Assembly: GCA_022483465.1 (NCBI GenBank) | Contig: JAKVNF010000002.1 | Coordinates: forward strand, 744,001-808,000 | Direction: 5' to 3' | From: Lachnospiraceae bacterium | GTDB taxonomy: Bacteria > Bacillota > Clostridia > Lachnospirales > Lachnospiraceae | Length of the DNA: 64,000 nucleotides | In this document: piece by piece, positions 1 to 64,000 of the stretch | How the letters are laid out: the number at the start of each line of letters is the position of its first letter | Position numbering within the stretch: position 1 is the first letter of the stretch | The notes under the pieces: generated by a model | Told to the model about the DNA's origin: nothing | Databases searched by the model: none | Seen by the model: only the letters and a program-made list of their open reading frames with translations | Program-made: the position numbers and the translations under genes

Positions 1-1005
1 CCGGAGCATCCCAAGTGCTATCGCATCCTTGCCAGCGCGGGAAAAGATCGTGTCAGTGAGGAAACCGGATTTCGGGAAATCCGCGCAGAAGGAGACCGGA
101 TTCTTCTGAACGGGAAGGAAATTTTTCTTCGCGGCGTCTGCTGCCATGAGGAAAGCAATCTGAACGGAAGAACACTCTCTCCCACCGAGCGGGAAGAGAT
201 GATGCGCACCGCCAAAGAACTGGGCTGCAACGTGATGCGCCTGACCCACTATCCACATGATGAAGCTTCCGTTCGTCTTGCAGATCACATGGGCATGCTG
301 CTCTGGGAAGAGATTCCGGTTTACTGGGCACTGCGCTTTGAACAGAAAGAGACGTACGAAAACGCTGAAAATCAGCTGCGAGAGTTGATCGCGCGGGATT
401 ACAATCACCCCAGTGTCATCCTCTGGGGCATCGGAAACGAAAACCCCGACACCGATGCGCGCTACCGGTTTATGTCGCGGCTTGCAGCCGTGTGCCGGAA
501 GCAGGATCCCACCCGCCTTGTCACTGCCGCATGCCTGGTCGATATTGATGAAAAGCGCGTAAAGGACCGGCTTGCTGACTGCATCGATGTCGTGGGGATG
601 AATGAATACTACGGCTGGTACTACCGCGATTATGACATTCTGCAGGAGATTCTGGACAGGACGCTTCCCGTTCTGCAAAAGCCGCTCGTAATTTCCGAGA
701 CCGGCGCAGCAGCCGACGCCGGGGATTTTGGCGGGGATGAGGATCTCTTTACAGAAAACCACCAGAAAAAAGTCCTGCAGGAGCAGATCCGCATTGCAGG
801 GAATCGCGTAAACGGCATGTTCCCCTGGATTCTCTTTGATTTTCGCTCGGGACAGCGGCTCCATCCCAAACAGGGCGGGTATAACCGAAAGGGCCTGGTG
901 GCGGAAGACCATAAAACCAGGAAACTTGCTTTTGACGTGGTTCGCGCGTTCTATCTGCAGCGTGCGAAGGAGGAAACGAACGCCGCCCTGCAGGAATCAC
1001 GCTGA
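1..1005 (+). CDS. GH2-family glycosidase, C-terminal part (5' end outside window)
   Basis: The reading frame is open from base 1 to a TGA at 1003-1005, so 334 codons of the C-terminal half are present. The text matches the (beta/alpha)8 catalytic domain of glycoside hydrolase family 2 (beta-glucuronidase/beta-galactosidase type): RLTHYPHD near the barrel start, the acid/base glutamate in GNENP (about visible residue 147) and the nucleophile glutamate in ISETGA (about 233). It would hydrolyse beta-linked sugars from oligosaccharides or glycosides; the exact substrate cannot be told from this half. It is followed by a convergent hairpin terminator shared with the broken esterase. No signal peptide can be judged because the N-terminus is missing. 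Confidence 0.85.
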   Translation, partial: PEHPKCYRILASAGKDRVSEETGFREIRAEGDRILLNGKEIFLRGVCCHEESNLNGRTLSPTEREEMMRTAKELGCNVMRLTHYPHDEASVRLADHMGMLLWEEIPVYWALRFEQKETYENAENQLRELIARDYNHPSVILWGIGNENPDTDARYRFMSRLAAVCRKQDPTRLVTAACLVDIDEKRVKDRLADCIDVVGMNEYYGWYYRDYDILQEILDRTLPVLQKPLVISETGAAADAGDFGGDEDLFTENHQKKVLQEQIRIAGNRVNGMFPWILFDFRSGQRLHPKQGGYNRKGLVAEDHKTRKLAFDVVRAFYLQRAKEETNAALQESR

Positions 1006-1097
1006 AACATTCTGCAGAGCGTCTGTTTTGATTCTGTCTCTTGAAAGGGATGATGATCGGCAAATTTCGCCGGATCGTTTTCTTCATTGCGGCATGC

Positions 1098-1147
1098 AAA
1101 ATCCCCGCGAATTCTTCCCTGTTCGGAAGGACTCGCGGGAATTTTCA
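1098..1147. terminator. bidirectional hairpin between convergent genes
   Basis: An interrupted stem (CCCGCGA near 1104 with TCGCGGG near 1133, plus TTCTTCC with GGAAG) is flanked by A-rich sequence on the left and TTTT on the right. It lies between the stops of the GH2 gene and the minus-strand esterase, so it can serve both. Confidence 0.6.
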
Positions 1148-2141
1148 GTTTTTCTCACTCCACATATCCGTCAGCCAGTTCTCCACGAGCTCCGGCCAGA
1201 TCTGCACACTCGGCTCCGGCTGGTAGTGGCAGTATCGCCTGACGCCCTGTACATATGCCGCTGCCACGTCCGTTCCCTTTGGCAGCGCAGCCATTCCGGA
1301 AAACGGCTCCACCGGTGTCATGTGCAATGCAATAGGCGATGTACTCCGTCAGCTGCTTCATGCAGTACAGCCCGCCGAAATTGCCATTGGCCCAGTCCTC
1401 ATTGGCGAGGGAGAGGCCGTGCATTCCCCTGCGGAATACGTGGTGCTCGAACGGAACGCCCGCCTTTTTGCAGCTCTGTGCAAACAGGTAGCTGTTCTCC
1501 ACCGGGACGGCCTCATCCGTCGCGGTCTGCCACAGAAAGACCGGCGGCGTGTTCTTTGTGACATGCAGCTCCAGCGACATATACTCCAGGTCCTCCTTCG
1601 AGGCATCCTCTCCCAACAGGGCAGCGAAGGAATCCCGATGTGCGTACTCACCCGAGGTGATCACAGGATACGACAAAACCACGGCGTCCGGCCGGTTGCT
1701 GATGACCGCATACTCTCCTCCCAGCTGAATCTGGGGCCCGTCGCCGTGCACCGCAAGAGAGCCGCAAAGATGCGCGCCTGCCGAGAAGCCGCAGATGGTC
1801 ACGCGGTGCTCGTCAATGCCGTACCCCTCCCGATGCCGCCGAAGATACACCACAGCCTTGGACAGGTCCTTCAGCGGCTGAAGCCGCACCGGCTCCGGCC
1901 CCGGCATGCAGGTGGTATACGCCACCACAAAGGCATTGAAGCCCTTGTGGTAGAACTTCAGCGCCACCAGCTCGCCTTCTGCTGCCGACACCATGCGATA
2001 TCCGCCGCCCGGAACCACAACAAAGGCCGGATGGATCTTTCATTCCTCATGCACGTAGCTGGTCAGCGTCGGCAGGAAATCCCCGATCACCGGATATGTA
2101 TACTCCTCTTTGGTCCACAAATTCACCGTTTTCTGCTGCAT
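1145..2141 (-). pseudogene. alpha/beta-hydrolase (acetyl-xylan-esterase-like), two lesions
   Basis: The start is ATG at 2141 behind AGGAGG. The frame is intact for 33 codons and then meets TGA at 2042-2040. In the same frame it continues directly into HPAFVVVPGGGYRMVS, the oxyanion-hole segment of small esterases, and the nucleophile motif GFSAGAH, with later D and H (DEAVPVE, RGMHGLS). Near 1320 the coding signal shifts by one base into the frame ending at 1145, whose C-terminus (IWPELVENWLTDMW) is typical of the family. The intact protein would be about 331 residues and would deacylate xylan or other sugar esters, fitting the neighbouring GH2 glycosidase. The two lesions make it a likely pseudogene; sequencing error at both sites is the alternative. 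Confidence 0.7.
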
Positions 2142-2418
2142 AACCCCTCCTGTATTCCCGGTCCGCGGCGGTCCCATCCCCGCATCGCCGCAGCCGGATT
2201 CTGATCCAAATTACCACAGCATCATATCCGAGCGGGAGTCTCAAATCCAGGCTGTCATACGCCGTCTTCCGCTTTCCTGTCTCCCGGCTTGGCAATTCCG
2301 CACAGTTGATTCCAGATCCGGCATTCTGCTTCCTGATTCAACCTGCAGCGGGTTTCCGGTGTTCGCCCTGACCTTGTTGCCATGCACCATATCTTGGCAT
2401 CTCTTCTTTCCAGCATAG

Positions 2419-2460
2419 AAAAGGACAGGGATCCGGATTTCTCCGAATCTCTGTCTTTTA
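2419..2460 (-). terminator. intrinsic terminator of hisS-aspS
   Basis: On the minus strand a long, nearly continuous stem with a GAAA tetraloop (AGATTCGGA-GAAA-TCCGGATC core, extended by ACAG/CTGT and AAAG/CTTT) is followed by CTTTTCT, 16 bases after the aspS stop. The rest of the 2142-2475 gap shows only the esterase ribosome site and no other gene. Confidence 0.75.
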
Positions 2461-2475
2461 CAATGCAATCCTGTC

Positions 2476-4323
2476 TTACTTGTCTTCCTCGATCTCTTCC
2501 TTGGTCGCGGTGCACTTGATGTGGAGCTCGTCCAGCTGCTGCTGCGTGACCTCGGAGGGAGCGCCCATCATGACATCCTGGGCGTTCTTGTTCATCGGGA
2601 ACGGGATGATCTCGCGGATGGAGTCCTCTCCTGCCAGCAGCATCACCATGCGGTCGATGCCGGGCGCGATGCCGGCGTGCGGCGGTGCGCCGTAGCAGAA
2701 GGCGTTGTACATGGCGGGGAAGCGCTTCTTCACATCCTCCTCGCCCAGACGCACGAGCTCAAAGGCCTTGACCATGATCTCCGGGTCGTGATTTCGCACA
2801 GCGCCGGAGGAGAGCTCAATGCCGTTGACCACCAGGTCGTACTGGTCTGCCGTGATGGAGAGCGGATCAATCTCGCCGCGCTCTGCGGCAAGCAGGGTTT
2901 CCAGTCCGCCTGCAGGCATGGAGAAGGGGTTGTGGCAGAACTCCAGCTCGCCGGACTCCTCGCCGATCTCGTACATCGGGAAGTCGACGATCCAGCAGAA
3001 TGCGTACTGCTCCTTGTCCATGTGTCCCGGCACGGCGGCGCCCAGGGTCTTGATCAGAACACCTGCGGTCTTCTGGGCCTGGGAGAGCTTGCCGGAGCCC
3101 AGGGCGACAAAATCGCCGGGCTTCAGGCCAAGCTTTGTAAAGATCTTCTCCTTCACCGGCGCCACAAACTTGGAAATGCCGCCGACCAGCTCGCCGTTCT
3201 CGTCCACGCGGAACCAGTAGGGCTTTGCGCCTGCCTGAACCTCCACGTCGGCCAGGGTCTTGTCGATGAACTTTCTCGTCCCGGTGAAGCCGGAGACCAC
3301 CACCGCCTTGATGGCGACATTGGTCTTCTCGGTGCCGGTGACGTTGCCGTTCTCGTCCTTCACCTCTGCCGTCGTGGCAAAGGGTCCGAAGCCGGTGTCC
3401 GCCAGGACATCGGTCACATCCTGGGCAATGAGGTCGATGCGCAGATCCGGCTTGTCGGAGCCGTACTTCTCCAGCGCCTCGGTGTAGGGGATGCGCACAA
3501 ACGGCGCCGAGGAGGCGCGGTCATAGGTGCCGAACTTTGCGAAGATCGGCGGCAGCACATCCTCGAGGACGGCAAACACGTCCTCCTGGGTGGCAAAGGC
3601 CATCTCCATATCCAGCTGGTAGAACTCTCCCGGGGAGCGGTCTCCTCTTGCATCCTCATCGCGGAAGCAGGGTGCGATCTGGAAGTAGCGGTCAAAGCCC
3701 GCGGTCATGAGCAGCTGCTTGAACTGCTGGGGTGCCTGGGGCAGGGCGTAAAACTTGCCCGGATGCTTTCTGGAGGGAACCAGATAGTCCCGCGCGCCCT
3801 CGGGGCTCGAGGCCGTCAGGATCGGGGTGGTGATCTCCAGGAAGCCGTGATCGGTCATGGCCTTGCGCAGGGCGGCAACCACGTTGCAGCGCAGGATGAT
3901 GTTCTTCTTCACCTCGGGATTGCGCAGATCCAGGTACCGGTACTTGAGACGGACCGCCTCATCAGCCTCTCTCGAGTGGTTAATCTCGAAGGGCAGGGCG
4001 TCATAGCGGCATCTGCCGAGGACCTTCACAGACGTCGGGACGATCTCGATCTCGCCGGTCGCCTGCTTGGGATTCTTGGAGGAGCGCTCGCGGACCGTGC
4101 CGGCCACCTGAATGGTGGACTCCTTTGTGATCTCCCGGAATGCCTTCATCATCTCCTCGGTCTCGGCCACCACCTGGGTGGTGCCGTAGAAATCGCGGAC
4201 GACGACAAAGGCGAGGTTTGCGGAGACAATGCGCATGTTTTCGAGCCAGCCGGCGATGACCACGCTCTTTCCCACATCGCCGATGCGTAGCTCCCCGCAG
4301 GTATGCGTTCTAGACTGCATCAT
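2476..4323 (-). CDS. aspS: aspartyl-tRNA synthetase
   Basis: This class II synthetase attaches aspartate to tRNA-Asp in the cytoplasm. At 615 residues it has the bacterial architecture: N-terminal OB-fold anticodon-binding domain (about 1-110), catalytic core with motif 2 FRDEDARGDRSPGEF (about 225), a GAD insertion domain (about 300-420) and motif 3 GIDRMVMLLAGEDSIREII near the C-terminus. Two ATG codons are adjacent at the start (4323 and 4320), with AGAGGTAAG upstream; the first is used here. It lies 53 bases after hisS and shares its promoter, an arrangement common in Firmicutes. A strong terminator follows. Whether it is discriminating or also charges tRNA-Asn cannot be told from the window. 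Confidence 0.97.
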   Translation of the reverse strand: MMQSRTHTCGELRIGDVGKSVVIAGWLENMRIVSANLAFVVVRDFYGTTQVVAETEEMMKAFREITKESTIQVAGTVRERSSKNPKQATGEIEIVPTSVKVLGRCRYDALPFEINHSREADEAVRLKYRYLDLRNPEVKKNIILRCNVVAALRKAMTDHGFLEITTPILTASSPEGARDYLVPSRKHPGKFYALPQAPQQFKQLLMTAGFDRYFQIAPCFRDEDARGDRSPGEFYQLDMEMAFATQEDVFAVLEDVLPPIFAKFGTYDRASSAPFVRIPYTEALEKYGSDKPDLRIDLIAQDVTDVLADTGFGPFATTAEVKDENGNVTGTEKTNVAIKAVVVSGFTGTRKFIDKTLADVEVQAGAKPYWFRVDENGELVGGISKFVAPVKEKIFTKLGLKPGDFVALGSGKLSQAQKTAGVLIKTLGAAVPGHMDKEQYAFCWIVDFPMYEIGEESGELEFCHNPFSMPAGGLETLLAAERGEIDPLSITADQYDLVVNGIELSSGAVRNHDPEIMVKAFELVRLGEEDVKKRFPAMYNAFCYGAPPHAGIAPGIDRMVMLLAGEDSIREIIPFPMNKNAQDVMMGAPSEVTQQQLDELHIKCTATKEEIEEDK

Positions 4324-4376
4324 AGGTTTCTTACCTCTCTTTTGCTCTTCTTCTCCTCATCGCTCCAGCATGCTGC

Positions 4377-5636
4377 TCACTGGATCGGATTGGCATAAAA
4401 CTCTTGGAAGCTCGTGTATCCCGCATCCGTCAGCTGCTGCTTCTGGTGCTTCTTGTTCTTGTTCATGCGGACCACGAGCACATCCTTGCCCTCTGCTCTT
4501 GCCTTCTGGGCGGACTCGATGGCCTCCCGCAGGCGGTCCGAGGGAAGGTTCTTCTCCAGCAGGTAGCAGATCTTCTCCGGGCGGTTCGGCACCTTGAAGC
4601 CCTGCTCCATCAGGATCAGGATGATGCGCTCAAAGCCGATGGAGAAGCCGCAGGCGGGGACATCGGTGCCGGTGAACTTCCCGACCATGCCGTCGTAGCG
4701 TCCGCCGCCGCCGCAGGAGATGCCCAGCTGGGGCATCGCGATCTCGAAGATCGTCCCGGTGTAGTAGGACATACCGCGGACAATCGTGGGATCAAAGACC
4801 ATGGCAAAGTCGGCCTGCTTGGTGGCCTCCACGGTCTCGATGGTCTCCCGCAGATTCGGGATGACGTCCTCCTCAATGGAGCCTGCAAGCTCCTTCTCGA
4901 GGAACGAGAGCTTGTCCTGTGCCTGCTCCATGCCGGTGAACAGGGCCACGTACTTCTCCACGGCGCCCGCCTCGAAGCCATTCTCCAGAAGCTCTGCCTT
5001 CACGCCGTCGATGCCGATCTTGTCCATCTTGTCGAGGGTGATGCAGACCTCGTCGAAGCGCTCTGTGGGGAAGCCCGAGTACACCGCCATCGCCTTTAAG
5101 ATCCGCCGCTCATTGATGCGGATCTGGAAGCCGGAAAAGCCCAGCTTACCGAGGGTCGTGGTGGTGGCCAGGATCAGCTCGATCTCGGCCAGATTCGTGG
5201 GCTCTCCGATGATGTCGATGTCGCACTGCATGAACTGGCGGTACCGGCCCTTCTGGGGGCGGTCGGCGCGCCAGACATTGCCCATCTGCAGGGCCTTGAA
5301 AGGCTGCTGCAGCTCATTCTGATGCTTGGAATAGTACCGGACCAGCGGGACCGTCAGGTCGTAGCGAAGGCCCTCGTCCGTCAGATCGGCCTCGCTCTTT
5401 GCCTCATCGAGGCGGAGCTTCTCGCCGCGCTTTAAGATGCGGAAGATCAGCTTCTCGTTGTCTCCGCCGCTCTTGGAGGTCAGGTTCTGAATGGACTCCA
5501 CGCAGGGTGTCTCGATGCTCTGGAATCCGAAGGAGGCGTAGGTCTTCTTGATGACGGAGATGCAGTAGTCGCGGATCTCCATCTCCTCGGGCATGATGTC
5601 CTTCATGCCGGTGACCGGTTTTGTAATTAATGCCAT
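4377..5636 (-). CDS. hisS: histidyl-tRNA synthetase
   Basis: This class II synthetase charges tRNA-His. At 419 residues it is of normal length. Visible are motif 2 (WRADRPQKGRYRQFMQCDIDIIG, about 120), the HisA-type segment RGMSYYTGTIFE (about 275), motif 3 (CGFSIGFERI, about 325) and a C-terminal anticodon-binding domain with VLVVRMNKN. The start ATG at 5636 follows GAAGGTG. It is the first gene of the hisS-aspS unit, with a sigma-A-type promoter about 50-80 bases upstream. No T-box leader is seen in the sense strand, so tRNA-responsive control is not supported. Confidence 0.97.
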   Translation of the reverse strand: MALITKPVTGMKDIMPEEMEIRDYCISVIKKTYASFGFQSIETPCVESIQNLTSKSGGDNEKLIFRILKRGEKLRLDEAKSEADLTDEGLRYDLTVPLVRYYSKHQNELQQPFKALQMGNVWRADRPQKGRYRQFMQCDIDIIGEPTNLAEIELILATTTTLGKLGFSGFQIRINERRILKAMAVYSGFPTERFDEVCITLDKMDKIGIDGVKAELLENGFEAGAVEKYVALFTGMEQAQDKLSFLEKELAGSIEEDVIPNLRETIETVEATKQADFAMVFDPTIVRGMSYYTGTIFEIAMPQLGISCGGGGRYDGMVGKFTGTDVPACGFSIGFERIILILMEQGFKVPNRPEKICYLLEKNLPSDRLREAIESAQKARAEGKDVLVVRMNKNKKHQKQQLTDAGYTSFQEFYANPIQ

Positions 5637-5685
5637 GGTATTTCACCTTCCTGATGCTGTTGTTCTGTCACTTACACAAGTAGTA

Positions 5686-5714
5686 AGGATACAATGATTT
5701 CCCCGTCTTTTCAA
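5686..5714 (-). promoter_or_regulatory. promoter of hisS-aspS
   Basis: Reading the minus strand, TTGAAA (5714-5709), a 17-base spacer and TATCCT (5691-5686) match sigma-A boxes. They lie about 50 bases before the hisS start, in the only gap between hisS and the ech/hyp operon. Confidence 0.55.
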
Positions 5715-5832
5715 TGTTTTTGAGGATTCCCTTCCGTCCGGCAGAGTGTTCCAGGCCCTGCGGGTCTGTGGGAGCGCTGCGGCAACAAGGTGGTTTCCGG
5801 GCTTTTCTCTTTACATCTCTCCCATTCTGATC

Positions 5833-6843
5833 TCAGCAGATTCTGGGAAGTCCCTCTCCATACAACGGGCCCAGAATCCGCCTGCCGCCGACCTTCGTCG
5901 CAAGGACCACGCCGGGGCGTCCGCCCTCGGCCTTTGTCACCGTGCCGATGGCCGCCGCATTCTCCCCGTAGCGGCTGCCCTGCAGGATCTGCAGGGCCCG
6001 GTCCCCGTCCTTTGCATCGACAATGCAGACCATCTTGCCCTCATTTCCCATGTACAGGGGATCGAGGCCCAGAATCCCCGCAAAGCTTCGCACCGCGGGG
6101 GAGACGGGAAGGGCCTCTTCAGAAAGGACAAAGGTCTTCCCTGTGCTTTCTGCAAACTCGTTTAGCACCGTGGCAAGGCCGCCCCTTGTCACATCCCGCA
6201 TCTCGTGGAGGGCAACGCCCGCCTGCTCCAGGGCCTCCACCATCTGTGAGAGCGGCGCGTTGTCGCTCACAATGTCATTTTCGATCCCCATGCGCTTTCC
6301 AAGGAGCGCCGCATGGTGGTCTCCGAGGTTCCCGGAGAGGAGGATCACATCCCCCTCTTTCACAAGGTCCGCAGACACCGGGCGGTGCTTTTCATCAAAG
6401 ACGCCGCACCCTGCGGTGTTGATCATTATCCCGGGCTCCTTTCCGGAGCGGTTCTCGATCACCTTCGTGTCGCCGGCAACGACAAAAACACCCGCCTCCT
6501 TGGCGGTCTCTGCCATCGCGCGGACGCAGGATTCCAGGACCGAGAGCGCAAGTCCCTCCTCCAGGATCCACCCCGCCGTGAGATACCGGGGCTTTGCCCC
6601 GCTCATCAGAACATCATTGACCGTCCCGCAGACAGAGAGTCTTCCGATGTTGCCGCCGGGAAATTCGATGGGCGTCACGACAAAGGAGTCCGTCGTCAGG
6701 GCAAGTTCTGCCCCGCCGGGGACCCTGGTGGCATCCTCCATCTGGGAGAGGTAATCATTGCCGAGGTACTTTGCAAACAGGCTGTCGATCAGGCGCTGTG
6801 TCGAGACGCCGCCTGCGCCGTCTGCCATCGTCACTCTGTCCAT
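5833..6843 (-). CDS. hypE: hydrogenase maturation factor HypE
   Basis: HypE takes a carbamoyl group on its C-terminal cysteine and dehydrates it to a thiocyanate, which donates the CN ligands of the [NiFe] active site. The 336-residue product has the AIR-synthase/PurM-like fold with DSFVVTP (about 55) and DVTRGG (about 230), and ends in the diagnostic PRIC, whose last residue is the acceptor cysteine. The start ATG at 6843 overlaps the hypD stop as TGATG, so the two are translationally coupled; upstream in-frame ATGs fall inside hypD. It is the last gene of the ech-hyp operon. Confidence 0.95.
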   Translation of the reverse strand: MDRVTMADGAGGVSTQRLIDSLFAKYLGNDYLSQMEDATRVPGGAELALTTDSFVVTPIEFPGGNIGRLSVCGTVNDVLMSGAKPRYLTAGWILEEGLALSVLESCVRAMAETAKEAGVFVVAGDTKVIENRSGKEPGIMINTAGCGVFDEKHRPVSADLVKEGDVILLSGNLGDHHAALLGKRMGIENDIVSDNAPLSQMVEALEQAGVALHEMRDVTRGGLATVLNEFAESTGKTFVLSEEALPVSPAVRSFAGILGLDPLYMGNEGKMVCIVDAKDGDRALQILQGSRYGENAAAIGTVTKAEGGRPGVVLATKVGGRRILGPLYGEGLPRIC

Positions 6844-7904
6844 CAATATGGCACTCCTTCCTGAAAGTGGTTGAAGCAGCTCCCCTCCTGGGACACCATG
6901 CAGGCACCCTGGGGATTCTCCGGCGTGCAGATCTTTCCAAAGAGCGGACACTCCCTCGAGGAGATCCGCCCCATGAGGACATCCGCGCAGCGGCAGCCGC
7001 CGGCCACGTGATCCCTGGTAAGGCCCTCCGATCCCGCATCAAAGGACGCAAAGGCGGGCCGAAGGCAAAGGCCCGTCCCCGGCACCGTGCCAAAGCCGCG
7101 CCAGGCGGCATCGCAGGGGGAAAACATCTCCTGCACTGCCGCTCTCACCGCGGGATTTCCGTCTCTTGTGACCGCCTGGGGATAGAAGTTTCGGACAACC
7201 CCTCTTCCCTGCTCCCGCACAAGGCCGTAGATTGCCGCAAGGAGCAGATCTGCCGAAAAGCCCGCCACGATAAAGGGGAGCTGAAACGCCTCCGCGATCG
7301 GCTCATAGTCCCGGTACCCTGCGGCGGCACAGACGTGCCCCGGGGCGAGAAACCCCGTCACCTTTTTGTCCGGCGCCGCCTTTTCATTCTCCCTGCAGAG
7401 CCACCGGACAATGCCCGGCATCGTCTTGAGACTTGTCAGGAGCTTCACGTTGGCAAGGCCCCGGCGCTTTGCCTCCTGAATGAGATCTGCATAGACGGGA
7501 ACGGTCGTCTCAAAGCCGACGGCGGCAAAGATGTGGCAGACATCCGGCTCCCGCTCCGCGTACATCAAAAGGTCCGCCGGCGCATAGACCATCCGGACCT
7601 GTCCGCCCAGGGACTTTGCCTCGGAGAGGGAGTACCTACTCCCCCGGACCCGCAGAAGGTCTCCGAAGGCGTATACGGTGCTGCCGGGCGCAAGGGAGAG
7701 CTCCACCAGCCGGTCGATGTAATCGGTCACCGTCACGCACACCGGACACCCGGGCCCGGAGATCAGGTGGATCTTCGGGGAGAGGAGGCTCGGAATCCCG
7801 GTCCTGACGATCTGGGCCGTGTGGGTGCCGCAGACCTCCATGATCCGGACTTCGGGTCCGTCGTAGTGGCCAAGAAAATCCAGGATTTCGTCACGGCGCG
7901 TCAT
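6843..7904 (-). CDS. hypD: hydrogenase maturation factor HypD
   Basis: HypD is the [4Fe-4S] scaffold that, with HypC, holds iron while CN and CO ligands are added. Visible are MEVCGTHT (about 25), the GPGCPVCVT cysteine motif (about 58), GFETT and GFLAPGHVC, and a C-terminal cysteine cluster (GGCRCADVLMG, followed by CPLFGKICTP and GACMVSQEGSCFNHF). The start at 7904 (MTRRDEILDF, after GGGAGAG) overlaps the end of hypC by 14 bases; a longer frame would run further into hypC. Predicted length is 353 residues, normal for the family. Confidence 0.95.
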   Translation of the reverse strand: MTRRDEILDFLGHYDGPEVRIMEVCGTHTAQIVRTGIPSLLSPKIHLISGPGCPVCVTVTDYIDRLVELSLAPGSTVYAFGDLLRVRGSRYSLSEAKSLGGQVRMVYAPADLLMYAEREPDVCHIFAAVGFETTVPVYADLIQEAKRRGLANVKLLTSLKTMPGIVRWLCRENEKAAPDKKVTGFLAPGHVCAAAGYRDYEPIAEAFQLPFIVAGFSADLLLAAIYGLVREQGRGVVRNFYPQAVTRDGNPAVRAAVQEMFSPCDAAWRGFGTVPGTGLCLRPAFASFDAGSEGLTRDHVAGGCRCADVLMGRISSRECPLFGKICTPENPQGACMVSQEGSCFNHFQEGVPY

Positions 7905-8181
7905 GGGATGTCTCTCCCTTTCCAGACCGTCCGAGGTCCTTTTCATAGGGCTTTTCCTCGTTCTCGATCTCCGCGATGTCGTTGAAGATCTCCTCCATCG
8001 CCGCCGCGTCTTCCTCCTGCAGCACCTGCAGGACGCACCCCGCGTGGATCAGGACGTGATCCCCCTCCTTCACGGGGATGAATCCGGTCCTGGCATCCAC
8101 TCTCGTTCCGCCAAAGTCCACACTGCAGACCTTACCGCCGTCCTTCAGGGCAAGGACCGTGCCCGGGTAGGCAACACACAT
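7891..8181 (-). CDS. hypC: hydrogenase maturation chaperone HypC
   Basis: This small (96-residue) HypC/HupF chaperone starts MCVAYPG. The cysteine at position 2 is the iron-binding residue that interacts with HypD and with the hydrogenase large-subunit precursor. The family pattern continues with VDFGG and the GDHVLIHAGCVLQ strand. The tail beyond about residue 75 is charged and overlaps hypD. It is encoded directly after the structural ech genes. hypA, hypB and hypF are not in the window and must be elsewhere if the enzyme is matured in the standard way. Confidence 0.93.
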   Translation of the reverse strand: MCVAYPGTVLALKDGGKVCSVDFGGTRVDARTGFIPVKEGDHVLIHAGCVLQVLQEEDAAAMEEIFNDIAEIENEEKPYEKDLGRSGKGETSHDAP

Positions 8182-8233
8182 ACCTTTCACCTCCAAAACA
8201 AAAGCGGGGCATCGCTGCCCCGCGCTGCGCTTG

Positions 8234-8698
8234 TCACGTTCCCGCAGGCGTCTGTGCGGGAGCTTTTGCCGCTGCGGCCTTCTCTGCCGCAGCCTTCTTG
8301 GCGGCTGCAATCTTCTCCGCCATCAGGCGCTGCTTCTCCTTTTCCTTCTCGATTCGCTCCTGGCTGAAGCGGTTCACGATGCTCGTCTTCTCCGCGCCGG
8401 GCTCGGTGAAGGAGTTCACCATGGAGAGGCACTTGACCGGGCAGACCTCCACGCACTTGGAGCACTGCACGCAGGAGAACGGATGGATCTCCCAGGAAAA
8501 GTCCGCCTTGTTCACCTTGATGGCGCTGGAGGGACAGTTCCGCTGGCAGCTCCCGCACAGGATACACTTGTCGATGTCGTTCTCGATGTGGCCCCGGTAG
8601 CGGTCCGGATAGATTCTCTCCCCTGCGGGGAAGGATTCCGTCGCAGGCTTGGAGAACAGGTTTTTCAGTGTCCTGCCCACATAGGGTAAAAATGCCAT
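8234..8698 (-). CDS. echF: Ech hydrogenase ferredoxin-type subunit
   Basis: The 154-residue protein has two [4Fe-4S] binding motifs, CILCGSCQRNCP (about 45) and CVQCSKCVEVCP (about 75), matching the EchF/NuoI-type electron-transfer subunit that passes electrons from ferredoxin towards the small subunit. From about residue 105 the chain becomes a charged Lys/Glu/Ala helix ending in an Ala/Pro-rich tail, longer than expected for the bare fold. It lies 10 bases after the large-subunit gene and is the last structural ech gene before hypC. Confidence 0.92.
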   Translation of the reverse strand: MAFLPYVGRTLKNLFSKPATESFPAGERIYPDRYRGHIENDIDKCILCGSCQRNCPSSAIKVNKADFSWEIHPFSCVQCSKCVEVCPVKCLSMVNSFTEPGAEKTSIVNRFSQERIEKEKEKQRLMAEKIAAAKKAAAEKAAAAKAPAQTPAGT

Positions 8699-8708
8699 CG
8701 CAACCTCC

Positions 8709-9806
8709 TTACCGCTCTGTGCAGCTGATGCAGGGATCGATCGTCAGGATCATCATGGCGACATCCGCCAGCTCCGCTCCCTTGATGGTCTCAATCAGGC
8801 CCGGGATGTTCGCATAGGTGGGGGTGCGGTTCCGGTACCGGGTCAGGTACCGCGTGCCGTTGGCCTTCACGTAGTAGAGTGCCTCGCCGCGAGGCTGCTC
8901 GATTCGGACCATGTATTCGCCGTTGGGGTTGCCGGTGACCTTGACGGCGATGTCGCCGCCGGGCATCTTGGCGATACACTGCCGCACCAGATCCATGGAC
9001 TGGTAGAGCTCCTCGATTCGAACCAGGCATCTCGCGTAGCAGTCGCCATCATAGGAGACAATGGGCTCAAACTTGAGCTCTCCGTAGGCCTCATATCCCA
9101 GCTGCCGGCAGTCCCGCTTGACGCCGGAGGCGCGCAGGAACGGCCCGCAGCAGCCAAGCTCCTCGGCACGTCCGGGGGTGAGAACGCCGACGCCCTTCAT
9201 ACGGGAGAGCACGTCCGGGTCTCCGAGGAAGGTGTCCGTCACCACGCGGCACTCCTTCTCGAGCCCGTCCAGCGTCTTTAAAATCTGCTCGAGCATCTCC
9301 GGGGTCACGTCCTTGCGAAGGCCCCCGACCTTGTTGACCGAGAAGATGACTCTTCCGCCTGTCGTCAGCTCCAGCATGTCCAGGACCTTCTCCCGAAGGC
9401 GCCAGCACTCCATGAACAGGGACTCGAAGCCGAAGGCATCCGCCTGCAGGCCAAGCCACATCAGGTGGTTGTGCATTCTCGCGAGCTCTGCCCACATGGT
9501 GCGCAGAAACTTGGCCCTCGGCGGGATGTCGAGGTTCATGATCTTCTCGATCGCCTCCACATAGCCCATGCCGTGGCCGAAGGAACAGATGCCGCAGGTG
9601 CGCTCTGCGATCAGGACGAACTGCTCATAGTCCCGCTTCTCGACGAGCTTCTCCAGGCCCCGGTGCACGAAGCCGATGGACGGGAGGGCGTAGACCACCT
9701 TCTCGTCCTTGAGCACCAGGTCCAGGTGGATCGGCTCGGGCAGCACCGGGTGCTGCGGGCCGAAGGGGACCACACTGATTTTCTTTGCATTATTGTTGAC
9801 TGCCAT
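8709..9806 (-). CDS. echE: Ech [NiFe]-hydrogenase large (catalytic) subunit
   Basis: This 365-residue NuoD-like subunit carries the [NiFe] centre. The two nickel-binding pairs are RTCGICSFGHG (about 68) and the C-terminal DPCISCTER. The protein ends three residues after the last cysteine, so there is no C-terminal peptide to cleave, consistent with no maturation protease gene in the operon. It catalyses proton reduction or H2 oxidation coupled to ferredoxin. The start ATG at 9806 lies 26 bases after echD. Confidence 0.96.
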   Translation of the reverse strand: MAVNNNAKKISVVPFGPQHPVLPEPIHLDLVLKDEKVVYALPSIGFVHRGLEKLVEKRDYEQFVLIAERTCGICSFGHGMGYVEAIEKIMNLDIPPRAKFLRTMWAELARMHNHLMWLGLQADAFGFESLFMECWRLREKVLDMLELTTGGRVIFSVNKVGGLRKDVTPEMLEQILKTLDGLEKECRVVTDTFLGDPDVLSRMKGVGVLTPGRAEELGCCGPFLRASGVKRDCRQLGYEAYGELKFEPIVSYDGDCYARCLVRIEELYQSMDLVRQCIAKMPGGDIAVKVTGNPNGEYMVRIEQPRGEALYYVKANGTRYLTRYRNRTPTYANIPGLIETIKGAELADVAMMILTIDPCISCTER

Positions 9807-9832
9807 GTTAAACCCTCAATTCCCAGCAGATG

Positions 9833-10213
9833 CTAGGCAAACGGATACTGGACGCCGGTGCGGAAGAGCTTGCCGCCGAAGTCGTAGTTGAGCATGTCGA
9901 TGCCGATGCCGTAGAGATCGTGGATCTCGTTCTCGTACAGGTAGGCGACCTCATAGATGCTCGTGATGGAGGAGACGCTCTCCCCCTTGGAGAGATGAAT
10001 CCTCAGGTTTTTCCACTGGTATCCCTTGCCGAAGGTGTAGAGGATCTCGTACTTTTCCTCTCCCACCTTGGTCGCACAGATCTGGATCAGGCGCCAGTTG
10101 TCAAAGCTGATCCTGGTCACCTCGTCGAGCAGGGTATCCTTTTCAATCTCCTTGATGTCCATGAGGGGTTCTTTTTTCTCCCCCCCCTGTGCTTTCTTCT
10201 CCTGTTCCGACAT
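9833..10213 (-). CDS. echD: Ech hydrogenase NuoC-like subunit
   Basis: The 126-residue product resembles the 30-kDa/NuoC subunit of complex I in reduced form (EchD). The conserved part is EVAYLYENEIHDLYGI. The N-terminus is a polar, Lys/Glu/Gly-rich segment. The start at 10213 follows GGAGGATTAGG and lies one base after the echC stop; the longer frame upstream belongs to echC. It helps link the catalytic pair to the membrane arm and has no cofactor of its own in known homologues. Confidence 0.9.
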   Translation of the reverse strand: MSEQEKKAQGGEKKEPLMDIKEIEKDTLLDEVTRISFDNWRLIQICATKVGEEKYEILYTFGKGYQWKNLRIHLSKGESVSSITSIYEVAYLYENEIHDLYGIGIDMLNYDFGGKLFRTGVQYPFA

Positions 10214-10214
10214 C

Positions 10215-10712
10215 CTAATCCTCCTGCTTTTCCTGTGAGCCGGGGCGCACAATCGTGTTCGTCCAGACCTTCTCATCCGGGACAAGACCCTGCGCCATGC
10301 GCTCCCGCTTCTTGTCGAGGATTGCCAGCGCCTTCACGACGCCGTCGATGATGGACTCGGGGCGGGCGGCGCAGCCCGGCACGTACACGTCCACCGGGAT
10401 CACCTTGTCCACGCCGCCGATGATGTTATAGCAGTCCTTGAAGACGCCGCCGTCGCAGGCGCAGATTCCCACCGCCACGACCACCTTCGGGTCGGGCATC
10501 TGGGAGTAGAGCTGCTGCACCACATCCCGGTTCTGGTAGTTCACCCCGCCGGTGATTAGAAACACATCCGCGTGCTTGGGATCTCCGGTGTTGATGATGC
10601 CAAAGCGCTCCAGGTCATACCGGGGCGTGGTTGAGGCCAGCACCTCGATGTCGCAGCCGTTGCAGCTGGATCCGTCATAGTGCAGGATCCAGGGCGATTT
10701 TGAGATTTTCAT
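10215..10712 (-). CDS. echC: Ech [NiFe]-hydrogenase small subunit
   Basis: The NuoB-like small subunit carries the proximal [4Fe-4S] cluster. Ligand cysteines are visible in SSCNGCDIE (about 17), GICACDGGVFKDC (about 90) and PGCAARPESI (about 125). The start is ATG at 10712 (MKISKSPWIL), 17 bases after echB; the longer in-frame extension has no family similarity and lies inside echB. Length is 165 residues. There is no Tat signal, as expected for a cytoplasm-facing group 4 enzyme. Confidence 0.95.
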   Translation of the reverse strand: MKISKSPWILHYDGSSCNGCDIEVLASTTPRYDLERFGIINTGDPKHADVFLITGGVNYQNRDVVQQLYSQMPDPKVVVAVGICACDGGVFKDCYNIIGGVDKVIPVDVYVPGCAARPESIIDGVVKALAILDKKRERMAQGLVPDEKVWTNTIVRPGSQEKQED

Positions 10713-10729
10713 AGTCTTTTCCTTTCCCC

Positions 10730-11596
10730 TTAAAACATCTTCAGCAGTGTCAGAAGCAGGAGGTTTCCGCCGGCGAAGATCAGGGTTGTGGCCCAGCAGA
10801 CGGAGAGCATTCTCTCCCACCTGACGCGGGGGAAGGTGTTGTCGATCAGCGTCATCAGAAACATGACCAAACATCCCATCAGGATGCCCACAAGGAGCGA
10901 GAGGGGATTGCTCGAGACAAAGTAGAGTGCCACGTAGGAGAACATCAGGAAGTACTCGTACCACTCCGACAGCTCCACGATGCCCATCAGGCTTCCGGTG
11001 ATGTCGGTGGTGACGCCCTTGACCATCTCCTGGTGGGCGTGGTGGCTGGTGGACACGTCAAAGGGGGACTTGCGCAGCTCCACCACCAGGATCACGAGAA
11101 ATCCCAGGAAGAACCCGGGCACGTGGATGATGGCGGGGGTCTTCTGGGCGACGATGTCCGTCACCATGAAGCTCCCGGAGGAGAGGTAGAACCCGATGGC
11201 GATCATGAGGAGCATCGGCTCCGTACATGCCATCTGTAAAAGCTCACGCTGGGCGGACATGTTGGAGTAGGGAGCGCTGGCGGAGAAGGCCGCCATGCAC
11301 AGAAACATCTCCGAGAGGGTCAGCGAGAAGATCGACAGCAGGATGTCCTGCCCCGCATAGAGGATCCAACCCGCCAGGATCACGAAGATCAGATGCCCGG
11401 TGATCAGGAAGGTCTGCAGGCCGTTGATGATGTAGGCCTTCTTCTGCATGAACTTCGCGTAGTCCGCGAAGGGCTGCAGAAGGGGCGGTCCCTGGCGCCG
11501 CTGCATTCTCGCGGAGAAGACCCGGTCGACGCCGGAGAGGAGCCCGCCCAGGAAGGGCCCCAGGATCACAAAGATAAATCCGAGTACGTACAGCAT
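10730..11596 (-). CDS. echB: Ech hydrogenase membrane subunit, NuoH-like
   Basis: This 288-residue integral membrane protein has about eight hydrophobic segments. It belongs to the NuoH/HyfC family, the membrane anchor under the catalytic module where ion pumping is coupled to electron transfer. Family features are RMQRRQGPP near residue 30, SPFDVSTSHHAHQE in the central loop and the acidic loop between helices. The start ATG at 11596 overlaps the echA stop as TGATG, indicating coupled translation. Confidence 0.94.
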   Translation of the reverse strand: MLYVLGFIFVILGPFLGGLLSGVDRVFSARMQRRQGPPLLQPFADYAKFMQKKAYIINGLQTFLITGHLIFVILAGWILYAGQDILLSIFSLTLSEMFLCMAAFSASAPYSNMSAQRELLQMACTEPMLLMIAIGFYLSSGSFMVTDIVAQKTPAIIHVPGFFLGFLVILVVELRKSPFDVSTSHHAHQEMVKGVTTDITGSLMGIVELSEWYEYFLMFSYVALYFVSSNPLSLLVGILMGCLVMFLMTLIDNTFPRVRWERMLSVCWATTLIFAGGNLLLLTLLKMF

Positions 11597-13539
11597 CAGA
11601 TCGCACCTCCAATGATAATCAGCATCATCGTGACCAGAATGCCGGCGGAGATCAGAAGGCAGGGCTTCATGATCTTGAGCTCGCCGATGAGGTCGGTCAT
11701 GTACCAGTTGGCCATGTAGACGCTCTGGGGGTCGCCGTAGGAGTTCATGAAATGCCGGTCATCCCCGGAGTTCACACCCGACATGTAGGAGCGGGTGTTC
11801 TGGTCCGTAAGGCCCACCCGCTTTTTGGAGGTGAGCACCGCGGAGATGGGCAGCAGCGCGATCAGGACGAACATCAGGATCATGATGATCATATCCGACT
11901 GACCGATGACCGGCGGCACCTCCTCATGGAAGAGCTGGTTTAACACCGGCTGGATGAGGCCGCTGGAGATCAGCGGGAACAGGAAGCACATCGCCACCAC
12001 AAGGCCCGCCAGCGGGTAGATGGACTCCCACTCTCCCGTGTGGGTCGTGTCCTTCGTCGCCTGGGAGCCGTGGATCACGGCCAGGAGCTTGCCCAGCCAC
12101 TTTGCCCAGTAGAAGGTCGTGCTGGCGGCGCCGAAGACCAGGAACAGCACCAGCCAAACCGAGGCGGAGTCGATGTAAGAGCGCAGGGCCGCCCACTTGG
12201 CGACCAGCATGCCAAAGGGTGCCAGGAACATGCCGCAGATACCGATGATCATCACCATGGCGAGGCGGGGAAGCTTGACCACCAGGCCGTGCATGTCCTC
12301 GATGTTGCGGGAGCCGGTGACGTTCTCCACGGCGCCCACGCACAGGAACATCAGCGACTTGGAGACCGCGTGGAACAGAATCAGCATCGTGCCGGCCCAG
12401 ACGGACTCGGGCATGCCGACGCCCGCGCAGGCGACGATAAGCCCTAAGTTCGAGACCGTGGAGTGGGCCAGGACACGCTTTCCGTCAGAGGTGGCAATCG
12501 CCATCAGGGAGGCGGCAAAGAACGTGAAGCCGCCGATCAGCGTCACCATGACGCCGGCTGTGGTTCTCGAGAGGAGCGGTGCAATGCGGATCAGAAGGTA
12601 CACACCCGCCTTGACCATCGTGGCCGAGTGGAGCAGAGCCGAGGTCGGGGTGGGCGCCACCATGGCGCCGAGGAGCCAGAGGTTGAAGGGCATCTGGGCG
12701 CTCTTGGTCATCGCCGCAAAGGCAAGGAGTGAGACGACGATCATGACGCCGGGGGCCACGGTCCGGTCCACCTGCAGAAGCTCCGAGAGCGTAAAGACGT
12801 GGAGCGAGAGCTCGCTGTAGAGGATGGCCGCCGCAAAGCCGACACCGCCAAGGAGGTTCATCCACAGGGCGGTGAAGGAGTTCTTGATCGACTCCTTTTC
12901 GTAGTTGTAGCCGATCAGCAGGAAGGAACAAACCGAGGTGATCTCCCAGAAGAAGTACATCCAGTCCATGCAGTCGGAGAGCAAAAGCCCGAACATGGCG
13001 CCCAGGAACACAAAGAGCATGGCCAGGAACCAGTTGGAGCGGTCCTTATAGTTCTTGTGGTGGTTGTGGTAGTCCTTGATGTAGCCCACCGCGTACACCG
13101 CGATCAGGCCGCCGACGATGCCGACCACCAGAATCATCAGGACCGTCAGGTTGTCGATCTGCATGTGGGGCGCGGTGCTCTCTCCGGCCGCGCCGGAGAA
13201 GGTCAGCCACAGGATGGGAAGGGTGCCGCAGGCCGAGAGGACGGCCGTGTAGATTTTCTTATACCGGATGGAATAGTAAAAGACGAGAATCATCAGAAAG
13301 GCTTCGCCGCAGGCCATCAGAACGTCCACCGCCTTCGTGTGCTCGGCAAAGGGATAGGGAGTGCCCCGGCCCAGAATCAGCACTGCCATCAGGATGGCAG
13401 CTGCCATGATCAGAAGGGCAGAGCCCTTGACGATCACCTTTCTCGCCTTGTAGACCCGCTCCCCGTTTCCCAGAAGGTACAGGACGAGGGCCGCCACAAA
13501 GGGGAAGAAAATCAGAAATATCGCAATGGAAAATTCCAA
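11596..13539 (-). CDS. echA: Ech hydrogenase antiporter-like membrane subunit
   Basis: At 647 residues with about 16 hydrophobic helices, this is a NuoL/MrpA/HyfB-type proton- or sodium-translocating subunit. The conserved centre WEITSVCSFLLIGY, followed by MPFNLWLLGAM and HSATMVKAGVYLL, includes the channel Glu and Lys residues. It is the first gene of the echABCDEF-hypCDE operon, preceded by GAAGGAGG and a promoter about 70-100 bases upstream. It makes the complex energy-conserving: ferredoxin oxidation with H2 formation drives ion export. Confidence 0.95.
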   Translation of the reverse strand: MEFSIAIFLIFFPFVAALVLYLLGNGERVYKARKVIVKGSALLIMAAAILMAVLILGRGTPYPFAEHTKAVDVLMACGEAFLMILVFYYSIRYKKIYTAVLSACGTLPILWLTFSGAAGESTAPHMQIDNLTVLMILVVGIVGGLIAVYAVGYIKDYHNHHKNYKDRSNWFLAMLFVFLGAMFGLLLSDCMDWMYFFWEITSVCSFLLIGYNYEKESIKNSFTALWMNLLGGVGFAAAILYSELSLHVFTLSELLQVDRTVAPGVMIVVSLLAFAAMTKSAQMPFNLWLLGAMVAPTPTSALLHSATMVKAGVYLLIRIAPLLSRTTAGVMVTLIGGFTFFAASLMAIATSDGKRVLAHSTVSNLGLIVACAGVGMPESVWAGTMLILFHAVSKSLMFLCVGAVENVTGSRNIEDMHGLVVKLPRLAMVMIIGICGMFLAPFGMLVAKWAALRSYIDSASVWLVLFLVFGAASTTFYWAKWLGKLLAVIHGSQATKDTTHTGEWESIYPLAGLVVAMCFLFPLISSGLIQPVLNQLFHEEVPPVIGQSDMIIMILMFVLIALLPISAVLTSKKRVGLTDQNTRSYMSGVNSGDDRHFMNSYGDPQSVYMANWYMTDLIGELKIMKPCLLISAGILVTMMLIIIGGAI

Positions 13540-13608
13540 AGTGGGCCTCCTTCTCCGCCGCCATCTTGCCCGGATTGGGCAAAACGGCAGCCGTTTGCAT
13601 ACCCGATT

Positions 13609-13637
13609 ATTTTAATCTCAGACATTTTTAGCTGCAA
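13609..13637 (-). promoter_or_regulatory. promoter of the ech-hyp operon
   Basis: On the minus strand TTGCAG (13637-13632), a 17-base spacer and TAAAAT (13614-13609) precede echA by 70-100 bases. The gap 13540-13707 to dprA otherwise holds no gene and no clear terminator. Confidence 0.5.
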
Positions 13638-13707
13638 GGGCACACAATGTCCAAAACTTCCTGCGAAATCTATAGAACATGCACAAATTCAATTCGAGTG
13701 GAATCTG

Positions 13708-14991
13708 TTAATCTTGCTCTTTGGCTTCCCCCTGGAGCATGCTCCGATAGCGCCCGAACTGCTCCCGCACAAGGCCCTGCCGCACCAGCCGCGAGAGGGT
13801 CCTGGCAAGCTCGGTCCGGGAGACGTTTCTCCCCGCCCGCGCCGCGACCTGGGGCAGAAGTTCTTCCTGCGTCTTCGGGGTCCCAGTAAGGGCAAGGAGC
13901 ACAAAGGACCAGAGCGTCCGGTCCGGGGGCAGGGCTTTCGCGTGGTCTGCAAAGAGTTCCTCCTGCATAAAGGCGCTCCTTGCGCGGCCCGTCTTCTCCT
14001 CTGCCCGCTCCCTGCCAAGAATCCGCGCCCGCTCCCGCCGAAGGTCCGCAAGGCACCAGAGGGCGTCGGAGGCATCCCCTGCCCCGTAGAGCGCCTCCAC
14101 AAGCTCCGCCGGGTCCGTCACAAGCCCCGCCCCCTGTCGGATCAGGTCGTTGCAGCCAACGCTCGCCTCATCCTCCGGCCGCCCGGGGATGGCATAGACG
14201 TCCTTTCCCTGCTCCAGGGCCGCCCCGGCGGTGATCATCGTGCCGCTGTGCCGGCCCGCCTCCACGACGAGCAGGGCGTCCGAGAGGCCTGCGATGATGC
14301 GGTTTCGCCGCGGAAAGAGCCCCGCCGCGGGGGCCGTCCCCGGCGGGTACTCGGAGAGGACGCCGCCGCAGGCGGGGAGCCTCTGGTAGAGCTCCATGCT
14401 GCTTCTTGGATAGCAGACATCCGCCCCGCAGCCGAGGACGGCAAAGCTCCTGCCGCCCGCATCCAGAGCGGCGGTCCCGGCGACGCAGTCGATCCCCCGG
14501 GCCATGCCGCTGATGATCTGCACGCCCCTTGCCGCAAGCTCCAGCGAGAAGCGCCGCGCCGTCTCCCGCCCGTGGGGCGTGCTCTCCCGGGAGCCCACCA
14601 CGGCGACCGCCGGGGCATCGGGGTCCGGAAGAGTGCCCTTCACATAGAGCGCAAAGGGCGGGTCCGGGATCTTGCCGAGCTTTTCCGGGTAGGCAGGGTC
14701 CCCGTAAAAGACCGCCGTAAGACCGCTGTTTCGAAGGTCCGCCAGGGCCTTTTCGGGATCCTGCTGCTGTCCCCGGAGGATCCTTCCCGCATAGGGATCC
14801 CGGGGAAGACCCGCCTGTTCCAGCAGATCTCCGATCTCGTCAGGCGATGCCCGGTAGAGGCGCAGGAAGACCTCCTGGCCGTGGGCGCTGACAAGGCGCG
14901 TCAGGGTTCTGCTCCCGATGCCGGGGATGCGGTCTGCCCAGAGCAGTGCACAGGTTGTCTGGTTTGCGGGTTGGTTTGAGACCTGGTTCAT
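13708..14991 (-). CDS. dprA: DNA-processing protein DprA
   Basis: DprA (Smf) binds incoming single-stranded DNA and loads RecA during natural transformation. The 427-residue product has the Rossmann-like core with VVGSRESTPHGRETARRF (about 155), SGMARGID (about 185), FPRRNRIIAGLSDALLVVEA (about 250) and GSGT-like SGTMIT. An N-terminal helix-hairpin-helix region (IPGIGSRTLTRLV) and a C-terminal winged-helix segment frame it. The start is ATG at 14991 with GGAGGC upstream; a longer frame runs back through the lysozyme terminator and is rejected. topA, its usual neighbour, is not adjacent. Confidence 0.94.
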   Translation of the reverse strand: MNQVSNQPANQTTCALLWADRIPGIGSRTLTRLVSAHGQEVFLRLYRASPDEIGDLLEQAGLPRDPYAGRILRGQQQDPEKALADLRNSGLTAVFYGDPAYPEKLGKIPDPPFALYVKGTLPDPDAPAVAVVGSRESTPHGRETARRFSLELAARGVQIISGMARGIDCVAGTAALDAGGRSFAVLGCGADVCYPRSSMELYQRLPACGGVLSEYPPGTAPAAGLFPRRNRIIAGLSDALLVVEAGRHSGTMITAGAALEQGKDVYAIPGRPEDEASVGCNDLIRQGAGLVTDPAELVEALYGAGDASDALWCLADLRRERARILGRERAEEKTGRARSAFMQEELFADHAKALPPDRTLWSFVLLALTGTPKTQEELLPQVAARAGRNVSRTELARTLSRLVRQGLVREQFGRYRSMLQGEAKEQD

Positions 14992-15042
14992 GTGATTGGA
15001 TGCCTCCGATGGGATGATCAAAAAAGATGTGTGATTGGGACA

Positions 15043-15082
15043 TGAAAAAAGACATGGGCGGAAAGTGTTCCGTCCATGTCTC
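15043..15082 (-). terminator. intrinsic terminator of the GH25 gene
   Basis: A 13-bp stem (GACATGGACGGAA with TTCCGCCCATGTC, one G-T pair) and T6 run on the minus strand. It separates the lysozyme gene from dprA. Confidence 0.9.
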
Positions 15083-15128
15083 ATTATAGTGCATCTTCTC
15101 CCTCTTCGGGGATCGAAATTCCGGGGGC

Positions 15129-16436
15129 TCAATCCGGGATGTTGGCCGCCTCGGCTGCCGCCGTGGCCTCGGCCTGGGCTGCCTGCACGGCAACCGCCCT
15201 GGTGTTCACGTCGTTCTGGCAGTTCGTCAGGTTCGTCTGGGCCGTGGTGTAATTCGTCACCACATCCTGCTGGAGCAGGGCCTGGTACTGTGCCACCGCC
15301 GCCGTGGCTGTGGCCTGCAGGTTCGCATCGGTGGGGCTTGCCTGGTAGGCCGCCGCAGCCTGGGTTGCCGCCTGGGCCGCCTGGTCGATCTGGGCCTGCA
15401 CCGGCTGATAGGCCGCAAGGGCGCTGTCATAGGCCGCCTGGGCTGCCGCCAGGGCATTCTGGGCCGTGGACAGGGCGTTCACCGCGCTCTGGAGGTTCGC
15501 CCGGGCGGTCGCCGCATAGCTGCGGATCTCCGCGGTGGACTTCACCACGTGGCCGTCCTTGCACATGCGGAGGATGGTCCCGTCATCCGTCGTCACGGTC
15601 TTGTCCTTCACCTTGTTTCCGTTCACGTCGTAGAAGTAGGTCACCCCGTTCTCCGTGCGGAAGCCGTTGGTGCGCAGCCAGTTGCTGTAGTTGTAGGTCA
15701 GCCCGTCGATCGTCACCTGGCCGTTGGGGATGATCTCGTTGAAGTAGTCCTCATAGAGGTAGTTCACATCCACCTTGCCCGAGATGCCCGGGATCGTGGC
15801 GGTGCAGGAGTACTGCCACATGGAGTAGGGCTGGGTGTAGGTGCAGGCGGAGCCGTACTGGGCCACCCAGTGGTCCCAGGCCACCGGGGCGAGCTTCGTC
15901 TCAAACCAGTTCTTGTTGGTGTACACCACGCAGGTGTAGCCCGCGTTCTCCAGGATCTCGCAGAAGGTGTTCACGATCGCCGCCTGGGTGGAGGCGGGCA
16001 GGTTCTTCTGGGACTTGTCCTCGATGTCCAGCGCCACCGGGAAGGTGATGGGGTAGCCCGACATCGTGTCCACCGCCAGGGCCGCATCCGCTGCCGCCTC
16101 CTCGGGGGTGGTGGCGTAGGTGTAGACGTAGGCACCGACCCGGAGTCCCGCGTTCGTGGCGTTGACCACGTTCTGGGCGAACTTCGTGTCCAGTCCGTAC
16201 TTGGTGTTGCCGATCCGGACCATCGCAAAGGTCACGCCGGAGGATGCCACCTGCGTCCAGTCGATGTTGCCCTGGTAGGAGGACACATCCACGCCGAGAT
16301 AAGCGACGGGAAGCGTCGCCGCCTCCGCCTTCTGCTTCGGCACTGCAAGCATCAGCGCGATCGCCGCGGCAGCGCCCACCACCACGGCAGCAAGAAATCT
16401 GATTCCCTTTTTCACTTTTTTTCTCCTGAAATCCAA
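15129..16436 (-). CDS. secreted GH25 lysozyme with Ala/Gln-rich helical tail
   Basis: The 435-residue protein starts with a Sec signal (RRKKVKKG, a long Ala/Val/Leu core, ending near AEAA at residue 40). The GH25 muramidase domain follows: GVDVSSYQGNIDW (about 48) holds the first catalytic Asp and VALDIED (about 135) the second acidic pair, with WQYS near 210. After about residue 240 comes a short repeat-like stretch (YFYDVNGNKVKD, similar to choline-binding or glucan-binding modules), then about 130 residues very rich in Ala, Gln and Thr with heptad spacing. It would cut peptidoglycan outside the membrane; the tail may be a spacer or wall-binding stalk. Confidence 0.88.
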   Translation of the reverse strand: MDFRRKKVKKGIRFLAAVVVGAAAAIALMLAVPKQKAEAATLPVAYLGVDVSSYQGNIDWTQVASSGVTFAMVRIGNTKYGLDTKFAQNVVNATNAGLRVGAYVYTYATTPEEAAADAALAVDTMSGYPITFPVALDIEDKSQKNLPASTQAAIVNTFCEILENAGYTCVVYTNKNWFETKLAPVAWDHWVAQYGSACTYTQPYSMWQYSCTATIPGISGKVDVNYLYEDYFNEIIPNGQVTIDGLTYNYSNWLRTNGFRTENGVTYFYDVNGNKVKDKTVTTDDGTILRMCKDGHVVKSTAEIRSYAATARANLQSAVNALSTAQNALAAAQAAYDSALAAYQPVQAQIDQAAQAATQAAAAYQASPTDANLQATATAAVAQYQALLQQDVVTNYTTAQTNLTNCQNDVNTRAVAVQAAQAEATAAAEAANIPD

Positions 16437-16476
16437 CCCTCGTGTGACAAGAACTTATTGTAGGGGCCGGGGTGAC

Positions 16477-17670
16477 TTACGTCAACAAAAAATCACACAG
16501 TACAAAATTGCTGATATCGATCCCACGCTCTGTGAGAGACAGGCGGTCTCCGCGCTCCTGGAGGAGTCCCTCCTGCAGGTGCCGGCGGACCGGCTCCCCG
16601 AAGACGGAGGAAAGGGACACGCCAAAGCGCCGCTGAAAATCCTGGAAGGAGACGCCCTCCATCCGCCGAAGCCCCAGAAACATGAACTCCGACATCTCGT
16701 CCTCCCGGGAGAGCTTCTCGTAGGTCTTGGTGCCGCCTGTAAGGTGCTCCAGGTCAAAGGCCGTTCCGCCCCCGGAAAAATACGCCGTGTAGGCTGCAAG
16801 ATCCCTCGTGTTGGTAAAGCGCACGTGCCGGTAGAGGCTCGCCGCCCCGGCGCCAAGGCCAAGGTAGTCATGTCCCGTCCAGTAGCCTTCGTTGTGGCGG
16901 CAGGAAAAGCCGGGCTTTGCGTAGTTGGAGATCTCATACCGCCGGTACCCGTGCTCTTCGAGAAACGAGCCGGTGTCGTGGTACATCCGCCGGTCCTCCT
17001 CATCGGAGGGAAGGGGCGGAAGCTCTTCCTTTTGCTGCATCCGGTAAAACTCGGTCCCCTCCTCCAGAATCAGGCTGTAGCAGGACAGGTGCTCCGGGTC
17101 AAAAAAGACCGCAGTGTTCAGGTTTTCGATCCAGTGGTCGTAGGTCTGTCCCGGCAGGGCCGACATGAGATCCAGGTTGAGGTTGGCAAAGCCCGCCCGC
17201 CGGGCATCCCGAATGCAGGCCTCAGCGGTCTCCCTGTCGTGGATTCTGCCGAGGAGCCGAAGCTCCTCATCGCGAAAGGACTGCACGCCGATGGAGAGGC
17301 GGTTCACCCCCATCTCCCGCAGGGCGCAGAGCTTTTCGTAGTCCACAGTCCCCGGGTTGCACTCCATCGTGATCTCCGCATCGCTCTCGATCGAAACGTG
17401 GAGGGAGAGCAGAAAGAGAAGATGCTCGATCTCGGAGACAGAGAGGATCGTCGGGGTGCCCCCGCCGAAAAAGACCGTGTCCACCCACCTGCCATCCGCC
17501 CGCAGGATCCTGCCGGCATCCTCGATCTCCCGGCCGAGGGCGGCAAGGTAGGCACTTCTCTCCTCCTCTCCCGCCGGGCCCGACAGAAAGTCGCAGTACC
17601 GGCACTTTCTCCTGCAGAACGGGATGTGGAGATAGATCGATACGGGGTGCTTTTCCCGTTCCTCTTCCAT
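16477..17670 (-). CDS. hemW: radical SAM protein HemW
   Basis: The 397-residue radical SAM enzyme has the cluster motif CRRKCRYCDF (about 17), the SAM-binding GGGTPT segment (about 65) and ECNPGTVD (about 105), with a C-terminal HemN-like domain. HemW proteins resemble coproporphyrinogen III dehydrogenase but mainly act as haem chaperones; no haem pathway gene is in the window. The start is ATG at 17670 (MEEEREKHPVSIYLHIPF); the upstream in-frame extension overlaps lepA and is rejected. The lepA-hemW order is common in Firmicutes. Confidence 0.9.
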   Translation of the reverse strand: MEEEREKHPVSIYLHIPFCRRKCRYCDFLSGPAGEEERSAYLAALGREIEDAGRILRADGRWVDTVFFGGGTPTILSVSEIEHLLFLLSLHVSIESDAEITMECNPGTVDYEKLCALREMGVNRLSIGVQSFRDEELRLLGRIHDRETAEACIRDARRAGFANLNLDLMSALPGQTYDHWIENLNTAVFFDPEHLSCYSLILEEGTEFYRMQQKEELPPLPSDEEDRRMYHDTGSFLEEHGYRRYEISNYAKPGFSCRHNEGYWTGHDYLGLGAGAASLYRHVRFTNTRDLAAYTAYFSGGGTAFDLEHLTGGTKTYEKLSREDEMSEFMFLGLRRMEGVSFQDFQRRFGVSLSSVFGEPVRRHLQEGLLQERGDRLSLTERGIDISNFVLCDFLLT

Positions 17671-17680
17671 ACACTCCTCC

Positions 17681-17714
17681 AAAAGCAAGGGACCCGCAGC
17701 CTGCTGCGGATCCC
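17681..17714 (-). terminator. hairpin between lepA and hemW
   Basis: On the minus strand GGGATCCGCAGC pairs with GCTGCGGGTCCC (small loop), followed by TTGCTTTT. It sits in the 53-base lepA-hemW gap and may be a terminator or processing/attenuation point. Confidence 0.55.
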
Positions 17715-17723
17715 CCTGCCAAA

Positions 17724-19544
17724 TCACTTTGTGTCGCCGAGCTTGAGCACGTTGATGAAGGCCTCCTTGGGGACCTCCACGTTGCCGACCATCTGCATGC
17801 GCTTTTTGCCCTCTTTCTGCTTCTCCAGGAGCTTTTTCTTTCTGGAGATGTCGCCGCCGTAGCACTTGGCCAGCACGTCCTTGCGCAGGGGCTTGATGGT
17901 CTCCCGGGCAATGATCCTGCCGCCCACGGCGGCCTGGATCGGCACCTCAAAGAGCTGTCTCGGGATCTCGTCCTTTAACTTCTCGCACATTCTCCTGCCC
18001 CGCTCGTAGGCACCGTCCTCGTGGACGATGAAGGAGAGCGCGTCCACCGGCTCCTTGTTGACCAGGATGTCCAGCTTCACGAGCTTGGAGGGGACATAGC
18101 CCTTGAGCTCGTAGTCGAAGGAGGCATAGCCCTTGGACCGGGACTTGAGCGCATCGAAGAAGTCGTAGATGATCTCATTGAGCGGCAGCTCGTAGTGGAG
18201 CACCGCCCGGGTCTTCTCGATGTACTCGGTGGAGAGGTACACACCGCGCCGCTCCTGGCACAGCTGCATAATCGGGCCGATGAACTCGGAGGTCACCATG
18301 ATCTCCGCGGAGACGATCGGCTCCTCCATGTGGTCGATCTCGGAGGGATCCGGCAGGTTTGCCGGGTTCGTGAGCTCCATCATCGTGCCGTCGGTCTTGT
18401 AGACCTTGTAGACAACGCCCGGCGCCGTGGCGATGATGTCCAGGTCGTACTCCCGCTCGAGGCGCTCCAGGACCACCTCCATGTGGAGCAGGCCCAGGAA
18501 CCCGCAGCGAAAGCCAAAGCCCAGGGCCTGGCTCGTCTCCGGCTCATAGGAGAGCGCCGCATCCGAGAGCTGGAACTTCTCCAGCGCATCCTTGAGCTCT
18601 GGGTAGCGGGCGGTGTCCTGGGGATAGAGGCCCGCAAAGACCATGGGCTGCGCCGGCTTGTAGCCGGGGAGCGCCTCGGCGCAGGGATTCTCGTCCTCGG
18701 TCACCGTGTCGCCCACCCGGGCATCGCGGATATTTTTGATGGATGCCGTGAAGTAGCCGACCATGCCGGCGGAGAGCTCGTCGCAGGGGATGAACCGGCC
18801 GGGTCCGAAGTACCCGACCTCCACCACCTCCTCGACGGCGCCAGTGGACATGAAGCGGACCTTCGTGCCCCTTTTCACCTTTCCGTCCCGGAGGCGGATG
18901 AACACCACGACGCCCTTGTAGTTGTCGTAGAGGGAGTCAAAGATCAGGGCCTTCAGCGGCGCAGAAGCGTCCCCCTTGGGGGCCGGGATCCGGTGCACCA
19001 CCTCCTCGAGCACGTCATCGATGCCGATGCCGTTCTTGGCGGAGATCTCCGGGGCATCCTCGGCCTCGATGCCGATGACGTCCTCGATCTCCTTCTTGAC
19101 CTCTGCCGGATGGGCGCTGGGCAAGTCGATCTTGTTGATGACCGGGAACACCTCCAGGTCATGCTCCATGGCGAGGTAGCAGTTGGCCAGCGTCTGGGCC
19201 TGGATTCCCTGGGTGGCATCCACCACCAGGATCGCCCCGTCGCAGGCGGCCAGGGACCGGGACACCTCATAGTTGAAGTCCACGTGTCCGGGGGTGTCGA
19301 TCAGGTTGAAGGTGTACTCGTTTCCGTCCTTGGCGTGGTAGATGAGCCGCACCGCCTGGCTCTTGATCGTGATGCCCCGCTCCCGCTCCACGTCGATGTT
19401 GTCCAGGACCTGGTCCTGCATCTCCCGCTTAGTCAGCACGCCGGTCTTCTCAATCATCCGGTCCGCCAGCGTGGACTTGCCGTGGTCGATGTGGGCCACG
19501 ATGCAGAAATTTCGGATTCTCTCCTGCTGCGAAAGTTCAGACAT
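17724..19544 (-). CDS. lepA: elongation factor 4 (LepA) GTPase
   Basis: The 606-residue translational GTPase remodels ribosomes during initiation or stalled elongation. G1 is [13 protein letters not shown] (about 17), G2 lies near RGITIKSQ, G3 is DTPGHVDF (about 80) and G4 is [10 protein letters not shown] (about 135). The LepA-specific C-terminal domain holds [17 protein letters not shown] and the basic end [17 protein letters not shown]. The start ATG at 19544 ([13 protein letters not shown]) is the family-typical one; the upstream frame overlaps the purF stop region. It ends shortly before hemW. Confidence 0.97.
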
Positions 19545-19576
19545 ACCGTTCCTTTTTCTTTCCCGTTCGGGCGCCC

Positions 19577-21052
19577 TCAGTCGATGCCGCTCTCGTCCCG
19601 GGCGTCCTTCCTGTTGGTGTGCCGAAGGAGCCACTCCTTCGGAATCTTCTGTTCAAACCGGTCCTTCCCCTCGGCCGGGACCTCGGTGGGATAGATGCCG
19701 TCAAAGCAGGCGGCGCAGTAGTTCCCGGTGGTGCCGGTGGCAAGCTTCTTGGCGCTCTCCACGGAGAGGTACCCCAGGGAATCCGCGCCGATGATCCTGC
19801 AGGTCTCCTCCACGGTGTGCTGGCAGGCAATCAGGTTCTCCCTGGAGTCGATATCCGTGCCGTAGTAGCAGGGGTTCAAAAACGGCGGCGCGGAGACACG
19901 GAAGTGCACTTCTTTTGCCCCGGCCTCCCGCACGAGCCGCACGATCCGCTCGGAGGTGGTGCCGCGCACGATGGAGTCGTCGATGAGGACGACGCGCTTG
20001 CCCCGGATCACGTCCGCGATCGGGTTCAGCTTGATCCGGACCAGATCCCTGCGGTTCTCCTGTCCGGGCGAGATGAAGGTTCTGCCGATGTACTTGTTCT
20101 TGAGCATGCCCAGCTCCATCGGGATGCCGGACGCCCGCGAGAAGCCCGTGGCCGCATCCAGGCCCGAATCCGGGACGCCGATGACCACATCCGCATCCAC
20201 CGGGTGCTCCTTCCAGAGGTACTCTCCGGCCCGGACTCTCGCACCGTGCACGGAGGAGCCATCGATCACCGAGTCGGGGCGGGCGAAGTAGATGTACTCA
20301 AACACGCACAGGGACGGCGTGCACCGGCCGCAGTGGTTGCGGATCGTGCGCAGGCCGTTGTGGTCCACGACGACGATTTCGCCGGGCAGAAGGTCCCGCT
20401 CAAACTTGGCATCCACCGCGTCCAGGGCGCAGCTCTCCGAGGCGAAGACATAGGCCCCGTCCGGGGTTCTGCCATAGCACAGGGGCCGAAACCCGTGCTC
20501 ATCGCGACAGGCGATGAGCTTGGTGGGCGACATGATGATCAGCGAGTAGGCGCCGTGGATCTGGTCCATGGTCCGGTCCACCGCCTCCTCAATGGAGCGG
20601 GTCTTCAGCCGCTGTCTCGTGATCAGGTAGGAGATCACCTCGGTGTCCGAGGTGGAGTGAAAGATGCAGCCCTCATTCTCCAGGGCCGTGCGCAGCTCGT
20701 AGGAATTCACGAGGTTTCCGTTGTGGCACAGGGCCATGGAGCCCTTGATGTGGCGCACCACGATGGGCTGGGCGTTGTGGACGTTGGGCTCGCCGCTGGT
20801 GGAGTAGCGGCAGTGTCCCACCGCGATGTGGCCCTCCCCGAGGGCGTCGAGCTTCTCCTTATCAAAGATGTCGTGCACCAGACCCAGTTGCTTGTAGGCA
20901 TGGAAAACGCCGTCGTCATTCACCGCGATGCCGGCGGATTCCTGTCCCCGGTGCTGCAGCGCAAACAGCCCGTAGTAGACCAGGGGCGCCAGTTTTTCTC
21001 TGGTGTCCGAGTAGATGCCGAATACGCCGCACTCTTCTCCGATTTTCTGCAT
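19577..21052 (-). CDS. purF: amidophosphoribosyltransferase
   Basis: PurF makes phosphoribosylamine from PRPP and glutamine, the first step of purine synthesis. The product (491 residues) has a short propeptide MQKIGEE before the catalytic cysteine in CGVFGIYSD (residue 8), the glutaminase residues in HRGQESAGI (about 33) and the PRPP loop [18 protein letters not shown] (about 355). C-terminal cysteines ([13 protein letters not shown], plus [13 protein letters not shown]) fit the [4Fe-4S] form found in Bacillus-type enzymes. ATG 21052 follows AAAGGACA. Its promoter region is cut off about 100 bases upstream by the IS66 element. Confidence 0.97.
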
Positions 21053-21150
21053 GTGGACATGTCCTTTCCTTGGTGTGACCAACCGAAAAAACAACAACTA
21101 GTGTAACATAGATTGCAAAACGGAAAAACTGGCAAAAAAGCTGAAATCCC

Positions 21151-21174
21151 GCCGCAAGGTTACTATTCACGGGG
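21151..21174. repeat. left target duplication and terminal inverted repeat of the IS66 element
   Basis: GCCGCAAG (21151-21158) is the 8-bp direct repeat also found at 24060-24067. The element begins at 21159 with GTTACTATTCACGGGG, the partner of the right end. Confidence 0.92.
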
Positions 21175-21309
21175 TAAAGTGCCTCGTGCTGCAAAGTCAC
21201 GACCTCCATGCCGGGAGATTGCAACAATCCCCCAGCTCTTATCAAGATGATCATGAGAGGTGCGCGGCCTTTCGGCCAGCGCGCCTGCACTTTCTGCGTC
21301 TATTTTATC

Positions 21310-23130
21310 TCACCCTGACTCGGTCCCGTGGAACAGTTCCTTTACCGTTACCGGATTCCCATCCGTCAGCCGTTTCAATGCATTCATCTCGTTCCATCCA
21401 TTCCTCCTGCATGTCTCCACGTAGCTCCGCAGTGTTGCGTAGTACTGCGCATACTCAACGCTTTCAAACTGACCGGATACCTTCATCTTGCTCTTTACGC
21501 CTCTGAGAGATCTCTCGGATAACGAGTTCGTTGTGGGTATGCTGAAGTCCTCAATCCAATGGAAATAGTTCCTGCGATACTTGCGGAGACGATTGAGCAG
21601 TGCTCCCTCAAACGCATATCCATAGTCCGCTCCCTTCATATTCCTGACCTTTTTGTACAGTTCTGCGTGTTCCTTGTCTCCCTTTGCCAGGCATTGATCC
21701 AATGAGGCATTGAACTGCCTGATTCTCTCCGGCGGAAATGATGTGCTTCCCTCTCTCTTCGCTTTGTTCCGATCATGAATGGTCTTCCCGATCAGATCTT
21801 TCAGATCTGCAGACCAGGTATGCCCGGTATCATTCGTATTCCGCTGTGCGTCACGCTCCAGATGCTGATTGCATTCAACGTTTCGGAATCGGAACTCCCT
21901 GTTGTAGTTGCCGGTGTAGTGATCATGCATTACCTTTTGGCTTTCGTTCAGTTCTGACAGGATGCCATCCTCCCTTACACCGTCAAGATTCTTCTTCTCG
22001 TGAGCCGTGTAATAAGCGATCCTGTCATCACCATAAAAGCGAAGGCATGCGCGCTTGGTATTCACAAAAATCACCGTATCATCCCAGTAAAGCAGGTCCT
22101 TCTTCAGCATCTCATTCCGAAGATCTTCTTTGAAATTCTGAAGATCCTTTGCCGCCCTTTTGATCTGCTTGGCGATATATCCCTCGCATGGTACAAACCT
22201 GCCGTCGAAAAGGCCGCAGAGAAACTGGCGGATCTTGTTGATCGGTACATTCTCGGAGACAGCAAGGGACAGAATCAGATCCCGGGTATTGCTGCCGTAC
22301 TGATTTTTTGCGGTGTGCCTTGCATCCACTGGAACCTTGACCTGAGTACCGCAGTTCGCACACTGGTAGATCTTGTACAGATGCCGGTGGTAAGTCCGGA
22401 CGATTTTGAAATCGACCTCCTGATGTTCCTCATACCTTCCGGTATCTATGAGATCTCCGCCACATACGCTGCACTTTTTCTCATCTTCTTTCAGCTCATG
22501 TGTTGTGGTATCGGTAGCCTGTTCTGGATCAAAAGCCGGCATCTCTGATTTTGCGTGCCCCGGCTGTCCTCCTTTGTGATTCCCTGTTGTCGGGCGCAGG
22601 TTGGGAATTACTTTTTTCTTGTTCCTGGGCGTCTGTGATGTCGGCGTTCCGCTGTCCGTTCCATCCCGATTGATTTTGTCCTCGAGATGCCTGACCATAG
22701 CCCGCAGCTCATCGATTGTGTCCTGCTTTTCTCTCAGCTGTCTGTCCTTGTCCGCAATGACCTTTTTCAGTTCATTGTTGTGCGCCTGAAGCTCTTCAAT
22801 TTTCTGACCTCGTCTGCTCAGAAGTTCCTGCAGGTTTGCGGCCTTTCTTTCCGCGGATTCCCGCTTCATCCCGATTGTTCTCAACTGCTCTGAGAGCTTG
22901 CGGTTTTCCCGTAATGACTGACTTAACCTGCTCTGCAGATTCTTTGCTGTTTCCAGTGCTTTCCGCCAGTTGGTCTCGGCTTTTTCCTGTCGGCTGTTTG
23001 CGAGTTTGACCTTTCGGTTGCAGTCAGCCCGGAAGGCAGCGTGCGGGTCTTCGGACTCATACATCGCAATGGTCTGTTTCAGTTTTGCGATTTCGCTGTT
23101 ACGCGTGAGTGTTCCGTTGAATGAATACAT
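21310..23130 (-). CDS. IS66-family DDE transposase
   Basis: The protein of about 606 residues has a long N-terminal coiled coil (about 10-140) with Arg/Glu/Lys heptads, a zinc finger (CSVCGG about 215, CANC about 260) and the DDE core: first Asp in LYWDDTVIF (about 350), second in MHDHYTGN (about 405) and the Glu in SLSERSLRGVK (about 555). This matches IS66 TnpC. ATG at 23130 has GGAG eight bases upstream; ATG at 23139 is also possible. It cuts and joins the element ends. The gene looks intact, so the element may be active. Confidence 0.9.
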   Translation of the reverse strand: MYSFNGTLTRNSEIAKLKQTIAMYESEDPHAAFRADCNRKVKLANSRQEKAETNWRKALETAKNLQSRLSQSLRENRKLSEQLRTIGMKRESAERKAANLQELLSRRGQKIEELQAHNNELKKVIADKDRQLREKQDTIDELRAMVRHLEDKINRDGTDSGTPTSQTPRNKKKVIPNLRPTTGNHKGGQPGHAKSEMPAFDPEQATDTTTHELKEDEKKCSVCGGDLIDTGRYEEHQEVDFKIVRTYHRHLYKIYQCANCGTQVKVPVDARHTAKNQYGSNTRDLILSLAVSENVPINKIRQFLCGLFDGRFVPCEGYIAKQIKRAAKDLQNFKEDLRNEMLKKDLLYWDDTVIFVNTKRACLRFYGDDRIAYYTAHEKKNLDGVREDGILSELNESQKVMHDHYTGNYNREFRFRNVECNQHLERDAQRNTNDTGHTWSADLKDLIGKTIHDRNKAKREGSTSFPPERIRQFNASLDQCLAKGDKEHAELYKKVRNMKGADYGYAFEGALLNRLRKYRRNYFHWIEDFSIPTTNSLSERSLRGVKSKMKVSGQFESVEYAQYYATLRSYVETCRRNGWNEMNALKRLTDGNPVTVKELFHGTESG

Positions 23131-23157
23131 CGCTGCCATCTCCGTGTCCGTCGGCTG

Positions 23158-23565
23158 TTATTCCCTCATGGTAAAGACTTCCGACATAGAAGCAATCAGT
23201 GCTTTCAGTCGTTCGAGCTGTCTTTCCTGCTGTTTGTTTTGATCCGTCAAATCCTTGATCTGGAGCCTTAGTTGAATGATCTCCTGACGCAGTTCTGACG
23301 CTTCATCCACAGGCGGTTTTGCTGTCTCTGATGTGCAAGTCTGTGTTGTCTTCCTCCGCCGTGGGCCATGAGGCTCCGTCGGGATGATGTTCCCATTGGC
23401 ATCCACTTTTCCAATGAGTTTTCGTTTGTTCTTCGGCTTGTGCGTGACCGGATCTCTGAACGATTCAGATTCATACGCGTATTTTATGCCGGTCGTCTTG
23501 TTTGTGAGATAAACGATGGCGTTAGTAAAGAACCGGGTTGATGGGTTCCATACCACAACCTCCAT
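23158..23565 (-). CDS. IS66-associated accessory protein (unknown)
   Basis: This ORF ends 27 bases before the transposase start and lies inside the IS ends, so it belongs to the element. From ATG at 23565 it gives 135 residues: an N-terminal segment EVVVWNPSTRFF, a short motif THKPKNKRKLIGKVDANGN that resembles the N-termini of some IS4/IS1634 transposases, and a C-terminal coiled coil from about residue 90. It does not look like the usual IS66 TnpA or TnpB. Earlier ATGs (23613, 23637) are possible because none has a strong ribosome site. A DNA-binding or transposase-partner role is inference only. Confidence 0.6.
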   Translation of the reverse strand: MEVVVWNPSTRFFTNAIVYLTNKTTGIKYAYESESFRDPVTHKPKNKRKLIGKVDANGNIIPTEPHGPRRRKTTQTCTSETAKPPVDEASELRQEIIQLRLQIKDLTDQNKQQERQLERLKALIASMSEVFTMRE

Positions 23566-23797
23566 GGTGAACTCTCGACGCGATAATGTCCGATGAAGAT
23601 ATAGAATCCCCATTTGGAGCTCTTTTCTTCTCCGCATAATGCCTATCTTGTTATTTATAGTCACATACTCGGCAAGTGAGTGTATGTGTTTAGGCAATCT
23701 AGGTGATGCTTTGTTACATGATGCAACACAGCACGGATAGGAGTGTACCCAGCTCGAGCTCAAAGTGAGGTATTAGTGGTCTCATGCTAGGCGATCG

Positions 23798-23826
23798 CTT
23801 ATCAACCCGTTTCTTAACTAACGCCT
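23798..23826 (-). repeat. 29-nt motif shared with the tnpB element (copy A)
   Basis: This copy differs from 62991-63019 at one base in 29, and both have GATCGC close by. It lies in the IS66 leader directly after a five-codon minicistron, about 230 bases before the accessory ORF. In one frame both copies encode ALVKKRVDK. Confidence 0.85.
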
Positions 23827-23842
23827 AAACGATACTTGACAT
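23825..23842 (-). other. five-codon minicistron in the IS66 leader
   Basis: ATG at 23842 with a consensus AAGGAGG eight bases upstream encodes MSSIV and then TAG. In the same frame the sequence after TAG stays open for 33 codons (ALVKKRVDKR...). It is too short to be a normal gene and may be a leader peptide or a broken ORF. Confidence 0.4.
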
Positions 23843-23869
23843 TGCGCACCTCCTTAGTAGGTATACCTT

Positions 23870-23898
23870 AGTATATAACTTATATGGTGCAATGTCAA
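23870..23898 (-). promoter_or_regulatory. IS66 promoter within an inverted repeat
   Basis: On the minus strand TTGACA (23898-23893), a 17-base spacer and TATACT (23875-23870) form a near-consensus promoter. The -35 box lies inside CTTGACATTGCACC (23899-23886), whose inverted copy (GGTGCGCAATGTCAAG on the minus strand) lies at 23850-23835. The repeat could be an operator for self-repression. Confidence 0.65.
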
Positions 23899-23965
23899 GA
23901 GAAAATGTATATATTATATTACGAATATACCTACTTCAGTCTTGAGTTTTCACACAATACAAAAT

Positions 23966-24004
23966 AGAGCGGAGAACGCCGTAAAATCAGGCATTCTCCG
24001 CTCT
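23966..24004. repeat. 15-bp inverted repeat near the IS66 right end
   Basis: AGAGCGGAGAACGCC pairs with GGCATTCTCCGCTCT (one mismatch position) around a nine-base loop. It stands between the IS end and the IS promoter, where it could block read-through transcription from outside. The rest of 23764-24059 holds the leader and promoter only. Confidence 0.75.
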
Positions 24005-24041
24005 GTGTCAATGGTAATGATGTTATTCAGATTTGGGTTTC

Positions 24042-24067
24042 ACCCCTGTGAATAGTAACGCCGCAAG
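24042..24067. repeat. right terminal inverted repeat and target duplication of the IS66 element
   Basis: The element ends at 24059 with CCCCTGTGAATAGTAAC, inverted relative to the left end. GCCGCAAG at 24060-24067 repeats the left flank exactly. Confidence 0.92.
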
Positions 24068-24167
24068 ACGTCTCCCCTCTTTGGCGGAACAGGTCTTTAT
24101 CTTTTGTTAACGTTGACTCTGAATTTTTGCCTTGCTACCATCTGCTCTCAAAGGAGGCAATTTTGCC

Positions 24168-25340
24168 ATGCTGAACTTTCTCATCCGGCACTTCGTGCCG
24201 GATTACCAAAATGCCAAAGACCCGCAGGTTCGAACCCGGTGCGGGGTTCTGGCGGGGGTCCTCGGCATCGCCCTCAATCTCCTGCTGTTTGTCTTCAAGC
24301 TCGCCGTCGGTCTTCTGTCCTCCTCCATCGCCGTGGTGGCAGATGCCGTGAACAACCTCTCCGACGCGGGCTCCTCGGTCCTGTCGATGATCGGCTTTCG
24401 CCTGGCGGGCCAAAAGCCCGACGCGGAGCACCCCTTCGGCCACGGGCGGATGGAGTACCTGACCGGCCTTGTCATCAACGAGGTGATCCTGGTCGTCGGG
24501 TTTGAGCTGGCCCGCCAGTCCATCGAGAAGATCAAGGCCCCCGAGGTGACTTCCTTCACCCCGGTGACCCTCCTCATCCTGGCCGCCTCGATCCTGGTCA
24601 AGCTCTACATGTACTCCTACAACACGAAGCTCTCCCGGCATCTGTCCTCGGTGGCCCTGGCGTCCACCGCCAGCGATGCGCGAAACGACTGCATCACCAC
24701 CGGCGCGGTCCTGATCTCGTCCCTCATCACCTACTACACGGGGCTTCGGATCGACGGCTGGTGCGGCCTTGCGGTGTCGGTGTTCATCCTGATCTCGGGC
24801 TTTCGCGCCCTGGCGGAGACCGCGTCCCCGCTTCTTGGTCAGCAGCAGGATCCGGAACTCGTGCACAAAATCGAGGATGCCGTCCTCTCCAACCGGGAGG
24901 TCATCGGCGTCCACGACCTTCTGATCCACGACTACGGCCCGGGCCGGCGGATGATGAGCCTGCACGCGGAGGTGCCCGCAGACATGACGCTGGTGCACGC
25001 CCATGAGATCGCAGAGAGCATGGAGCTGCGGATGAATTCCGAATTTAACATCCCCACGGTGGTCCACATCGATCCCATCGACGTGCACGACCCGGAGACC
25101 GCGGCCCTGCGCAGCGCCCTGGCGGACTTTCTGCGGGACATCTCCCCGGACATCCGCTTCCACGACTTCCGGATCGTGTCGGAGAAGAGCCACAAGAAGG
25201 TCATCTTCGACCTGGCGGTTCCCTACCGCTGGAAGGAGGACCCGGAGATTCTGGAGGAGCGGGTGCAGCACTTCATCAAGGGACAGGATCCGATCTATCG
25301 GCCGATCATCACGCTGGACCGCTACGACAAGAACGCCTGA
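24168..25340 (+). CDS. cation diffusion facilitator, probably manganese-type
   Basis: The 390-residue CDF exporter has six hydrophobic helices (about 30-215) and a C-terminal cytoplasmic domain with HDLLIHDYGPG (about 255) and HIDPIDVHDPET. The metal site in helix 2 reads NNLSD (N-x3-D) and in helix 5 DARND (D-x3-D), instead of the H-x3-D of zinc CDFs; this acidic pattern is associated with manganese transport. It probably exports Mn2+ (or Fe2+) with proton exchange. The start ATG at 24168 has AAAGGAGG ten bases upstream. It begins about 100 bases beyond the IS66 element and converges with thiN, leaving one base between stops. Confidence 0.85.
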   Translation: MLNFLIRHFVPDYQNAKDPQVRTRCGVLAGVLGIALNLLLFVFKLAVGLLSSSIAVVADAVNNLSDAGSSVLSMIGFRLAGQKPDAEHPFGHGRMEYLTGLVINEVILVVGFELARQSIEKIKAPEVTSFTPVTLLILAASILVKLYMYSYNTKLSRHLSSVALASTASDARNDCITTGAVLISSLITYYTGLRIDGWCGLAVSVFILISGFRALAETASPLLGQQQDPELVHKIEDAVLSNREVIGVHDLLIHDYGPGRRMMSLHAEVPADMTLVHAHEIAESMELRMNSEFNIPTVVHIDPIDVHDPETAALRSALADFLRDISPDIRFHDFRIVSEKSHKKVIFDLAVPYRWKEDPEILEERVQHFIKGQDPIYRPIITLDRYDKNA

Positions 25341-25341
25341 G

Positions 25342-26001
25342 TCAGCCGCGCACGGATCTTCTCAGCATGGCAAGCGCCGTGCCGTCTTCGACGGTGACGC
25401 TTGCCTTTTTTTCGGCAAAGAGGTGGTTGCTGCAGCCGATGGGAAAGCGGTTCGTGATGGTCAACCCGTTTGCCTCATACTTCATGCCCCGCTCGGTGAC
25501 GCCGTGGATCTCGGGGTCCACCGCAAAGAGGGCAAAGTTTCCCGCGGGGCCCGCGGGGATCTCCACGGTCTCGTTCCGGACGAGAAAGACCGACAGGTCC
25601 CCCTCCCGGATCTCCCCGTTTCCCCCGGCGTCCTTGATGAAGTTGAGGGTCTGCAGGTTTGCCATCGTGTGGTCGAGCCGCCCCCCGAGGGCGCCGTAGA
25701 GCACAAAGGATCGGTATCCGCGGGAAAGCCCCTCCCGCACGGCGGCCAGAGTGTCCGTGTCATCCTTCTCCACGGGGAGGGTGATGACCTGCTCCGGGTG
25801 GTCCTTTTGCATCGCCGCAAGGACCCGCTTTCCCGCTTCCTCCAGGGAGTCATAGTCCCCGATCACAAGGTCCGGGACAAGGCCCTGCCGGGAGAGATAG
25901 GTCAGGCCGTTATCCGCGGCAATCAGAAGATCCCCCTCCTTCTTTTCGATCGCCTCCCCCAAAAATCGTCCCGCGCAGACGATGATGCAAGTTTTTGCCA
26001 T
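25342..26001 (-). CDS. thiN: thiamine pyrophosphokinase
   Basis: The enzyme transfers pyrophosphate from ATP to thiamine, giving TPP. The 219-residue product carries the family acid residues in IGDYDSL (about 55), EKDDTDT (about 88) and GGRLDHTMAN (about 115). The C-terminal beta-domain has GMKYEANGLTITN and SNHLFAEKKASVTV, both typical. ATG at 26001 has GGGAGG at correct spacing; ATG 26007 is too close to it. rpe and rsgA, frequent neighbours, are not present here. Confidence 0.9.
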   Translation of the reverse strand: MAKTCIIVCAGRFLGEAIEKKEGDLLIAADNGLTYLSRQGLVPDLVIGDYDSLEEAGKRVLAAMQKDHPEQVITLPVEKDDTDTLAAVREGLSRGYRSFVLYGALGGRLDHTMANLQTLNFIKDAGGNGEIREGDLSVFLVRNETVEIPAGPAGNFALFAVDPEIHGVTERGMKYEANGLTITNRFPIGCSNHLFAEKKASVTVEDGTALAMLRRSVRG

Positions 26002-26093
26002 AGCCATTCCTCCCTCTTGTTCTTCTGGAGCTGAGTGTACCACAAAGGAGGCAGACGGGACTGCCGTCTGCCTCCTCTCCTCTGTTTTGGTCT

Positions 26094-26288
26094 TTACTCC
26101 TTCGCCAGGATCGACGCAAGCCGCGCCGCCGCATCCCGCGCCAGGGGAGATCTCGTGCACTCCTTCTCGCCGTCAAAGCGCAGGGTCGCAATGGAGGGGG
26201 AGAAATGCGGGTAAAGGAAATCGAAAACGGGCAGGGCCCCGGGCACAAAAAAGCGGTAGGGGCTTTCCCTGTCGCTTTCTTCTGCCTG
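26094..26288 (-). pseudogene. open 64-codon extension after the carD stop (gene remnant?)
   Basis: In frame with carD, the codons after its TGA read QAEESDRESPYRFF and continue to LASILAKE before TAA. Composition and codon use look coding (G/C-rich third positions, mixed hydrophobic pattern), but there is no ATG and no ribosome site. It may be the 3' remnant of a lost gene, a small ORF with a GTG start, or a read-through extension. The family is not recognised. Confidence 0.35.
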
Positions 26289-26789
26289 TCAGGCCTCTTC
26301 CAGGACCTTTCCGATGTAGTCGGGCACCTCCTCCGGGCTCTTTCCGATGCCGTAGGCGATCTCCCTTCCGATGATCTTCTCGGCGCGGGCCAGGCACAGC
26401 TCATCCGAGCGCCTAAACTTCCGTCCGGCCCTGGTCTGCTCCCGCTTCTTGTCGCGCAGAACCGACGCCGCACAGAGCAGCTCCACGAGAGAGCCGTCCC
26501 GCAGGATCGCACCGAAGCGGTTCTGCCGGTCCTTCTCGTTGGGGATCCAGCGCATCCGGTGTCCCGGGATCTGGCGGATCACCCCGTCAATCTCCTCCCG
26601 GCTCATCGGCTGCCGCAGCTCCTTGTCCGCGTTTGCAGTCTCCAGATAGATCGTCGTGTCCCTGCTGTACAGCGGAGTGAGCAGGAAGTACTCTTCCTCT
26701 CCCTCCCCGGTGAGGTTCATCCGCTTCCGATCCGAAATCCTGCAGACGCCGTCCGTTCCATGCTGTACATAGTCTCCGACTTTCCACAT
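26289..26789 (-). CDS. CarD-like transcription regulator
   Basis: The 166-residue protein starts MWKVGDYVQHGTDGVCRI, the Tudor-like RNA-polymerase-interacting fold of CarD/TRCF, followed by a helical C-terminal domain (about 75-166). CarD proteins bind the RNA polymerase beta subunit and the upstream edge of promoter DNA to stabilise open complexes. ATG 26789 lies after GAAAGGAGAA. A TATAAT box and a perfect palindrome lie upstream. The frame stays open for 64 codons after the TGA (26291-26289) and ends at TAA 26096-26094, with protein-like text (VFDFLYPHFSPSIATLRFD); this is reported separately. Confidence 0.85.
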   Translation of the reverse strand: MWKVGDYVQHGTDGVCRISDRKRMNLTGEGEEEYFLLTPLYSRDTTIYLETANADKELRQPMSREEIDGVIRQIPGHRMRWIPNEKDRQNRFGAILRDGSLVELLCAASVLRDKKREQTRAGRKFRRSDELCLARAEKIIGREIAYGIGKSPEEVPDYIGKVLEEA

Positions 26790-26840
26790 GTGCCGTTCTC
26801 CTTTCTCTCTGAATTGCACTACTGTCTGTCAATTAGGGAT

Positions 26841-26869
26841 ATTATAGCACATTTGCGGGATTTATGTAA
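26841..26869 (-). promoter_or_regulatory. promoter of carD
   Basis: TATAAT (26846-26841) is preceded after 17 bases by TTACAT (26869-26864) on the minus strand. The box is about 50 bases before the carD start. Confidence 0.5.
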
Positions 26870-26871
26870 GC

Positions 26872-26889
26872 ATCAGACACATGTCTGAT
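26872..26889. promoter_or_regulatory. perfect palindrome next to the carD -35 box
   Basis: ATCAGACA-CA-TGTCTGAT has 8-bp perfect arms and lies two bases upstream of the -35 hexamer. It looks like a binding site for a dimeric regulator; which one is unknown. Confidence 0.45.
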
Positions 26890-26904
26890 TTTGGACAGTT
26901 GTTG

Positions 26905-26935
26905 CAAAAAATGCCGGAACCTTTCGGCTCCGGCA
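26905..26935 (-). terminator. terminator of the yicC-gtrB operon
   Basis: On the minus strand TGCCGGAGCC-GAAA-GGTTCCGGCA is followed by TTTTTT, directly after the gtrB stop. Confidence 0.92.
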
Positions 26936-26940
26936 GTGTC

Positions 26941-27948
26941 TCAGGTTTGGCTTTGGTCCGGGGAGGTGCTCCGGCGCTCTTTTCTTGTCGTAAAGCCATG
27001 CTCCTCGTCCAGGTACTCCGCGATCAAAAACCGCGGCCGGTCCTTGGTCTCCAGGTAGATCTTGCCGATGTACTCCCCCAGGATTCCCAGGGAGAGCAGG
27101 ATCAGGCCGCCGATCGCCCAGATCGAGACCGCCAGGAACGTCCAGCCCACGATCGTCTCGCCCATCGCGTGCCGCACCAGCGAGTAGATCAGGATCACGA
27201 TGGAGAGGCAGAAGATGATGCCGCCCATGTCGGTGATGAGCTGCAGAGGCTTGGTGGAGAGGCTCGTGATACCCTCCAGGGCAAAACTCACCATCTTCTT
27301 CAGCGGGTACTTGCTCTCGCCCGCAAAGCGCTCTGCCCGCTCGTAGTACACCACGTCGCTGGGATAGCCGATCATCGGGACGATGCCCCGAAGGAACAGG
27401 TTGACCTCCTTGAACTGGGAGAGGCCATCCAGCGCCCGCTTCGACATCAGGCGGTAATCCGCGTGGTTCGAGACCGTGTTGGCCCCCAAATGCTTCATCA
27501 GGCTGTAAAAGCCCTCCGCGGTGATGCGCTTGAAAAAGGTGTCGGTGGTCCGGGCGCTCCGGACCCCGTAGACGATGTCACAGCCCTCGTAGTACTTCTC
27601 GATCATCTGGTCGCAGGCATTGATGTCGTCCTGCAGGTCCGCGTCCATGGAGATCACCATGTCCGCGTACTGCCGCACGGTGAGAAGTCCCGCCAGCAGG
27701 GCGTTCTGATGGCCCCGGTTGCGGGAGAGGCAGATCCCGGAAAACAAAGGGTTCTCCCCGTGGAGCTTCTGGATGAGCTCCCAGGTCCGATCCTTCGAGC
27801 CGTCGTTGACAAAGACCACGCGGCTGTTGGGTGCGATCTTTTCCGCCGCAATCAGGTCCTGCATCTTTTTGGCGAGGCGCTTTGCGGTCTCCGGAAGCAC
27901 CTCCTCCTCGTTGTAGCAGGGGATGACAAAGTACAGAATGTCGCTCAT
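26941..27948 (-). CDS. polyprenyl-phosphate glycosyltransferase (GtrB-like, GT2)
   Basis: The 335-residue protein has an N-terminal GT-A domain: FVIPCYNEEE (about 8), VFVNDGSKD (about 47), MDADLQDD (about 100) and RSARTTDTFFKR (about 135). Two C-terminal membrane helices (about 235-300) follow. This is the DPM1/GtrB type that moves a sugar from a nucleotide donor onto undecaprenyl phosphate at the inner face of the membrane. ATG 27948 overlaps the gtrA stop by four bases, pairing it with a GtrA flippase-like protein. It ends the nine-gene operon and is followed by a terminator. Confidence 0.9.
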   Translation of the reverse strand: MSDILYFVIPCYNEEEVLPETAKRLAKKMQDLIAAEKIAPNSRVVFVNDGSKDRTWELIQKLHGENPLFSGICLSRNRGHQNALLAGLLTVRQYADMVISMDADLQDDINACDQMIEKYYEGCDIVYGVRSARTTDTFFKRITAEGFYSLMKHLGANTVSNHADYRLMSKRALDGLSQFKEVNLFLRGIVPMIGYPSDVVYYERAERFAGESKYPLKKMVSFALEGITSLSTKPLQLITDMGGIIFCLSIVILIYSLVRHAMGETIVGWTFLAVSIWAIGGLILLSLGILGEYIGKIYLETKDRPRFLIAEYLDEEHGFTTRKERRSTSPDQSQT

Positions 27949-28454
27949 GCGCCCTCCCTCTTTTCACGGCTCTTCTGGTCCTTGCCCTTGAAGACAAAGA
28001 GCTTGCTGAAGACGTAATTGAAGACGATGACCACCACCTGGGCAAAGAGCTTCACCGGCATGTCGGGCAGGTGCAGCAGGGTGATGAAGACAAGCAGGAT
28101 TGCCTCCTCCATCGCCAGGGTGCCGAGCCTTGCCGCGTAGAACGCAAAGAACTGCCGCCAGAAATCCTTCCGGCTGTAGGTCCGGCCGTCAAACACCCAG
28201 GTCTTGTTGGTGATGTACTGGAAGGTCACGCAGATGATCCAGCAGATCACGTTGGCGACCAGTTCATTCATCGCCGCCGGGCCCGTGAAGAGCCAGAACA
28301 GAAACATGTTCAGAAAGAAGGCGAGCCCGCCGAACAGCAGGTACATCAGCACTTCCTTGTGTTTTTTGTAAAAGGGTTCAAACACCCGCAGTCCCGGCAG
28401 GTGCATCAGACGGTCAAAGAGATCAGGCTCTCTTTCCGGCATCTCGTTGCTCAT
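27945..28454 (-). CDS. GtrA-family membrane protein
   Basis: The 169-residue protein has four hydrophobic helices (about 35-55, 65-85, 105-125, 135-155) and the family elements FGGLAFFLNMFLFWLF, YITNKTWVF and FNYVFSKLFVF. GtrA proteins are thought to flip undecaprenyl-phosphate sugars made by GtrB. Its start overlaps the cinA end by 32 bases and its stop overlaps the gtrB start, so all three are tightly coupled. Confidence 0.88.
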   Translation of the reverse strand: MSNEMPEREPDLFDRLMHLPGLRVFEPFYKKHKEVLMYLLFGGLAFFLNMFLFWLFTGPAAMNELVANVICWIICVTFQYITNKTWVFDGRTYSRKDFWRQFFAFYAARLGTLAMEEAILLVFITLLHLPDMPVKLFAQVVVIVFNYVFSKLFVFKGKDQKSREKREGA

Positions 28455-28983
28455 GGGCAGTGTCCTCTATTGCCGTTTTCTCAGTCTTCTTGCGGAGCTT
28501 GTGGTACAAAAGGTCCAGTGCGGCATCCGCCGCCTGCTCCCGAATCTCATTCCGGGATCCCGAAAACAGAAACTTCCTTGCGGTGGCTTTTCCGTCGATG
28601 CAGCAGCCGATGTAGACAAGCCCCACCGGCTTGTCCTCCATGGGCTCGGGGCCGGCGTTGCCCGTCACGGAGACGGCGCAGTCGGTACCGGTCTTTTTGG
28701 CCGCTCCCTCCGCCATCAGCCGGGCGGTCTTCTTGGCCACCGCCCCCTGCTCCTTCAGGACCTTGCCGGGCACGCCCAGCATTTTGGCCTTCTCCTTGGT
28801 GGCATAGGTCACAAAGCCCCCGGCGTAGACAGCGGACACCCCAGGCACCGAGGTGAGCTTTGCCGCAATCAGGCCCCCGGTGCAGGACTCCGCCGTGGAG
28901 AGGGTCATGCTCCGATCCATCAAAAGATGTGCCAGCCGCTCAGCGGGGGTTCCCGCCGCCTGTCCCGACGTTTCCTGCGCCAT
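28423..28983 (-). CDS. CinA C-terminal-domain nicotinamide-nucleotide amidase
   Basis: The 186-residue protein corresponds to the C-terminal CinA/PncC domain only. Visible are STAESCTGGLIAAKLTSVPG (about 37), GGFVTYATKEKAKMLGV (about 65) and SVTGNAGPEP (about 115). This domain deamidates nicotinamide mononucleotide, recycling pyridine nucleotides. It starts at ATG 28983 with GGAGC upstream, 13 bases after the pgsA stop; an ATG at 29007 is in frame but overlaps pgsA. The C-terminal tail is charged and overlaps the gtrA start. Confidence 0.9.
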   Translation of the reverse strand: MAQETSGQAAGTPAERLAHLLMDRSMTLSTAESCTGGLIAAKLTSVPGVSAVYAGGFVTYATKEKAKMLGVPGKVLKEQGAVAKKTARLMAEGAAKKTGTDCAVSVTGNAGPEPMEDKPVGLVYIGCCIDGKATARKFLFSGSRNEIREQAADAALDLLYHKLRKKTEKTAIEDTAHEQRDAGKRA

Positions 28984-28996
28984 GTTCGTCTGCTCC

Positions 28997-29533
28997 TTAG
29001 TCCGCATCCTTCATCACTTCCCAGTTCGCATGCAGATAGGTGACCAGGGAGATGACGGTGAGGGCGGTGGCGATCCACATGATGATCGTGGTCAGGATCT
29101 GGAGCGCCGGAATGTTGGCGATCATCAGGATGACCATGATCATCTGGAACACGGTCTTAAACTTGCCCCAGTAGTTGGCGGCAATGACCCGGCCGCGCTC
29201 TGCGGCGATCAGGCGAAAGCCCGAGATCGTGAACTCTCTTGCGACGATGATGCAGACCACCCAGGCGGGGATTCTTCCCAGCTGCACCAGGCAGATCATC
29301 GCGCAGCAAACCAAAAGCTTATCTGCCAGGGGATCCATGAACTTTCCGAAGTTTGTGATCAGGTTGTACTTTCTCGCGATCTTGCCGTCCAGCATATCGG
29401 TGAGGCTCGCGGCCACAAAGATCACCAGGGCCACCCAGTCACTGGCCGCCCCGACGGGCTGCGCCAGAAGGAAGACCACAAAGAACGGAATCAGGATGAC
29501 CCTGAGCATGGTCAGTTTATTCGGCAGATTCAT
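28997..29533 (-). CDS. pgsA: CDP-diacylglycerol-glycerol-3-phosphate 3-phosphatidyltransferase
   Basis: This membrane enzyme makes phosphatidylglycerol phosphate. The 178-residue product has the CDP-alcohol phosphotransferase signature DMLDGKIAR...GKFMDPLADK (about 50-72) with all acidic residues in place, and about five hydrophobic helices. Its start overlaps the rimO 3' end by 17 bases, an order (rimO-pgsA-cinA) found in many Clostridia. Confidence 0.95.
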   Translation of the reverse strand: MNLPNKLTMLRVILIPFFVVFLLAQPVGAASDWVALVIFVAASLTDMLDGKIARKYNLITNFGKFMDPLADKLLVCCAMICLVQLGRIPAWVVCIIVAREFTISGFRLIAAERGRVIAANYWGKFKTVFQMIMVILMIANIPALQILTTIIMWIATALTVISLVTYLHANWEVMKDAD

Positions 29534-30884
29534 CTTCTATCCCTCCTATGAGATCATAGCCGTCCGCGGCGCGCACCCGCACCGGCACAAAGTCGCCGGA
29601 CAGAAGGCTCCGCCGCGTCTCCACGTAGATGTTGGAGTCGACGCCCGGGATGTCCTTTTTCGTGCGGCCCACATAGACATCGGCGCCGTCGTCTGCGGTC
29701 TCTCCCACAAGCCGGCCCTCGATCACGGTCTCCTGGAGCGTCCCCACCAGGGCCTTGGCTGCGGCAAACGCGTTCTCCTGCTGCGCCAGCATCAGTTCCT
29801 TTCTGCGGCGCTTCTTCGTGGAGGGGTGCACCTGGGGCTTCATCTTGGACGCCGGGGTTCCATCCTCCCGGGAGTAGGCAAACACGCCGAGCCGGTCAAA
29901 TTTCATGCGGCGCACAAAATCGAGGAGCTCCTTGTGCTCCTCCTCGGTCTCTGTGGGGAATCCGGTGATCAGGCTCGTCCGAAGACAGGCATCCGGGATC
30001 TCGCTGCGGATGTAGGCAATGATCTCCTCGAGCTCCTTCCGGTTCGTGTGCCGGCCCATGAGCTTTAAGATCCGGTCATTGCAGTGCTGAATCGGCATGT
30101 CGAAGTAGGGGAGAACCTTCTCCTCCTCTTTGACGACCTGCACCAGCTCCTTCGTGATCTCCTCCGGGTAGCAGTACAGGATCCGGATCCAGTGGAAACC
30201 GCGAATCAGGCACAGCCGCCGCAGAAGCTCCGGCAGCATCTTTTTGCCGTAGAGATCCGTCCCGTAGAGCGTGGTCTCCTGGGCGACCAGGATGAGCTCG
30301 GTGACACCGCCGTCTGCCAGGCGCTTTGCCTCCTCCAGCACTTCCTCCATGGGAACGCTCCGGTAGTGGCCCCGGACGCTGGGGATCACGCAGTAGGTGC
30401 AGCACTTGTTGCAGCCCTCGGCGATCTTCAGATATCCGGTGGTGCTGCCCAGCGAGAGAACCTGCGGGGTATCCGTATCCGGCGTCTCATCCAGGTCTGC
30501 AGTGACCGCATCCTCTTTCAGGTTCCCTGCCTGTACCGCATCCAAGATGTCCGCCAGGCTCTTCTCCGCCGTGGTGCCCACCACCGCGTCCACCTCGGGG
30601 ATCTCCTTGCGGATCTCCTCCTGGTAGCGCTGGGCGAGACACCCGGTCACCACCAGGTACTTTAACTTCCCGGTCGCCTTGAGCTTTGCGGTGTCCAGGA
30701 TCTCGCCAATCGACTCCTCTTTGGCGCTGTCGATGAAGCAGCAGGTGTTCACCACTGCCGCCTCGGCCTCCCCGGGCTCGTCGGTGAAGGTATAGGCGCC
30801 CTCTCTGCCCCGAAGGACTCCCATCATCTTCTGGGAGTCCACCAGGTTCTTGTCACATCCAAGTGACACAAACATTACTTTCAC
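29517..30884 (-). CDS. rimO: ribosomal protein S12 methylthiotransferase RimO
   Basis: RimO adds a methylthio group to an aspartate of ribosomal protein S12. The 455-residue product has an N-terminal UPF0004 domain with three cluster cysteines (SLGCDKNLVD at about 10, NTCCFID near 45, TGCLAQRY near 80), a radical-SAM cluster CNKCCTYC (about 158) and a C-terminal TRAM domain (about 390-455). It lies three bases after rpoZ and overlaps pgsA. Confidence 0.95.
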   Translation of the reverse strand: MKVMFVSLGCDKNLVDSQKMMGVLRGREGAYTFTDEPGEAEAAVVNTCCFIDSAKEESIGEILDTAKLKATGKLKYLVVTGCLAQRYQEEIRKEIPEVDAVVGTTAEKSLADILDAVQAGNLKEDAVTADLDETPDTDTPQVLSLGSTTGYLKIAEGCNKCCTYCVIPSVRGHYRSVPMEEVLEEAKRLADGGVTELILVAQETTLYGTDLYGKKMLPELLRRLCLIRGFHWIRILYCYPEEITKELVQVVKEEEKVLPYFDMPIQHCNDRILKLMGRHTNRKELEEIIAYIRSEIPDACLRTSLITGFPTETEEEHKELLDFVRRMKFDRLGVFAYSREDGTPASKMKPQVHPSTKKRRRKELMLAQQENAFAAAKALVGTLQETVIEGRLVGETADDGADVYVGRTKKDIPGVDSNIYVETRRSLLSGDFVPVRVRAADGYDLIGGIEDESAE

Positions 30885-30887
30885 AGG

Positions 30888-31289
30888 TTACTCTTCGTCT
30901 CCATTGGAATAGTCGCTTCCCTCTTCCTGCGCCTCGGCGTCCGGTGCCTCCTTGGCATCCTCGTCGGTGTCCAGTGCAAGGTCTGCGTCGGTCAGCTCCT
31001 GCTCCATGGCCTTTGCTGCCCGAAGGTCCTCGTTCTCCATCTCCTCGATGGTGTCCTCATCCTGGGGGATGATCTGGAGCTTGCCCTGCTCGAGCTCCTT
31101 GACGGCAATGGAGAGGGGCTTCATGCCCTCGGCGCCCTCGATCATCGGCTCATCGCCGTCCACGATCTGTCTTGCGCGCTTTGCGGTGGCCATCACGATG
31201 GAGTAGCGGCTGTTGATGACCGGGGTCTCCCCCTCTTCCACGTCCTTATTTACGACATTCATCAGATCCACATATGACGGATGTATCAT
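30888..31289 (-). CDS. rpoZ: RNA polymerase omega subunit with acidic tail
   Basis: Residues 1-75 match the omega fold: MIHPSYVDLM, NSRYSIVMATAKRARQIVDG and the following PLSIAVKELEQGKL. The remaining 55 residues are almost all Asp, Glu, Ala and small polar residues, so the protein (133 residues) is longer than the ~70-90 of typical omega. It sits after gmk in the conserved remA-gmk-rpoZ order. The acidic tail may be disordered; its role is unknown. Confidence 0.9.
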   Translation of the reverse strand: MIHPSYVDLMNVVNKDVEEGETPVINSRYSIVMATAKRARQIVDGDEPMIEGAEGMKPLSIAVKELEQGKLQIIPQDEDTIEEMENEDLRAAKAMEQELTDADLALDTDEDAKEAPDAEAQEEGSDYSNGDEE

Positions 31290-31358
31290 GCTGATTTCCT
31301 CCTTTTGCTGCTGTCAGCGGAACAACTTCCCTACTATAGCAGGATTTGTCAAAATTGG

Positions 31359-32000
31359 TCAACTTTTCTTGGGCGCATTCATCGCCCGGAGCTCTTCCTG
31401 GAGCGTCTCGATGAACGCCCGCTCCCGGTCCGGGGTGTGCTTCAGCGTCTGGATCGCGTGGTGAACCTCCTCCACGGCCTCGTCCAGATCGTCATTGACG
31501 ATGAGGCAGTCGTAGTGGGCGATCTCGCCGGACTCCCGAAGGGTCTGGGCCAGGCGCTCTCTCACGGTGTCATCGGACTCGGTGCCGCGGCCACGAAGCC
31601 GCTCCTCCAACACCTTTGCGCTGGGGGTGGAGACAAACAGAAGGATCGCCTCCGGCACCTTCTGCTTGATGATCTTCGCGCCCTGCACCTCGATCTCGAG
31701 GATGACGTCCTTTCCCTCCTGGATCTTCTGCTCCACAAAGGCCCGGGGCGTTCCGTAGGAGTGGCCCACATATCCCGCGTGCTCGAGGAGGGCGTCCTCC
31801 TCGACCATCCGGTCGAACTCCTCCTGGGTCTTGAAGAAGTACTCCCTGCCGTCCTGCTCACCGGGGCGGGGCTGCCGGGTCGTGCAGGAGACCGACAGGC
31901 AATAGTTGTCATACCGTGCAAGGAGTGCCTTCATGATCGTTCCCTTGCCTGCTCCGGAAAAGCCGCTCACCACCGTGAGACTTCCTCTCTGCTTACGCAT
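31359..32000 (-). CDS. gmk: guanylate kinase
   Basis: This enzyme phosphorylates GMP to GDP. The 213-residue product has the P-loop SGFSGAGKGT (about 12), the GMP-binding SCTTRQPRPGE (about 38) and DGREYFF, and the lid RLRGRGTESDD (about 138). ATG 32000 overlaps the remA end by 8 bases. Length and motifs are normal. Confidence 0.96.
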   Translation of the reverse strand: MRKQRGSLTVVSGFSGAGKGTIMKALLARYDNYCLSVSCTTRQPRPGEQDGREYFFKTQEEFDRMVEEDALLEHAGYVGHSYGTPRAFVEQKIQEGKDVILEIEVQGAKIIKQKVPEAILLFVSTPSAKVLEERLRGRGTESDDTVRERLAQTLRESGEIAHYDCLIVNDDLDEAVEEVHHAIQTLKHTPDRERAFIETLQEELRAMNAPKKS

Positions 32001-32238
32001 CCTCGTCCGCACCTGTCCTTCCCTTGATGGTCTCCGGCAGAAGCGCCGAGAGCACCACACTTCCGTTCTCCATCACAATCACCGCTTTGGTCTTTCGGCC
32101 GGCGCTGGCATCGATCGTCCTGCCCTCCTCCTTCGCCCGGGAGACCAGGCGCTTGATGGGGGCACCGTCGGGACTGACGACGGCGACGATCTTGTCGGCA
32201 TTCACCATGTTTCCAAAGCCCACATGCAGCAGTTCCAT
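31993..32238 (-). CDS. remA: extracellular matrix regulator RemA-like (DUF370)
   Basis: The 81-residue protein has the DUF370 pattern: NADKIVAVVSPDGAPIKRLV, a central ASAGRKTKAVIVMENG and VVLSALLPETI. In Bacillus RemA is a DNA-binding activator of matrix and osmoprotection genes; in most Clostridia it sits, as here, between yicC and gmk. It overlaps gmk, and is 16 bases after yicC. Confidence 0.9.
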   Translation of the reverse strand: MELLHVGFGNMVNADKIVAVVSPDGAPIKRLVSRAKEEGRTIDASAGRKTKAVIVMENGSVVLSALLPETIKGRTGADEDA

Positions 32239-32254
32239 ACAGCCTCCTTCCCGC

Positions 32255-33133
32255 TCACTCGATGTTCTGGATCTGTTCCCGGATCTTCTCGATCTCGGTC
32301 TTCAGACCGATCGCCCGGTTCGAGGAGGGCGCATCGATGGTCTTCGAGAGGATCGTGTTCGCCTCCCGGTTGAGCTCCTGGGCGAGAAAGTCGAGCTTGC
32401 GTCCGATGGAGCCGGACTTCTCCATCTCCTGCCGCGTCGCCTCGATGTGGCTCTTAAGGCGCACCAGCTCCTCGTCGATGCAGACCTTGTCGCTGTAGAT
32501 CGCGACCTCCTGCAGGATTCTCGACTCGTCGATCTGGGCATCGCCAAGAAGCTCCTTCACCTTCTCCTCCAGCTCCTTCTGGTAGGCGGCCACGGTCTCG
32601 GGGGCACGCTCGGTCAGGAAATCGACGCCCTCCTCCATGCCGGAGAGCTTTTTCAGGAGATCTTCCTTTAAGAACTCGCCCTCCCGGCGTCTTGCCGCCC
32701 GGAAGGTCTCAGCGGCCTCATCGATGGTCTTTTTGAGCGGCTCCCAGAGGGCGCTCCCGTCCTGGTTCTCCTCCTCGATGGTGAGCACGTCCGGATACTG
32801 GGAGAGCCGCTCCGCGGTCATGGTCTGCGGAAGGCCAAAGTCCTCTGCCATCTCTTTGATGTGCGCCAGGTACTCGCCCGCGAGGGCCTTGTTGTAGAGG
32901 ACCCGGCCGCCTGCGCCGTTTCTGTCCTCATAGCTGATGAACACATCCACCTTGCCGCGCTCCATGTAATTTCTCAGCTCGGCGCGGATCTGCGACTCCA
33001 GGGGATTGAAGATCCGGGGCATCCGGATCGCAAGGTCAAGATAGCGGTTGTTCACGGACTTGATCTCCACCGTGAACTTCCTGCCGTCCTCTTCCCGCTC
33101 TGCCCTGCCATATCCTGTCATGCTGCATGCCAT
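32255..33133 (-). CDS. YicC-family endoribonuclease
   Basis: The 292-residue protein starts MACSMTGYGRAEREEDGRKF, the YicC N-terminal signature, with NNRYLDLAIRMPR following, and ends in the DUF1732 domain (GSIGRKLDFLAQELNREANT, then KTEIEKIREQIQNIE). Family members are metal-dependent endoribonucleases. The start ATG at 33133 has AAAAGGAG at proper spacing. It is the first gene of a nine-gene operon, with a promoter whose -35 box overlaps that of divergent rqcH. Confidence 0.92.
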   Translation of the reverse strand: MACSMTGYGRAEREEDGRKFTVEIKSVNNRYLDLAIRMPRIFNPLESQIRAELRNYMERGKVDVFISYEDRNGAGGRVLYNKALAGEYLAHIKEMAEDFGLPQTMTAERLSQYPDVLTIEEENQDGSALWEPLKKTIDEAAETFRAARRREGEFLKEDLLKKLSGMEEGVDFLTERAPETVAAYQKELEEKVKELLGDAQIDESRILQEVAIYSDKVCIDEELVRLKSHIEATRQEMEKSGSIGRKLDFLAQELNREANTILSKTIDAPSSNRAIGLKTEIEKIREQIQNIE

Positions 33134-33192
33134 CGCCATTCTCCTTTTGCGGTCTGCAGCGGCCGATAGACCGCCATTTTTTGTTTGTGCCA

Positions 33193-33221
33193 AGTATACC
33201 GTCCCCGCGATTCTTGTGCAA
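33193..33221 (-). promoter_or_regulatory. promoter of the yicC operon
   Basis: On the minus strand TTGCAC (33221-33216), a 17-base spacer and TATACT (33198-33193). Its -35 box overlaps the -35 box of the opposite rqcH promoter by four bases. Confidence 0.65.
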
Positions 33222-33242
33222 TGACCAGATTTTTCGTATACT
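33214..33242 (+). promoter_or_regulatory. promoter of rqcH
   Basis: TTGTGC (33214-33219), a 17-base spacer and TATACT (33237-33242), about 40 bases before the rqcH start. The -35 box is shared with the divergent yicC promoter. Confidence 0.65.
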
Positions 33243-33282
33243 CTGCACTGTTTCCATCAGGACGAAACGAGGAGGTATGGGT

Positions 33283-35073
33283 ATGGCATTTGACGGCATC
33301 ACCACAGCGGCACTGGCAAAAGAGCTCTCCGATCAGCTGACCGGCGGCAGGGTCTTCCGGATCATCCAGCCGGAGAACGATGCGCTGCTTCTGACCATCA
33401 AGCCCGAGATCGAGCGGGGCGGCGGGCAGGCAAAGCTCTATCTCTCCGCCGACCCCTCCCTTCCCCTGGTCTACCTGACCGGGGAGAGCCCCCTCGCCCC
33501 GGCCCAGGCGCCATCCTTCTGCATGCTGCTCCGCAAGTACCTGCAGAACGGCAAGATCACGAAGATCTGGCAGCCCGGCCTCGAGCGGATTCTGCGCTTT
33601 GAGATCACCCACCGGAGCGAAATGGGGGACCTTCTGACCTATACCCTGGTCATCGAGCTCATGGGAAAGCACTCCAACATCATGCTGCTCGACGACAAGG
33701 AGGTGATCCTCGACTCGATCCGCCATGTCTCCCAGATGATCTCCTCGGTGCGGGAGGTGCTGCCGGGGCGGCCCTACTTTGTGCCGGCGGTCCAGAACAA
33801 GCAGGATCCCTTTGCGGTCACCCGGGAGTCGTTCTTTTCTCTTCTCTCCTCTGCCAATGTGCCGGCGGCCTCGTTTCTTGTGAAGACCTTCACGGGCTTT
33901 TCCACCCTGGCCTCGGAGGAGGTGACCTTCCGGAGCCGCATCTCCCAGGACCGGTCCGCCCAGGCTTTAACAGAGGATGAAAAGGCGGCCTTCTGGAACA
34001 GCTTTGCGGCGCTCCTCTCCGATCTTCGCGCCGGCGTGTTCCACCCCGCCATCTACTACCAGCTGGGGCAGGCGGATGTGCTCTCCCAGGGGGAGCCGGT
34101 GGACTTTGCCTGCATGGAGCTGACCATGTACCGGGATCTGCCCAAAAAGGAGTACACGGACGTCTCCGCCCTTCTGTATGACTTCTATGCCCAGAAGAAC
34201 GCGGTGACGCGGATCCGGCAGAAGTCCCAGGATCTGCGCCACGTGGTGACCACGATCCTCGAGCGGGACGTGCACAAGTACGACCTGCAGGTCAAGCAGC
34301 TCCAGGATACCAAGAAGCGGGACAAGTATCGTCTCTACGGGGAGCTCCTCCACGCCTACGGCTACAGCATCCCGGAGGGAGCCTCCTCCGCGGAGCTCGA
34401 GAACTACTACACCGGGGAGACCGTGAAGGTTCCCCTCGATCCCACCAAGACCCCCCAGCAGAACGCGGCGCGCTGCTTTGACCGGTACACGAAGTTAAAG
34501 CGCACCGAGGAGGCCCTGACCGGGCTCACAAAGGAGGTAAAGGAGGAGATCGAGGAGCTCCGGGGCATCCAGACCGCCCTGGATCTGGCCCGGACCGAGG
34601 GTGACCTCGCCCAGATCCGGCAGGAGATGGAGCAGGCGGGCTTTGTGAAAAAGCACCAGGAGCAGCGGGGCAAGCACCAGCGCGTTCCGGAATCCAAGCC
34701 CCTGCACTTTGTCTCCTCCGACGGCTACGACATCTATGTGGGCAAGAACAACCTGCAGAACGATGCCCTGACCTTCCACTTCGCCCTGCCCACCGACATC
34801 TGGTTCCACGCAAACGACGTGCCGGGCTCCCACGTGATCCTGCGCACCAGGGGGGAGGCCTTCGATCAGGTCCCGGACCGGGCCTTTGAGGAGGCCGCCC
34901 GCTGCGCCGCCTACTACTCCCAGGGCCGGGCCGCCGGCCGGGTCGAGATCGACTACCTCGAGCGAAAGGGCATCAAGAAGCCCTCCGGCGCCCGCCCCGG
35001 CTTTGTCATCTACCACAACAACTACTCGATCCTCGTGGACGCCGTGCTGCCCTCGGCGCCGGTGGAGGACTGA
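33283..35073 (+). CDS. rqcH: ribosome quality control factor RqcH (NFACT)
   Basis: RqcH binds obstructed large ribosomal subunits and adds alanine tails to stalled chains. The 596-residue protein has the NFACT-N domain from MAFDGITTAALAKEL, with GGRVFRI (about 23) and LRKYLQNGKI, coiled coils (about 290-430), and the NFACT-R domain with FVSSDGYDIYVGKNN (about 485), WFHANDVPGSHV (about 508) and KPSGARPGFV. ATG 33283 has GAGGAGG seven bases upstream. It is monocistronic with a strong terminator. Confidence 0.95.
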   Translation: MAFDGITTAALAKELSDQLTGGRVFRIIQPENDALLLTIKPEIERGGGQAKLYLSADPSLPLVYLTGESPLAPAQAPSFCMLLRKYLQNGKITKIWQPGLERILRFEITHRSEMGDLLTYTLVIELMGKHSNIMLLDDKEVILDSIRHVSQMISSVREVLPGRPYFVPAVQNKQDPFAVTRESFFSLLSSANVPAASFLVKTFTGFSTLASEEVTFRSRISQDRSAQALTEDEKAAFWNSFAALLSDLRAGVFHPAIYYQLGQADVLSQGEPVDFACMELTMYRDLPKKEYTDVSALLYDFYAQKNAVTRIRQKSQDLRHVVTTILERDVHKYDLQVKQLQDTKKRDKYRLYGELLHAYGYSIPEGASSAELENYYTGETVKVPLDPTKTPQQNAARCFDRYTKLKRTEEALTGLTKEVKEEIEELRGIQTALDLARTEGDLAQIRQEMEQAGFVKKHQEQRGKHQRVPESKPLHFVSSDGYDIYVGKNNLQNDALTFHFALPTDIWFHANDVPGSHVILRTRGEAFDQVPDRAFEEAARCAAYYSQGRAAGRVEIDYLERKGIKKPSGARPGFVIYHNNYSILVDAVLPSAPVED

Positions 35074-35094
35074 GAATCATCCCCGATTCCACGC

Positions 35095-35123
35095 AAAAGC
35101 CCGGCCGAACGGCCGGGCTTTTT
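35095..35123 (+). terminator. intrinsic terminator of rqcH
   Basis: AAAAGCCCGGCC-GAAC-GGCCGGGCTTTTT is a perfect stem with T5. The flanking A-run makes it usable from the other strand too, for the flippase gene. Confidence 0.95.
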
Positions 35124-35157
35124 GTGTTTCTCTTTTGGATGATCCGGAGCTTCTTTC

Positions 35158-36816
35158 TCAGCGGAGCCAGTGGAGTTTTGTGAGGATGTCCGCAATCTTC
35201 TCCCCCTTGGGGACCGAGAGCAGGGCTTTCCTGGTCAGGGTTCCGCTGCGGAACATCAGGAAGAAGTAGAGGACCACCGCAAAGATCAGAGCGACCAGCG
35301 CCGCAATCAGGTTGACAAAGTAGTCCCTGCCAAGGAAGGCAAGTGCCCGGGCAAGGAGGGCATACAGGATTCTCGCCGCAGCGCCCATGATCAGGGAGAA
35401 AATCAGGGGACGCAGGTAGACGCGCCCGGCATTCTGGGTGTACCCCAGATATTTTTTGAGGAACGCGTTGTTGACGGCAAAGATGAGGAGCGAATAGATC
35501 ACGCTCACGACGGCCAGGGCGTAGATGCCCAGGTTCGTGTACAGAAGGAGCACCGCCAGGACCGCAGTCTGAATCGCCAGGGCAATGCCCGCGGAGACCA
35601 GGGGCATGTTCATCTTTCCGATGGACTGAAGCACCGCGTTGGAGATCGTCGCGACGGAGTAAAAGATCACCGTCACCGCAAGCAAGGCCAGGAGCTGGGA
35701 TGCCATGTCCAGGGACTGCTGCTGCGGAAACAGGATCATCGTGATGGGCTTTGCGAGAAAGGCAAGACCGACGGCGGAGGGAATCGCAATGACCGCGGTG
35801 GCGCGGATCGCATTCCCGGCCCGGACCCGGGTTGCCGCCAGATCCCGTCTGGCATAGGCAGCGGAGATCCCGGGGATGATGGCGCTGGCCACCGCCGTGG
35901 CGATGGAGATCGGGATGTTGGAGATGACCACCGCCTTGTTGGAGAAGATGCCGTAGAGGGTGGTGGCCTCTACGTCTGCAAGCCCCCGGACACGGATGAT
36001 CAGCCGGTAGTAGATCGTCTGGTTCAGGGAGGTGGTCAGGTTCAGAATGAACCCGGAGAGCATGAAGGGCGTGATGACCAGGATCGTCTCCTTCATCGTG
36101 GCCCAATAACTGTCCTCTTTCCCGGTGTGATCGGAGGCGACCAGGGCAAGGTCCGCCTTCCTGTGGCGCAGATAGCACCCCCACACAAACAGCAGGGCGA
36201 TGGCAACGCCGGCACCGGTGCCCAGGGCAGAGCCCATGGCGCCGTGCTGCGCCTGGCTCGTGGGATCAGAAGAAGCAAAGTAGTGCATCAGCACCCAGGC
36301 GGCGCCGATGGAGACCACCGCGTTGGCGAGCTGCTCCAGAATCTGCGAGATGGAGGTCTGCACCATGGAGCCCGACGCCTGAAAATATCCGCGAAGGGCA
36401 CCCAGGAGGCCAAAGAGGAAGACCGTCGGGGCAAACACCCGCAGCACGCCCGCTGCGACCTTCGGGACCAGGACCTCTGCACCGAAGAACAGGAGGGCCG
36501 AGGCCAGGGCACCGACGCAGATGCCATAGATCAAAGCGCAGCGGAAGATCTTCTGCGCGTTTTTGTACTCTCCCACCGCGAGCTTCTGTGCCATCAGCTT
36601 GGAGATTGCGGAGGGAACGCTGTAGGAGGACACCATCAGGATGATGGTGTAGATGTTGTAAGCGGTGCCGTAATAGCCGTTGCCCTCATCGCCGATGATG
36701 GCGGTCAGAGGGCCCCGGTACAGGAGTCCTATGATACGCACCAGCATGCTCGCCACGGCGAGAATTCCCGCCTGCACCAGCACGCCGCCGGATTTCTTCT
36801 TGTCTGTCTCTGCCAT
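35158..36816 (-). CDS. MOP-superfamily lipid flippase (SpoVB/YtgP/MurJ-like)
   Basis: The 552-residue polytopic protein has about 14 hydrophobic helices and the polysaccharide-transporter family start: GILAVASMLVRIIGLLYR (about 17), then GDEGNGYYGTAYNIYTI. This is the YtgP/SpoVB branch, whose members flip lipid-linked peptidoglycan or polysaccharide precursors. It is monocistronic with its own promoter. Which lipid it carries cannot be told; lipid II is likely for a vegetative YtgP-type protein. Confidence 0.85.
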   Translation of the reverse strand: MAETDKKKSGGVLVQAGILAVASMLVRIIGLLYRGPLTAIIGDEGNGYYGTAYNIYTIILMVSSYSVPSAISKLMAQKLAVGEYKNAQKIFRCALIYGICVGALASALLFFGAEVLVPKVAAGVLRVFAPTVFLFGLLGALRGYFQASGSMVQTSISQILEQLANAVVSIGAAWVLMHYFASSDPTSQAQHGAMGSALGTGAGVAIALLFVWGCYLRHRKADLALVASDHTGKEDSYWATMKETILVITPFMLSGFILNLTTSLNQTIYYRLIIRVRGLADVEATTLYGIFSNKAVVISNIPISIATAVASAIIPGISAAYARRDLAATRVRAGNAIRATAVIAIPSAVGLAFLAKPITMILFPQQQSLDMASQLLALLAVTVIFYSVATISNAVLQSIGKMNMPLVSAGIALAIQTAVLAVLLLYTNLGIYALAVVSVIYSLLIFAVNNAFLKKYLGYTQNAGRVYLRPLIFSLIMGAAARILYALLARALAFLGRDYFVNLIAALVALIFAVVLYFFLMFRSGTLTRKALLSVPKGEKIADILTKLHWLR

Positions 36817-36861
36817 GTACTTTTCTCTTTCTGTGATCGTCTGCGGCTGTAGGAACCCCTA

Positions 36862-36891
36862 CTTATAGCACACAAAGTCAGTCCCTGTAAA
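36862..36891 (-). promoter_or_regulatory. promoter of the flippase gene
   Basis: On the minus strand TTTACA (36891-36886), 18 bases and TATAAG (36867-36862), about 50 bases before the start codon. Confidence 0.5.
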
Positions 36892-36906
36892 CCGAACCGA
36901 AACAGA

Positions 36907-36932
36907 GCCCGGACAGCGGATGCTGTCCAGGC
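36907..36932 (-). terminator. hairpin after glgA
   Basis: GCCTGGACAGC-ATCC-GCTGTCCGGGC (11 bp, one G-T pair) on the minus strand is followed by TCTGTTT. It stands 24 bases after the glgA stop. Confidence 0.7.
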
Positions 36933-36956
36933 CCTGCGTGGTGTTGTCAGATGGGA

Positions 36957-38414
36957 TTACTGCTTGTCGCCGATCAGCCAGTCGTACATCTCCTGGTACT
37001 TGGCGGCACTCTTCTTCCACGAAAAATCGGCTTCCATGCCCCGCTGTACGATCTTGTTCCAGGCCTTCCGGTCGTCGTAGTAGACCTTCTCAGCGTAGCG
37101 CACGGTGTGCATCATCTCGTGGGCGTTGTAGTTGGCAAAGGAGAACCCGGTGCCGGTGCCGTCATACTCGTTGTAGGGCTGCACCGTGTCCTTGAGGCCG
37201 CCGGTCTCCCGCACGATCGGCACTGTGCCGTAGCGCAGAGCCATCAGCTGGGACAGGCCGCAGGGCTCGAACAGGGACGGCATCAGGAACGCATCGGATG
37301 CCGCGTAGATCTTGTGAGAGAGATCCTCGCTGTAGTAGATGTTCGCCGCGAGCTTGTCGCTGTACTTCGCATCGAAGTACCGGAACATGTTTTCGTATCT
37401 CTCCTCGCCGGTGCCCAGAACCACCACCTGGATGGCATCCAGGGAGAGCATCTCCTCCATCACGTAGGCGATGAGGTCGAAGCCCTTCTGGTCCGTCAGC
37501 CGGGAGACGATGCCGATCAGGAAGGTGTCCGGATCCTCCTTGAGGCCCAGTTCCTTCTGGAGCGCCGTCTTGTTCTTGGGCTTGACCGTCCGGAAGTTGG
37601 AGACGTTGTAGCGGTTCGGAATCCGGGTATCGGTCTCGGGGTTGAAGACCTCGTAGTCGATGCCATTCAGGATGCCGCGCAGGTCGTGACTTCTCGCATT
37701 CAGGATGCCGTCAAGCCCCTCGCCGTAATACTGGGTCTTGATCTCCTCCGCATAGGTCGGGGAGACCGTGGTGATGGCATCGGCATAGACGATGCCGCCC
37801 TTTAACAGGTTGGCATCCTTGTAGGCTTCCAGCTTGTCCGGGGTGAAGTAGTACCCCGAGAGGCCGGTGATGTTCTCCACATCGCGGACATTCCACTTGC
37901 CCTGGAAGCGCAGGTTGTGAATCGTCATCACGGTCTTGATGCCGCGGTAGAACTCATTCTCCTGGAACCGCTCCTTCAGGTAGACGGGAATGAGGCCGGT
38001 CTGCCAGTCATGACAGTGGATCAGATCCGGGCGGAAGCCGATGGTCGGCAGGGCAGACAGAGCTGCCTTGCAGAAGAAGGAGAAGCGCTTGATCTCAAAG
38101 AGCGCATCATCGGTGTAGGGCTTCCAGGTGTTGAACAGTTCCTCGTTGTCGATGAAGTAGTAGGTGATGCCATCCGCCTCGGCCTTCAGAATGCCGACGT
38201 ACATGGACTTCCAGTCAAAGTCCATGTAGAAGGAGGTGACAAACTCCATCTTGTCCTTCATCTCCTGCCGCATACAGGTGTACTTGGGCAGGATAACCCG
38301 CACGTCATAGTACTCCTTGTCCAGCTCCTTCGGAAGGGAACCCACCACATCCGCGAGTCCTCCGGTCTTGATGAACGGTACCCCCTCAGACGCCACAAAC
38401 AATATATTTTTCAT
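36957..38414 (-). CDS. glgA: glycogen synthase (ADP-glucose type)
   Basis: The enzyme extends alpha-1,4-glucan with ADP-glucose. At 485 residues it is a GT5 enzyme with the donor-site motif PFIKTGGLADVVGSLP (about 13), HNLRFQGKW in the N-terminal domain and the C-terminal ALRYGTVPIVRETGGLKDTV (about 390). It stands alone; the other glg genes are not in the window. A TATAAT box lies about 50 bases upstream. Confidence 0.95.
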   Translation of the reverse strand: MKNILFVASEGVPFIKTGGLADVVGSLPKELDKEYYDVRVILPKYTCMRQEMKDKMEFVTSFYMDFDWKSMYVGILKAEADGITYYFIDNEELFNTWKPYTDDALFEIKRFSFFCKAALSALPTIGFRPDLIHCHDWQTGLIPVYLKERFQENEFYRGIKTVMTIHNLRFQGKWNVRDVENITGLSGYYFTPDKLEAYKDANLLKGGIVYADAITTVSPTYAEEIKTQYYGEGLDGILNARSHDLRGILNGIDYEVFNPETDTRIPNRYNVSNFRTVKPKNKTALQKELGLKEDPDTFLIGIVSRLTDQKGFDLIAYVMEEMLSLDAIQVVVLGTGEERYENMFRYFDAKYSDKLAANIYYSEDLSHKIYAASDAFLMPSLFEPCGLSQLMALRYGTVPIVRETGGLKDTVQPYNEYDGTGTGFSFANYNAHEMMHTVRYAEKVYYDDRKAWNKIVQRGMEADFSWKKSAAKYQEMYDWLIGDKQ

Positions 38415-38461
38415 ACGAATGCCCCCAGTACTGTGCTGAAAAAAATACCTTCTGTAAAGTC

Positions 38462-38490
38462 ATTATACCGTATCCCAGATGTTTCGGAAA
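38462..38490 (-). promoter_or_regulatory. possible promoter of glgA
   Basis: TATAAT (38467-38462) is a perfect -10 box on the minus strand. The -35 position (TTTCCG, 17 bases away) is a weak match. Confidence 0.35.
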
Positions 38491-38497
38491 CCGGAAA

Positions 38498-39525
38498 TCA
38501 GCACCGATCCGCAATCTCCAGGATGAGTCTTTCCGAGTCCTCCCAGCCAAGACACGGGTCGGTGATGGACTTGCCGTAGACGCCCTCTCCGATCCGCTGG
38601 CAGCCCTCCACCAGGTAGCTCTCGATCATCAGGCCCTTCACGAGTCCCCGAATCTCCTGGGACTCCTGCCGGTTGTGCAGGACTTCCTTTGCGATCCGGA
38701 TCTGCTGGCGGCACTTCTTGTCACTGTTGGCGTGGTTGGTGTCGATGACGACCGCGTGGTTGGCAAGGTCCATCTTCTGGTACAGCTCGTACAGGAGCAT
38801 CAGATCCTCGTAGTGATAGTTGGCCGTATTGCGGCCGTGCTTGTTCTGGCCGCCCCGGAGCACGCAGTGGGCCAGAGGGTTCCCGTCGGTCTTGACCTCA
38901 TACCCCCGGTAGACGAAGGAGTGGGGATGCTGGGCCGCAAAGACCGAGTTCAGCATGACCTGAAAATCCCCGCTGGTCGGATTCTTCATGCCGGTGGCGA
39001 CGTCAAATCCCGAGCAGGTGAGCCGGTGCTGCTGGTCCTCCACGGACCGGGCACCGATTGCCACGTAGGAGAGGATGTCCTGCACATAGCCCCAGTTGTC
39101 GGGATAGAGCATCTCATCCGCCGCGGTGAGGCCGGAGACCTCCAGCGCATGCAGGTGCATCTTCCGGACCGCCACAAGCCCCGCGCGAAAGTCCGGCTTT
39201 TTCTCCGGATCCGGCTGTGCGGCGATGCCCTTGTATCCCTCGCCGGTCGTCCGGGGCTTGTTCGTATAGACCCGGGGGATCAGGATCAGCTTGTCCTTCA
39301 CCTTCTCGTTGACCTTTGCCAGGCGCTCCGCGTACTCACAGACTGCGGACTCGTTGTCCGCAGAACAGGGGCCGATGATGACCAGAAACTTGTTTGACTT
39401 TCCGGTCAGGACGTCCGTGATCTCCTGATCCCGCTTTTTTTCAGCTCCTGAAACGCCTTCGGGAGCGGATACTCCTCCCGGATCTCCGCCGGTGTCGGCA
39501 GCTCCTGCACAAATGTAAATGACAT
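38498..39525 (-). CDS. DAHP synthase (class I), split by a frameshift in an A7 run
   Basis: This is 3-deoxy-D-arabino-heptulosonate-7-phosphate synthase of the AroF/G/H type, the first enzyme of aromatic amino-acid synthesis. The start is ATG at 39525 (MSFTFVQELPTPAEIR) after AAGGAG. At codons 29-30 the minus strand reads CTG AAA AAA AGC: zero frame stops soon at TGA, while a -1 shift on AAAAAAAG gives KKKRDQEITDVLTG and the rest of the enzyme: NKFLVIIGPCSADN, RVYTNKPRTTGEGYKG, GARSVEDQQHR, TNHANSDKK and SITDPCLGW. Spliced length is about 342 residues, normal for the family. The break is either real (programmed slippage or mutation) or a homopolymer error. Confidence 0.85.
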
Positions 39526-39590
39526 TGTTTTCTTCTCCTTACCGCGATCCGGCCACCGCCGGATTCGCAAATATGCTCGGCCTTTTGCCG

Positions 39591-40427
39591 TCACTTGCTG
39601 GTCCTGGTCTCCTCTCTCCATCCCAGGATCTGCGCGATCTTCTCCCGGGATGCGCCGCGCGCAAGGAGCCCTGCCGCAACGCTCTTTCGTATCCTGCCGG
39701 GGGTCACGGCACCTGAAATTCCGGCCCGCTCTCCTGCCCGCCGGACGATCTTCCAGAGGCCCTGGCGGGAAAAGGGCTCTCCGTTCCGATTGACAAACAA
39801 AAGACTCTCCCGGTCCGGCAGGTATTCCCGCCACGCATCGATGTAGGCGCGAAGATCCCGCTCTGCTTCCTCGGAAAAGGGAACGATGCGCGTCTCCCCC
39901 TCCTGCCCCGCCCGGACGCAGTCCAGGAGAAAGTCGAGGTCCCGGATGCGGACAGGGAGCGCCTCCGAGGTGCGAAGGCCGGTGGACAGAAGGAGGGACA
40001 AAAGCGCCCGATCCCGCAGAGAAAGAAGATCCTCTCCGCGCGTGGCATCAAGGAGCGCGCGCTGCTCGCGCTCTGAAAGTGCCGGCAGATCCTGCTCTTT
40101 TGCCGCACCTTTGGCATCCCGGGTGCCGGAGAGATTCTCCGATGGATCCTCCTTCAGCCGTCCCGCAAGGACTAAGGCACCGAAGAAGCCGTGGAGGCAG
40201 GCAACCATCCGCCGGATGCCGCTTTGGGATGCCCCGGTGTTTTTCAGGTTCAGCAGAAAATCCGACAGAAAGGTCTCATCCATCTCCGCGGCATCCGCCA
40301 CCCCGGTATCATCCGCAAAGACCGCAAGCTTCTCGAGGTCCGCCGCATAGGCGCTGATCGTGGCGGGCTTTTTGCTGCCGGACCCTGAGACCGTCTCCAG
40401 ATACCAGGTGATGTCGTCCGCAATCAC
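39591..40427 (-). CDS. Xer-like tyrosine recombinase, catalytic residues missing
   Basis: The 278-residue protein has the XerC/D plan: SAM-like N-terminal core-binding domain (about 5-100) and a C-terminal domain with the first catalytic arginine in STGLRTSEAL (about 155). The second box, normally HxLRH, reads GRIRK; the LGH box reads LGW; and the chain ends soon after (EETRTSK) without the nucleophile tyrosine. It should therefore not cut DNA in the normal way. It overlaps the NUDIX gene by four bases (ATGA). It could act as a DNA-binding accessory protein, or be a decaying gene. Confidence 0.75.
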   Translation of the reverse strand: MIADDITWYLETVSGSGSKKPATISAYAADLEKLAVFADDTGVADAAEMDETFLSDFLLNLKNTGASQSGIRRMVACLHGFFGALVLAGRLKEDPSENLSGTRDAKGAAKEQDLPALSEREQRALLDATRGEDLLSLRDRALLSLLLSTGLRTSEALPVRIRDLDFLLDCVRAGQEGETRIVPFSEEAERDLRAYIDAWREYLPDRESLLFVNRNGEPFSRQGLWKIVRRAGERAGISGAVTPGRIRKSVAAGLLARGASREKIAQILGWREETRTSK

Positions 40428-40963
40428 CGCTTCATCTCCAGATAGGCCAGAATCCCGGCGATGGTCTTGCCGTCCTGAATGCTCCCATCAAAGATCATCT
40501 CCCGTGCCCGCTCCGGCGTGACCCGCTCCACCAAAAGCTCCTCGTCCGGGTCCAGGTGCTGCGCGCCCGGGACAAGCTGCTCCGCCAGGTAGATGTCAAT
40601 CCGCTCATTGGAAAAGGCGGGCGTCGTGCGCACGGACAGGAGTTTCCGGAGCGATCCCGCCCGGTATCCGGTCTCCTCCCGAAGCTCCCTTGCGGCGGTG
40701 ACCTCCGTGGGCTCCTCCGCGGTGAGCCGGCTCCCTGAGGGGAGCTCCAGGGTCTCCTCCTCCTCGGGATCCCGCCACTGCCGGACCAGAAGGAGCTTTC
40801 CCGTCTCCTCGACTGCCACCACCGCGGCAGCGCCCTTGGTCACGATGCAGTCCCAGGGCGCCTGCCGCCCGTCCGGGAGGGACACCGTGTCAATGCAGTC
40901 CGTGATCACCCGGCCTGTCCGCACAATCTTCCTGTCAATTCTCTCGTACTTCCCCTCTGCCAT
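40424..40963 (-). CDS. NUDIX hydrolase, ADP-ribose pyrophosphatase type
   Basis: The 179-residue protein has the NUDIX box around TAARELREETGY (about 93-104) with preceding LPSGSRL, and a KLLLVRQWRDPEEEETLEL strand region typical of ADP-ribose pyrophosphatases (NudF-like). It would cleave ADP-ribose to AMP and ribose-5-phosphate. It lies upstream of and overlaps the Xer-like gene. Confidence 0.88.
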   Translation of the reverse strand: MAEGKYERIDRKIVRTGRVITDCIDTVSLPDGRQAPWDCIVTKGAAAVVAVEETGKLLLVRQWRDPEEEETLELPSGSRLTAEEPTEVTAARELREETGYRAGSLRKLLSVRTTPAFSNERIDIYLAEQLVPGAQHLDPDEELLVERVTPERAREMIFDGSIQDGKTIAGILAYLEMKR

Positions 40964-41005
40964 AACGGCCTCCTTTTTGCCTCGAGTCTACCAGAACAAC
41001 GCCAA

Positions 41006-41037
41006 GGGCGGAAGAAAGATTTCTCTTTCTTCCGCCC
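41006..41037 (-). terminator. hairpin after rny
   Basis: GGGCGGAAGAAAG pairs perfectly with CTTTCTTCCGCCC around a six-base loop, between rny and the NUDIX gene. The T-tract after it is poor, so it may act in 3'-end stability as much as in termination. Confidence 0.6.
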
Positions 41038-41101
41038 CACTGCATCTTCTTCGTTAAGTTTTTGTTGCCTTCCGAAATTTTGCTCTGGTGGTCCGCACGG
41101 C

Positions 41102-42661
41102 TTACTTTGCGTAATCCGTCACTCTGGACTCTCGAATCACGTTGATCTTGATCTGTCCCGGATACTCCATCTCGTCTTCTATCTTCTTGGAGATATCGTG
41201 GGCAAGCAGCACCATATCGGTGTCGCTGATCTTCTCAGGAACTACCATTACACGAACTTCTCTGCCCGCCTGGATGGCATAAGAATTACTGACCCCTTTA
41301 AAACTGTTTGTGATGTCCTCAAGCTGCTTGAGCCTGGTGGTATATGTCTCGAGTGTCTCTCGTCTTGCACCCGGTCTTGCTGCAGATATGGTATCTGCTG
41401 CCTGCACAAGGCAGGCGATCAGGGATGTGGGCTCCACATCTCCGTGATGGGATTCGATGGCATTGATCACGACGGCGGGTTCCTTGTACTTGCGTGCAAG
41501 TTCTGCACCCAGCTGTACATGGGAGCCTTCCTGCTCGTGATCCACGGCCTTGCCGATATCGTGGAGCAGTCCCGCTCTCTTTGCCATGCGCACATCGAGA
41601 CCAAGCTCGCCGGCCAGAAGGCCTGTGAGCTGCGCCACCTCGATGGAATGCTTCAGCGCATTCTGCCCGTAGGAAGTGCGGTATTTCAGCTTGCCCAGAA
41701 GCCGCACCAGTTCGGGATGAAGACCATGGACGCCAACCTCCAGGGTTGCCGCCTCGCCCTCCTCCTTGATCGTGTTCTCGACTTCCTTCTTCGCCTTTTC
41801 GACCGTTTCCTCGATTCTCGCCGGATGGATTCTCCCATCCACAATCAGCTTTTCCAGGGCGATCCTCGCCACCTCGCGGCGGATCGGATCGAATCCGGAA
41901 ATGACGACTGCTTCCGGCGTATCGTCGATGATCAGATCGACGCCGGTCATCTGCTCGAGCGTGCGGATGTTCCGGCCCTCACGCCCGATGATTCTGCCCT
42001 TCATCTCATCGTTGGGAAGCTGGACCACCGAAATCGTCGCCTCGGCCACGTGATCCGCCGCACATCTCTGGATGGCGTTGACCACATATTCGCGGGCTTT
42101 CTTGTCGGCTTCGTCCTTTGCCTCTGTCTCGATCTCCTTGATTTTCAGAGCAGCATCGTGTCTTGTTTCATCTTCAACAGTTTTTAAAAGGTATTCTCTT
42201 GCCTGGTCGGAGGTCAGACCTGAAATTCGTTCGAGTTCCTGTGTACGCTTGTCGCCCAAAGCATCGACTTCTTCCTGCTTTTTGCGCAGTGCATCTTCCT
42301 TGGATGCCAGACTCTGTTCCTTTCGTTCCAGACCGTCCGACTTCCTGTCGAGTGCCTCTTCCTTCTGCTGCAGACGCCGCTCGTTGCGCTGTGCCTCGGC
42401 TCTTCTGTCCCGGATTTCCTTCTCAAGATCATTTCTGGTCTTGATGTTCTCCTCCTGGGCCTCGAGCAGCTTCTCGCGCTTGGCGTCCTCCGCTTTGGAA
42501 AGTGCATCGTCAATGATCGCCCGCGCCTTTTTCTCGGCGGATCCGATGGTTTCCTGTTCCTGTTTCTCGCGGCGTTTGGTCGTCACGATACTGGAAACCG
42601 GGATGGCAATCACAAGGGTTACAATCACTGCAATGATTGTGGCCAGCATGTACAGGAGCAC
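41102..42661 (-). CDS. rny: ribonuclease Y
   Basis: RNase Y is the membrane-anchored endoribonuclease that starts mRNA decay in Firmicutes. The 519-residue product has one N-terminal membrane helix (about 3-25), a long charged coiled coil (about 30-190), a KH domain with [16 protein letters not shown] (about 215) and an HD domain with HSIEVAQ and [12 protein letters not shown] (about 365). It follows recA and recX. Its codon use is less G/C-rich at third positions than in recX and recA. Confidence 0.96.
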
Positions 42662-42805
42662 CTCCTTATTCAGTTTTTATTGTACAATAACAACCGAATG
42701 CACGAATCTTTCAGACGATTGAAGAAAAGATTCTGATGACACATTCTGATTGACTATTCACAACAAATAGATCTTACCCATTTTTAACGCAGCTGTCAAG
42801 ATACC

Positions 42806-42840
42806 AAACAGGGCGTCCCGGCTGTCCGGGGCGCCCTGTC
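42806..42840 (-). terminator. terminator after recX
   Basis: ACAGGGCGCCCCGG...CCGGGACGCCCTGT is a 14-bp stem with one mismatch on the minus strand, followed by TTTGG. It separates recA-recX from rny. The remaining part of 42662-42866 shows no gene. Confidence 0.75.
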
Positions 42841-42866
42841 GCACATCTGTTCTTGAATTCTGTTCT

Positions 42867-43508
42867 CTATTCCGGGTCCTCTGACGCCTCCGCCAGCTCC
42901 TCCATGGCCTGCCGGATGACTTCCATCCCGTAGCCCTTGCCGTAGAGGTAGGCCATCTGCTTGCGGACGATGGCGGGGTCCGGATTGTCCGGATCAAAGT
43001 GCCGCTTGGTCAGGAGCTTCTTTGCCTGCTCCACCTCGCGGCTCTTTACCGTCCCCTCATCTTCCTCCTCGAGGCGCCGGATCTCCTGCTCCACGATCTC
43101 CCCCGGGACTCCCTTGGCCCGCAGATCCATCCGGATTCTGGAAAGGCTCCTGTCGTGCAGGTGATACTTCAGGTAGGTGGCGGCGTATCTGGCATCGTCC
43201 ACGTAGTGGGCTTCCTGCATCTTTTCCACTGCCTCCTGCGCCGCCTCTTCCAGAAAACCGCTTCGAAGGAGTTTGTCCTTGAGGCCCGCCGCCGAGTAGT
43301 CCATGCCCTGCAGGAGCTTTCCGCACTTGGCAATGGCGGCGCTCCTCTGCTGGGCCAGAAGTGCCTCCCAGGAGGCGGGATCGATCTCTCTTCCCTCCTC
43401 CATGCCGAAGGAGGCCGCCTCCCGGGCCGAGAGGATGAGTGTCCGCTCTTCATCCAAGGTGATCTTCACCCGGTACGTGGAGATCCGCTCCACCCCTGTC
43501 ACCACCAT
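42867..43508 (-). CDS. recX: RecA-regulating protein RecX
   Basis: RecX binds along RecA filaments and inhibits or remodels them. The 213-residue product has tandem three-helix repeats, with LLQGMDYSAAGLKDKLLRSGF (about 65) and YVDDARYAATYLKYH (about 105) as recognisable family segments. It starts 18 bases after recA, so the two are cotranscribed. Confidence 0.93.
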   Translation of the reverse strand: MVVTGVERISTYRVKITLDEERTLILSAREAASFGMEEGREIDPASWEALLAQQRSAAIAKCGKLLQGMDYSAAGLKDKLLRSGFLEEAAQEAVEKMQEAHYVDDARYAATYLKYHLHDRSLSRIRMDLRAKGVPGEIVEQEIRRLEEEDEGTVKSREVEQAKKLLTKRHFDPDNPDPAIVRKQMAYLYGKGYGMEVIRQAMEELAEASEDPE

Positions 43509-43526
43509 GATGTCAACCTCCGGACC

Positions 43527-44624
<1,098 letters not shown>

Positions 44625-44684
44625 AGACTACTCTCCTTCTTTGTGCGCCCGGTCCCTTACCGGTCGCGGTCTTTCTGGAAACTC

Positions 44685-44690
44685 ATTATA
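44685..44690 (-). promoter_or_regulatory. -10 box upstream of recA
   Basis: TATAAT on the minus strand, about 60 bases before the recA start; no convincing -35 partner. In the rest of the 44625-44972 gap only an inverted repeat (44839-44868) was found. Confidence 0.45.
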
Positions 44691-44838
44691 CCCCCATGCG
44701 CGCAGACGCGTTGTACCTCCGAATGTACCAAACGGACTTTATTTTTGCCTTGGCTGTTCCAGTTCTGGATCAAATGGGAAGATCGGCGACGGCCTGCCGG
44801 ACGGATGCCGGCGCGGCGCTGTGCCCTGCGAAGGGGGA

Positions 44839-44868
44839 TTCCCTTCCCGCTGGGTGCGGGGAAGGGAA
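44839..44868. repeat. inverted repeat in the recA upstream gap
   Basis: TTCCCTTCCCGC and GCGGGGAAGGGAA flank a five-base loop, with one bulged base. It may be the 3' hairpin of the 46-45 kb gene cluster, but there is no T-tract. Confidence 0.5.
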
Positions 44869-44972
44869 AGAAACGGGGATCGGATCGGGAGAACGCGCCT
44901 GTGCGCTTCTCTTCCCCGTGCCACTACCATACAACGAGGCCCATCAGGTGACAAGTCCCCTGCAGTGTTTTG

Positions 44973-45389
44973 TCACACCACCAGGGAGGCCAGACCCACC
45001 TTCGAGATCACGATCTCCTGAATGCGCACCCCGAGCTGCTCCTTGAGCGCGGCCGGCACCTTCACCAGCTCCTCCACCGGGAAGACCTCCTGACGAAAGT
45101 AGGGGGTGCCGTCCTCCTTCGGCGCGCGCTTCATGTCCGGCACCATGCAGGTGACCTTGGTCTTGAGCTTTTTGTAGGCCCGGAAGCTCTCCGTGTCCTT
45201 CTCCAGGTAGTAGAGGTGGCTCTCGATCGTGGTACCCCCGTCCACCTCCTGCTCAAACAGGCTCCGGCAGACCTGCCGGAACTTGTGCGAGAGGTCCACG
45301 TTGTCAATGAGCTCATCGTAGGTCCACTTCGCCCCGATCTCGATCGACGACATCTGGTCGATCACATATTTGTATTCCTCGTATGCCAT
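44973..45389 (-). CDS. conserved-looking protein of unknown function
   Basis: The 138-residue product is soluble, with no signal or membrane segment. It contains several Lys/Glu-rich helices, a conserved-looking YEEYKYVIDQM start and the central FRQVCRSLFEQEVDGGTT. The start ATG at 45389 follows the sigma-like gene by two bases, so it is probably cotranscribed with it. The family is not recognised. High G/C third-position use argues that it is a real gene. Confidence 0.7.
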   Translation of the reverse strand: MAYEEYKYVIDQMSSIEIGAKWTYDELIDNVDLSHKFRQVCRSLFEQEVDGGTTIESHLYYLEKDTESFRAYKKLKTKVTCMVPDMKRAPKEDGTPYFRQEVFPVEELVKVPAALKEQLGVRIQEIVISKVGLASLVV

Positions 45390-45391
45390 AA

Positions 45392-46135
45392 CTACTCCTG
45401 ATAGTCGATGGAATCGATCTTGTTTCCAGTGTTGCGCACAGCCTCCATGATCTCATCGAGGGTGAGCTCCCCCTCGGCGGCAAGCTCTAAGGGCGTGACC
45501 TTTCTTCCCAGGGCATCCGCCAGCTCGTCTGCCTTCTCCTTGACCTTGTTGGCCTGCTCGGCAGCCTCGCTCTCGGCGCCCTTCTGCTCCACGTTCTGAG
45601 CGATCAGGTTCTCCATCGCATCCATGATGCGCTGGGCAAGATCCGGCTCAACCTCCTCGGGTTTGTCCAGAGGTCCCAGGAGCTTGACGCCCCGCATCAG
45701 GGCCTCATTGCCGGTGCCGATCAGGTCCTCCATGTATACGCCCTGGTTGCGGTAGAGCTTTGCGATGTCCGCGACCTTCGGCAGCATGTAGACGGCGAGC
45801 TGGTCCTGGGCGTCCTTCTGCCCCGCCATCGCGTTGAGCTTGACCGCATCCATCACGTCCGGATCCGGCTGGTCCAGGGCGGCGATCATCTGCTCGTAGT
45901 CCGTCAGGTAGTCGTGATCCACCTCGGTGAGCGCCATCTCGTCCTCCGGCGGTGCATCGATCCCGATGTGATTGGTGGTCAGGTAGTCCCGGATCGTCTG
46001 CACCTGCTCATCCGTCAGGTTCAGGCCGGCAAAGGTGTCGTCGATCTGGTCGCTCGTCACCATGTCCTGCTGCTTCTGTGCCTTCAAAAGGAGGCCCTGC
46101 AGGGCCTCCAGAAACCATTTTTCATTGCTGTCCAC
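45392..46135 (-). CDS. sigma-factor-like protein without region 4
   Basis: The 247-residue protein has a segment (LAVYMLPKVADIAKLYRNQGVYMEDLIGTGNEAL, about residues 113-146) resembling sigma-70 region 2, where RpoD-type factors carry the LI..GN..L helix, and a later ALGRKVTPLELA segment resembling region 3. No region 4 follows: it ends shortly after (DSIDYQE). The start is GTG at 46135 with CGGAGGAAC upstream; the gene overlaps the preceding rhomboid-like gene by 14 bases. It may be a regulator or anti-factor-like partner of RNA polymerase; this is inference. Confidence 0.6.
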   Translation of the reverse strand: MDSNEKWFLEALQGLLLKAQKQQDMVTSDQIDDTFAGLNLTDEQVQTIRDYLTTNHIGIDAPPEDEMALTEVDHDYLTDYEQMIAALDQPDPDVMDAVKLNAMAGQKDAQDQLAVYMLPKVADIAKLYRNQGVYMEDLIGTGNEALMRGVKLLGPLDKPEEVEPDLAQRIMDAMENLIAQNVEQKGAESEAAEQANKVKEKADELADALGRKVTPLELAAEGELTLDEIMEAVRNTGNKIDSIDYQE

Positions 46136-47069
46136 TGGGTGTTCCTCCGTTGGAATTCGTGGGGATGATATAGGGTGCATTGCCGTTCACCGCATGCACA
46201 TGGGTAAACAGGTGGTCCTGGCAGAACTCGTAATTCCCCTCGCACTTGGAGCAGTACCGGAACTCCAGCTCCGGATTCGAGATCTCGGTCCTGCCGCAGA
46301 TCGCGCACTTGTGGCGGTAGGGAGTCATCTTGGGATTCTCCTTCTCCCGCTCCTTGGTTCCCTGGCGCACCGCCTTCCGGAAGGCGGCCCTGCGCTTGAC
46401 CTCCTTCGGGGAAAAGCGCTTGAAGTCCCGGCCCGTGAAGTAGAACAGGGCAAAGTTCAAAAGCGATGCCACAATCGCCAGGATGCCGAAGAGGTTGAAT
46501 GAGGGGACGAAGTAGGTGATCGCCTCATATCCCACGAGCACCGCATACAGAATGCCCAGCCACTTGACCTTGATCGGGATCAGGAAAAACAGAAGGACCT
46601 GAGCCTCCGGGAAGGTCGCCGCGTAGGCGAGGAAGATCGACATCATCACGTAGTTCGTGGAGAAGTAATAGGCCGCATAGCTCCCCGACGACGCAAAGGT
46701 CATGCCGTAGAGCGGCATCGCAAGGAGGGCCGCCAGAAATGCCCCCGCCACCGTGAAGAGCAGGCCGGCCGTGATGTACTTCGTGTACTGGGCGGGTCCC
46801 CAGACGCGCTCCAGGGCGGTGCCGATGGAGTAGTAAAACAGGCAGGCGATCAGCACAAAGAACAGGTTGCTCGTGTCCGGGGGCACCAGCACCCAGGTCA
46901 GAAGCCGCCAGATCTGGCCGTGTGCAATCCGCTCGGGGTTGAGCGTCAGCACATTTAAGAAGGCCGGGTTGATCGCGTACAGCAGGTAGCCGAAGGCATA
47001 GCAGATCACGATGTAGAGGGAAAGGTTCCGGATATTGTGCTTGTAGAAAAACCGGTCAATTTTGCGCAA
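46122..47069 (-). CDS. rhomboid-like membrane protein with C-terminal zinc ribbon
   Basis: About 315 residues from a likely TTG start at 47069 (GGAG nine bases upstream); the frame extends further up but crosses the promoter at 47136-47164. Six hydrophobic helices hold GQIWRLLTW (about 55), a typical rhomboid/derlin loop, but the GxSG serine and the histidine of active rhomboids are not clear (SSGSYAAYYF only). The C-terminus has CAICGRTE and YCSKCEGNYEFC, probably a zinc-binding domain. It is likely a pseudoprotease or membrane adaptor. It is followed by the sigma-like gene with overlap. Confidence 0.6.
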   Translation of the reverse strand: MRKIDRFFYKHNIRNLSLYIVICYAFGYLLYAINPAFLNVLTLNPERIAHGQIWRLLTWVLVPPDTSNLFFVLIACLFYYSIGTALERVWGPAQYTKYITAGLLFTVAGAFLAALLAMPLYGMTFASSGSYAAYYFSTNYVMMSIFLAYAATFPEAQVLLFFLIPIKVKWLGILYAVLVGYEAITYFVPSFNLFGILAIVASLLNFALFYFTGRDFKRFSPKEVKRRAAFRKAVRQGTKEREKENPKMTPYRHKCAICGRTEISNPELEFRYCSKCEGNYEFCQDHLFTHVHAVNGNAPYIIPTNSNGGTPSGQQ

Positions 47070-47135
47070 GGCAGGTATCTCCGTTTCTGATGCGTGCAGG
47101 AAAATCGGTTGATTTCCATCTTCTTTCGAAGAGTT

Positions 47136-47164
47136 AGGATACCATCGCCCTCTCGAAAGTGCAA
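47136..47164 (-). promoter_or_regulatory. promoter of the rhomboid-like/sigma-like cluster
   Basis: On the minus strand TTGCAC (47164-47159), 17 bases and TATCCT (47141-47136). It lies about 70 bases before the TTG start chosen for the rhomboid-like gene. Confidence 0.55.
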
Positions 47165-47270
47165 ACTGAGGGAGGGTCCGCAGGGCCGCATCTGCGGGCT
47201 TTTCGGGCCTCTTCCCAAATCTTTCCCAAACAGGTTCGACAAATTTCAGAATTTGTGGCCCTTGGCCGCG

Positions 47271-47300
47271 TTGACAGGGTGCCAAGGAGCGCCTTAAAAT
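47271..47300 (+). promoter_or_regulatory. promoter of the dehydratase activase gene
   Basis: TTGACA (47271-47276), 18 bases and TAAAAT (47295-47300), about 65 bases before the ATG at 47366. Confidence 0.6.
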
Positions 47301-47365
47301 TCCATCGTCTATGGTCGGGCTTTCCCTTTTTAATAAGTAAACAGCCCAATTCAACAGGAGTTTTC

Positions 47366-50300
47366 ATGATTTCAAGAGATTATACCCTCGGCATTGATAT
47401 CGGTTCCACCACCGTCAAAGTGGCGCTGATGGACCGCGACAAAAATCTGATCTTCGGCGACTACAAGCGCCATCACGCAGAGATTCGGCAGACCCTCTAC
47501 AACCTCCTCCTGGAGGCACATGACAAGGTGGGGAATGTCACCGTGCACCCGGTGATCACCGGCTCCGGCGGACTCTCGCTGGCCAACTATCTGAAGATCC
47601 CCTTCGTACAGGAGGTGGTGGCGGAAGCAAGCGCCATCGAGAAGCTCGCTCCCAAGACGGATGTTGCCATCGAGCTGGGCGGCGAGGACGCCAAGATCAT
47701 CTACTTCAACAACGGAAACGTGGAGGAGCGCATGAACGGAACCTGTGCCGGCGGCACCGGTTCCTTCATCGACCAGATGGCATCCCTCCTGCAGACCGAC
47801 GCGTCCGGGCTCAACGAGTATGCCAAACACTACCAGTCCCTCTACACGATTGCTGCCCGCTGCGGCGTGTTCGCCAAGTCGGATATCCAGCCCCTGATCA
47901 ATGAGGGCGCCACCAAGGAAGACCTGGCGGCGTCCATCTTTCAGGCTGTGGTCATCCAGACGATCTCCGGCCTTGCTCAGGGCAAACCGATCCGGGGGCA
48001 TGTTGCCTTTTTAGGCGGCCCGCTCCACTTTTTGACAGAGCTGAAGGCCGCGTTTGTGCGGACCTTAAAGCTCGACGCTGAGCACACGATCGAGCCGGAG
48101 AACTCTCACCTCTTCCCGGCGATGGGCTCTGCCTTCAACGCCAAGGAGGATGTCTCCCTTCCGCTGGAGGAGCTCCTGGAGAAGACCAGCCACAAGCTCC
48201 AGATGGAGTTCGAGGTCTCCCGCATGGAGCCGCTCTTTGCCTCGAAAGAGGAGTACAACACCTTCCGCGCGCGGCATGATCAGTACCAGGTGAAAAAGGG
48301 CGACCTCAAGAGCTATCGCGGAAAGGCCTTCCTCGGAATCGATGCGGGCTCCACGACGACCAAGCTCGCCCTGGTGGGTGAGAACGGAGAGCTTCTGTAC
48401 TCGTTCTACTCCAGCAACAACGGCTCTCCCATCAAGACCGCGATCCGCTCCATCACCGAGCTCCACCACCTGATGCCCGAGGGCGTCACGATTGCGGGCT
48501 CCTGCTCCACGGGCTACGGCGAGGCGCTCTTAAAGAGTGCCTTCAAGCTCGATCACGGCGAGGTGGAGACCATCGCCCACTACTACGGCGCCTCCTACTT
48601 TGACCCGAAGGTCGACTGTATCCTGGACATCGGCGGTCAGGACATGAAGTGCATCCGCATCAAGAACGGCGCGGTGGATTCCGTCGCCCTGAACGAGGCA
48701 TGTTCCTCGGGCTGCGGTTCCTTCATCGAGACCTTTGCCAAGTCCCTCTCCTACACCGTGCAGGACTTCGCCAAGGCGGCCCTGTTTGCCAAGCACCCGA
48801 TTGACCTGGGCACCCGCTGCACCGTGTTCATGAACAGCCGCGTGAAGCAGGCCCAGAAGGAGGGCGCAGAGGTCCCGGATATCTCCGCAGGCCTTGCCTA
48901 CTCGGTCATCAAGAACGCCCTGTTCAAGGTCATGAAGGTCTCCTCCGCGGCAGAGCTGGGCCAGAACATCGTGGTCCAGGGCGGCACCTTCTACAATGAC
49001 GCGGTGCTGCGCGCCCTCGAGAAGATCGCAGACGGCCAGGTGATCCGGCCGGATATCGCGGGCATCATGGGCGCCTTCGGCGCAGCCCTGATCGCAAGAG
49101 AGCGCTATGACGAGAGCGTTCCCACCACTATGCTCTCCTTCGACGAGATCGAGGCCCTGACCTTTGCGACCACCCTGACCAACTGCGGCAAGTGCCAGAA
49201 CAACTGCCGCCTGACCGTGAACCACTTCTCCGACGGCCGGCAGTTCATCTCCGGCAACCGCTGCGAGAGAGGCCTCGGCCTGGAGCGCACCGACAACGGC
49301 GTTCCGAACATGTACAAGTACAAGATGGGCCGGATCTTCGGCTACCGCCCGCTCTCCGAGAAGGAGGCGACCCGCGGTACCGTGGGCATTCCCCGTGTCC
49401 TGAACATGTATGAGGACTATCCGTTCTGGGCGACCTTCTTCAAGAAGCTGGGCTACCGGGTCGTGCTCTCCCCGCCGTCCACCCACAAGATCTACGAGAT
49501 GGGCATCGAGTCCATCCCTTCGGAGTCCGAGTGCTATCCCGCGAAGCTGACCCACGGCCATGTGGAGTGGCTGATCCAGAAGGGTGTCGACTTCATCTTC
49601 TATCCGTCTCTGTTCTATGAGCGGCAGGAGTTCAAGGGCGCGGACAACCACTACAACTGCCCGGTGGTCTCCTCCTATCCGGAGAACATCGCCAACAACG
49701 TGGAGTCCATCGCCGACGGCTCCGTGGTCTTCCGCCACCCGTTCATGGCCTTCACGGACATCGCCACGGTGACCAACGCCCTGGTGCGGGAGTTCCACGA
49801 GATCCCCCGGGAGGAGGTCTCCAAGGCGGCCCTTGCCGGTTGGGAAGAACTGGCCAACTGCCGCAAGGACATCCAGGCAGAGGGCGAGCGCGTCCTCAAG
49901 TACATCGAGGAGCACAACATGAAGGGCATCGTCCTCGCAGGACGCCCTTACCATATCGATCCGGAGATCAACCACGGCATCCCGGAGATGATCACCAGCT
50001 ACGGCATCGCGGTCCTCTCCGAGGACGGCATCTCTCAGCTGGGCACTCTGGAGCGCCCGCTCCGTGTGCTGGACCAGTGGATGTACCACTCACGGCTCTA
50101 CGAGGCGGCCTCCTTTGTCCGCACCAGGGATGACCTGGAGCTCATCCAGCTCAACTCCTTCGGCTGCGGCGTGGACGCCGTCACCACCGATGAGGTGAAT
50201 GAGATTCTCGAGGGCTCGGACAAGATCTATACCTGCCTGAAGATCGATGAGGTCAACAGCCTCGGCGCCGCAAGAATCCGCGTGCGTTCCCTGATCGCCG

Positions 50301-51682
50301 CGGTCCGGATCCGGGACAAGAAGAAGGCAAAGCGCATCATCCGCTCCACGGAGCAGAAGAAAGTCCCCTACACCGAGGAGATGCAGAGGGAGAAGTACAC
50401 GATCATCTGCCCGCAGATGTCCCCGGTCCACTTCGACCTGATTCAGGCAGCGGCCCGCTCCTGCGGCTACAACTTCGTGGTCCTGCCCAACGACAACAAG
50501 AAGGCCGTGGACTACGGCCTCAAGTATGTCAACAACGACGCCTGCTACCCGTCCCTGTTCGTCGTGGGACAGATCATGGAGGCGCTGGAGTCCGGCAAGT
50601 ACGACGTCAACCGCACGGCCATCATCATGAGTCAGACGGGCGGCGGATGCCGTGCCTCCAACTACATCGGCTTCATCCGCAGGGCCCTGAAGAAGGCCGG
50701 CATGGAGCAGGTGCCGGTCATCAGTGCAAACCTCGCAGGCCTCGAGTCGAACCCGGGCTTCAAGATCAACTTAAAGCTCCTGGTGCGCATGGCCTTCGGC
50801 TGCGTCTTCGGAGACGTGTTCATGAAGTGCATCTACCGGATGCGGCCCTATGAGATCGAGAAGGGCTCCGTGGAGGCCTGCCACCAGAAGTGGCTGAAGC
50901 GCTGCACCGAGTTCCTCGAGAACACCAAGGGCGTCCCGATCCGCAAGGTTCAGAAGATGTGCAAAGAGATCATCGAGGACTTCGACCGCATCCCGATCCA
51001 CGAGGATTGGAAGAAGCCCCGGGTCGGCATCGTCGGTGAGATTCTGGTCAAGTACGCGCCGGCCGCCAACAACCACCTGGTGGACACCCTGGAGGCAGAG
51101 GGGGCCGAGGCCGTGGTGCCCGACCTCATGGGCTTCATGCTCTACTGCTTCTACAACCAGATCTACAAGGCGGACTACCTTGGCACCAGCAAGAAGACCA
51201 AGGTCATCATGCAGGTCTCGATCAAGGCGATTGAGGACTTCTTAAAGCCCATCAACCGTGCCTATGAGGCGTCAAAGCACTTCGAGCCCTCCGCCTCGAT
51301 CTACACGATTGTGGAATATGCGAAGGAGCTGGTCTCCATCGGCAACCAGACCGGAGAGGGCTGGTTTCTCGCCGGCGAGATGGTGGAGCTGATCCGCACC
51401 GGCGTGCCCAACATTGTATGCATCCAGCCCTTCGGATGCCTGCCGAACCACGTGGTGGGCAAGGGCGTGCAGAAGAAGGTGCGCAAGCTCTATCCCCAGG
51501 CAAACCTGGCTGCGATCGACTACGATCCGGGTGCTTCCGAGGTCAACCAGTTAAACCGCATCAAACTGATGCTCGCTTCCGCCCAGAAGGCGATGGAGCG
51601 CCAGAAGGACCTGCTGCCGAAGGAAGAGGCCGAACTGCCCGAGGCAGGGGAAGAAAAGAACGAGGAAAAGCGCACCGCATGA
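47366..51682 (+). CDS. two-domain acyl-CoA dehydratase activase (BadF/BcrA ATPase family)
   Basis: The 1438-residue protein has two ASKHA ATPase domains: GIDIGSTTVKVALMD (about 8) with GTCAGGTGSFIDQM (about 125), and GIDAGSTTTKLALVG (about 326) with EACSSGCGSFIE (about 445). The Cys in each second motif is the place of the bridging [4Fe-4S] cluster in known activators. A DUF2229-like region follows (about 600-900, with cysteines KCQNNCRL) and a C-terminal part resembling the dehydratase subunit (LPNDNKKAVDYGL, NNDACYPSLFVVGQ, QTGGGCRASNY). Such proteins use ATP to send a low-potential electron to a 2-hydroxyacyl-CoA dehydratase; the large form's exact partner is not known. ATG 47366 has AGGAG upstream. 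Monocistronic. Confidence 0.88.
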   Translation: MISRDYTLGIDIGSTTVKVALMDRDKNLIFGDYKRHHAEIRQTLYNLLLEAHDKVGNVTVHPVITGSGGLSLANYLKIPFVQEVVAEASAIEKLAPKTDVAIELGGEDAKIIYFNNGNVEERMNGTCAGGTGSFIDQMASLLQTDASGLNEYAKHYQSLYTIAARCGVFAKSDIQPLINEGATKEDLAASIFQAVVIQTISGLAQGKPIRGHVAFLGGPLHFLTELKAAFVRTLKLDAEHTIEPENSHLFPAMGSAFNAKEDVSLPLEELLEKTSHKLQMEFEVSRMEPLFASKEEYNTFRARHDQYQVKKGDLKSYRGKAFLGIDAGSTTTKLALVGENGELLYSFYSSNNGSPIKTAIRSITELHHLMPEGVTIAGSCSTGYGEALLKSAFKLDHGEVETIAHYYGASYFDPKVDCILDIGGQDMKCIRIKNGAVDSVALNEACSSGCGSFIETFAKSLSYTVQDFAKAALFAKHPIDLGTRCTVFMNSRVKQAQKEGAEVPDISAGLAYSVIKNALFKVMKVSSAAELGQNIVVQGGTFYNDAVLRALEKIADGQVIRPDIAGIMGAFGAALIARERYDESVPTTMLSFDEIEALTFATTLTNCGKCQNNCRLTVNHFSDGRQFISGNRCERGLGLERTDNGVPNMYKYKMGRIFGYRPLSEKEATRGTVGIPRVLNMYEDYPFWATFFKKLGYRVVLSPPSTHKIYEMGIESIPSESECYPAKLTHGHVEWLIQKGVDFIFYPSLFYERQEFKGADNHYNCPVVSSYPENIANNVESIADGSVVFRHPFMAFTDIATVTNALVREFHEIPREEVSKAALAGWEELANCRKDIQAEGERVLKYIEEHNMKGIVLAGRPYHIDPEINHGIPEMITSYGIAVLSEDGISQLGTLERPLRVLDQWMYHSRLYEAASFVRTRDDLELIQLNSFGCGVDAVTTDEVNEILEGSDKIYTCLKIDEVNSLGAARIRVRSLIAAVRIRDKKKAKRIIRSTEQKKVPYTEEMQREKYTIICPQMSPVHFDLIQAAARSCGYNFVVLPNDNKKAVDYGLKYVNNDACYPSLFVVGQIMEALESGKYDVNRTAIIMSQTGGGCRASNYIGFIRRALKKAGMEQVPVISANLAGLESNPGFKINLKLLVRMAFGCVFGDVFMKCIYRMRPYEIEKGSVEACHQKWLKRCTEFLENTKGVPIRKVQKMCKEIIEDFDRIPIHEDWKKPRVGIVGEILVKYAPAANNHLVDTLEAEGAEAVVPDLMGFMLYCFYNQIYKADYLGTSKKTKVIMQVSIKAIEDFLKPINRAYEASKHFEPSASIYTIVEYAKELVSIGNQTGEGWFLAGEMVELIRTGVPNIVCIQPFGCLPNHVVGKGVQKKVRKLYPQANLAAIDYDPGASEVNQLNRIKLMLASAQKAMERQKDLLPKEEAELPEAGEEKNEEKRTA

Positions 51683-51699
51683 GCAAGATGCGCGTGTGG

Positions 51700-51733
51700 G
51701 ACACCGCCGGGAAACCGGCGGTGTCCTTTTTTT
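51700..51733 (+). terminator. terminator of the activase gene
   Basis: ACACCGCCGG-GAAA-CCGGCGGTGT, a perfect 10-bp stem, then CC and T7. Confidence 0.95.
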
Positions 51734-51741
51734 GCGCGCGC

Positions 51742-51792
51742 AAAAAAGAAGCCCTGAAATCGAATCACAATACTCTTCGATCTCAGGGCTTC
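51742..51792 (-). terminator. terminator of the long noncoding unit
   Basis: On the minus strand GAAGCCCTGAGATCGAA pairs with TTCGATTTCAGGGCTTC (17 bp, one mismatch), followed by T6. No minus-strand ORF of more than about 60 codons precedes it, so it ends a noncoding transcript. Confidence 0.92.
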
Positions 51793-52425
51793 TGCTCTGC
51801 GTTCTCCAATGGACTGAGAACCTCCGTGCTGTCTTCTTGTTGTCCTCTTCTATTCTGATTCCCTAGGCGGCGTACTTCCTGGCCGACATTTGCAGCGTCA
51901 TTGTATCGAACCTGTTCCCGGAACCTCTCTCTTTCCTACGAGGAACTCGACAGCGAACCTATGACCTTCTGCACTCTTTCCACATCCAACCTTGTACTCT
52001 GCTTGTACCGCGGTGTCCTGGGCATCTGCTCTTCTGTTTCCTTCTGTTATCATCCCTCCGGCTGTTGCATCCGGTTTTCACCGGTGTCGTATTCACCTTC
52101 CGAATGTTTCAAATCGGACATTTTTGAAGATCCAGCCTCAGCGAAACATCGCCTTATGATCTGTACTCGACTGCTTTGGTGTTTGTCTGCCTGTTCTTGT
52201 TATGGAGCTTTCTACCTATCGTGTCCGGCGGATTGTACCTCCTCTTCTGCCTTGAGCCTCCAGTTTCGTCCTTTATATATCTCTATATAAACATCAGCTT
52301 GCGTCCCACCGGTGCTTTTCCGGCTGCCTCCCAATCGGCCTGTACGGGGCTCCTTGTCGGGCTGTCACTGATGACCAGAGTGAGGAGATTTCCAGGCTTT
52401 TGTTGCATCTCCTCTTCTTTTTTCT
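51742..52425 (-). ncRNA. candidate large structured noncoding RNA, about 680 nt
   Basis: A promoter at 52460-52432 and the terminator at 51792-51742 bracket about 680 bases with no plausible ORF on the minus strand; the plus-strand ORF there is Cys/Ser-rich and without ribosome site. The predicted RNA starts with a hairpin GAGGAGAT...ATCTCCTC, has TTTATATA-GAGA-TATATAAA (a GNRA loop), GTTCTC...GAGAAC, and a long-range helix of 11 bp: CGTAC-A-GGCCGA (52346-52335) with TCGGCC-AGGAA-GTACG (51886-51871), separated by about 450 nt. Purine-rich joining segments are frequent. Size and style fit large bacterial RNAs such as OLE, ROOL or GOLLD; membership is not proven. G+C is lower than in neighbouring genes. 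Confidence 0.65.
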
Positions 52426-52431
52426 AACATG

Positions 52432-52460
52432 ATCTTAACATTGGCCCCTGCCTTTGTCAA
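52432..52460 (-). promoter_or_regulatory. promoter of the long noncoding unit
   Basis: On the minus strand a consensus TTGACA (52460-52455), 17 bases and TAAGAT (52437-52432). Confidence 0.65.
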
Positions 52461-52536
52461 TCATCTTTTTCGTTATCCTTTTATTATCTGTATTTTTAGA
52501 ATTTGTACTTCAATACTGAGATTTTAGGCACGTCCT

Positions 52537-53811
52537 TCAGGGCGTCTCGCTCTCCACAAAGGAGAGGGATCCATAGGTCTTCTGTGCGATGATGCTCCCG
52601 TCCCTTGCCGAGCGGATGACCAGTTTGGCGTTCCAGTCTTCCCCGGCGTCCTCCCGGGTCACCGTCAGGTTCTCCCCCAGCTGGTCGATGAGCTTTTGCT
52701 CAACCGTGCCCGGCTCGTAGCCGGAGAGCGTCAGCTCCCCGGTAAAATTCTCGTTGTTCAGCAGCATCAGGTTGATCGCAAAGCCCGCGTACTGGGTGAT
52801 GTTGTCCGTCAGGAAGGCCCGGTAGGCCTCGTAGTCCGTGTCCCAGGAGGTATAGGCGGGATCATCCCGGTGGTCTTGCAGGTCCGTGTGCTCTGTCAGC
52901 CACTCCCCCAGATATGCCGTCACCTTCCGTGCCCCGGAGGGATTTAAGTGGGCGTCCGCGTCATAGAGATCCGTGTCAAAGTCGACCAGGGAGGCATACT
53001 GGAGGTTCAGATAGGGGACATCGAGCTTTTTTGCGAGGTCTGCGATCCCGTTGGCTGCCTCCTGTTCCTCCTCGGTGGCGGGATAGGGCACGTTGATGAG
53101 AACCGGCGTGATGTCCTCCTGCCGGCAGTACTCCACAAGCTTTTGAATGTAGCTCATCCCGGGGGTGGAGAGCTGCGTCTTCTGACTTTCCGGGATCAGG
53201 GTGTCCCGCCCCTCACCCGGGGCGGACACCGCGATTCGCGACTCCGCTCCCTTTTCGGTGGTTGTCTCGATCCCGGTAAAGGCCTGGACGATGCTCTTTC
53301 CCGAGAGCTCCGTCCAGCGGCTGTGATAGAGCACAAAGGGGAACAGGAGCTCATTCTGTGTGTCTTTGTCATCCGGGTACAGGTCCTGCACCGCCTGGAT
53401 CTTCGTCTTTGTCAGGGGGAAGGCATCCAACGAGTCATGGGCCCACTCGGAACTCGGGGCCAGGTATTCACTCTCCGCCAGGCTCACATCCAGTACCGCC
53501 ACCTTCGGCTTGTGGACCTCGACGGCATTCCGGAGAATCCAGTAGGAGGTGGCAATCGTGATGCCGTGGCCGCCCAGGTTGTAGGAGGTGATTCCGTAGT
53601 CCTCCCAGAGCTGCATCGGGAAGATCCCGTTGATCACATGGCTGGTCCCGAGAAACAGGACGTCCACGTCGGTATCCTCCTGCAGAAAGGGATCCGTCTT
53701 GTAGTCGCTGTCCGTGCGCATGGTCACCCGGGCGGCGATCAGGATGCCGGCGATGGCGAGCGCCGCGGTGAACAGGACCGAGAGGATCCGGATTCCGATT
53801 TTTCTTCTCAT
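52537..53811 (-). CDS. SGNH-type acyltransferase/esterase partner of MBOAT
   Basis: The 424-residue protein has an N-terminal signal anchor (about 5-27) and an SGNH-like domain: DVLFLGTSHVINGIF (about 50) with the serine, and DADAHLNPSGARK (about 290) with the Asp-x-x-His pair, so the triad can be complete. This resembles DltD/AlgJ/AlgX proteins that finish acyl transfer outside the membrane. Its start is 13 bases after the MBOAT gene, with GAGGGG upstream. The pair probably O-acetylates an envelope polysaccharide. Confidence 0.78.
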   Translation of the reverse strand: MRRKIGIRILSVLFTAALAIAGILIAARVTMRTDSDYKTDPFLQEDTDVDVLFLGTSHVINGIFPMQLWEDYGITSYNLGGHGITIATSYWILRNAVEVHKPKVAVLDVSLAESEYLAPSSEWAHDSLDAFPLTKTKIQAVQDLYPDDKDTQNELLFPFVLYHSRWTELSGKSIVQAFTGIETTTEKGAESRIAVSAPGEGRDTLIPESQKTQLSTPGMSYIQKLVEYCRQEDITPVLINVPYPATEEEQEAANGIADLAKKLDVPYLNLQYASLVDFDTDLYDADAHLNPSGARKVTAYLGEWLTEHTDLQDHRDDPAYTSWDTDYEAYRAFLTDNITQYAGFAINLMLLNNENFTGELTLSGYEPGTVEQKLIDQLGENLTVTREDAGEDWNAKLVIRSARDGSIIAQKTYGSLSFVESETP

Positions 53812-53824
53812 CTTCCGTCCCCTC

Positions 53825-55306
53825 CTAGAACTGAAAGTAGATAAAGCCCGAGGCGCTGTAGGTTCCGCCCCAGACACCGACAACGGCAAGCAGCACCACC
53901 GTTCCGGCGATCACAAGCTCCCGGAACAGGCGGTTCTGGGCAAGGAGCCACGACGAGATGCGTTTTCCCCGAAGCTTGCAGAGGTCCGACGCAAGCAGAA
54001 TCAAAAGGCCCAAAAACAGCACCGCCAGATTCGGCAGATCCAGCCCGTAGGACGTCAGAGAGGCGCCGGCAATCTCACCGGGGCCGAAGCAGGCAAAGAT
54101 TCTTTGAATCATCAGAATGCCCGCGGACAGGGAGTCCGCACGGAAAAAGATCCAGGTGAAATTGATGAAGGCGCAGCTGACCAGGATTCGAAGAACCCGG
54201 AAGGAGGCGGCCTTCGTATTGATGGCAAGGGCGTTTGTCAGACGCCGGAAGGCCGGAGTCAGGATTTTTTCCAGGACGAGGAACAGGCCGTTCAGTCCGC
54301 CCCAGAACACAAAGGACCAGCTGGCCCCGTGCCAGAGACCGCTGACAAGGAACACGAGGAGAAGATTTGCATAGGTTCTCGCCCTGCTGCAGCGGCTGCC
54401 GCCCAGGGGGAAGTACAGGTAATCCCGAAACCAGCTGGAGAGGGAGATGTGCCAGTCCCGCCAGAATGCCTGAACGGAACCGGAAAGATACGGTGCGCGG
54501 AAGTTCTCAGCCAGTTCAATGCCCAGCATCTTTGCGCAGCCTGCTGCCATCATGGTGTAGCCGTAGAAGTCGCAGTAGAGCTGCAGGCCAAAGAGGATCA
54601 CCGCCAGAACGATCACCGAGCCCGCATACCCATTGGCCGCAAAACCGCCATAGACCGTGTCCACAAAGGTGCTGGCCCGGTCCGCGATTACAAGCTTCAG
54701 GAAGGCGCCCCAGAGAAAGTACAGAAGGCCCTGCTCCGCCTCAGCAAAGGCTGGCACCCTGGGATGCCTGAGCTGCGGCAGAAGCGCCTTTGCCCTTCCG
54801 ATGGGGCCCGCGAGGAGCTGCGGGAAAAAGCTCACAAAGAGGGCGTAGTCCAGGAGGCTGTGCTCTGCCGGTACCGTGCCCCGGTACACGTCGATCAGAT
54901 ACCCCACCGCCTGAAGTGTGAAGAAGGAGATGCCAACGGGCAGGGCGATGCCCGGCTCCTTCAGCAGATGGTCCGGTGAAAACAAAGAGAGGATCTGATT
55001 CAGGATCTGCACCGCAAAGTCCGTGTACTTGAAGACCGCGAGCATGCCGAGCGCCAGGACAAGGCCAAGTACGAGCGCCCTGCGGCGCGTCCTTTTCTCT
55101 GTCGTCTGCTTTGCCAGAGCCAGGCCCGCAAGATAGGTCACCAGGGTGCAGTATGCCAGCAGGATCCCGTACCACGGGGCCCGGTACATGTAGTAAAAAT
55201 AACTGACTGCCAGAAGCCAGGGCTTTTTGGCCCGCATCGGCAGCACGTAGTACAGAAGGGCTGCGACGGGGAAAAAGAGGAAAAAGGCTGTGGAGGTAAA
55301 GACCAT
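53825..55306 (-). CDS. MBOAT-family O-acyltransferase (AlgI/DltB-like)
   Basis: The 493-residue membrane protein has about 11 helices, the AlgI-type start FLFFPVAALLYYVLP, YFYYMYRAPWYG, and the catalytic histidine in SGLWHGASWSFVFWGGLNG (about 325). MBOAT enzymes carry acyl groups (usually acetyl) across the membrane to polysaccharides or teichoic acids. It is 12 bases after the polytopic membrane protein and followed by the SGNH partner gene, so the three form one operon. Confidence 0.92.
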   Translation of the reverse strand: MVFTSTAFFLFFPVAALLYYVLPMRAKKPWLLAVSYFYYMYRAPWYGILLAYCTLVTYLAGLALAKQTTEKRTRRRALVLGLVLALGMLAVFKYTDFAVQILNQILSLFSPDHLLKEPGIALPVGISFFTLQAVGYLIDVYRGTVPAEHSLLDYALFVSFFPQLLAGPIGRAKALLPQLRHPRVPAFAEAEQGLLYFLWGAFLKLVIADRASTFVDTVYGGFAANGYAGSVIVLAVILFGLQLYCDFYGYTMMAAGCAKMLGIELAENFRAPYLSGSVQAFWRDWHISLSSWFRDYLYFPLGGSRCSRARTYANLLLVFLVSGLWHGASWSFVFWGGLNGLFLVLEKILTPAFRRLTNALAINTKAASFRVLRILVSCAFINFTWIFFRADSLSAGILMIQRIFACFGPGEIAGASLTSYGLDLPNLAVLFLGLLILLASDLCKLRGKRISSWLLAQNRLFRELVIAGTVVLLAVVGVWGGTYSASGFIYFQF

Positions 55307-55318
55307 AGACGGCCCCCT

Positions 55319-56626
55319 TCAGCGGCGCGCGGCGGCTTTTGACGGCTTGCGCTCTCCCACTGCCGAGAGAACCAGGGAGCAGAGCGCATAGACCAGTGCC
55401 GCATAGATGTTGGCGACGAAATAGTGCTTGCTGTGCTCCACCACAATAAACGACCAGATCACCGGCAGCGCGGCGATCAGAAGATAGAGGGCCACATGCC
55501 GGGGCGGCAGATGCTTTCTCGTGGCAAAGAGCACGGCAAAGAAGACAAGAACCAAAAACACATAAGGTCCCTTCACGTTGCCCGGGGCAAATAGTCCCTG
55601 GAAGCAGTAGAGCACCCGGGAGAGCCGGGCGCCAATTCCCTGGCCGGGTCCCAGGTAGTAGACAAACATCCCCTGTCCGTCTCCCGTGCTCCCCACGATG
55701 AGCTCCGAGAGAAAGCCCTTGATCAGCATGGAGCCCACGTATCCGAAAAGCCAGAAGAGGCCGCCGGACAGCGCCGTGCCAAAGAGCTGCCGGTCGCTCT
55801 GCGGCCGGACGCGCGCCTCATTCAGCGAGATCTCCAGGATCATCGGCATTGTGACCGTCAGAAGCGGCGCCACGAGCGGCCCCAGGGCAAAGGAGAGAGA
55901 GCCCACCGCAAGGTAAAACAGGCCGCGGTACTTCTGAAACCAGTCTTTCTGATACCCAGTGGCCACCACCGCCGTCGCAAGAAGCAGGATCAAAACGTCC
56001 GATCCGGTGCTGATGGAAGCAGTCTGCAGCAGGAGACTTCGCATCAAAAAGGCGAGGCCAAAGGGCACCAGCCCCCGCCAGCCAAGGCGTGTGGTGATCC
56101 GGTAGGCGACATAGAAAAAGAGCGTTGCCACGATCATCCAGAACAGAAAGCGCATCTCCCCGGCATTCAAAAATACGAACAGGATCCGCAAAACGCCCAC
56201 GCACAGCATCCAGTACCGGCTGTAGGTCTGGTTAACTGTGGTCGGGTCCTGCGAATAGTACAGAGCGGTCACAATGTTCTTCCACTGGTAGTCGTCTTCC
56301 TGGCTGTCCACATTGGGATTGGTCTGATAGGGGAGCGCGACAGCGCTCCAGAGGGGATGCCCGTTGGTCTCCGAGAGGGCACAGTTCACCCAGATCAGAT
56401 CCGAGTGCACATCCGGCCAATAGGCCTTCATGTTGTCAAAGACCGGGGAGGTGGATTCATTCTGCCAGGTCCCCAGGGACTCCTCGATGTGCATTTTGAC
56501 CCTGCCCTCCCGCGGGATGCAGTAGGCAAGCGTCATAAAGAGCAGGTACAGCGCATTGAGAAGCAGAAGGAGCAGGATGCCCTTTCCGACAAGGAATGCC
56601 CGTCTTTTGACCATGTTGTTGTTCAT
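55319..56626 (-). CDS. polytopic membrane protein, unknown, polysaccharide operon
   Basis: About 435 residues with about ten hydrophobic helices, starting with a signal-anchor helix (about 10-35) and a large extracytoplasmic loop (about 40-130; YWPDVHSDLIWVNCALSE). It has no glycosyltransferase motif that I recognise. Three ATGs lie just after GGGAGG; the third (56626) has the best spacing. It is the first gene of the operon with MBOAT and SGNH proteins, so a polymer export or modification role is likely by context. Confidence 0.65.
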   Translation of the reverse strand: MNNNMVKRRAFLVGKGILLLLLLNALYLLFMTLAYCIPREGRVKMHIEESLGTWQNESTSPVFDNMKAYWPDVHSDLIWVNCALSETNGHPLWSAVALPYQTNPNVDSQEDDYQWKNIVTALYYSQDPTTVNQTYSRYWMLCVGVLRILFVFLNAGEMRFLFWMIVATLFFYVAYRITTRLGWRGLVPFGLAFLMRSLLLQTASISTGSDVLILLLATAVVATGYQKDWFQKYRGLFYLAVGSLSFALGPLVAPLLTVTMPMILEISLNEARVRPQSDRQLFGTALSGGLFWLFGYVGSMLIKGFLSELIVGSTGDGQGMFVYYLGPGQGIGARLSRVLYCFQGLFAPGNVKGPYVFLVLVFFAVLFATRKHLPPRHVALYLLIAALPVIWSFIVVEHSKHYFVANIYAALVYALCSLVLSAVGERKPSKAAARR

Positions 56627-56703
56627 CATCATCCTCCCGGCGTAGTTTGCCCCACCATCATACAACCGAAGCCCAATAATGGAAAACCTCAATTGCGGGC
56701 ACC

Positions 56704-56741
56704 AAAAAGGAGCAGGAAAGCGTTTTTTGCTCTCCTGCTCC
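56704..56741 (-). terminator. terminator of glyA
   Basis: On the minus strand GGAGCAGGAGAGC pairs with GCTTTCCTGCTCC and is followed by TTTTT, 18 bases after the glyA stop. Confidence 0.93.
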
Positions 56742-56758
56742 CCTACCTTCCGTTCAGA

Positions 56759-58000
56759 TCACATGACCAGCGGATACTTTGCGGTCAGCTCGGAGATGAT
56801 GGCCTTCGCCGGTTCAATGCCCTCCTCCCGGTTCTTGATGACCAGGGAGATGGCCTCTGCGATCCGGTCCATATCCTCCGTGTTCAGACCTCTCGTGGTG
56901 ACCGCCGGAGTTCCCAGACGGATGCCGGAGGTGACGAAGGGGCTTCTCTTCTCATTCGGGATCGTGTTCTTGTTGGCGGTGATGTGCGCTTCATCCAGCC
57001 ACTTCTCCACTTCCTTGCCGGTCAGATCGTAGTTCGTCAGGTCGATCAGCATCAGATGGTTATCCGTGCCGCCGGAGACGATCTGGATGTCCCGCTTCAT
57101 CAGTCCCTCGGCGAGGGCCTTGGCGTTGTCCAGGATGTTCTGGGCATAGACCCTGAAGGAGGGATCCAGGGCCTCCTTGAAACAGACCGCCTTGGCGGCG
57201 ATCACATGCTCCAGAGGACCGCCCTGAATGCCGGGGAAGACTGCCTTGTTGAGCTTATACTTGTCCGCTGCCTCCTTGGTGGCGAGGATCAGGCCGCCTC
57301 TGGGTCCGCGCAGCGTCTTGTGGGTCGTGGTGGTCACGATGTCGCAGTATGGGAACGGACTCATGTGCAGACCTGCTGCCACCAGGCCCGCGATGTGGGC
57401 GATATCCGCCATCAGGACGGCACCGCAGGCATCAGCTGCTTCCCGGAATTTGGAAAAGTCGATCTTTCTCGCATAGGCGGAGGCGCCGGCGATGATGAGC
57501 TTGGGCTTGGTCTCCACGGCCAGGCGCTTCAATTCGTCATAGTCGATGAAGCCATTCTCATCCACGCCGTAGGGAACCACGTTGTAGTAGGTGCCGGAGA
57601 TGTTGGCCGGTGAACCGTGAGTCAGGTGACCGCCCTGGTTTAAGTTCATGCCCATCAGGGTGTCGCCGGGCTTTAAGACTGCAAACTCCACCGCAAGGTT
57701 TGCCTGGGCGCCGGAGTGGGGCTGTACGTTGGCGTACTCGCAGTGGAACAGCTCCTTAGCGCGCTCGATGGCGATCGACTCCACCACATCCACGTACTGG
57801 CAGCCGCCGTAGTAGCGGTGTCCCGGATATCCTTCTGCGTACTTGTTGGTCAGAGGGCTTCCCATGGCCGCCATCACTGCCTTACTGACCCAGTTCTCCG
57901 AGGCAATCAGCTCGATGTGGTCATTCTGCCGCTGCATCTCCTGCTCAATCGCCTGGGCAATCTCGGGGTCTTCCCTTCTCACTTCCTCCAGTGAATACAT
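56759..58000 (-). CDS. glyA: serine hydroxymethyltransferase
   Basis: This PLP enzyme converts serine and tetrahydrofolate to glycine and methylene-THF. The 413-residue product has [12 protein letters not shown] (about 33), GGCQYVD (about 66) and the lysine that binds PLP in [15 protein letters not shown] (about 228). ATG 58000 has AAGGAGG upstream. It is monocistronic with a clear promoter and terminator. No glycine or THF riboswitch pattern was seen in its leader. Confidence 0.97.
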
Positions 58001-58064
58001 ACGCCATCCTCCTTACGGTGTGCAATGCACCTTTACAGTAACTCGCTAAAGTGTCATTGGGCTC

Positions 58065-58092
58065 AGTATACCATACCAGCAAAGTCGGTCAA
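58065..58092 (-). promoter_or_regulatory. promoter of glyA
   Basis: On the minus strand TTGACC (58092-58087), 16 bases and TATACT (58070-58065), about 65 bases upstream of glyA. The rest of the 58001-58312 gap shows no further gene; it holds the PAP2 gene leader. Confidence 0.6.
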
Positions 58093-58312
58093 CTTTCATT
58101 TGAAAGGGTTTTTCACCCCGATTCCCGCAGCTGCCGCCGCGAACCGCCCCGGAATCAGCGGAATGTAAGACATTTTTACGAACTTTTGCACGCAATTTTA
58201 ACTTTGTTTTCATAGGTTGCCGATTGCGGGAAAATTGGAAAAGTCGTAGGATGGGGCAATGTAAGAGGAGATTTTATGACTTACCGGCAGCCGCCGGGAA
58301 AGGGAAGGGTTC

Positions 58313-59032
58313 ATGTTGCAGAGCAATACCAAAAACAAGAGGACGATTGGAAAGGCCGAGGTCAAGCAGTTCGCTCTGACCAATCTGCGGGAAGCCGGAC
58401 CGATGCTGATCTTCATCACCGTCTACTTCATCAGTTTTTACATTCTGGAGCACATGACCCGGCTTCACTACTACGTGATTGAGTCCCCGCTGGATCGGGT
58501 GATCCCCTTCTGTGAGGCCTTCATCCTCCCCTATCTCTCCTGGTTCCCGTACATGGTGGTGGGAGCAGGACTTCTCCTGTTCTTCGACAAGCCGGAGTAC
58601 CGCAGGCTCTCCTTCATGCTCTACCTGGGAATGGGCGCTTTCATTGTGATCTCCGCCCTCTTCCCCAACATCCTCTACCTTCGTCCGGAGGTCATGCCCC
58701 GGGACAACATCTTCACCCGCATGGTGGCACAGCTCTACCGCACCGACACCCCGACCAACGTGACGCCCAGCATCCACGTGTTCAACACGCTGACGGTCGT
58801 GAACGGCATCGCCCACAGCCAGTGCAAGTACGCGAGGAAGAAATGGGTGCGCGCCATCTTCTATCTGGACGGCATCCTGATCATCCTCTCCACGATGTTC
58901 ATCAAGCAGCACTCGGTGTACGACGTGGCAGCGGCCTTCCTGATGTTCTCCCTGTTTTACATCCCGATCTACCGGCCGGATCTGCTCCCGGGACGGGACA
59001 GCTCCAAGAAGCTCCTGCGCACCGAGGAGTAA
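58313..59032 (+). CDS. PAP2-family phosphatase (membrane)
   Basis: The 239-residue protein has about six membrane helices and the PAP2 catalytic motifs PSIHVFNTL (about 152, first His) and KQHSVYDVAAA (about 200, second His and Asp). Such enzymes dephosphorylate membrane lipids (undecaprenyl pyrophosphate, phosphatidate) or transfer head groups. ATG 58313 has GGGAAGGG upstream. An ATG at 58276 with AGGAG lies in another frame and gives a shadow ORF. A strong terminator follows. Confidence 0.85.
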   Translation: MLQSNTKNKRTIGKAEVKQFALTNLREAGPMLIFITVYFISFYILEHMTRLHYYVIESPLDRVIPFCEAFILPYLSWFPYMVVGAGLLLFFDKPEYRRLSFMLYLGMGAFIVISALFPNILYLRPEVMPRDNIFTRMVAQLYRTDTPTNVTPSIHVFNTLTVVNGIAHSQCKYARKKWVRAIFYLDGILIILSTMFIKQHSVYDVAAAFLMFSLFYIPIYRPDLLPGRDSSKKLLRTEE

Positions 59033-59081
59033 GGCGCAGAGCCGCTGCCTGGTATGATCGAGACAGCATCCTGAAAGATAC

Positions 59082-59110
59082 AAAAAAGCCTGCCAGCGGC
59101 AGGCTTTTTT
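59082..59110. terminator. bidirectional terminator between PAP2 and GT2 genes
   Basis: AAAAAAGCCTGCC-AGC-GGCAGGCTTTTTT is symmetrical and suits both converging genes. Confidence 0.95.
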
Positions 59111-59148
59111 CATGCTCTGAAGTTTTTGCAGAATCGCATGGTTCCGGT

Positions 59149-60180
59149 TCAGTTGAACTTGAAGAAGTGCCTTGCGATCTTGTAGGCCCGTGCGGTCAGG
59201 GCACGTCCTCCCTTGCCGGGAAGTCTGGTGGCAAGACCGAAGATTCCGTTCTTGAGCTTGGCATAGAGGAAGTAGTCCTTCTCCCGGATGTACTTCCAGA
59301 GATCCGCCTTCTTCTGCAGATCCTCCTCCGTGCCCGAGAGGATGGCGAGGACCGAGGAGATCGTGGTGATGATCTCCAGGTAGTTGTACATGTACTCCCG
59401 CAGCTTTGCGTGGGCATTGATCCGCTGGGCGTTCTCCCGGTCGGTGAAGTAGTCCACCATCAGCTTGTTGACCCGGATCTGCTGATCAATCCGGGAGATC
59501 ATGACCTGCTGGTTGACCGACTGGTCGGAGCGGCCGATGAAATAGTAATAGAGGTTGATGTCCATGTAGTACATGTGCTTGACATAGGGAAGCGGGTCAA
59601 ACACGTAGATGTTGTCGACATAGAAGCAGTGTTCCGGCAGCTTCAGGCCGCACTCGATCAGGAGCTTGGTCCGGAAGATCACGCTGTGCATCAGGATGTA
59701 GTGGCCCTTGAAGATGTGTCCCACATCGTCCCAGGTAAACATCTGGTCCACCGGAAGAGCGCTGCGGTACTGCATGACCTTGTGCTTCTTCTCTCCCACC
59801 TTGTCGTACACGTAGTTGCAGATCAGCATGTCCAGCGGCGTGTCGGCGCCGGAGAACTCCTTGAGCTTCTCCAGCACCTTCATGTAGGAGCTCTCCTTCA
59901 GGTGGTCATCCGAGTCCACCACCTTGAAGAACATACCGGTCGCATTGGCAAGGCCGGTGTTCACGGCGGAGCCGTGGCCCCCGTTCTCCTTGTGGATCAC
60001 GCGGACGATGTTCGGATTCAGCACCTGATAGCGGTCTGCGATCTCCGCGGTCCGATCCTTGGATCCGTCATCCACGATCAGAATCTCCACCTCTTCTCCC
60101 CCCTTTAAGAGGGAGTCGATGCAGCTCTCCATGTAGGCTTCCGAATTGTAACAGGGTACACAAATGCTGAGCAGTTTCAT
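59149..60180 (-). CDS. family 2 glycosyltransferase
   Basis: The 343-residue protein has a GT-A fold with SICVPCYNSE (about 5), ILIVDDGSKDRT (about 34), and FKVVDSDDH (about 85) holding the metal-binding DxD. No membrane helix is clear, and the C-terminal half is basic. It would add one sugar to a cell-surface or lipid-linked acceptor; the donor is unknown. It lies 39 bases after the small acidic protein gene and may be cotranscribed with it. Confidence 0.87.
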   Translation of the reverse strand: MKLLSICVPCYNSEAYMESCIDSLLKGGEEVEILIVDDGSKDRTAEIADRYQVLNPNIVRVIHKENGGHGSAVNTGLANATGMFFKVVDSDDHLKESSYMKVLEKLKEFSGADTPLDMLICNYVYDKVGEKKHKVMQYRSALPVDQMFTWDDVGHIFKGHYILMHSVIFRTKLLIECGLKLPEHCFYVDNIYVFDPLPYVKHMYYMDINLYYYFIGRSDQSVNQQVMISRIDQQIRVNKLMVDYFTDRENAQRINAHAKLREYMYNYLEIITTISSVLAILSGTEEDLQKKADLWKYIREKDYFLYAKLKNGIFGLATRLPGKGGRALTARAYKIARHFFKFN

Positions 60181-60219
60181 TTCGCCTGTTTTCCTCTTCC
60201 TTTCCTATTCACGTCCCGC

Positions 60220-60750
60220 TTACCGGAGCCGGGCGTTCTCCAGCTCATACCGTGCAATGGTATTCAGGCACTCCCGCAGATCGTCAAAGCGCTCCTCGGG
60301 GCTCCCCTCGTCGATGGAGATGCCCAGGGACATCGCCAGTGTGTCGATCTGGTCGTTCCGGATGTGATCCCGCATGGACAGGAGGACATCCATCTTCTCC
60401 TCCATGCTGGTGGCATCGAGAAACCGTGCCACGTCGGGATCCAGCTCGGCCTCTTCCTCCCCGGCGGTTTCCTCCGGAGCGGCATCCTCCGGGGCAGGTT
60501 CTGCGGCGTCCGCCGCTTCCTCCTCCGGGACCGCGCCGCCCTCGCGGGCGGCTTCCCCGTCTTCTTCCTCCGGGGTGCTCTGCGCCTCCCCGGCGTCCTC
60601 CAGGGCAGCGGCCTGCATGGCCCGGATCACCCCCGGTTCCTCGAGCCGCTGATAGATCAGGAGCGGCTCTCCCGTTTCATCACTTACCGCACGGCACAGC
60701 AGCTGGCAGGTTTTCCCTTCGCTGTCCGCAAATGTATCCAATGGTTTCAT
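60220..60750 (-). CDS. hypothetical protein with acidic Ala/Glu linker
   Basis: The 176-residue product has three parts: an N-terminal beta-type segment (1-45; KTCQLLCRAVSDETGEPLL), a low-complexity Ala/Glu/Pro linker (about 50-105) and a helical C-terminal part (about 105-176; MEEKMDVLLSMRDHIRNDQI). The family is not recognised. ATG 60750 has AGAAGG upstream. The mobile element inserted only 25 bases before it, so its normal promoter may be lost. Confidence 0.7.
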   Translation of the reverse strand: MKPLDTFADSEGKTCQLLCRAVSDETGEPLLIYQRLEEPGVIRAMQAAALEDAGEAQSTPEEEDGEAAREGGAVPEEEAADAAEPAPEDAAPEETAGEEEAELDPDVARFLDATSMEEKMDVLLSMRDHIRNDQIDTLAMSLGISIDEGSPEERFDDLRECLNTIARYELENARLR

Positions 60751-60774
60751 CTGGTTGTATCCTTCTCTGACTTA

Positions 60775-61025
60775 CCCCGTGGCGAGCCACGGGGGTTCGC
60801 ACGCGAGGGATTCTGATTGGGGAAGATGTTGGTCTTCCACACGGAGGTATTTCGTGTCGTACTCACAGACAAGCCGCTTTGGGACAGGTATTTACTCCGG
60901 AGCCAGCCATCTAAACCTCTGACCGGTCAGCTCAGAGCTGACGGTACTTTACTGGGTTCAATTCGTTCTCTGTTTCAAGAACCGGGCGCTAAGTCAAACG
61001 CCCTGCTATGGTAAAAGCAGAGAGA
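60775..61025 (-). ncRNA. structured 3' region of the tnpB element: candidate guide RNA and right end
   Basis: After the tnpB stop the minus strand runs about 250 bases without ORF and is hairpin-rich: GGGCG...CGCCC near 60980, GTCAGCTC-TG-AGCTGAC near 60930, and finally CCCCGTGGC-TC-GCCACGGGG at 60794-60775. In TnpB elements the omegaRNA is encoded in exactly this place, and its guide is the sequence just past the right end, here starting near 60774 (TAAGTCAGAGAAGG). The assignment is by position and structure only. Confidence 0.5.
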
Positions 61026-62756
61026 TTACACTGCTTTATCCAACTTAATGCCGGAATTACAAATTGTTAAGTGATTCTGGATGATGGTGTTGATACATTG
61101 CTGGTGCATCTGCCAAAAGTGATCAAATGCTTGCAGACAGCGGTTTCGGTTAATGGCTTGGAATTCGTCGTCTGCACACGATAACAGGAAAGCTGACATA
61201 ATATCCCGCTGGACTTGCCGTCCATCCGGAAGAGAATGCCATCGTTCGTCGAGCTTCTTTTTGATGTATGCGTCAAGCATAAAATCGTACTGACTCGCTC
61301 GATAAGTCATACGTGGTACTTCATGGTAGCCAGTTCCAAATTTCTTACGAAGCTCTGCCTGAAAACCAGCAGGACTTCGTCTTAATACGGAAGCGCCAAA
61401 CCGTTTCTTTTTCTTGAACTTGTGGACCGTTTTCGTTGTTCCGTCTTTTTGCGGGATCTGCGATGCTTTGTCAGATCGCTGTGCCTTTTTCTTCGACCTG
61501 TGTGCAAGTGCTACTGTATTCGAAGGCTCCGTGATCAGGACATTGCCTAGCGAAAGCAGATGATGGGCAGCTTCCTGGTTGGCATACAGTCTGGTTGCGG
61601 CTTCCTTTCTGCAGAGTTCCCGATATTTATACAGTCTCTTGCGATTGGATCGCGACACTTTCCACTTGCCATGTGTGCCTTTCTTATAAGTACCGTCTTT
61701 ATTGAACCGTTCCGGATTCATAGCTCTGCGGCTGGCATCCATCTTACGCAGCAGGAACTTTTTCCGCTTATCGTTTTTCTGATATGCACCCTGATTGCGT
61801 TCTCCCAGATTGAAGAGTTCTACAGAGTTTTGAGACACAACAGCAGCTGACTGCGTTCCGATATCGCAGCCAACCCGTCCGTTTCCACGGACGACTCTCG
61901 GTCTGCCATACTTATCCTTCTTTGGCATAGGGGGAGCGGCAATGGTGATCAGCACAAAACAGCGGAGTTTTCCACGGATTTTCTTGCACCGAATAGAGCA
62001 ATAGCAGGGGCGGAAAACAGGAACAACATTATTGGTTTCGCTGTATGTACGCACTGCCGTATCTTCCACCTCTGGGTGTTCCATATAATCCAGCAGTGCG
62101 TTGTATTCGTCGATCAGATATTGATCATCTTTCGGAACCAGCAATGGCATCGGGTCAAGTCCATCCATATGAACCACAAGACGCTCCGTTTCCTTATCGA
62201 CTTTGAGAACGATAATACGATTGATTTCTTTCGCCCGCATTACAGGCAGATCGCCTCGCTTATAGAAGTGGATATTCTTCCCATTGGAGTACAGGACTTT
62301 TTGAATGCCCTGCCAGATATTATCCGCACTGGTAGCAGCAAGAACAGAAGGAATCTTGTGGCCTTTTGCCGCTTCCTGCATTAATTTTTGAACCTCAGAT
62401 TTTGAGACCTGAAATTTACGCTGCATTGCAGCCATCTGATTGGCAGTATGTTTTCTTGCCTCATCCAGCTGCTGATACGCATCGGATTTGGGATTCAGCT
62501 TGGCAAGATGCTGCTTCTTCCACAGATAGTCTTTCTGAAGAGCACGATATTTCCGCGTACGCTTGAGCTGATCAATCCGTTTGCGCATGATGGCTATCGT
62601 TTCATTATCAGCTCTGCGCAGGGTATCGTTTTTGGAGAAAGTATGCCGTTTGTTGTCTTCATCTATGTCTGCCTCAAATGCGATAACATGGCGAGGGCAT
62701 AAAAACCGATAAGCAGTACGATTCTCATTTTCCAGTCTGAAACGCTTGAATCCCAT
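61026..62756 (-). CDS. TnpB-like RuvC nuclease lacking the zinc ribbon
   Basis: The 576-residue protein has the RuvC residues of TnpB: Asp298 in GRVGCDIGTQSA, Glu410 in NVLITEPSNTVAL and Asp518 in RQVQRDIMSAFLL. The part between 410 and 518, where TnpB proteins normally have two CxxC pairs, has no CxxC at all; instead it reads YDFMLDAYIKKKLDERWHSLP. A long basic helical N-terminal region (about 50-135) and many Lys/Arg stretches suggest RNA binding. It is longer than the usual ~400 residues. ATG 62756 follows AGGAGGACGGCAT. All three acidic residues are kept, so it may be an active RNA-guided nuclease. Confidence 0.75.
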   Translation of the reverse strand: MGFKRFRLENENRTAYRFLCPRHVIAFEADIDEDNKRHTFSKNDTLRRADNETIAIMRKRIDQLKRTRKYRALQKDYLWKKQHLAKLNPKSDAYQQLDEARKHTANQMAAMQRKFQVSKSEVQKLMQEAAKGHKIPSVLAATSADNIWQGIQKVLYSNGKNIHFYKRGDLPVMRAKEINRIIVLKVDKETERLVVHMDGLDPMPLLVPKDDQYLIDEYNALLDYMEHPEVEDTAVRTYSETNNVVPVFRPCYCSIRCKKIRGKLRCFVLITIAAPPMPKKDKYGRPRVVRGNGRVGCDIGTQSAAVVSQNSVELFNLGERNQGAYQKNDKRKKFLLRKMDASRRAMNPERFNKDGTYKKGTHGKWKVSRSNRKRLYKYRELCRKEAATRLYANQEAAHHLLSLGNVLITEPSNTVALAHRSKKKAQRSDKASQIPQKDGTTKTVHKFKKKKRFGASVLRRSPAGFQAELRKKFGTGYHEVPRMTYRASQYDFMLDAYIKKKLDERWHSLPDGRQVQRDIMSAFLLSCADDEFQAINRNRCLQAFDHFWQMHQQCINTIIQNHLTICNSGIKLDKAV

Positions 62757-62814
62757 ATGCCGTCCTCCTGATAGAAAGGAGTTGTCTTGCTTGTTGCATT
62801 ACAAATGTGTCGGA

Positions 62815-62895
62815 TTATTTTGAAGTTAAGAGAATCTTAAGATCCGAATCGGAGAGGTTGTTTACTACAGCCAGTATGCATTCGATGTTACCCAT
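62815..62895 (-). CDS. 26-codon ORF upstream of tnpB
   Basis: ATG 62895 to TAA 62815 encodes MGNIECILAVVNNLSDSDLK and six more residues. It is amphipathic-helical and acidic in the middle. The ribosome site AGGAGG is ideally spaced but lies in the loop of a perfect 11-bp hairpin. It stops 58 bases before tnpB. It may be a real small protein (repressor or partner) or a leader peptide; no known family is recognised. Confidence 0.5.
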   Translation of the reverse strand: MGNIECILAVVNNLSDSDLKILLTSK

Positions 62896-62920
62896 AGTCG
62901 TGTCCTCCTGACACGACTAT
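62894..62920 (-). promoter_or_regulatory. hairpin presenting the Shine-Dalgarno of the 26-codon ORF
   Basis: ATAGTCGTGTC-AGGAG-GACACGACTAT: an 11-bp perfect stem whose loop is the SD core and whose 3' foot contains the first two bases of the ATG. A TATAAT box partly overlaps its outer side (62924-62919). Confidence 0.75.
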
Positions 62921-62946
62921 TATAGGTCAAGTCCTAAAAGGGCGTC

Positions 62947-62962
62947 GTACATTCAAATGTAC
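62947..62962. repeat. palindrome in the left end of the tnpB element
   Basis: GTACATT-CA-AATGTAC, perfect 7-bp arms. Subterminal hairpins of this kind are recognised by Y1 transposases in IS200/IS605 elements. Confidence 0.6.
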
Positions 62963-62990
62963 AAATCCGGAAAAACTTTTGGGATCGCTA

Positions 62991-63019
62991 CTTATCAACC
63001 CGTTTCTTTACTAACGCCT
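62991..63019 (-). repeat. 29-nt motif shared with the IS66 leader (copy B)
   Basis: Differs from 23798-23826 at a single base; GATCGC lies just beyond it in both. It ends 235 bases before the tnpB start, compared with 233 bases between copy A and the IS66 accessory ORF start used here. Confidence 0.85.
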
Positions 63020-63039
63020 CTTCAAAATTTCTTCATTTT

Positions 63040-63087
63040 GCGGGCGGCTTACCGGGGCAAGCCCCGGGGCTTGAACCCGCCGCCCGC
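63040..63087. repeat. GC-rich nested inverted repeat after holA
   Basis: GCGGGCGGC and GCCGCCCGC form a perfect 9-bp outer stem; inside are TTAC and a second hairpin CCGGGGC-AA-GCCCCGG (63052-63067). TTAC plus hairpin recurs at 60772-60794. It may be the holA terminator (no clear T-tract on the minus strand) or an element end. Confidence 0.6.
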
Positions 63088-63104
63088 ATTTTATGTCACC
63101 GCAC

Positions 63105-64000
63105 TCAGGCGGTATTCTGGGAATTTGCGGCGATCAGGCGCTCCACCGCGATCTGCGGGTCCGCCTTGCCGCTTCGAAAGTCCATGCCTGCCTGGATGCA
63201 GGCATCCAGTGCCTGCACCAGGCTCTCTTCCTGATAGTAGCGGAGCATGGGACAGATCCTGTGGGAGAAGACCCAGGGATTCGCCCCCATCAGCTGCGCC
63301 GCCTCCCGCTCCGGGTGGGACCGCAAAAGCTCCTGCGCCTGCAGGAGCTGCCCGTACTGCCTTGTCATCAGGGACAGGATGACAGGCGGCGGGGTCTGGA
63401 GTTTCAAAAGATCCATGTAGATCTTCATCGCCCGGTCCGGGTTCTTCTCCCCGATCGCCGAGATCATGTCGAAGATCTGATCCCGCACCAGCGGGGAGGA
63501 GATCGTCAGGATGTCCTCTTTTGTGATCTCCTCCCGCTCTCCGGCATAGCTCACCAGCTTCCGGACCTCATTCTCCACGGTCAGCATGTCCGTTCCCACG
63601 TAGGAAAGGAAAAAGGCCAGGGTCTGCGGGGCAATCCGGTGTCCCTCCCGGCGGAAGCGCCCTGCGGTCCAGGCCGCCATGTCGCGGTCGCTGGGGGTCT
63701 CACAGTTCAGAATAAAGCCGTACTTTTTGATCTGCTTGTAGAGCTTTGTGGTCCCCTTGGGCTTCTCCTCCACAAAGATCAGCACCGTGGTCTCGGGAAT
63801 GTCCTTGATGTACTCGGCCAGGTGCTCCGCCTCGGACCCGCCCCGGTTTCCCCAGAGGAAGGTGTTTTCCAGGACAATCACCCGCCGCTCGGCAAAGAAG
63901 GGCATGGTCTCCGCAAGGCCGATCACATCGTGGGCAGTGAAGCCGTCCCCGGTGTAGTAGGCGGCATTCATCTTGTCACCGCCGGCAAGCACCGCCTCCC
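63105..64000 (-). CDS. holA: DNA polymerase III delta subunit, C-terminal part (5' end outside window)
   Basis: The frame is open to the right edge of the window; about 298 codons are visible. Text matches HolA: LAGGDKMNAAYY, GLAETMPFFAERRVIVLENT (about 25 residues in), SYVGTDMLTVENEVRKLVSY (mid) and a C-terminal helical collar domain. HolA opens the beta clamp within the clamp loader. The N-terminal about 30-40 residues lie beyond the edge. The stop at 63105 is followed by the nested inverted repeat. Confidence 0.93.
   Translation of the reverse strand, partial: EAVLAGGDKMNAAYYTGDGFTAHDVIGLAETMPFFAERRVIVLENTFLWGNRGGSEAEHLAEYIKDIPETTVLIFVEEKPKGTTKLYKQIKKYGFILNCETPSDRDMAAWTAGRFRREGHRIAPQTLAFFLSYVGTDMLTVENEVRKLVSYAGEREEITKEDILTISSPLVRDQIFDMISAIGEKNPDRAMKIYMDLLKLQTPPPVILSLMTRQYGQLLQAQELLRSHPEREAAQLMGANPWVFSHRICPMLRYYQEESLVQALDACIQAGMDFRSGKADPQIAVERLIAANSQNTA

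Follow-up and report, generated by a model that had tools for sequence, protein, structure and literature searches.

A segment between positions 51,742 and 52,460 of the window, by which we mean the whole stretch of 64,000 nucleotides of Lachnospiraceae DNA that was analyzed, had been proposed to be a large noncoding transcription unit with long-range RNA structure, located between convergent protein genes. The question is whether this segment is indeed an inherited RNA gene, and which function such an RNA could have. The comparison with related genomes gives good support to an inherited RNA gene whose structure has been under selection, which carries Shine-Dalgarno (SD) modules and whose mini-ORF looks translated and is fused to the terminator; at the level of sequence, both the family and its anatomy are well supported. 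Our best reading of its function, namely a ribosome-engaging RNA that uses translation of its mini-ORF to gate the formation of its 3' end, is one that we believe and doubt in about equal measure. The features of the locus are as follows.

52432-52460, minus strand: promoter TTGACA (52460-52455), 17-nt spacer, TAAGAT (52437-52432); the same promoter type precedes the homologues
51742-52425, minus strand: predicted transcript of ~684 nt with its start at ~52425, based on promoter, terminator and homologues
52382-52414, minus strand: 5' hairpin GAGGAGAU...AUCUCCUC; stem unchanged in the related genome G040
52272-52291, minus strand: 8-bp hairpin with a GAGA tetraloop (GAAA in G040)
52229-52242, minus strand: module A, SD-like GGAGGUACAAUCCG without start codon; recurs in homologues, in tandem in some genera
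52147-52152, minus strand: 5' strand GCGAUG of helix P2 (5/6 pairs by reading)
52010-52015, minus strand: 3' strand CACCGC of helix P2; covaries in relatives
51994-52008, minus strand: hairpin H, GUAC-AAGCAGA-GUAC, by reading
51810-51825, minus strand: module B, SD sequence GGAGG (51825-51821) and an 11-nt spacer ending in CCA, from comparison with homologues and by reading
51783-51809, minus strand: mini-ORF UUG GAG AAC GCA GAG CAG AAG CCC UGA (MENAEQKP); start codon and a near in-frame stop are conserved in homologues
51748-51792, minus strand: terminator hairpin, with U6 at 51747-51742; the stop codon of the mini-ORF lies within its 5' arm
47159-51682, plus strand: BadF/BadG-type activase gene, the convergent left neighbor of the RNA

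The promoter and the terminator of the proposed unit were confirmed. Taken alone the promoter call is weak, with 2 promoter-like sites in the region versus 0.8 in shuffled sequences; it is borne out by the window's genus, where a promoter with a 10-12 of 12 match lies upstream of 44 of the 46 copies of the RNA. The terminator stem of 17-18 bp with its T6 was recognized by reading and then by folding, and its loop exceeds the limit of the terminator pattern scan. The RNA folds somewhat better than shuffled sequences (z = -2.2; none of 20 shuffles equals it). From these elements and the homologues we infer that the RNA is transcribed in the window. The neighboring genes are convergent, as described. 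To the right of the RNA, the minus strand carries a gene whose product matches no Pfam family, then an MBOAT gene and, farther off, glyA, which encodes serine hydroxymethyltransferase (SHMT). In the window and in G040 a membrane-protein gene, the MBOAT gene and one more gene (52537-56692) separate glyA from the RNA; in many other members of the genus glyA adjoins the RNA more closely.

Plain blastn recovered the RNA in one of 98 relatives (G040; 2/99 genomes when its own is counted), and over 397 genomes of the family it detected no homologue besides the window's own genome; searches above 40 genomes apply stricter filters, with loss of weak matches. The locus in G040 is 87% identical and has the same promoter, ends and gene order. 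The two sequences differ by indels of 1, 2 and 5 nt, and therefore no long frame is conserved. The claim that the segment has no plausible ORF is thus true for long ORFs only, because the eight-codon mini-ORF MENAEQKP (51809-51783) had been overlooked; since this mini-ORF is conserved, the RNA is probably not purely noncoding. The RNA of G040 is followed by tandem GC-rich repeats of ~30 nt (L063 11180-11330), which resemble terminator hairpins by reading.

A sequence profile (R1) built from the 5' part of the RNA led to three further loci (L123, L124, L125), all in the window's genus and all with glyA upstream on the same strand; the convergent activase follows in L123 and L125, and the contig of L124 ends sooner. 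A weak R1 match in G173 (L128) was rejected as chance; by eye the stretch reads as protein-coding DNA. For the genus as a whole the C-terminus of the activase, present in 55 of 62 genus genomes, served as an anchor, so the positions of the genus loci were not sampled at random. The stretch behind the activase was collected except in G028 and G060, and together with loci from elsewhere 53 genomes were examined. The 3' module occurs in 45 of these 53 genomes, in 46 copies (two in G041), with glyA upstream within the collected stretch in 37 of the 45. Among the eight genomes without a pattern match, the contig ends near the locus in G012 and G037, and no RNA was found in the stretch behind the activase in G015, G059 and G006. 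G035 and G021 have a promoter-like site and CAGTACAA without the 3' module; in G027 the RNA is present, but CCC precedes the TTG, which puts it outside the search pattern.

The members share a common anatomy: a near-consensus promoter, an A-rich leader, one or more SD modules of the GGAGGUACNGNCCA type, a structured core and a last module that has a start codon. The distance from the inferred start to the mini-ORF ranges from 222 to 677 nt across the genus, with 426 nt in the cultured relative Lachnospiraceae bacterium NK3A20, so that the large size originally emphasized is true for some species, including that of the window, but not for the family as a whole. Two loci, L170 (G041) and L285 (G211), contain two tandem copies of the RNA within ~0.9 kb, with slightly different mini-ORFs.

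Homologues also occur in other genera. A DNA pattern that combines hairpin H with the 3' module gave 29 matches in 84,980 species, with titles that are all Lachnospiraceae, Eubacteriales or Bacillota; 27 of these correspond to genus genomes, and L223 has the same sequence as L240 of another genus. The same pattern had no match in viral contigs, and no homologue was detected in the phages and plasmids searched. A covariance model of the 3' domain (R3, 34 sequences) matched in 97 of the 397 family genomes at E<=0.1, although many of these matches are probably chance. We inspected 69 R3 matches with E up to 0.027, excluding that of the window's own genome and counting one of the two in G298, and sorted them by a peptide-blind rule, which demands a promoter of at least 11/12 and a module A in between and ignores the reading frame. 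This rule was passed by 32 matches from 31 further Lachnospiraceae genomes. Of the remaining 37, 11 belong to a second RNA type; the others are chance matches or family members in which the promoter or a module is weaker. The nine R3 matches at E<=0.001 in 295 genomes of the order are all in Lachnospiraceae, and within the searches made the family was detected solely there.

The second RNA type (L290 930-1601, L270, L291, L302, L303, L298, L266, L295, L276, L260, L282) has the module GGAGG..CCAUUGGA in common with the first, followed by a different conserved domain and an ORF of 15-36 codons. In this domain CAAUAUG could pair with CAUAUUG; it also contains UACCACA and GAUGUGUAAAGAAACAUC. The second type has no Rfam match at E<=1. 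L260, L282 and L276 may be intermediates between both types.

Is this a known RNA? The original prediction left a choice between a new class and a divergent member of OLE. The models for OLE, ROOL and GOLLD gave no match at E<=10 on the region and none on the homologous loci that were scanned; the other Rfam families likewise had no covariance match to the RNA, in the region or on these loci, and Rfam 15 at gathering score, applied to the whole window, had no match. A tmRNA was rejected as well (ARAGORN reports 0 genes in the window; no Rfam match). The idea of a divergent OLE, ROOL or GOLLD therefore did not hold up, while a new class with real structure is supported by the homologues in 45 of 53 genus genomes, by those in other Lachnospiraceae genera and by covarying pairs. 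At the level of search results, no description of this RNA was recognized in the literature. An RNA that occurs across many genera of a dominant gut lineage is thus missing from the catalogue that was searched; the probable reason is that both its sequence and its size change fast. One locus with a family member also contains, elsewhere, a Clostridiales-1 RNA (RF01699, 124.7 bits; L258 2138-2304).

The structure that had been proposed was confirmed only in its local elements. Local hairpins, including the 8-bp stem with the GAGA loop, are present. The 11-bp helix between 52335-52346 and 51871-51886 was not upheld: one strand is invariant, and about half of the helix is gone in G040, because the partner GGCCAGGAAGUACG is changed to GGCCAGGAAGUGAUC. 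Covarying base pairs, as expected of a structured RNA family, are found instead in helix P2 and hairpin H. P2 sits at a fixed distance past a GAGTACA-like box and has one mismatch among 6 pairs in the window. Of 92 RNAs, 86 gave a hairpin; 63 of them entered the P2 test, and removing near-identical rows reduced these to 53. In these non-redundant rows, which derive from lists partly picked by eye with the peptide included, P2 pairs 6/6 in 28 of 53 versus 11.9 with permuted partners, a value reached by 0/500 runs, and A-U/G-C or U-A/C-G exchanges occur at 4 of 6 pairs. The window and G040 are absent from this count, as the finder picked a different hairpin there. This result supersedes an earlier run with a badly placed anchor (6/6 in 19 of 59 rows versus 7.8 permuted).

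Hairpin H was analyzed in 34 sequences: 97.8% of the cells are paired, and 2 of 4 pairs are changed on both sides. Its covariation score is reached by 0/500 shuffles; four of five measures are reached by at most 2/500, and the fifth, the number of pair types, by 92/500. Relatives have the stems GUUC/GAAC, AUAC/GUAU, GAUAC/GUAUC and GAUAU/AUAUC, and additional pair types occur in other genera, on a list picked partly by eye. A further helix, P1, judged on a similarly picked list, looked promising in a few species; it failed the permutation test and hence did not show the covariation found for P2 and H. L260 contains a long run of AAAGUACC-like units.

The motif GUAC is also enriched in family members away from hairpin H (188 versus 41 expected), and the core GNCCAUUGGA is conserved at the nucleotide level. 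Both observations would fit a structural RNA like OLE or raiA; GGAGG..CCAUUGGA would then serve as an RNA motif or as a protein-binding site, and the mini-ORF would be incidental. We consider this very unlikely on the evidence of the start codons, to which the modules lead.

Module A has a consensus of about AGAAAGGAGGUACNGNCCACC; that of module B is GGAGG, 8-12 nt ending in CC[A/G], then NUGGA. By sequence, both appear to be variants of a single module. Since the 16S rRNA in the window's genome has the 3' end GGCTGGATCACCTCCTTTCT, the modules are good SD sequences; 40 of 66 modules A have a longest exact match to the anti-SD of 7-9 nt. Many species have a single copy each of A and B. In G417, G258, G283 and G272, B is accompanied by four to seven further copies, and several of these arrayed modules, which were partly selected by eye, carry an AUG, one or two more codons and a stop. 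Among the 66 non-redundant modules A, again from a list picked in part by eye with the peptide in view, 50 reach an in-frame stop within 4 codons, versus 12 and 11 in the other frames; the module A of the window is without this near stop. An NTG is at the start position in 11 of the 66 and absent from 55.

Arrays with minigenes and the excess of in-frame stops could suggest a trans-acting ribosome sink that uses its SD modules and minigenes to capture 30S subunits or to deplete tRNAs via drop-off; a two-codon minigene is known to regulate in cis (PMC8708949). We judge such a sink quite unlikely. Since 55 of the 66 modules A have no NTG, their in-frame stop may be an RNA motif, and this lack of start codons could equally be claimed for the structural RNA just mentioned. 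Many species, moreover, have only one module of each kind. Finally, GGAGG is not enriched outside module B (65 versus 59). The overall enrichment of GGAGG (145 versus 67) was dropped as support; it is uninformative because the RNAs were selected for a GGAGG-type module B.

Behind module B lies the mini-ORF. All 38 distinct sequences of the genus reach an in-frame stop at codon 5-10; the other frames have one that early in 17 and 14 of 38. Because the genus pattern admitted only TTG or GTG before GA or AA, start and second codon are partly forced there, and claims on these two positions rest on the peptide-blind set. In this set an NTG is present in 32/32 with CTG allowed (24 TTG, 7 ATG, 1 GTG, 0 CTG). 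The ORFs have 2-13 codons, with 5-6 codons in 29 of 32, and the stop occurs within 14 codons in all. An RNA motif would not require NTG plus a near stop, nor a first base that is only T, A or G in 32 of 32, which argues against an incidental mini-ORF and thereby against the purely structural RNA. D or E at peptide position 2, in 29/32 of the blind set, could point to a functional short signal peptide (MDSxV, MDKAH, MENAEQKP). Positions 3 onward and the peptide length, however, vary widely among homologues, and we hold this explanation to be hardly credible.

The mini-ORF is closely tied to the terminator. Of 60 loci, chosen partly by eye and counted without a control set, 38 have a terminator stem that begins +16 to +18 from the start codon, and in 58 the stop codon has its end between -9 and +2 relative to where the stem begins. 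The two others are the window and G040; in both, the stem finder stretched the stem outward. With longer mini-ORFs the stem mostly shifts along with the stop codon (G052, G417, G026, G039, G051). In G034, G005, the window and G040 the stem stays near the start codon and the stop lies within it; in the window the stop codon is at 51785-51783, inside the main terminator stem.

This spacing, together with the precedent of the vmlR leader (PMC9226507), leads us to infer that a ribosome on the mini-ORF would block the terminator. The SD modules would dock 30S subunits, with module A, mostly without a start codon, as a standby site. A ribosome that translates the mini-ORF would cover the 5' arm of the terminator hairpin, and because of this 3' end formation and read-through would report whether ribosomes initiate there. 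The family offers a clean test of whether a conserved, terminator-tied mini-ORF with few codons couples translation initiation to RNA 3' end formation.

What read-through would reach depends on the genus. In other genera, 16 of 22 inspected loci have a GH3-domain gene, probably for a cell-wall enzyme, downstream of the terminator and in the same orientation. The 18 downstream proteins that were scanned comprise these 16 and two with LysM and peptidase S11 domains, the latter of the D-Ala-D-Ala carboxypeptidase family. Upstream, a LUD-domain gene is found in 4 of 4 scanned loci and SHMT in one. In one genome the RNA is followed in the sense direction by a gene that reads as TIR-like (L236 7600-8000). 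Among 44 loci of the window's genus, 38 have the end of the convergent activase within 635 nt of the mini-ORF; the other six (G003, G026, G033, G041, G046, G048) have more than 1 kb to the activase, with a sense ORF of at least 255 aa between. Judged from gene order, the family is largely syntenic across genera, and the activase in the window's genus occupies the place of GH3 elsewhere.

Outside the genus, read-through would lead into the GH3 gene at most inspected loci, and for this reason the element may be a translation-sensing leader there; the GH3 synteny argues for action in cis. One could go further and regard the RNA as a plain cis leader, a transcription attenuator of GH3, whose copies in the window's genus are remnants after a change of gene order. 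In addition to GH3, LysM and peptidase S11 genes behind the RNA, the sense ORF in 6 of 44 genus loci and the overlap of mini-ORF and terminator, as in uORF attenuators, are consistent with this. On comparative evidence, the putative short ORF with SD at an intrinsic terminator is that of such an attenuator; the downstream sense gene, seen as GH3 in other genera, is replaced in the window by the convergent activase. Remnants would decay, yet modules and mini-ORF are kept in 45 genus genomes and the promoter before 44 of 46 copies despite the convergent activase. Of 17 loci in which a sense gene follows the RNA, 9 also have a promoter-like site that overlaps the terminator (again without control set), so that the downstream gene may not need read-through. 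Overall, an explanation as a leader and its remnants appears unlikely to us.

Under the gating by the mini-ORF that we favor, the element of the window's genus, which stands mostly alone, would be a separate ribosome-engaging RNA, or its read-through would be antisense to the activase gene. A free-standing role is suggested because the element is conserved mostly without a sense gene behind it. Several points weigh against the gating: with a sense gene usually lacking in this genus, an attenuator would have nothing to regulate there; the promoter-like sites over the terminator may make read-through unnecessary for downstream genes; GGAGG shows no excess outside module B; helix P1 failed; P2 has its mismatch in the window, and the module A there no near in-frame stop; and the pair-type count of hairpin H does not exceed that of shuffles. 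An extended version would make it a new kind of bacterial RNA, which engages ribosomes in trans with modules of a strong SD and a minigene, repeated in some genera, whose last minigene gates its own terminator and whose abundance and length report the free 30S subunits or initiation capacity of the cells. This is conceivable, though on the unlikely side. The family also lends itself to testing whether ribosomes are bound in trans by SD modules that sit in a structured RNA.

Several known systems resemble this RNA in part. The dual-function RNAs RNAIII and SgrS combine a regulatory RNA with a small ORF. The present family likewise joins a regulatory-type RNA and a putative small ORF, which differs in being mostly 5-10 codons long and fused to the terminator. 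Sponge RNAs of the CsrB/RsmZ type carry many GGA motifs, as this RNA does. However, a CsrA sponge is unlikely in the genus, where CsrA is found in just 2 of 62 genomes (G015, G060) and is absent from the window's own. With OLE, ROOL and GOLLD (PMC12286853), the family shares a long RNA, an elaborate structure and an unclear function. It is unlike them in its variable size, its conserved mini-ORF, its occurrence in Lachnospiraceae only in the searches made and the lack of a covariance-model match. The two-codon ORF of axe-txe, described in PMC8708949 as a minigene in an mRNA leader, is similar in having very few codons; there it is a single minigene, whereas here modules recur in a structured RNA. 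The vmlR system of Bacillus (PMC9226507) is a 219-nt leader of one resistance gene with an antiterminator and an anti-antiterminator. Its uORF of 3 codons gates the terminator, the natural variants MDN and MDK work, and a 30S toeprint is found at +16. The RNAs described here are 220-690 nt long, carry several SD modules in some genera, often lack a sense gene downstream and have their stop codon at or in the terminator stem. What vmlR and this family have in common is a very short ORF with an SD sequence ahead of an intrinsic terminator.
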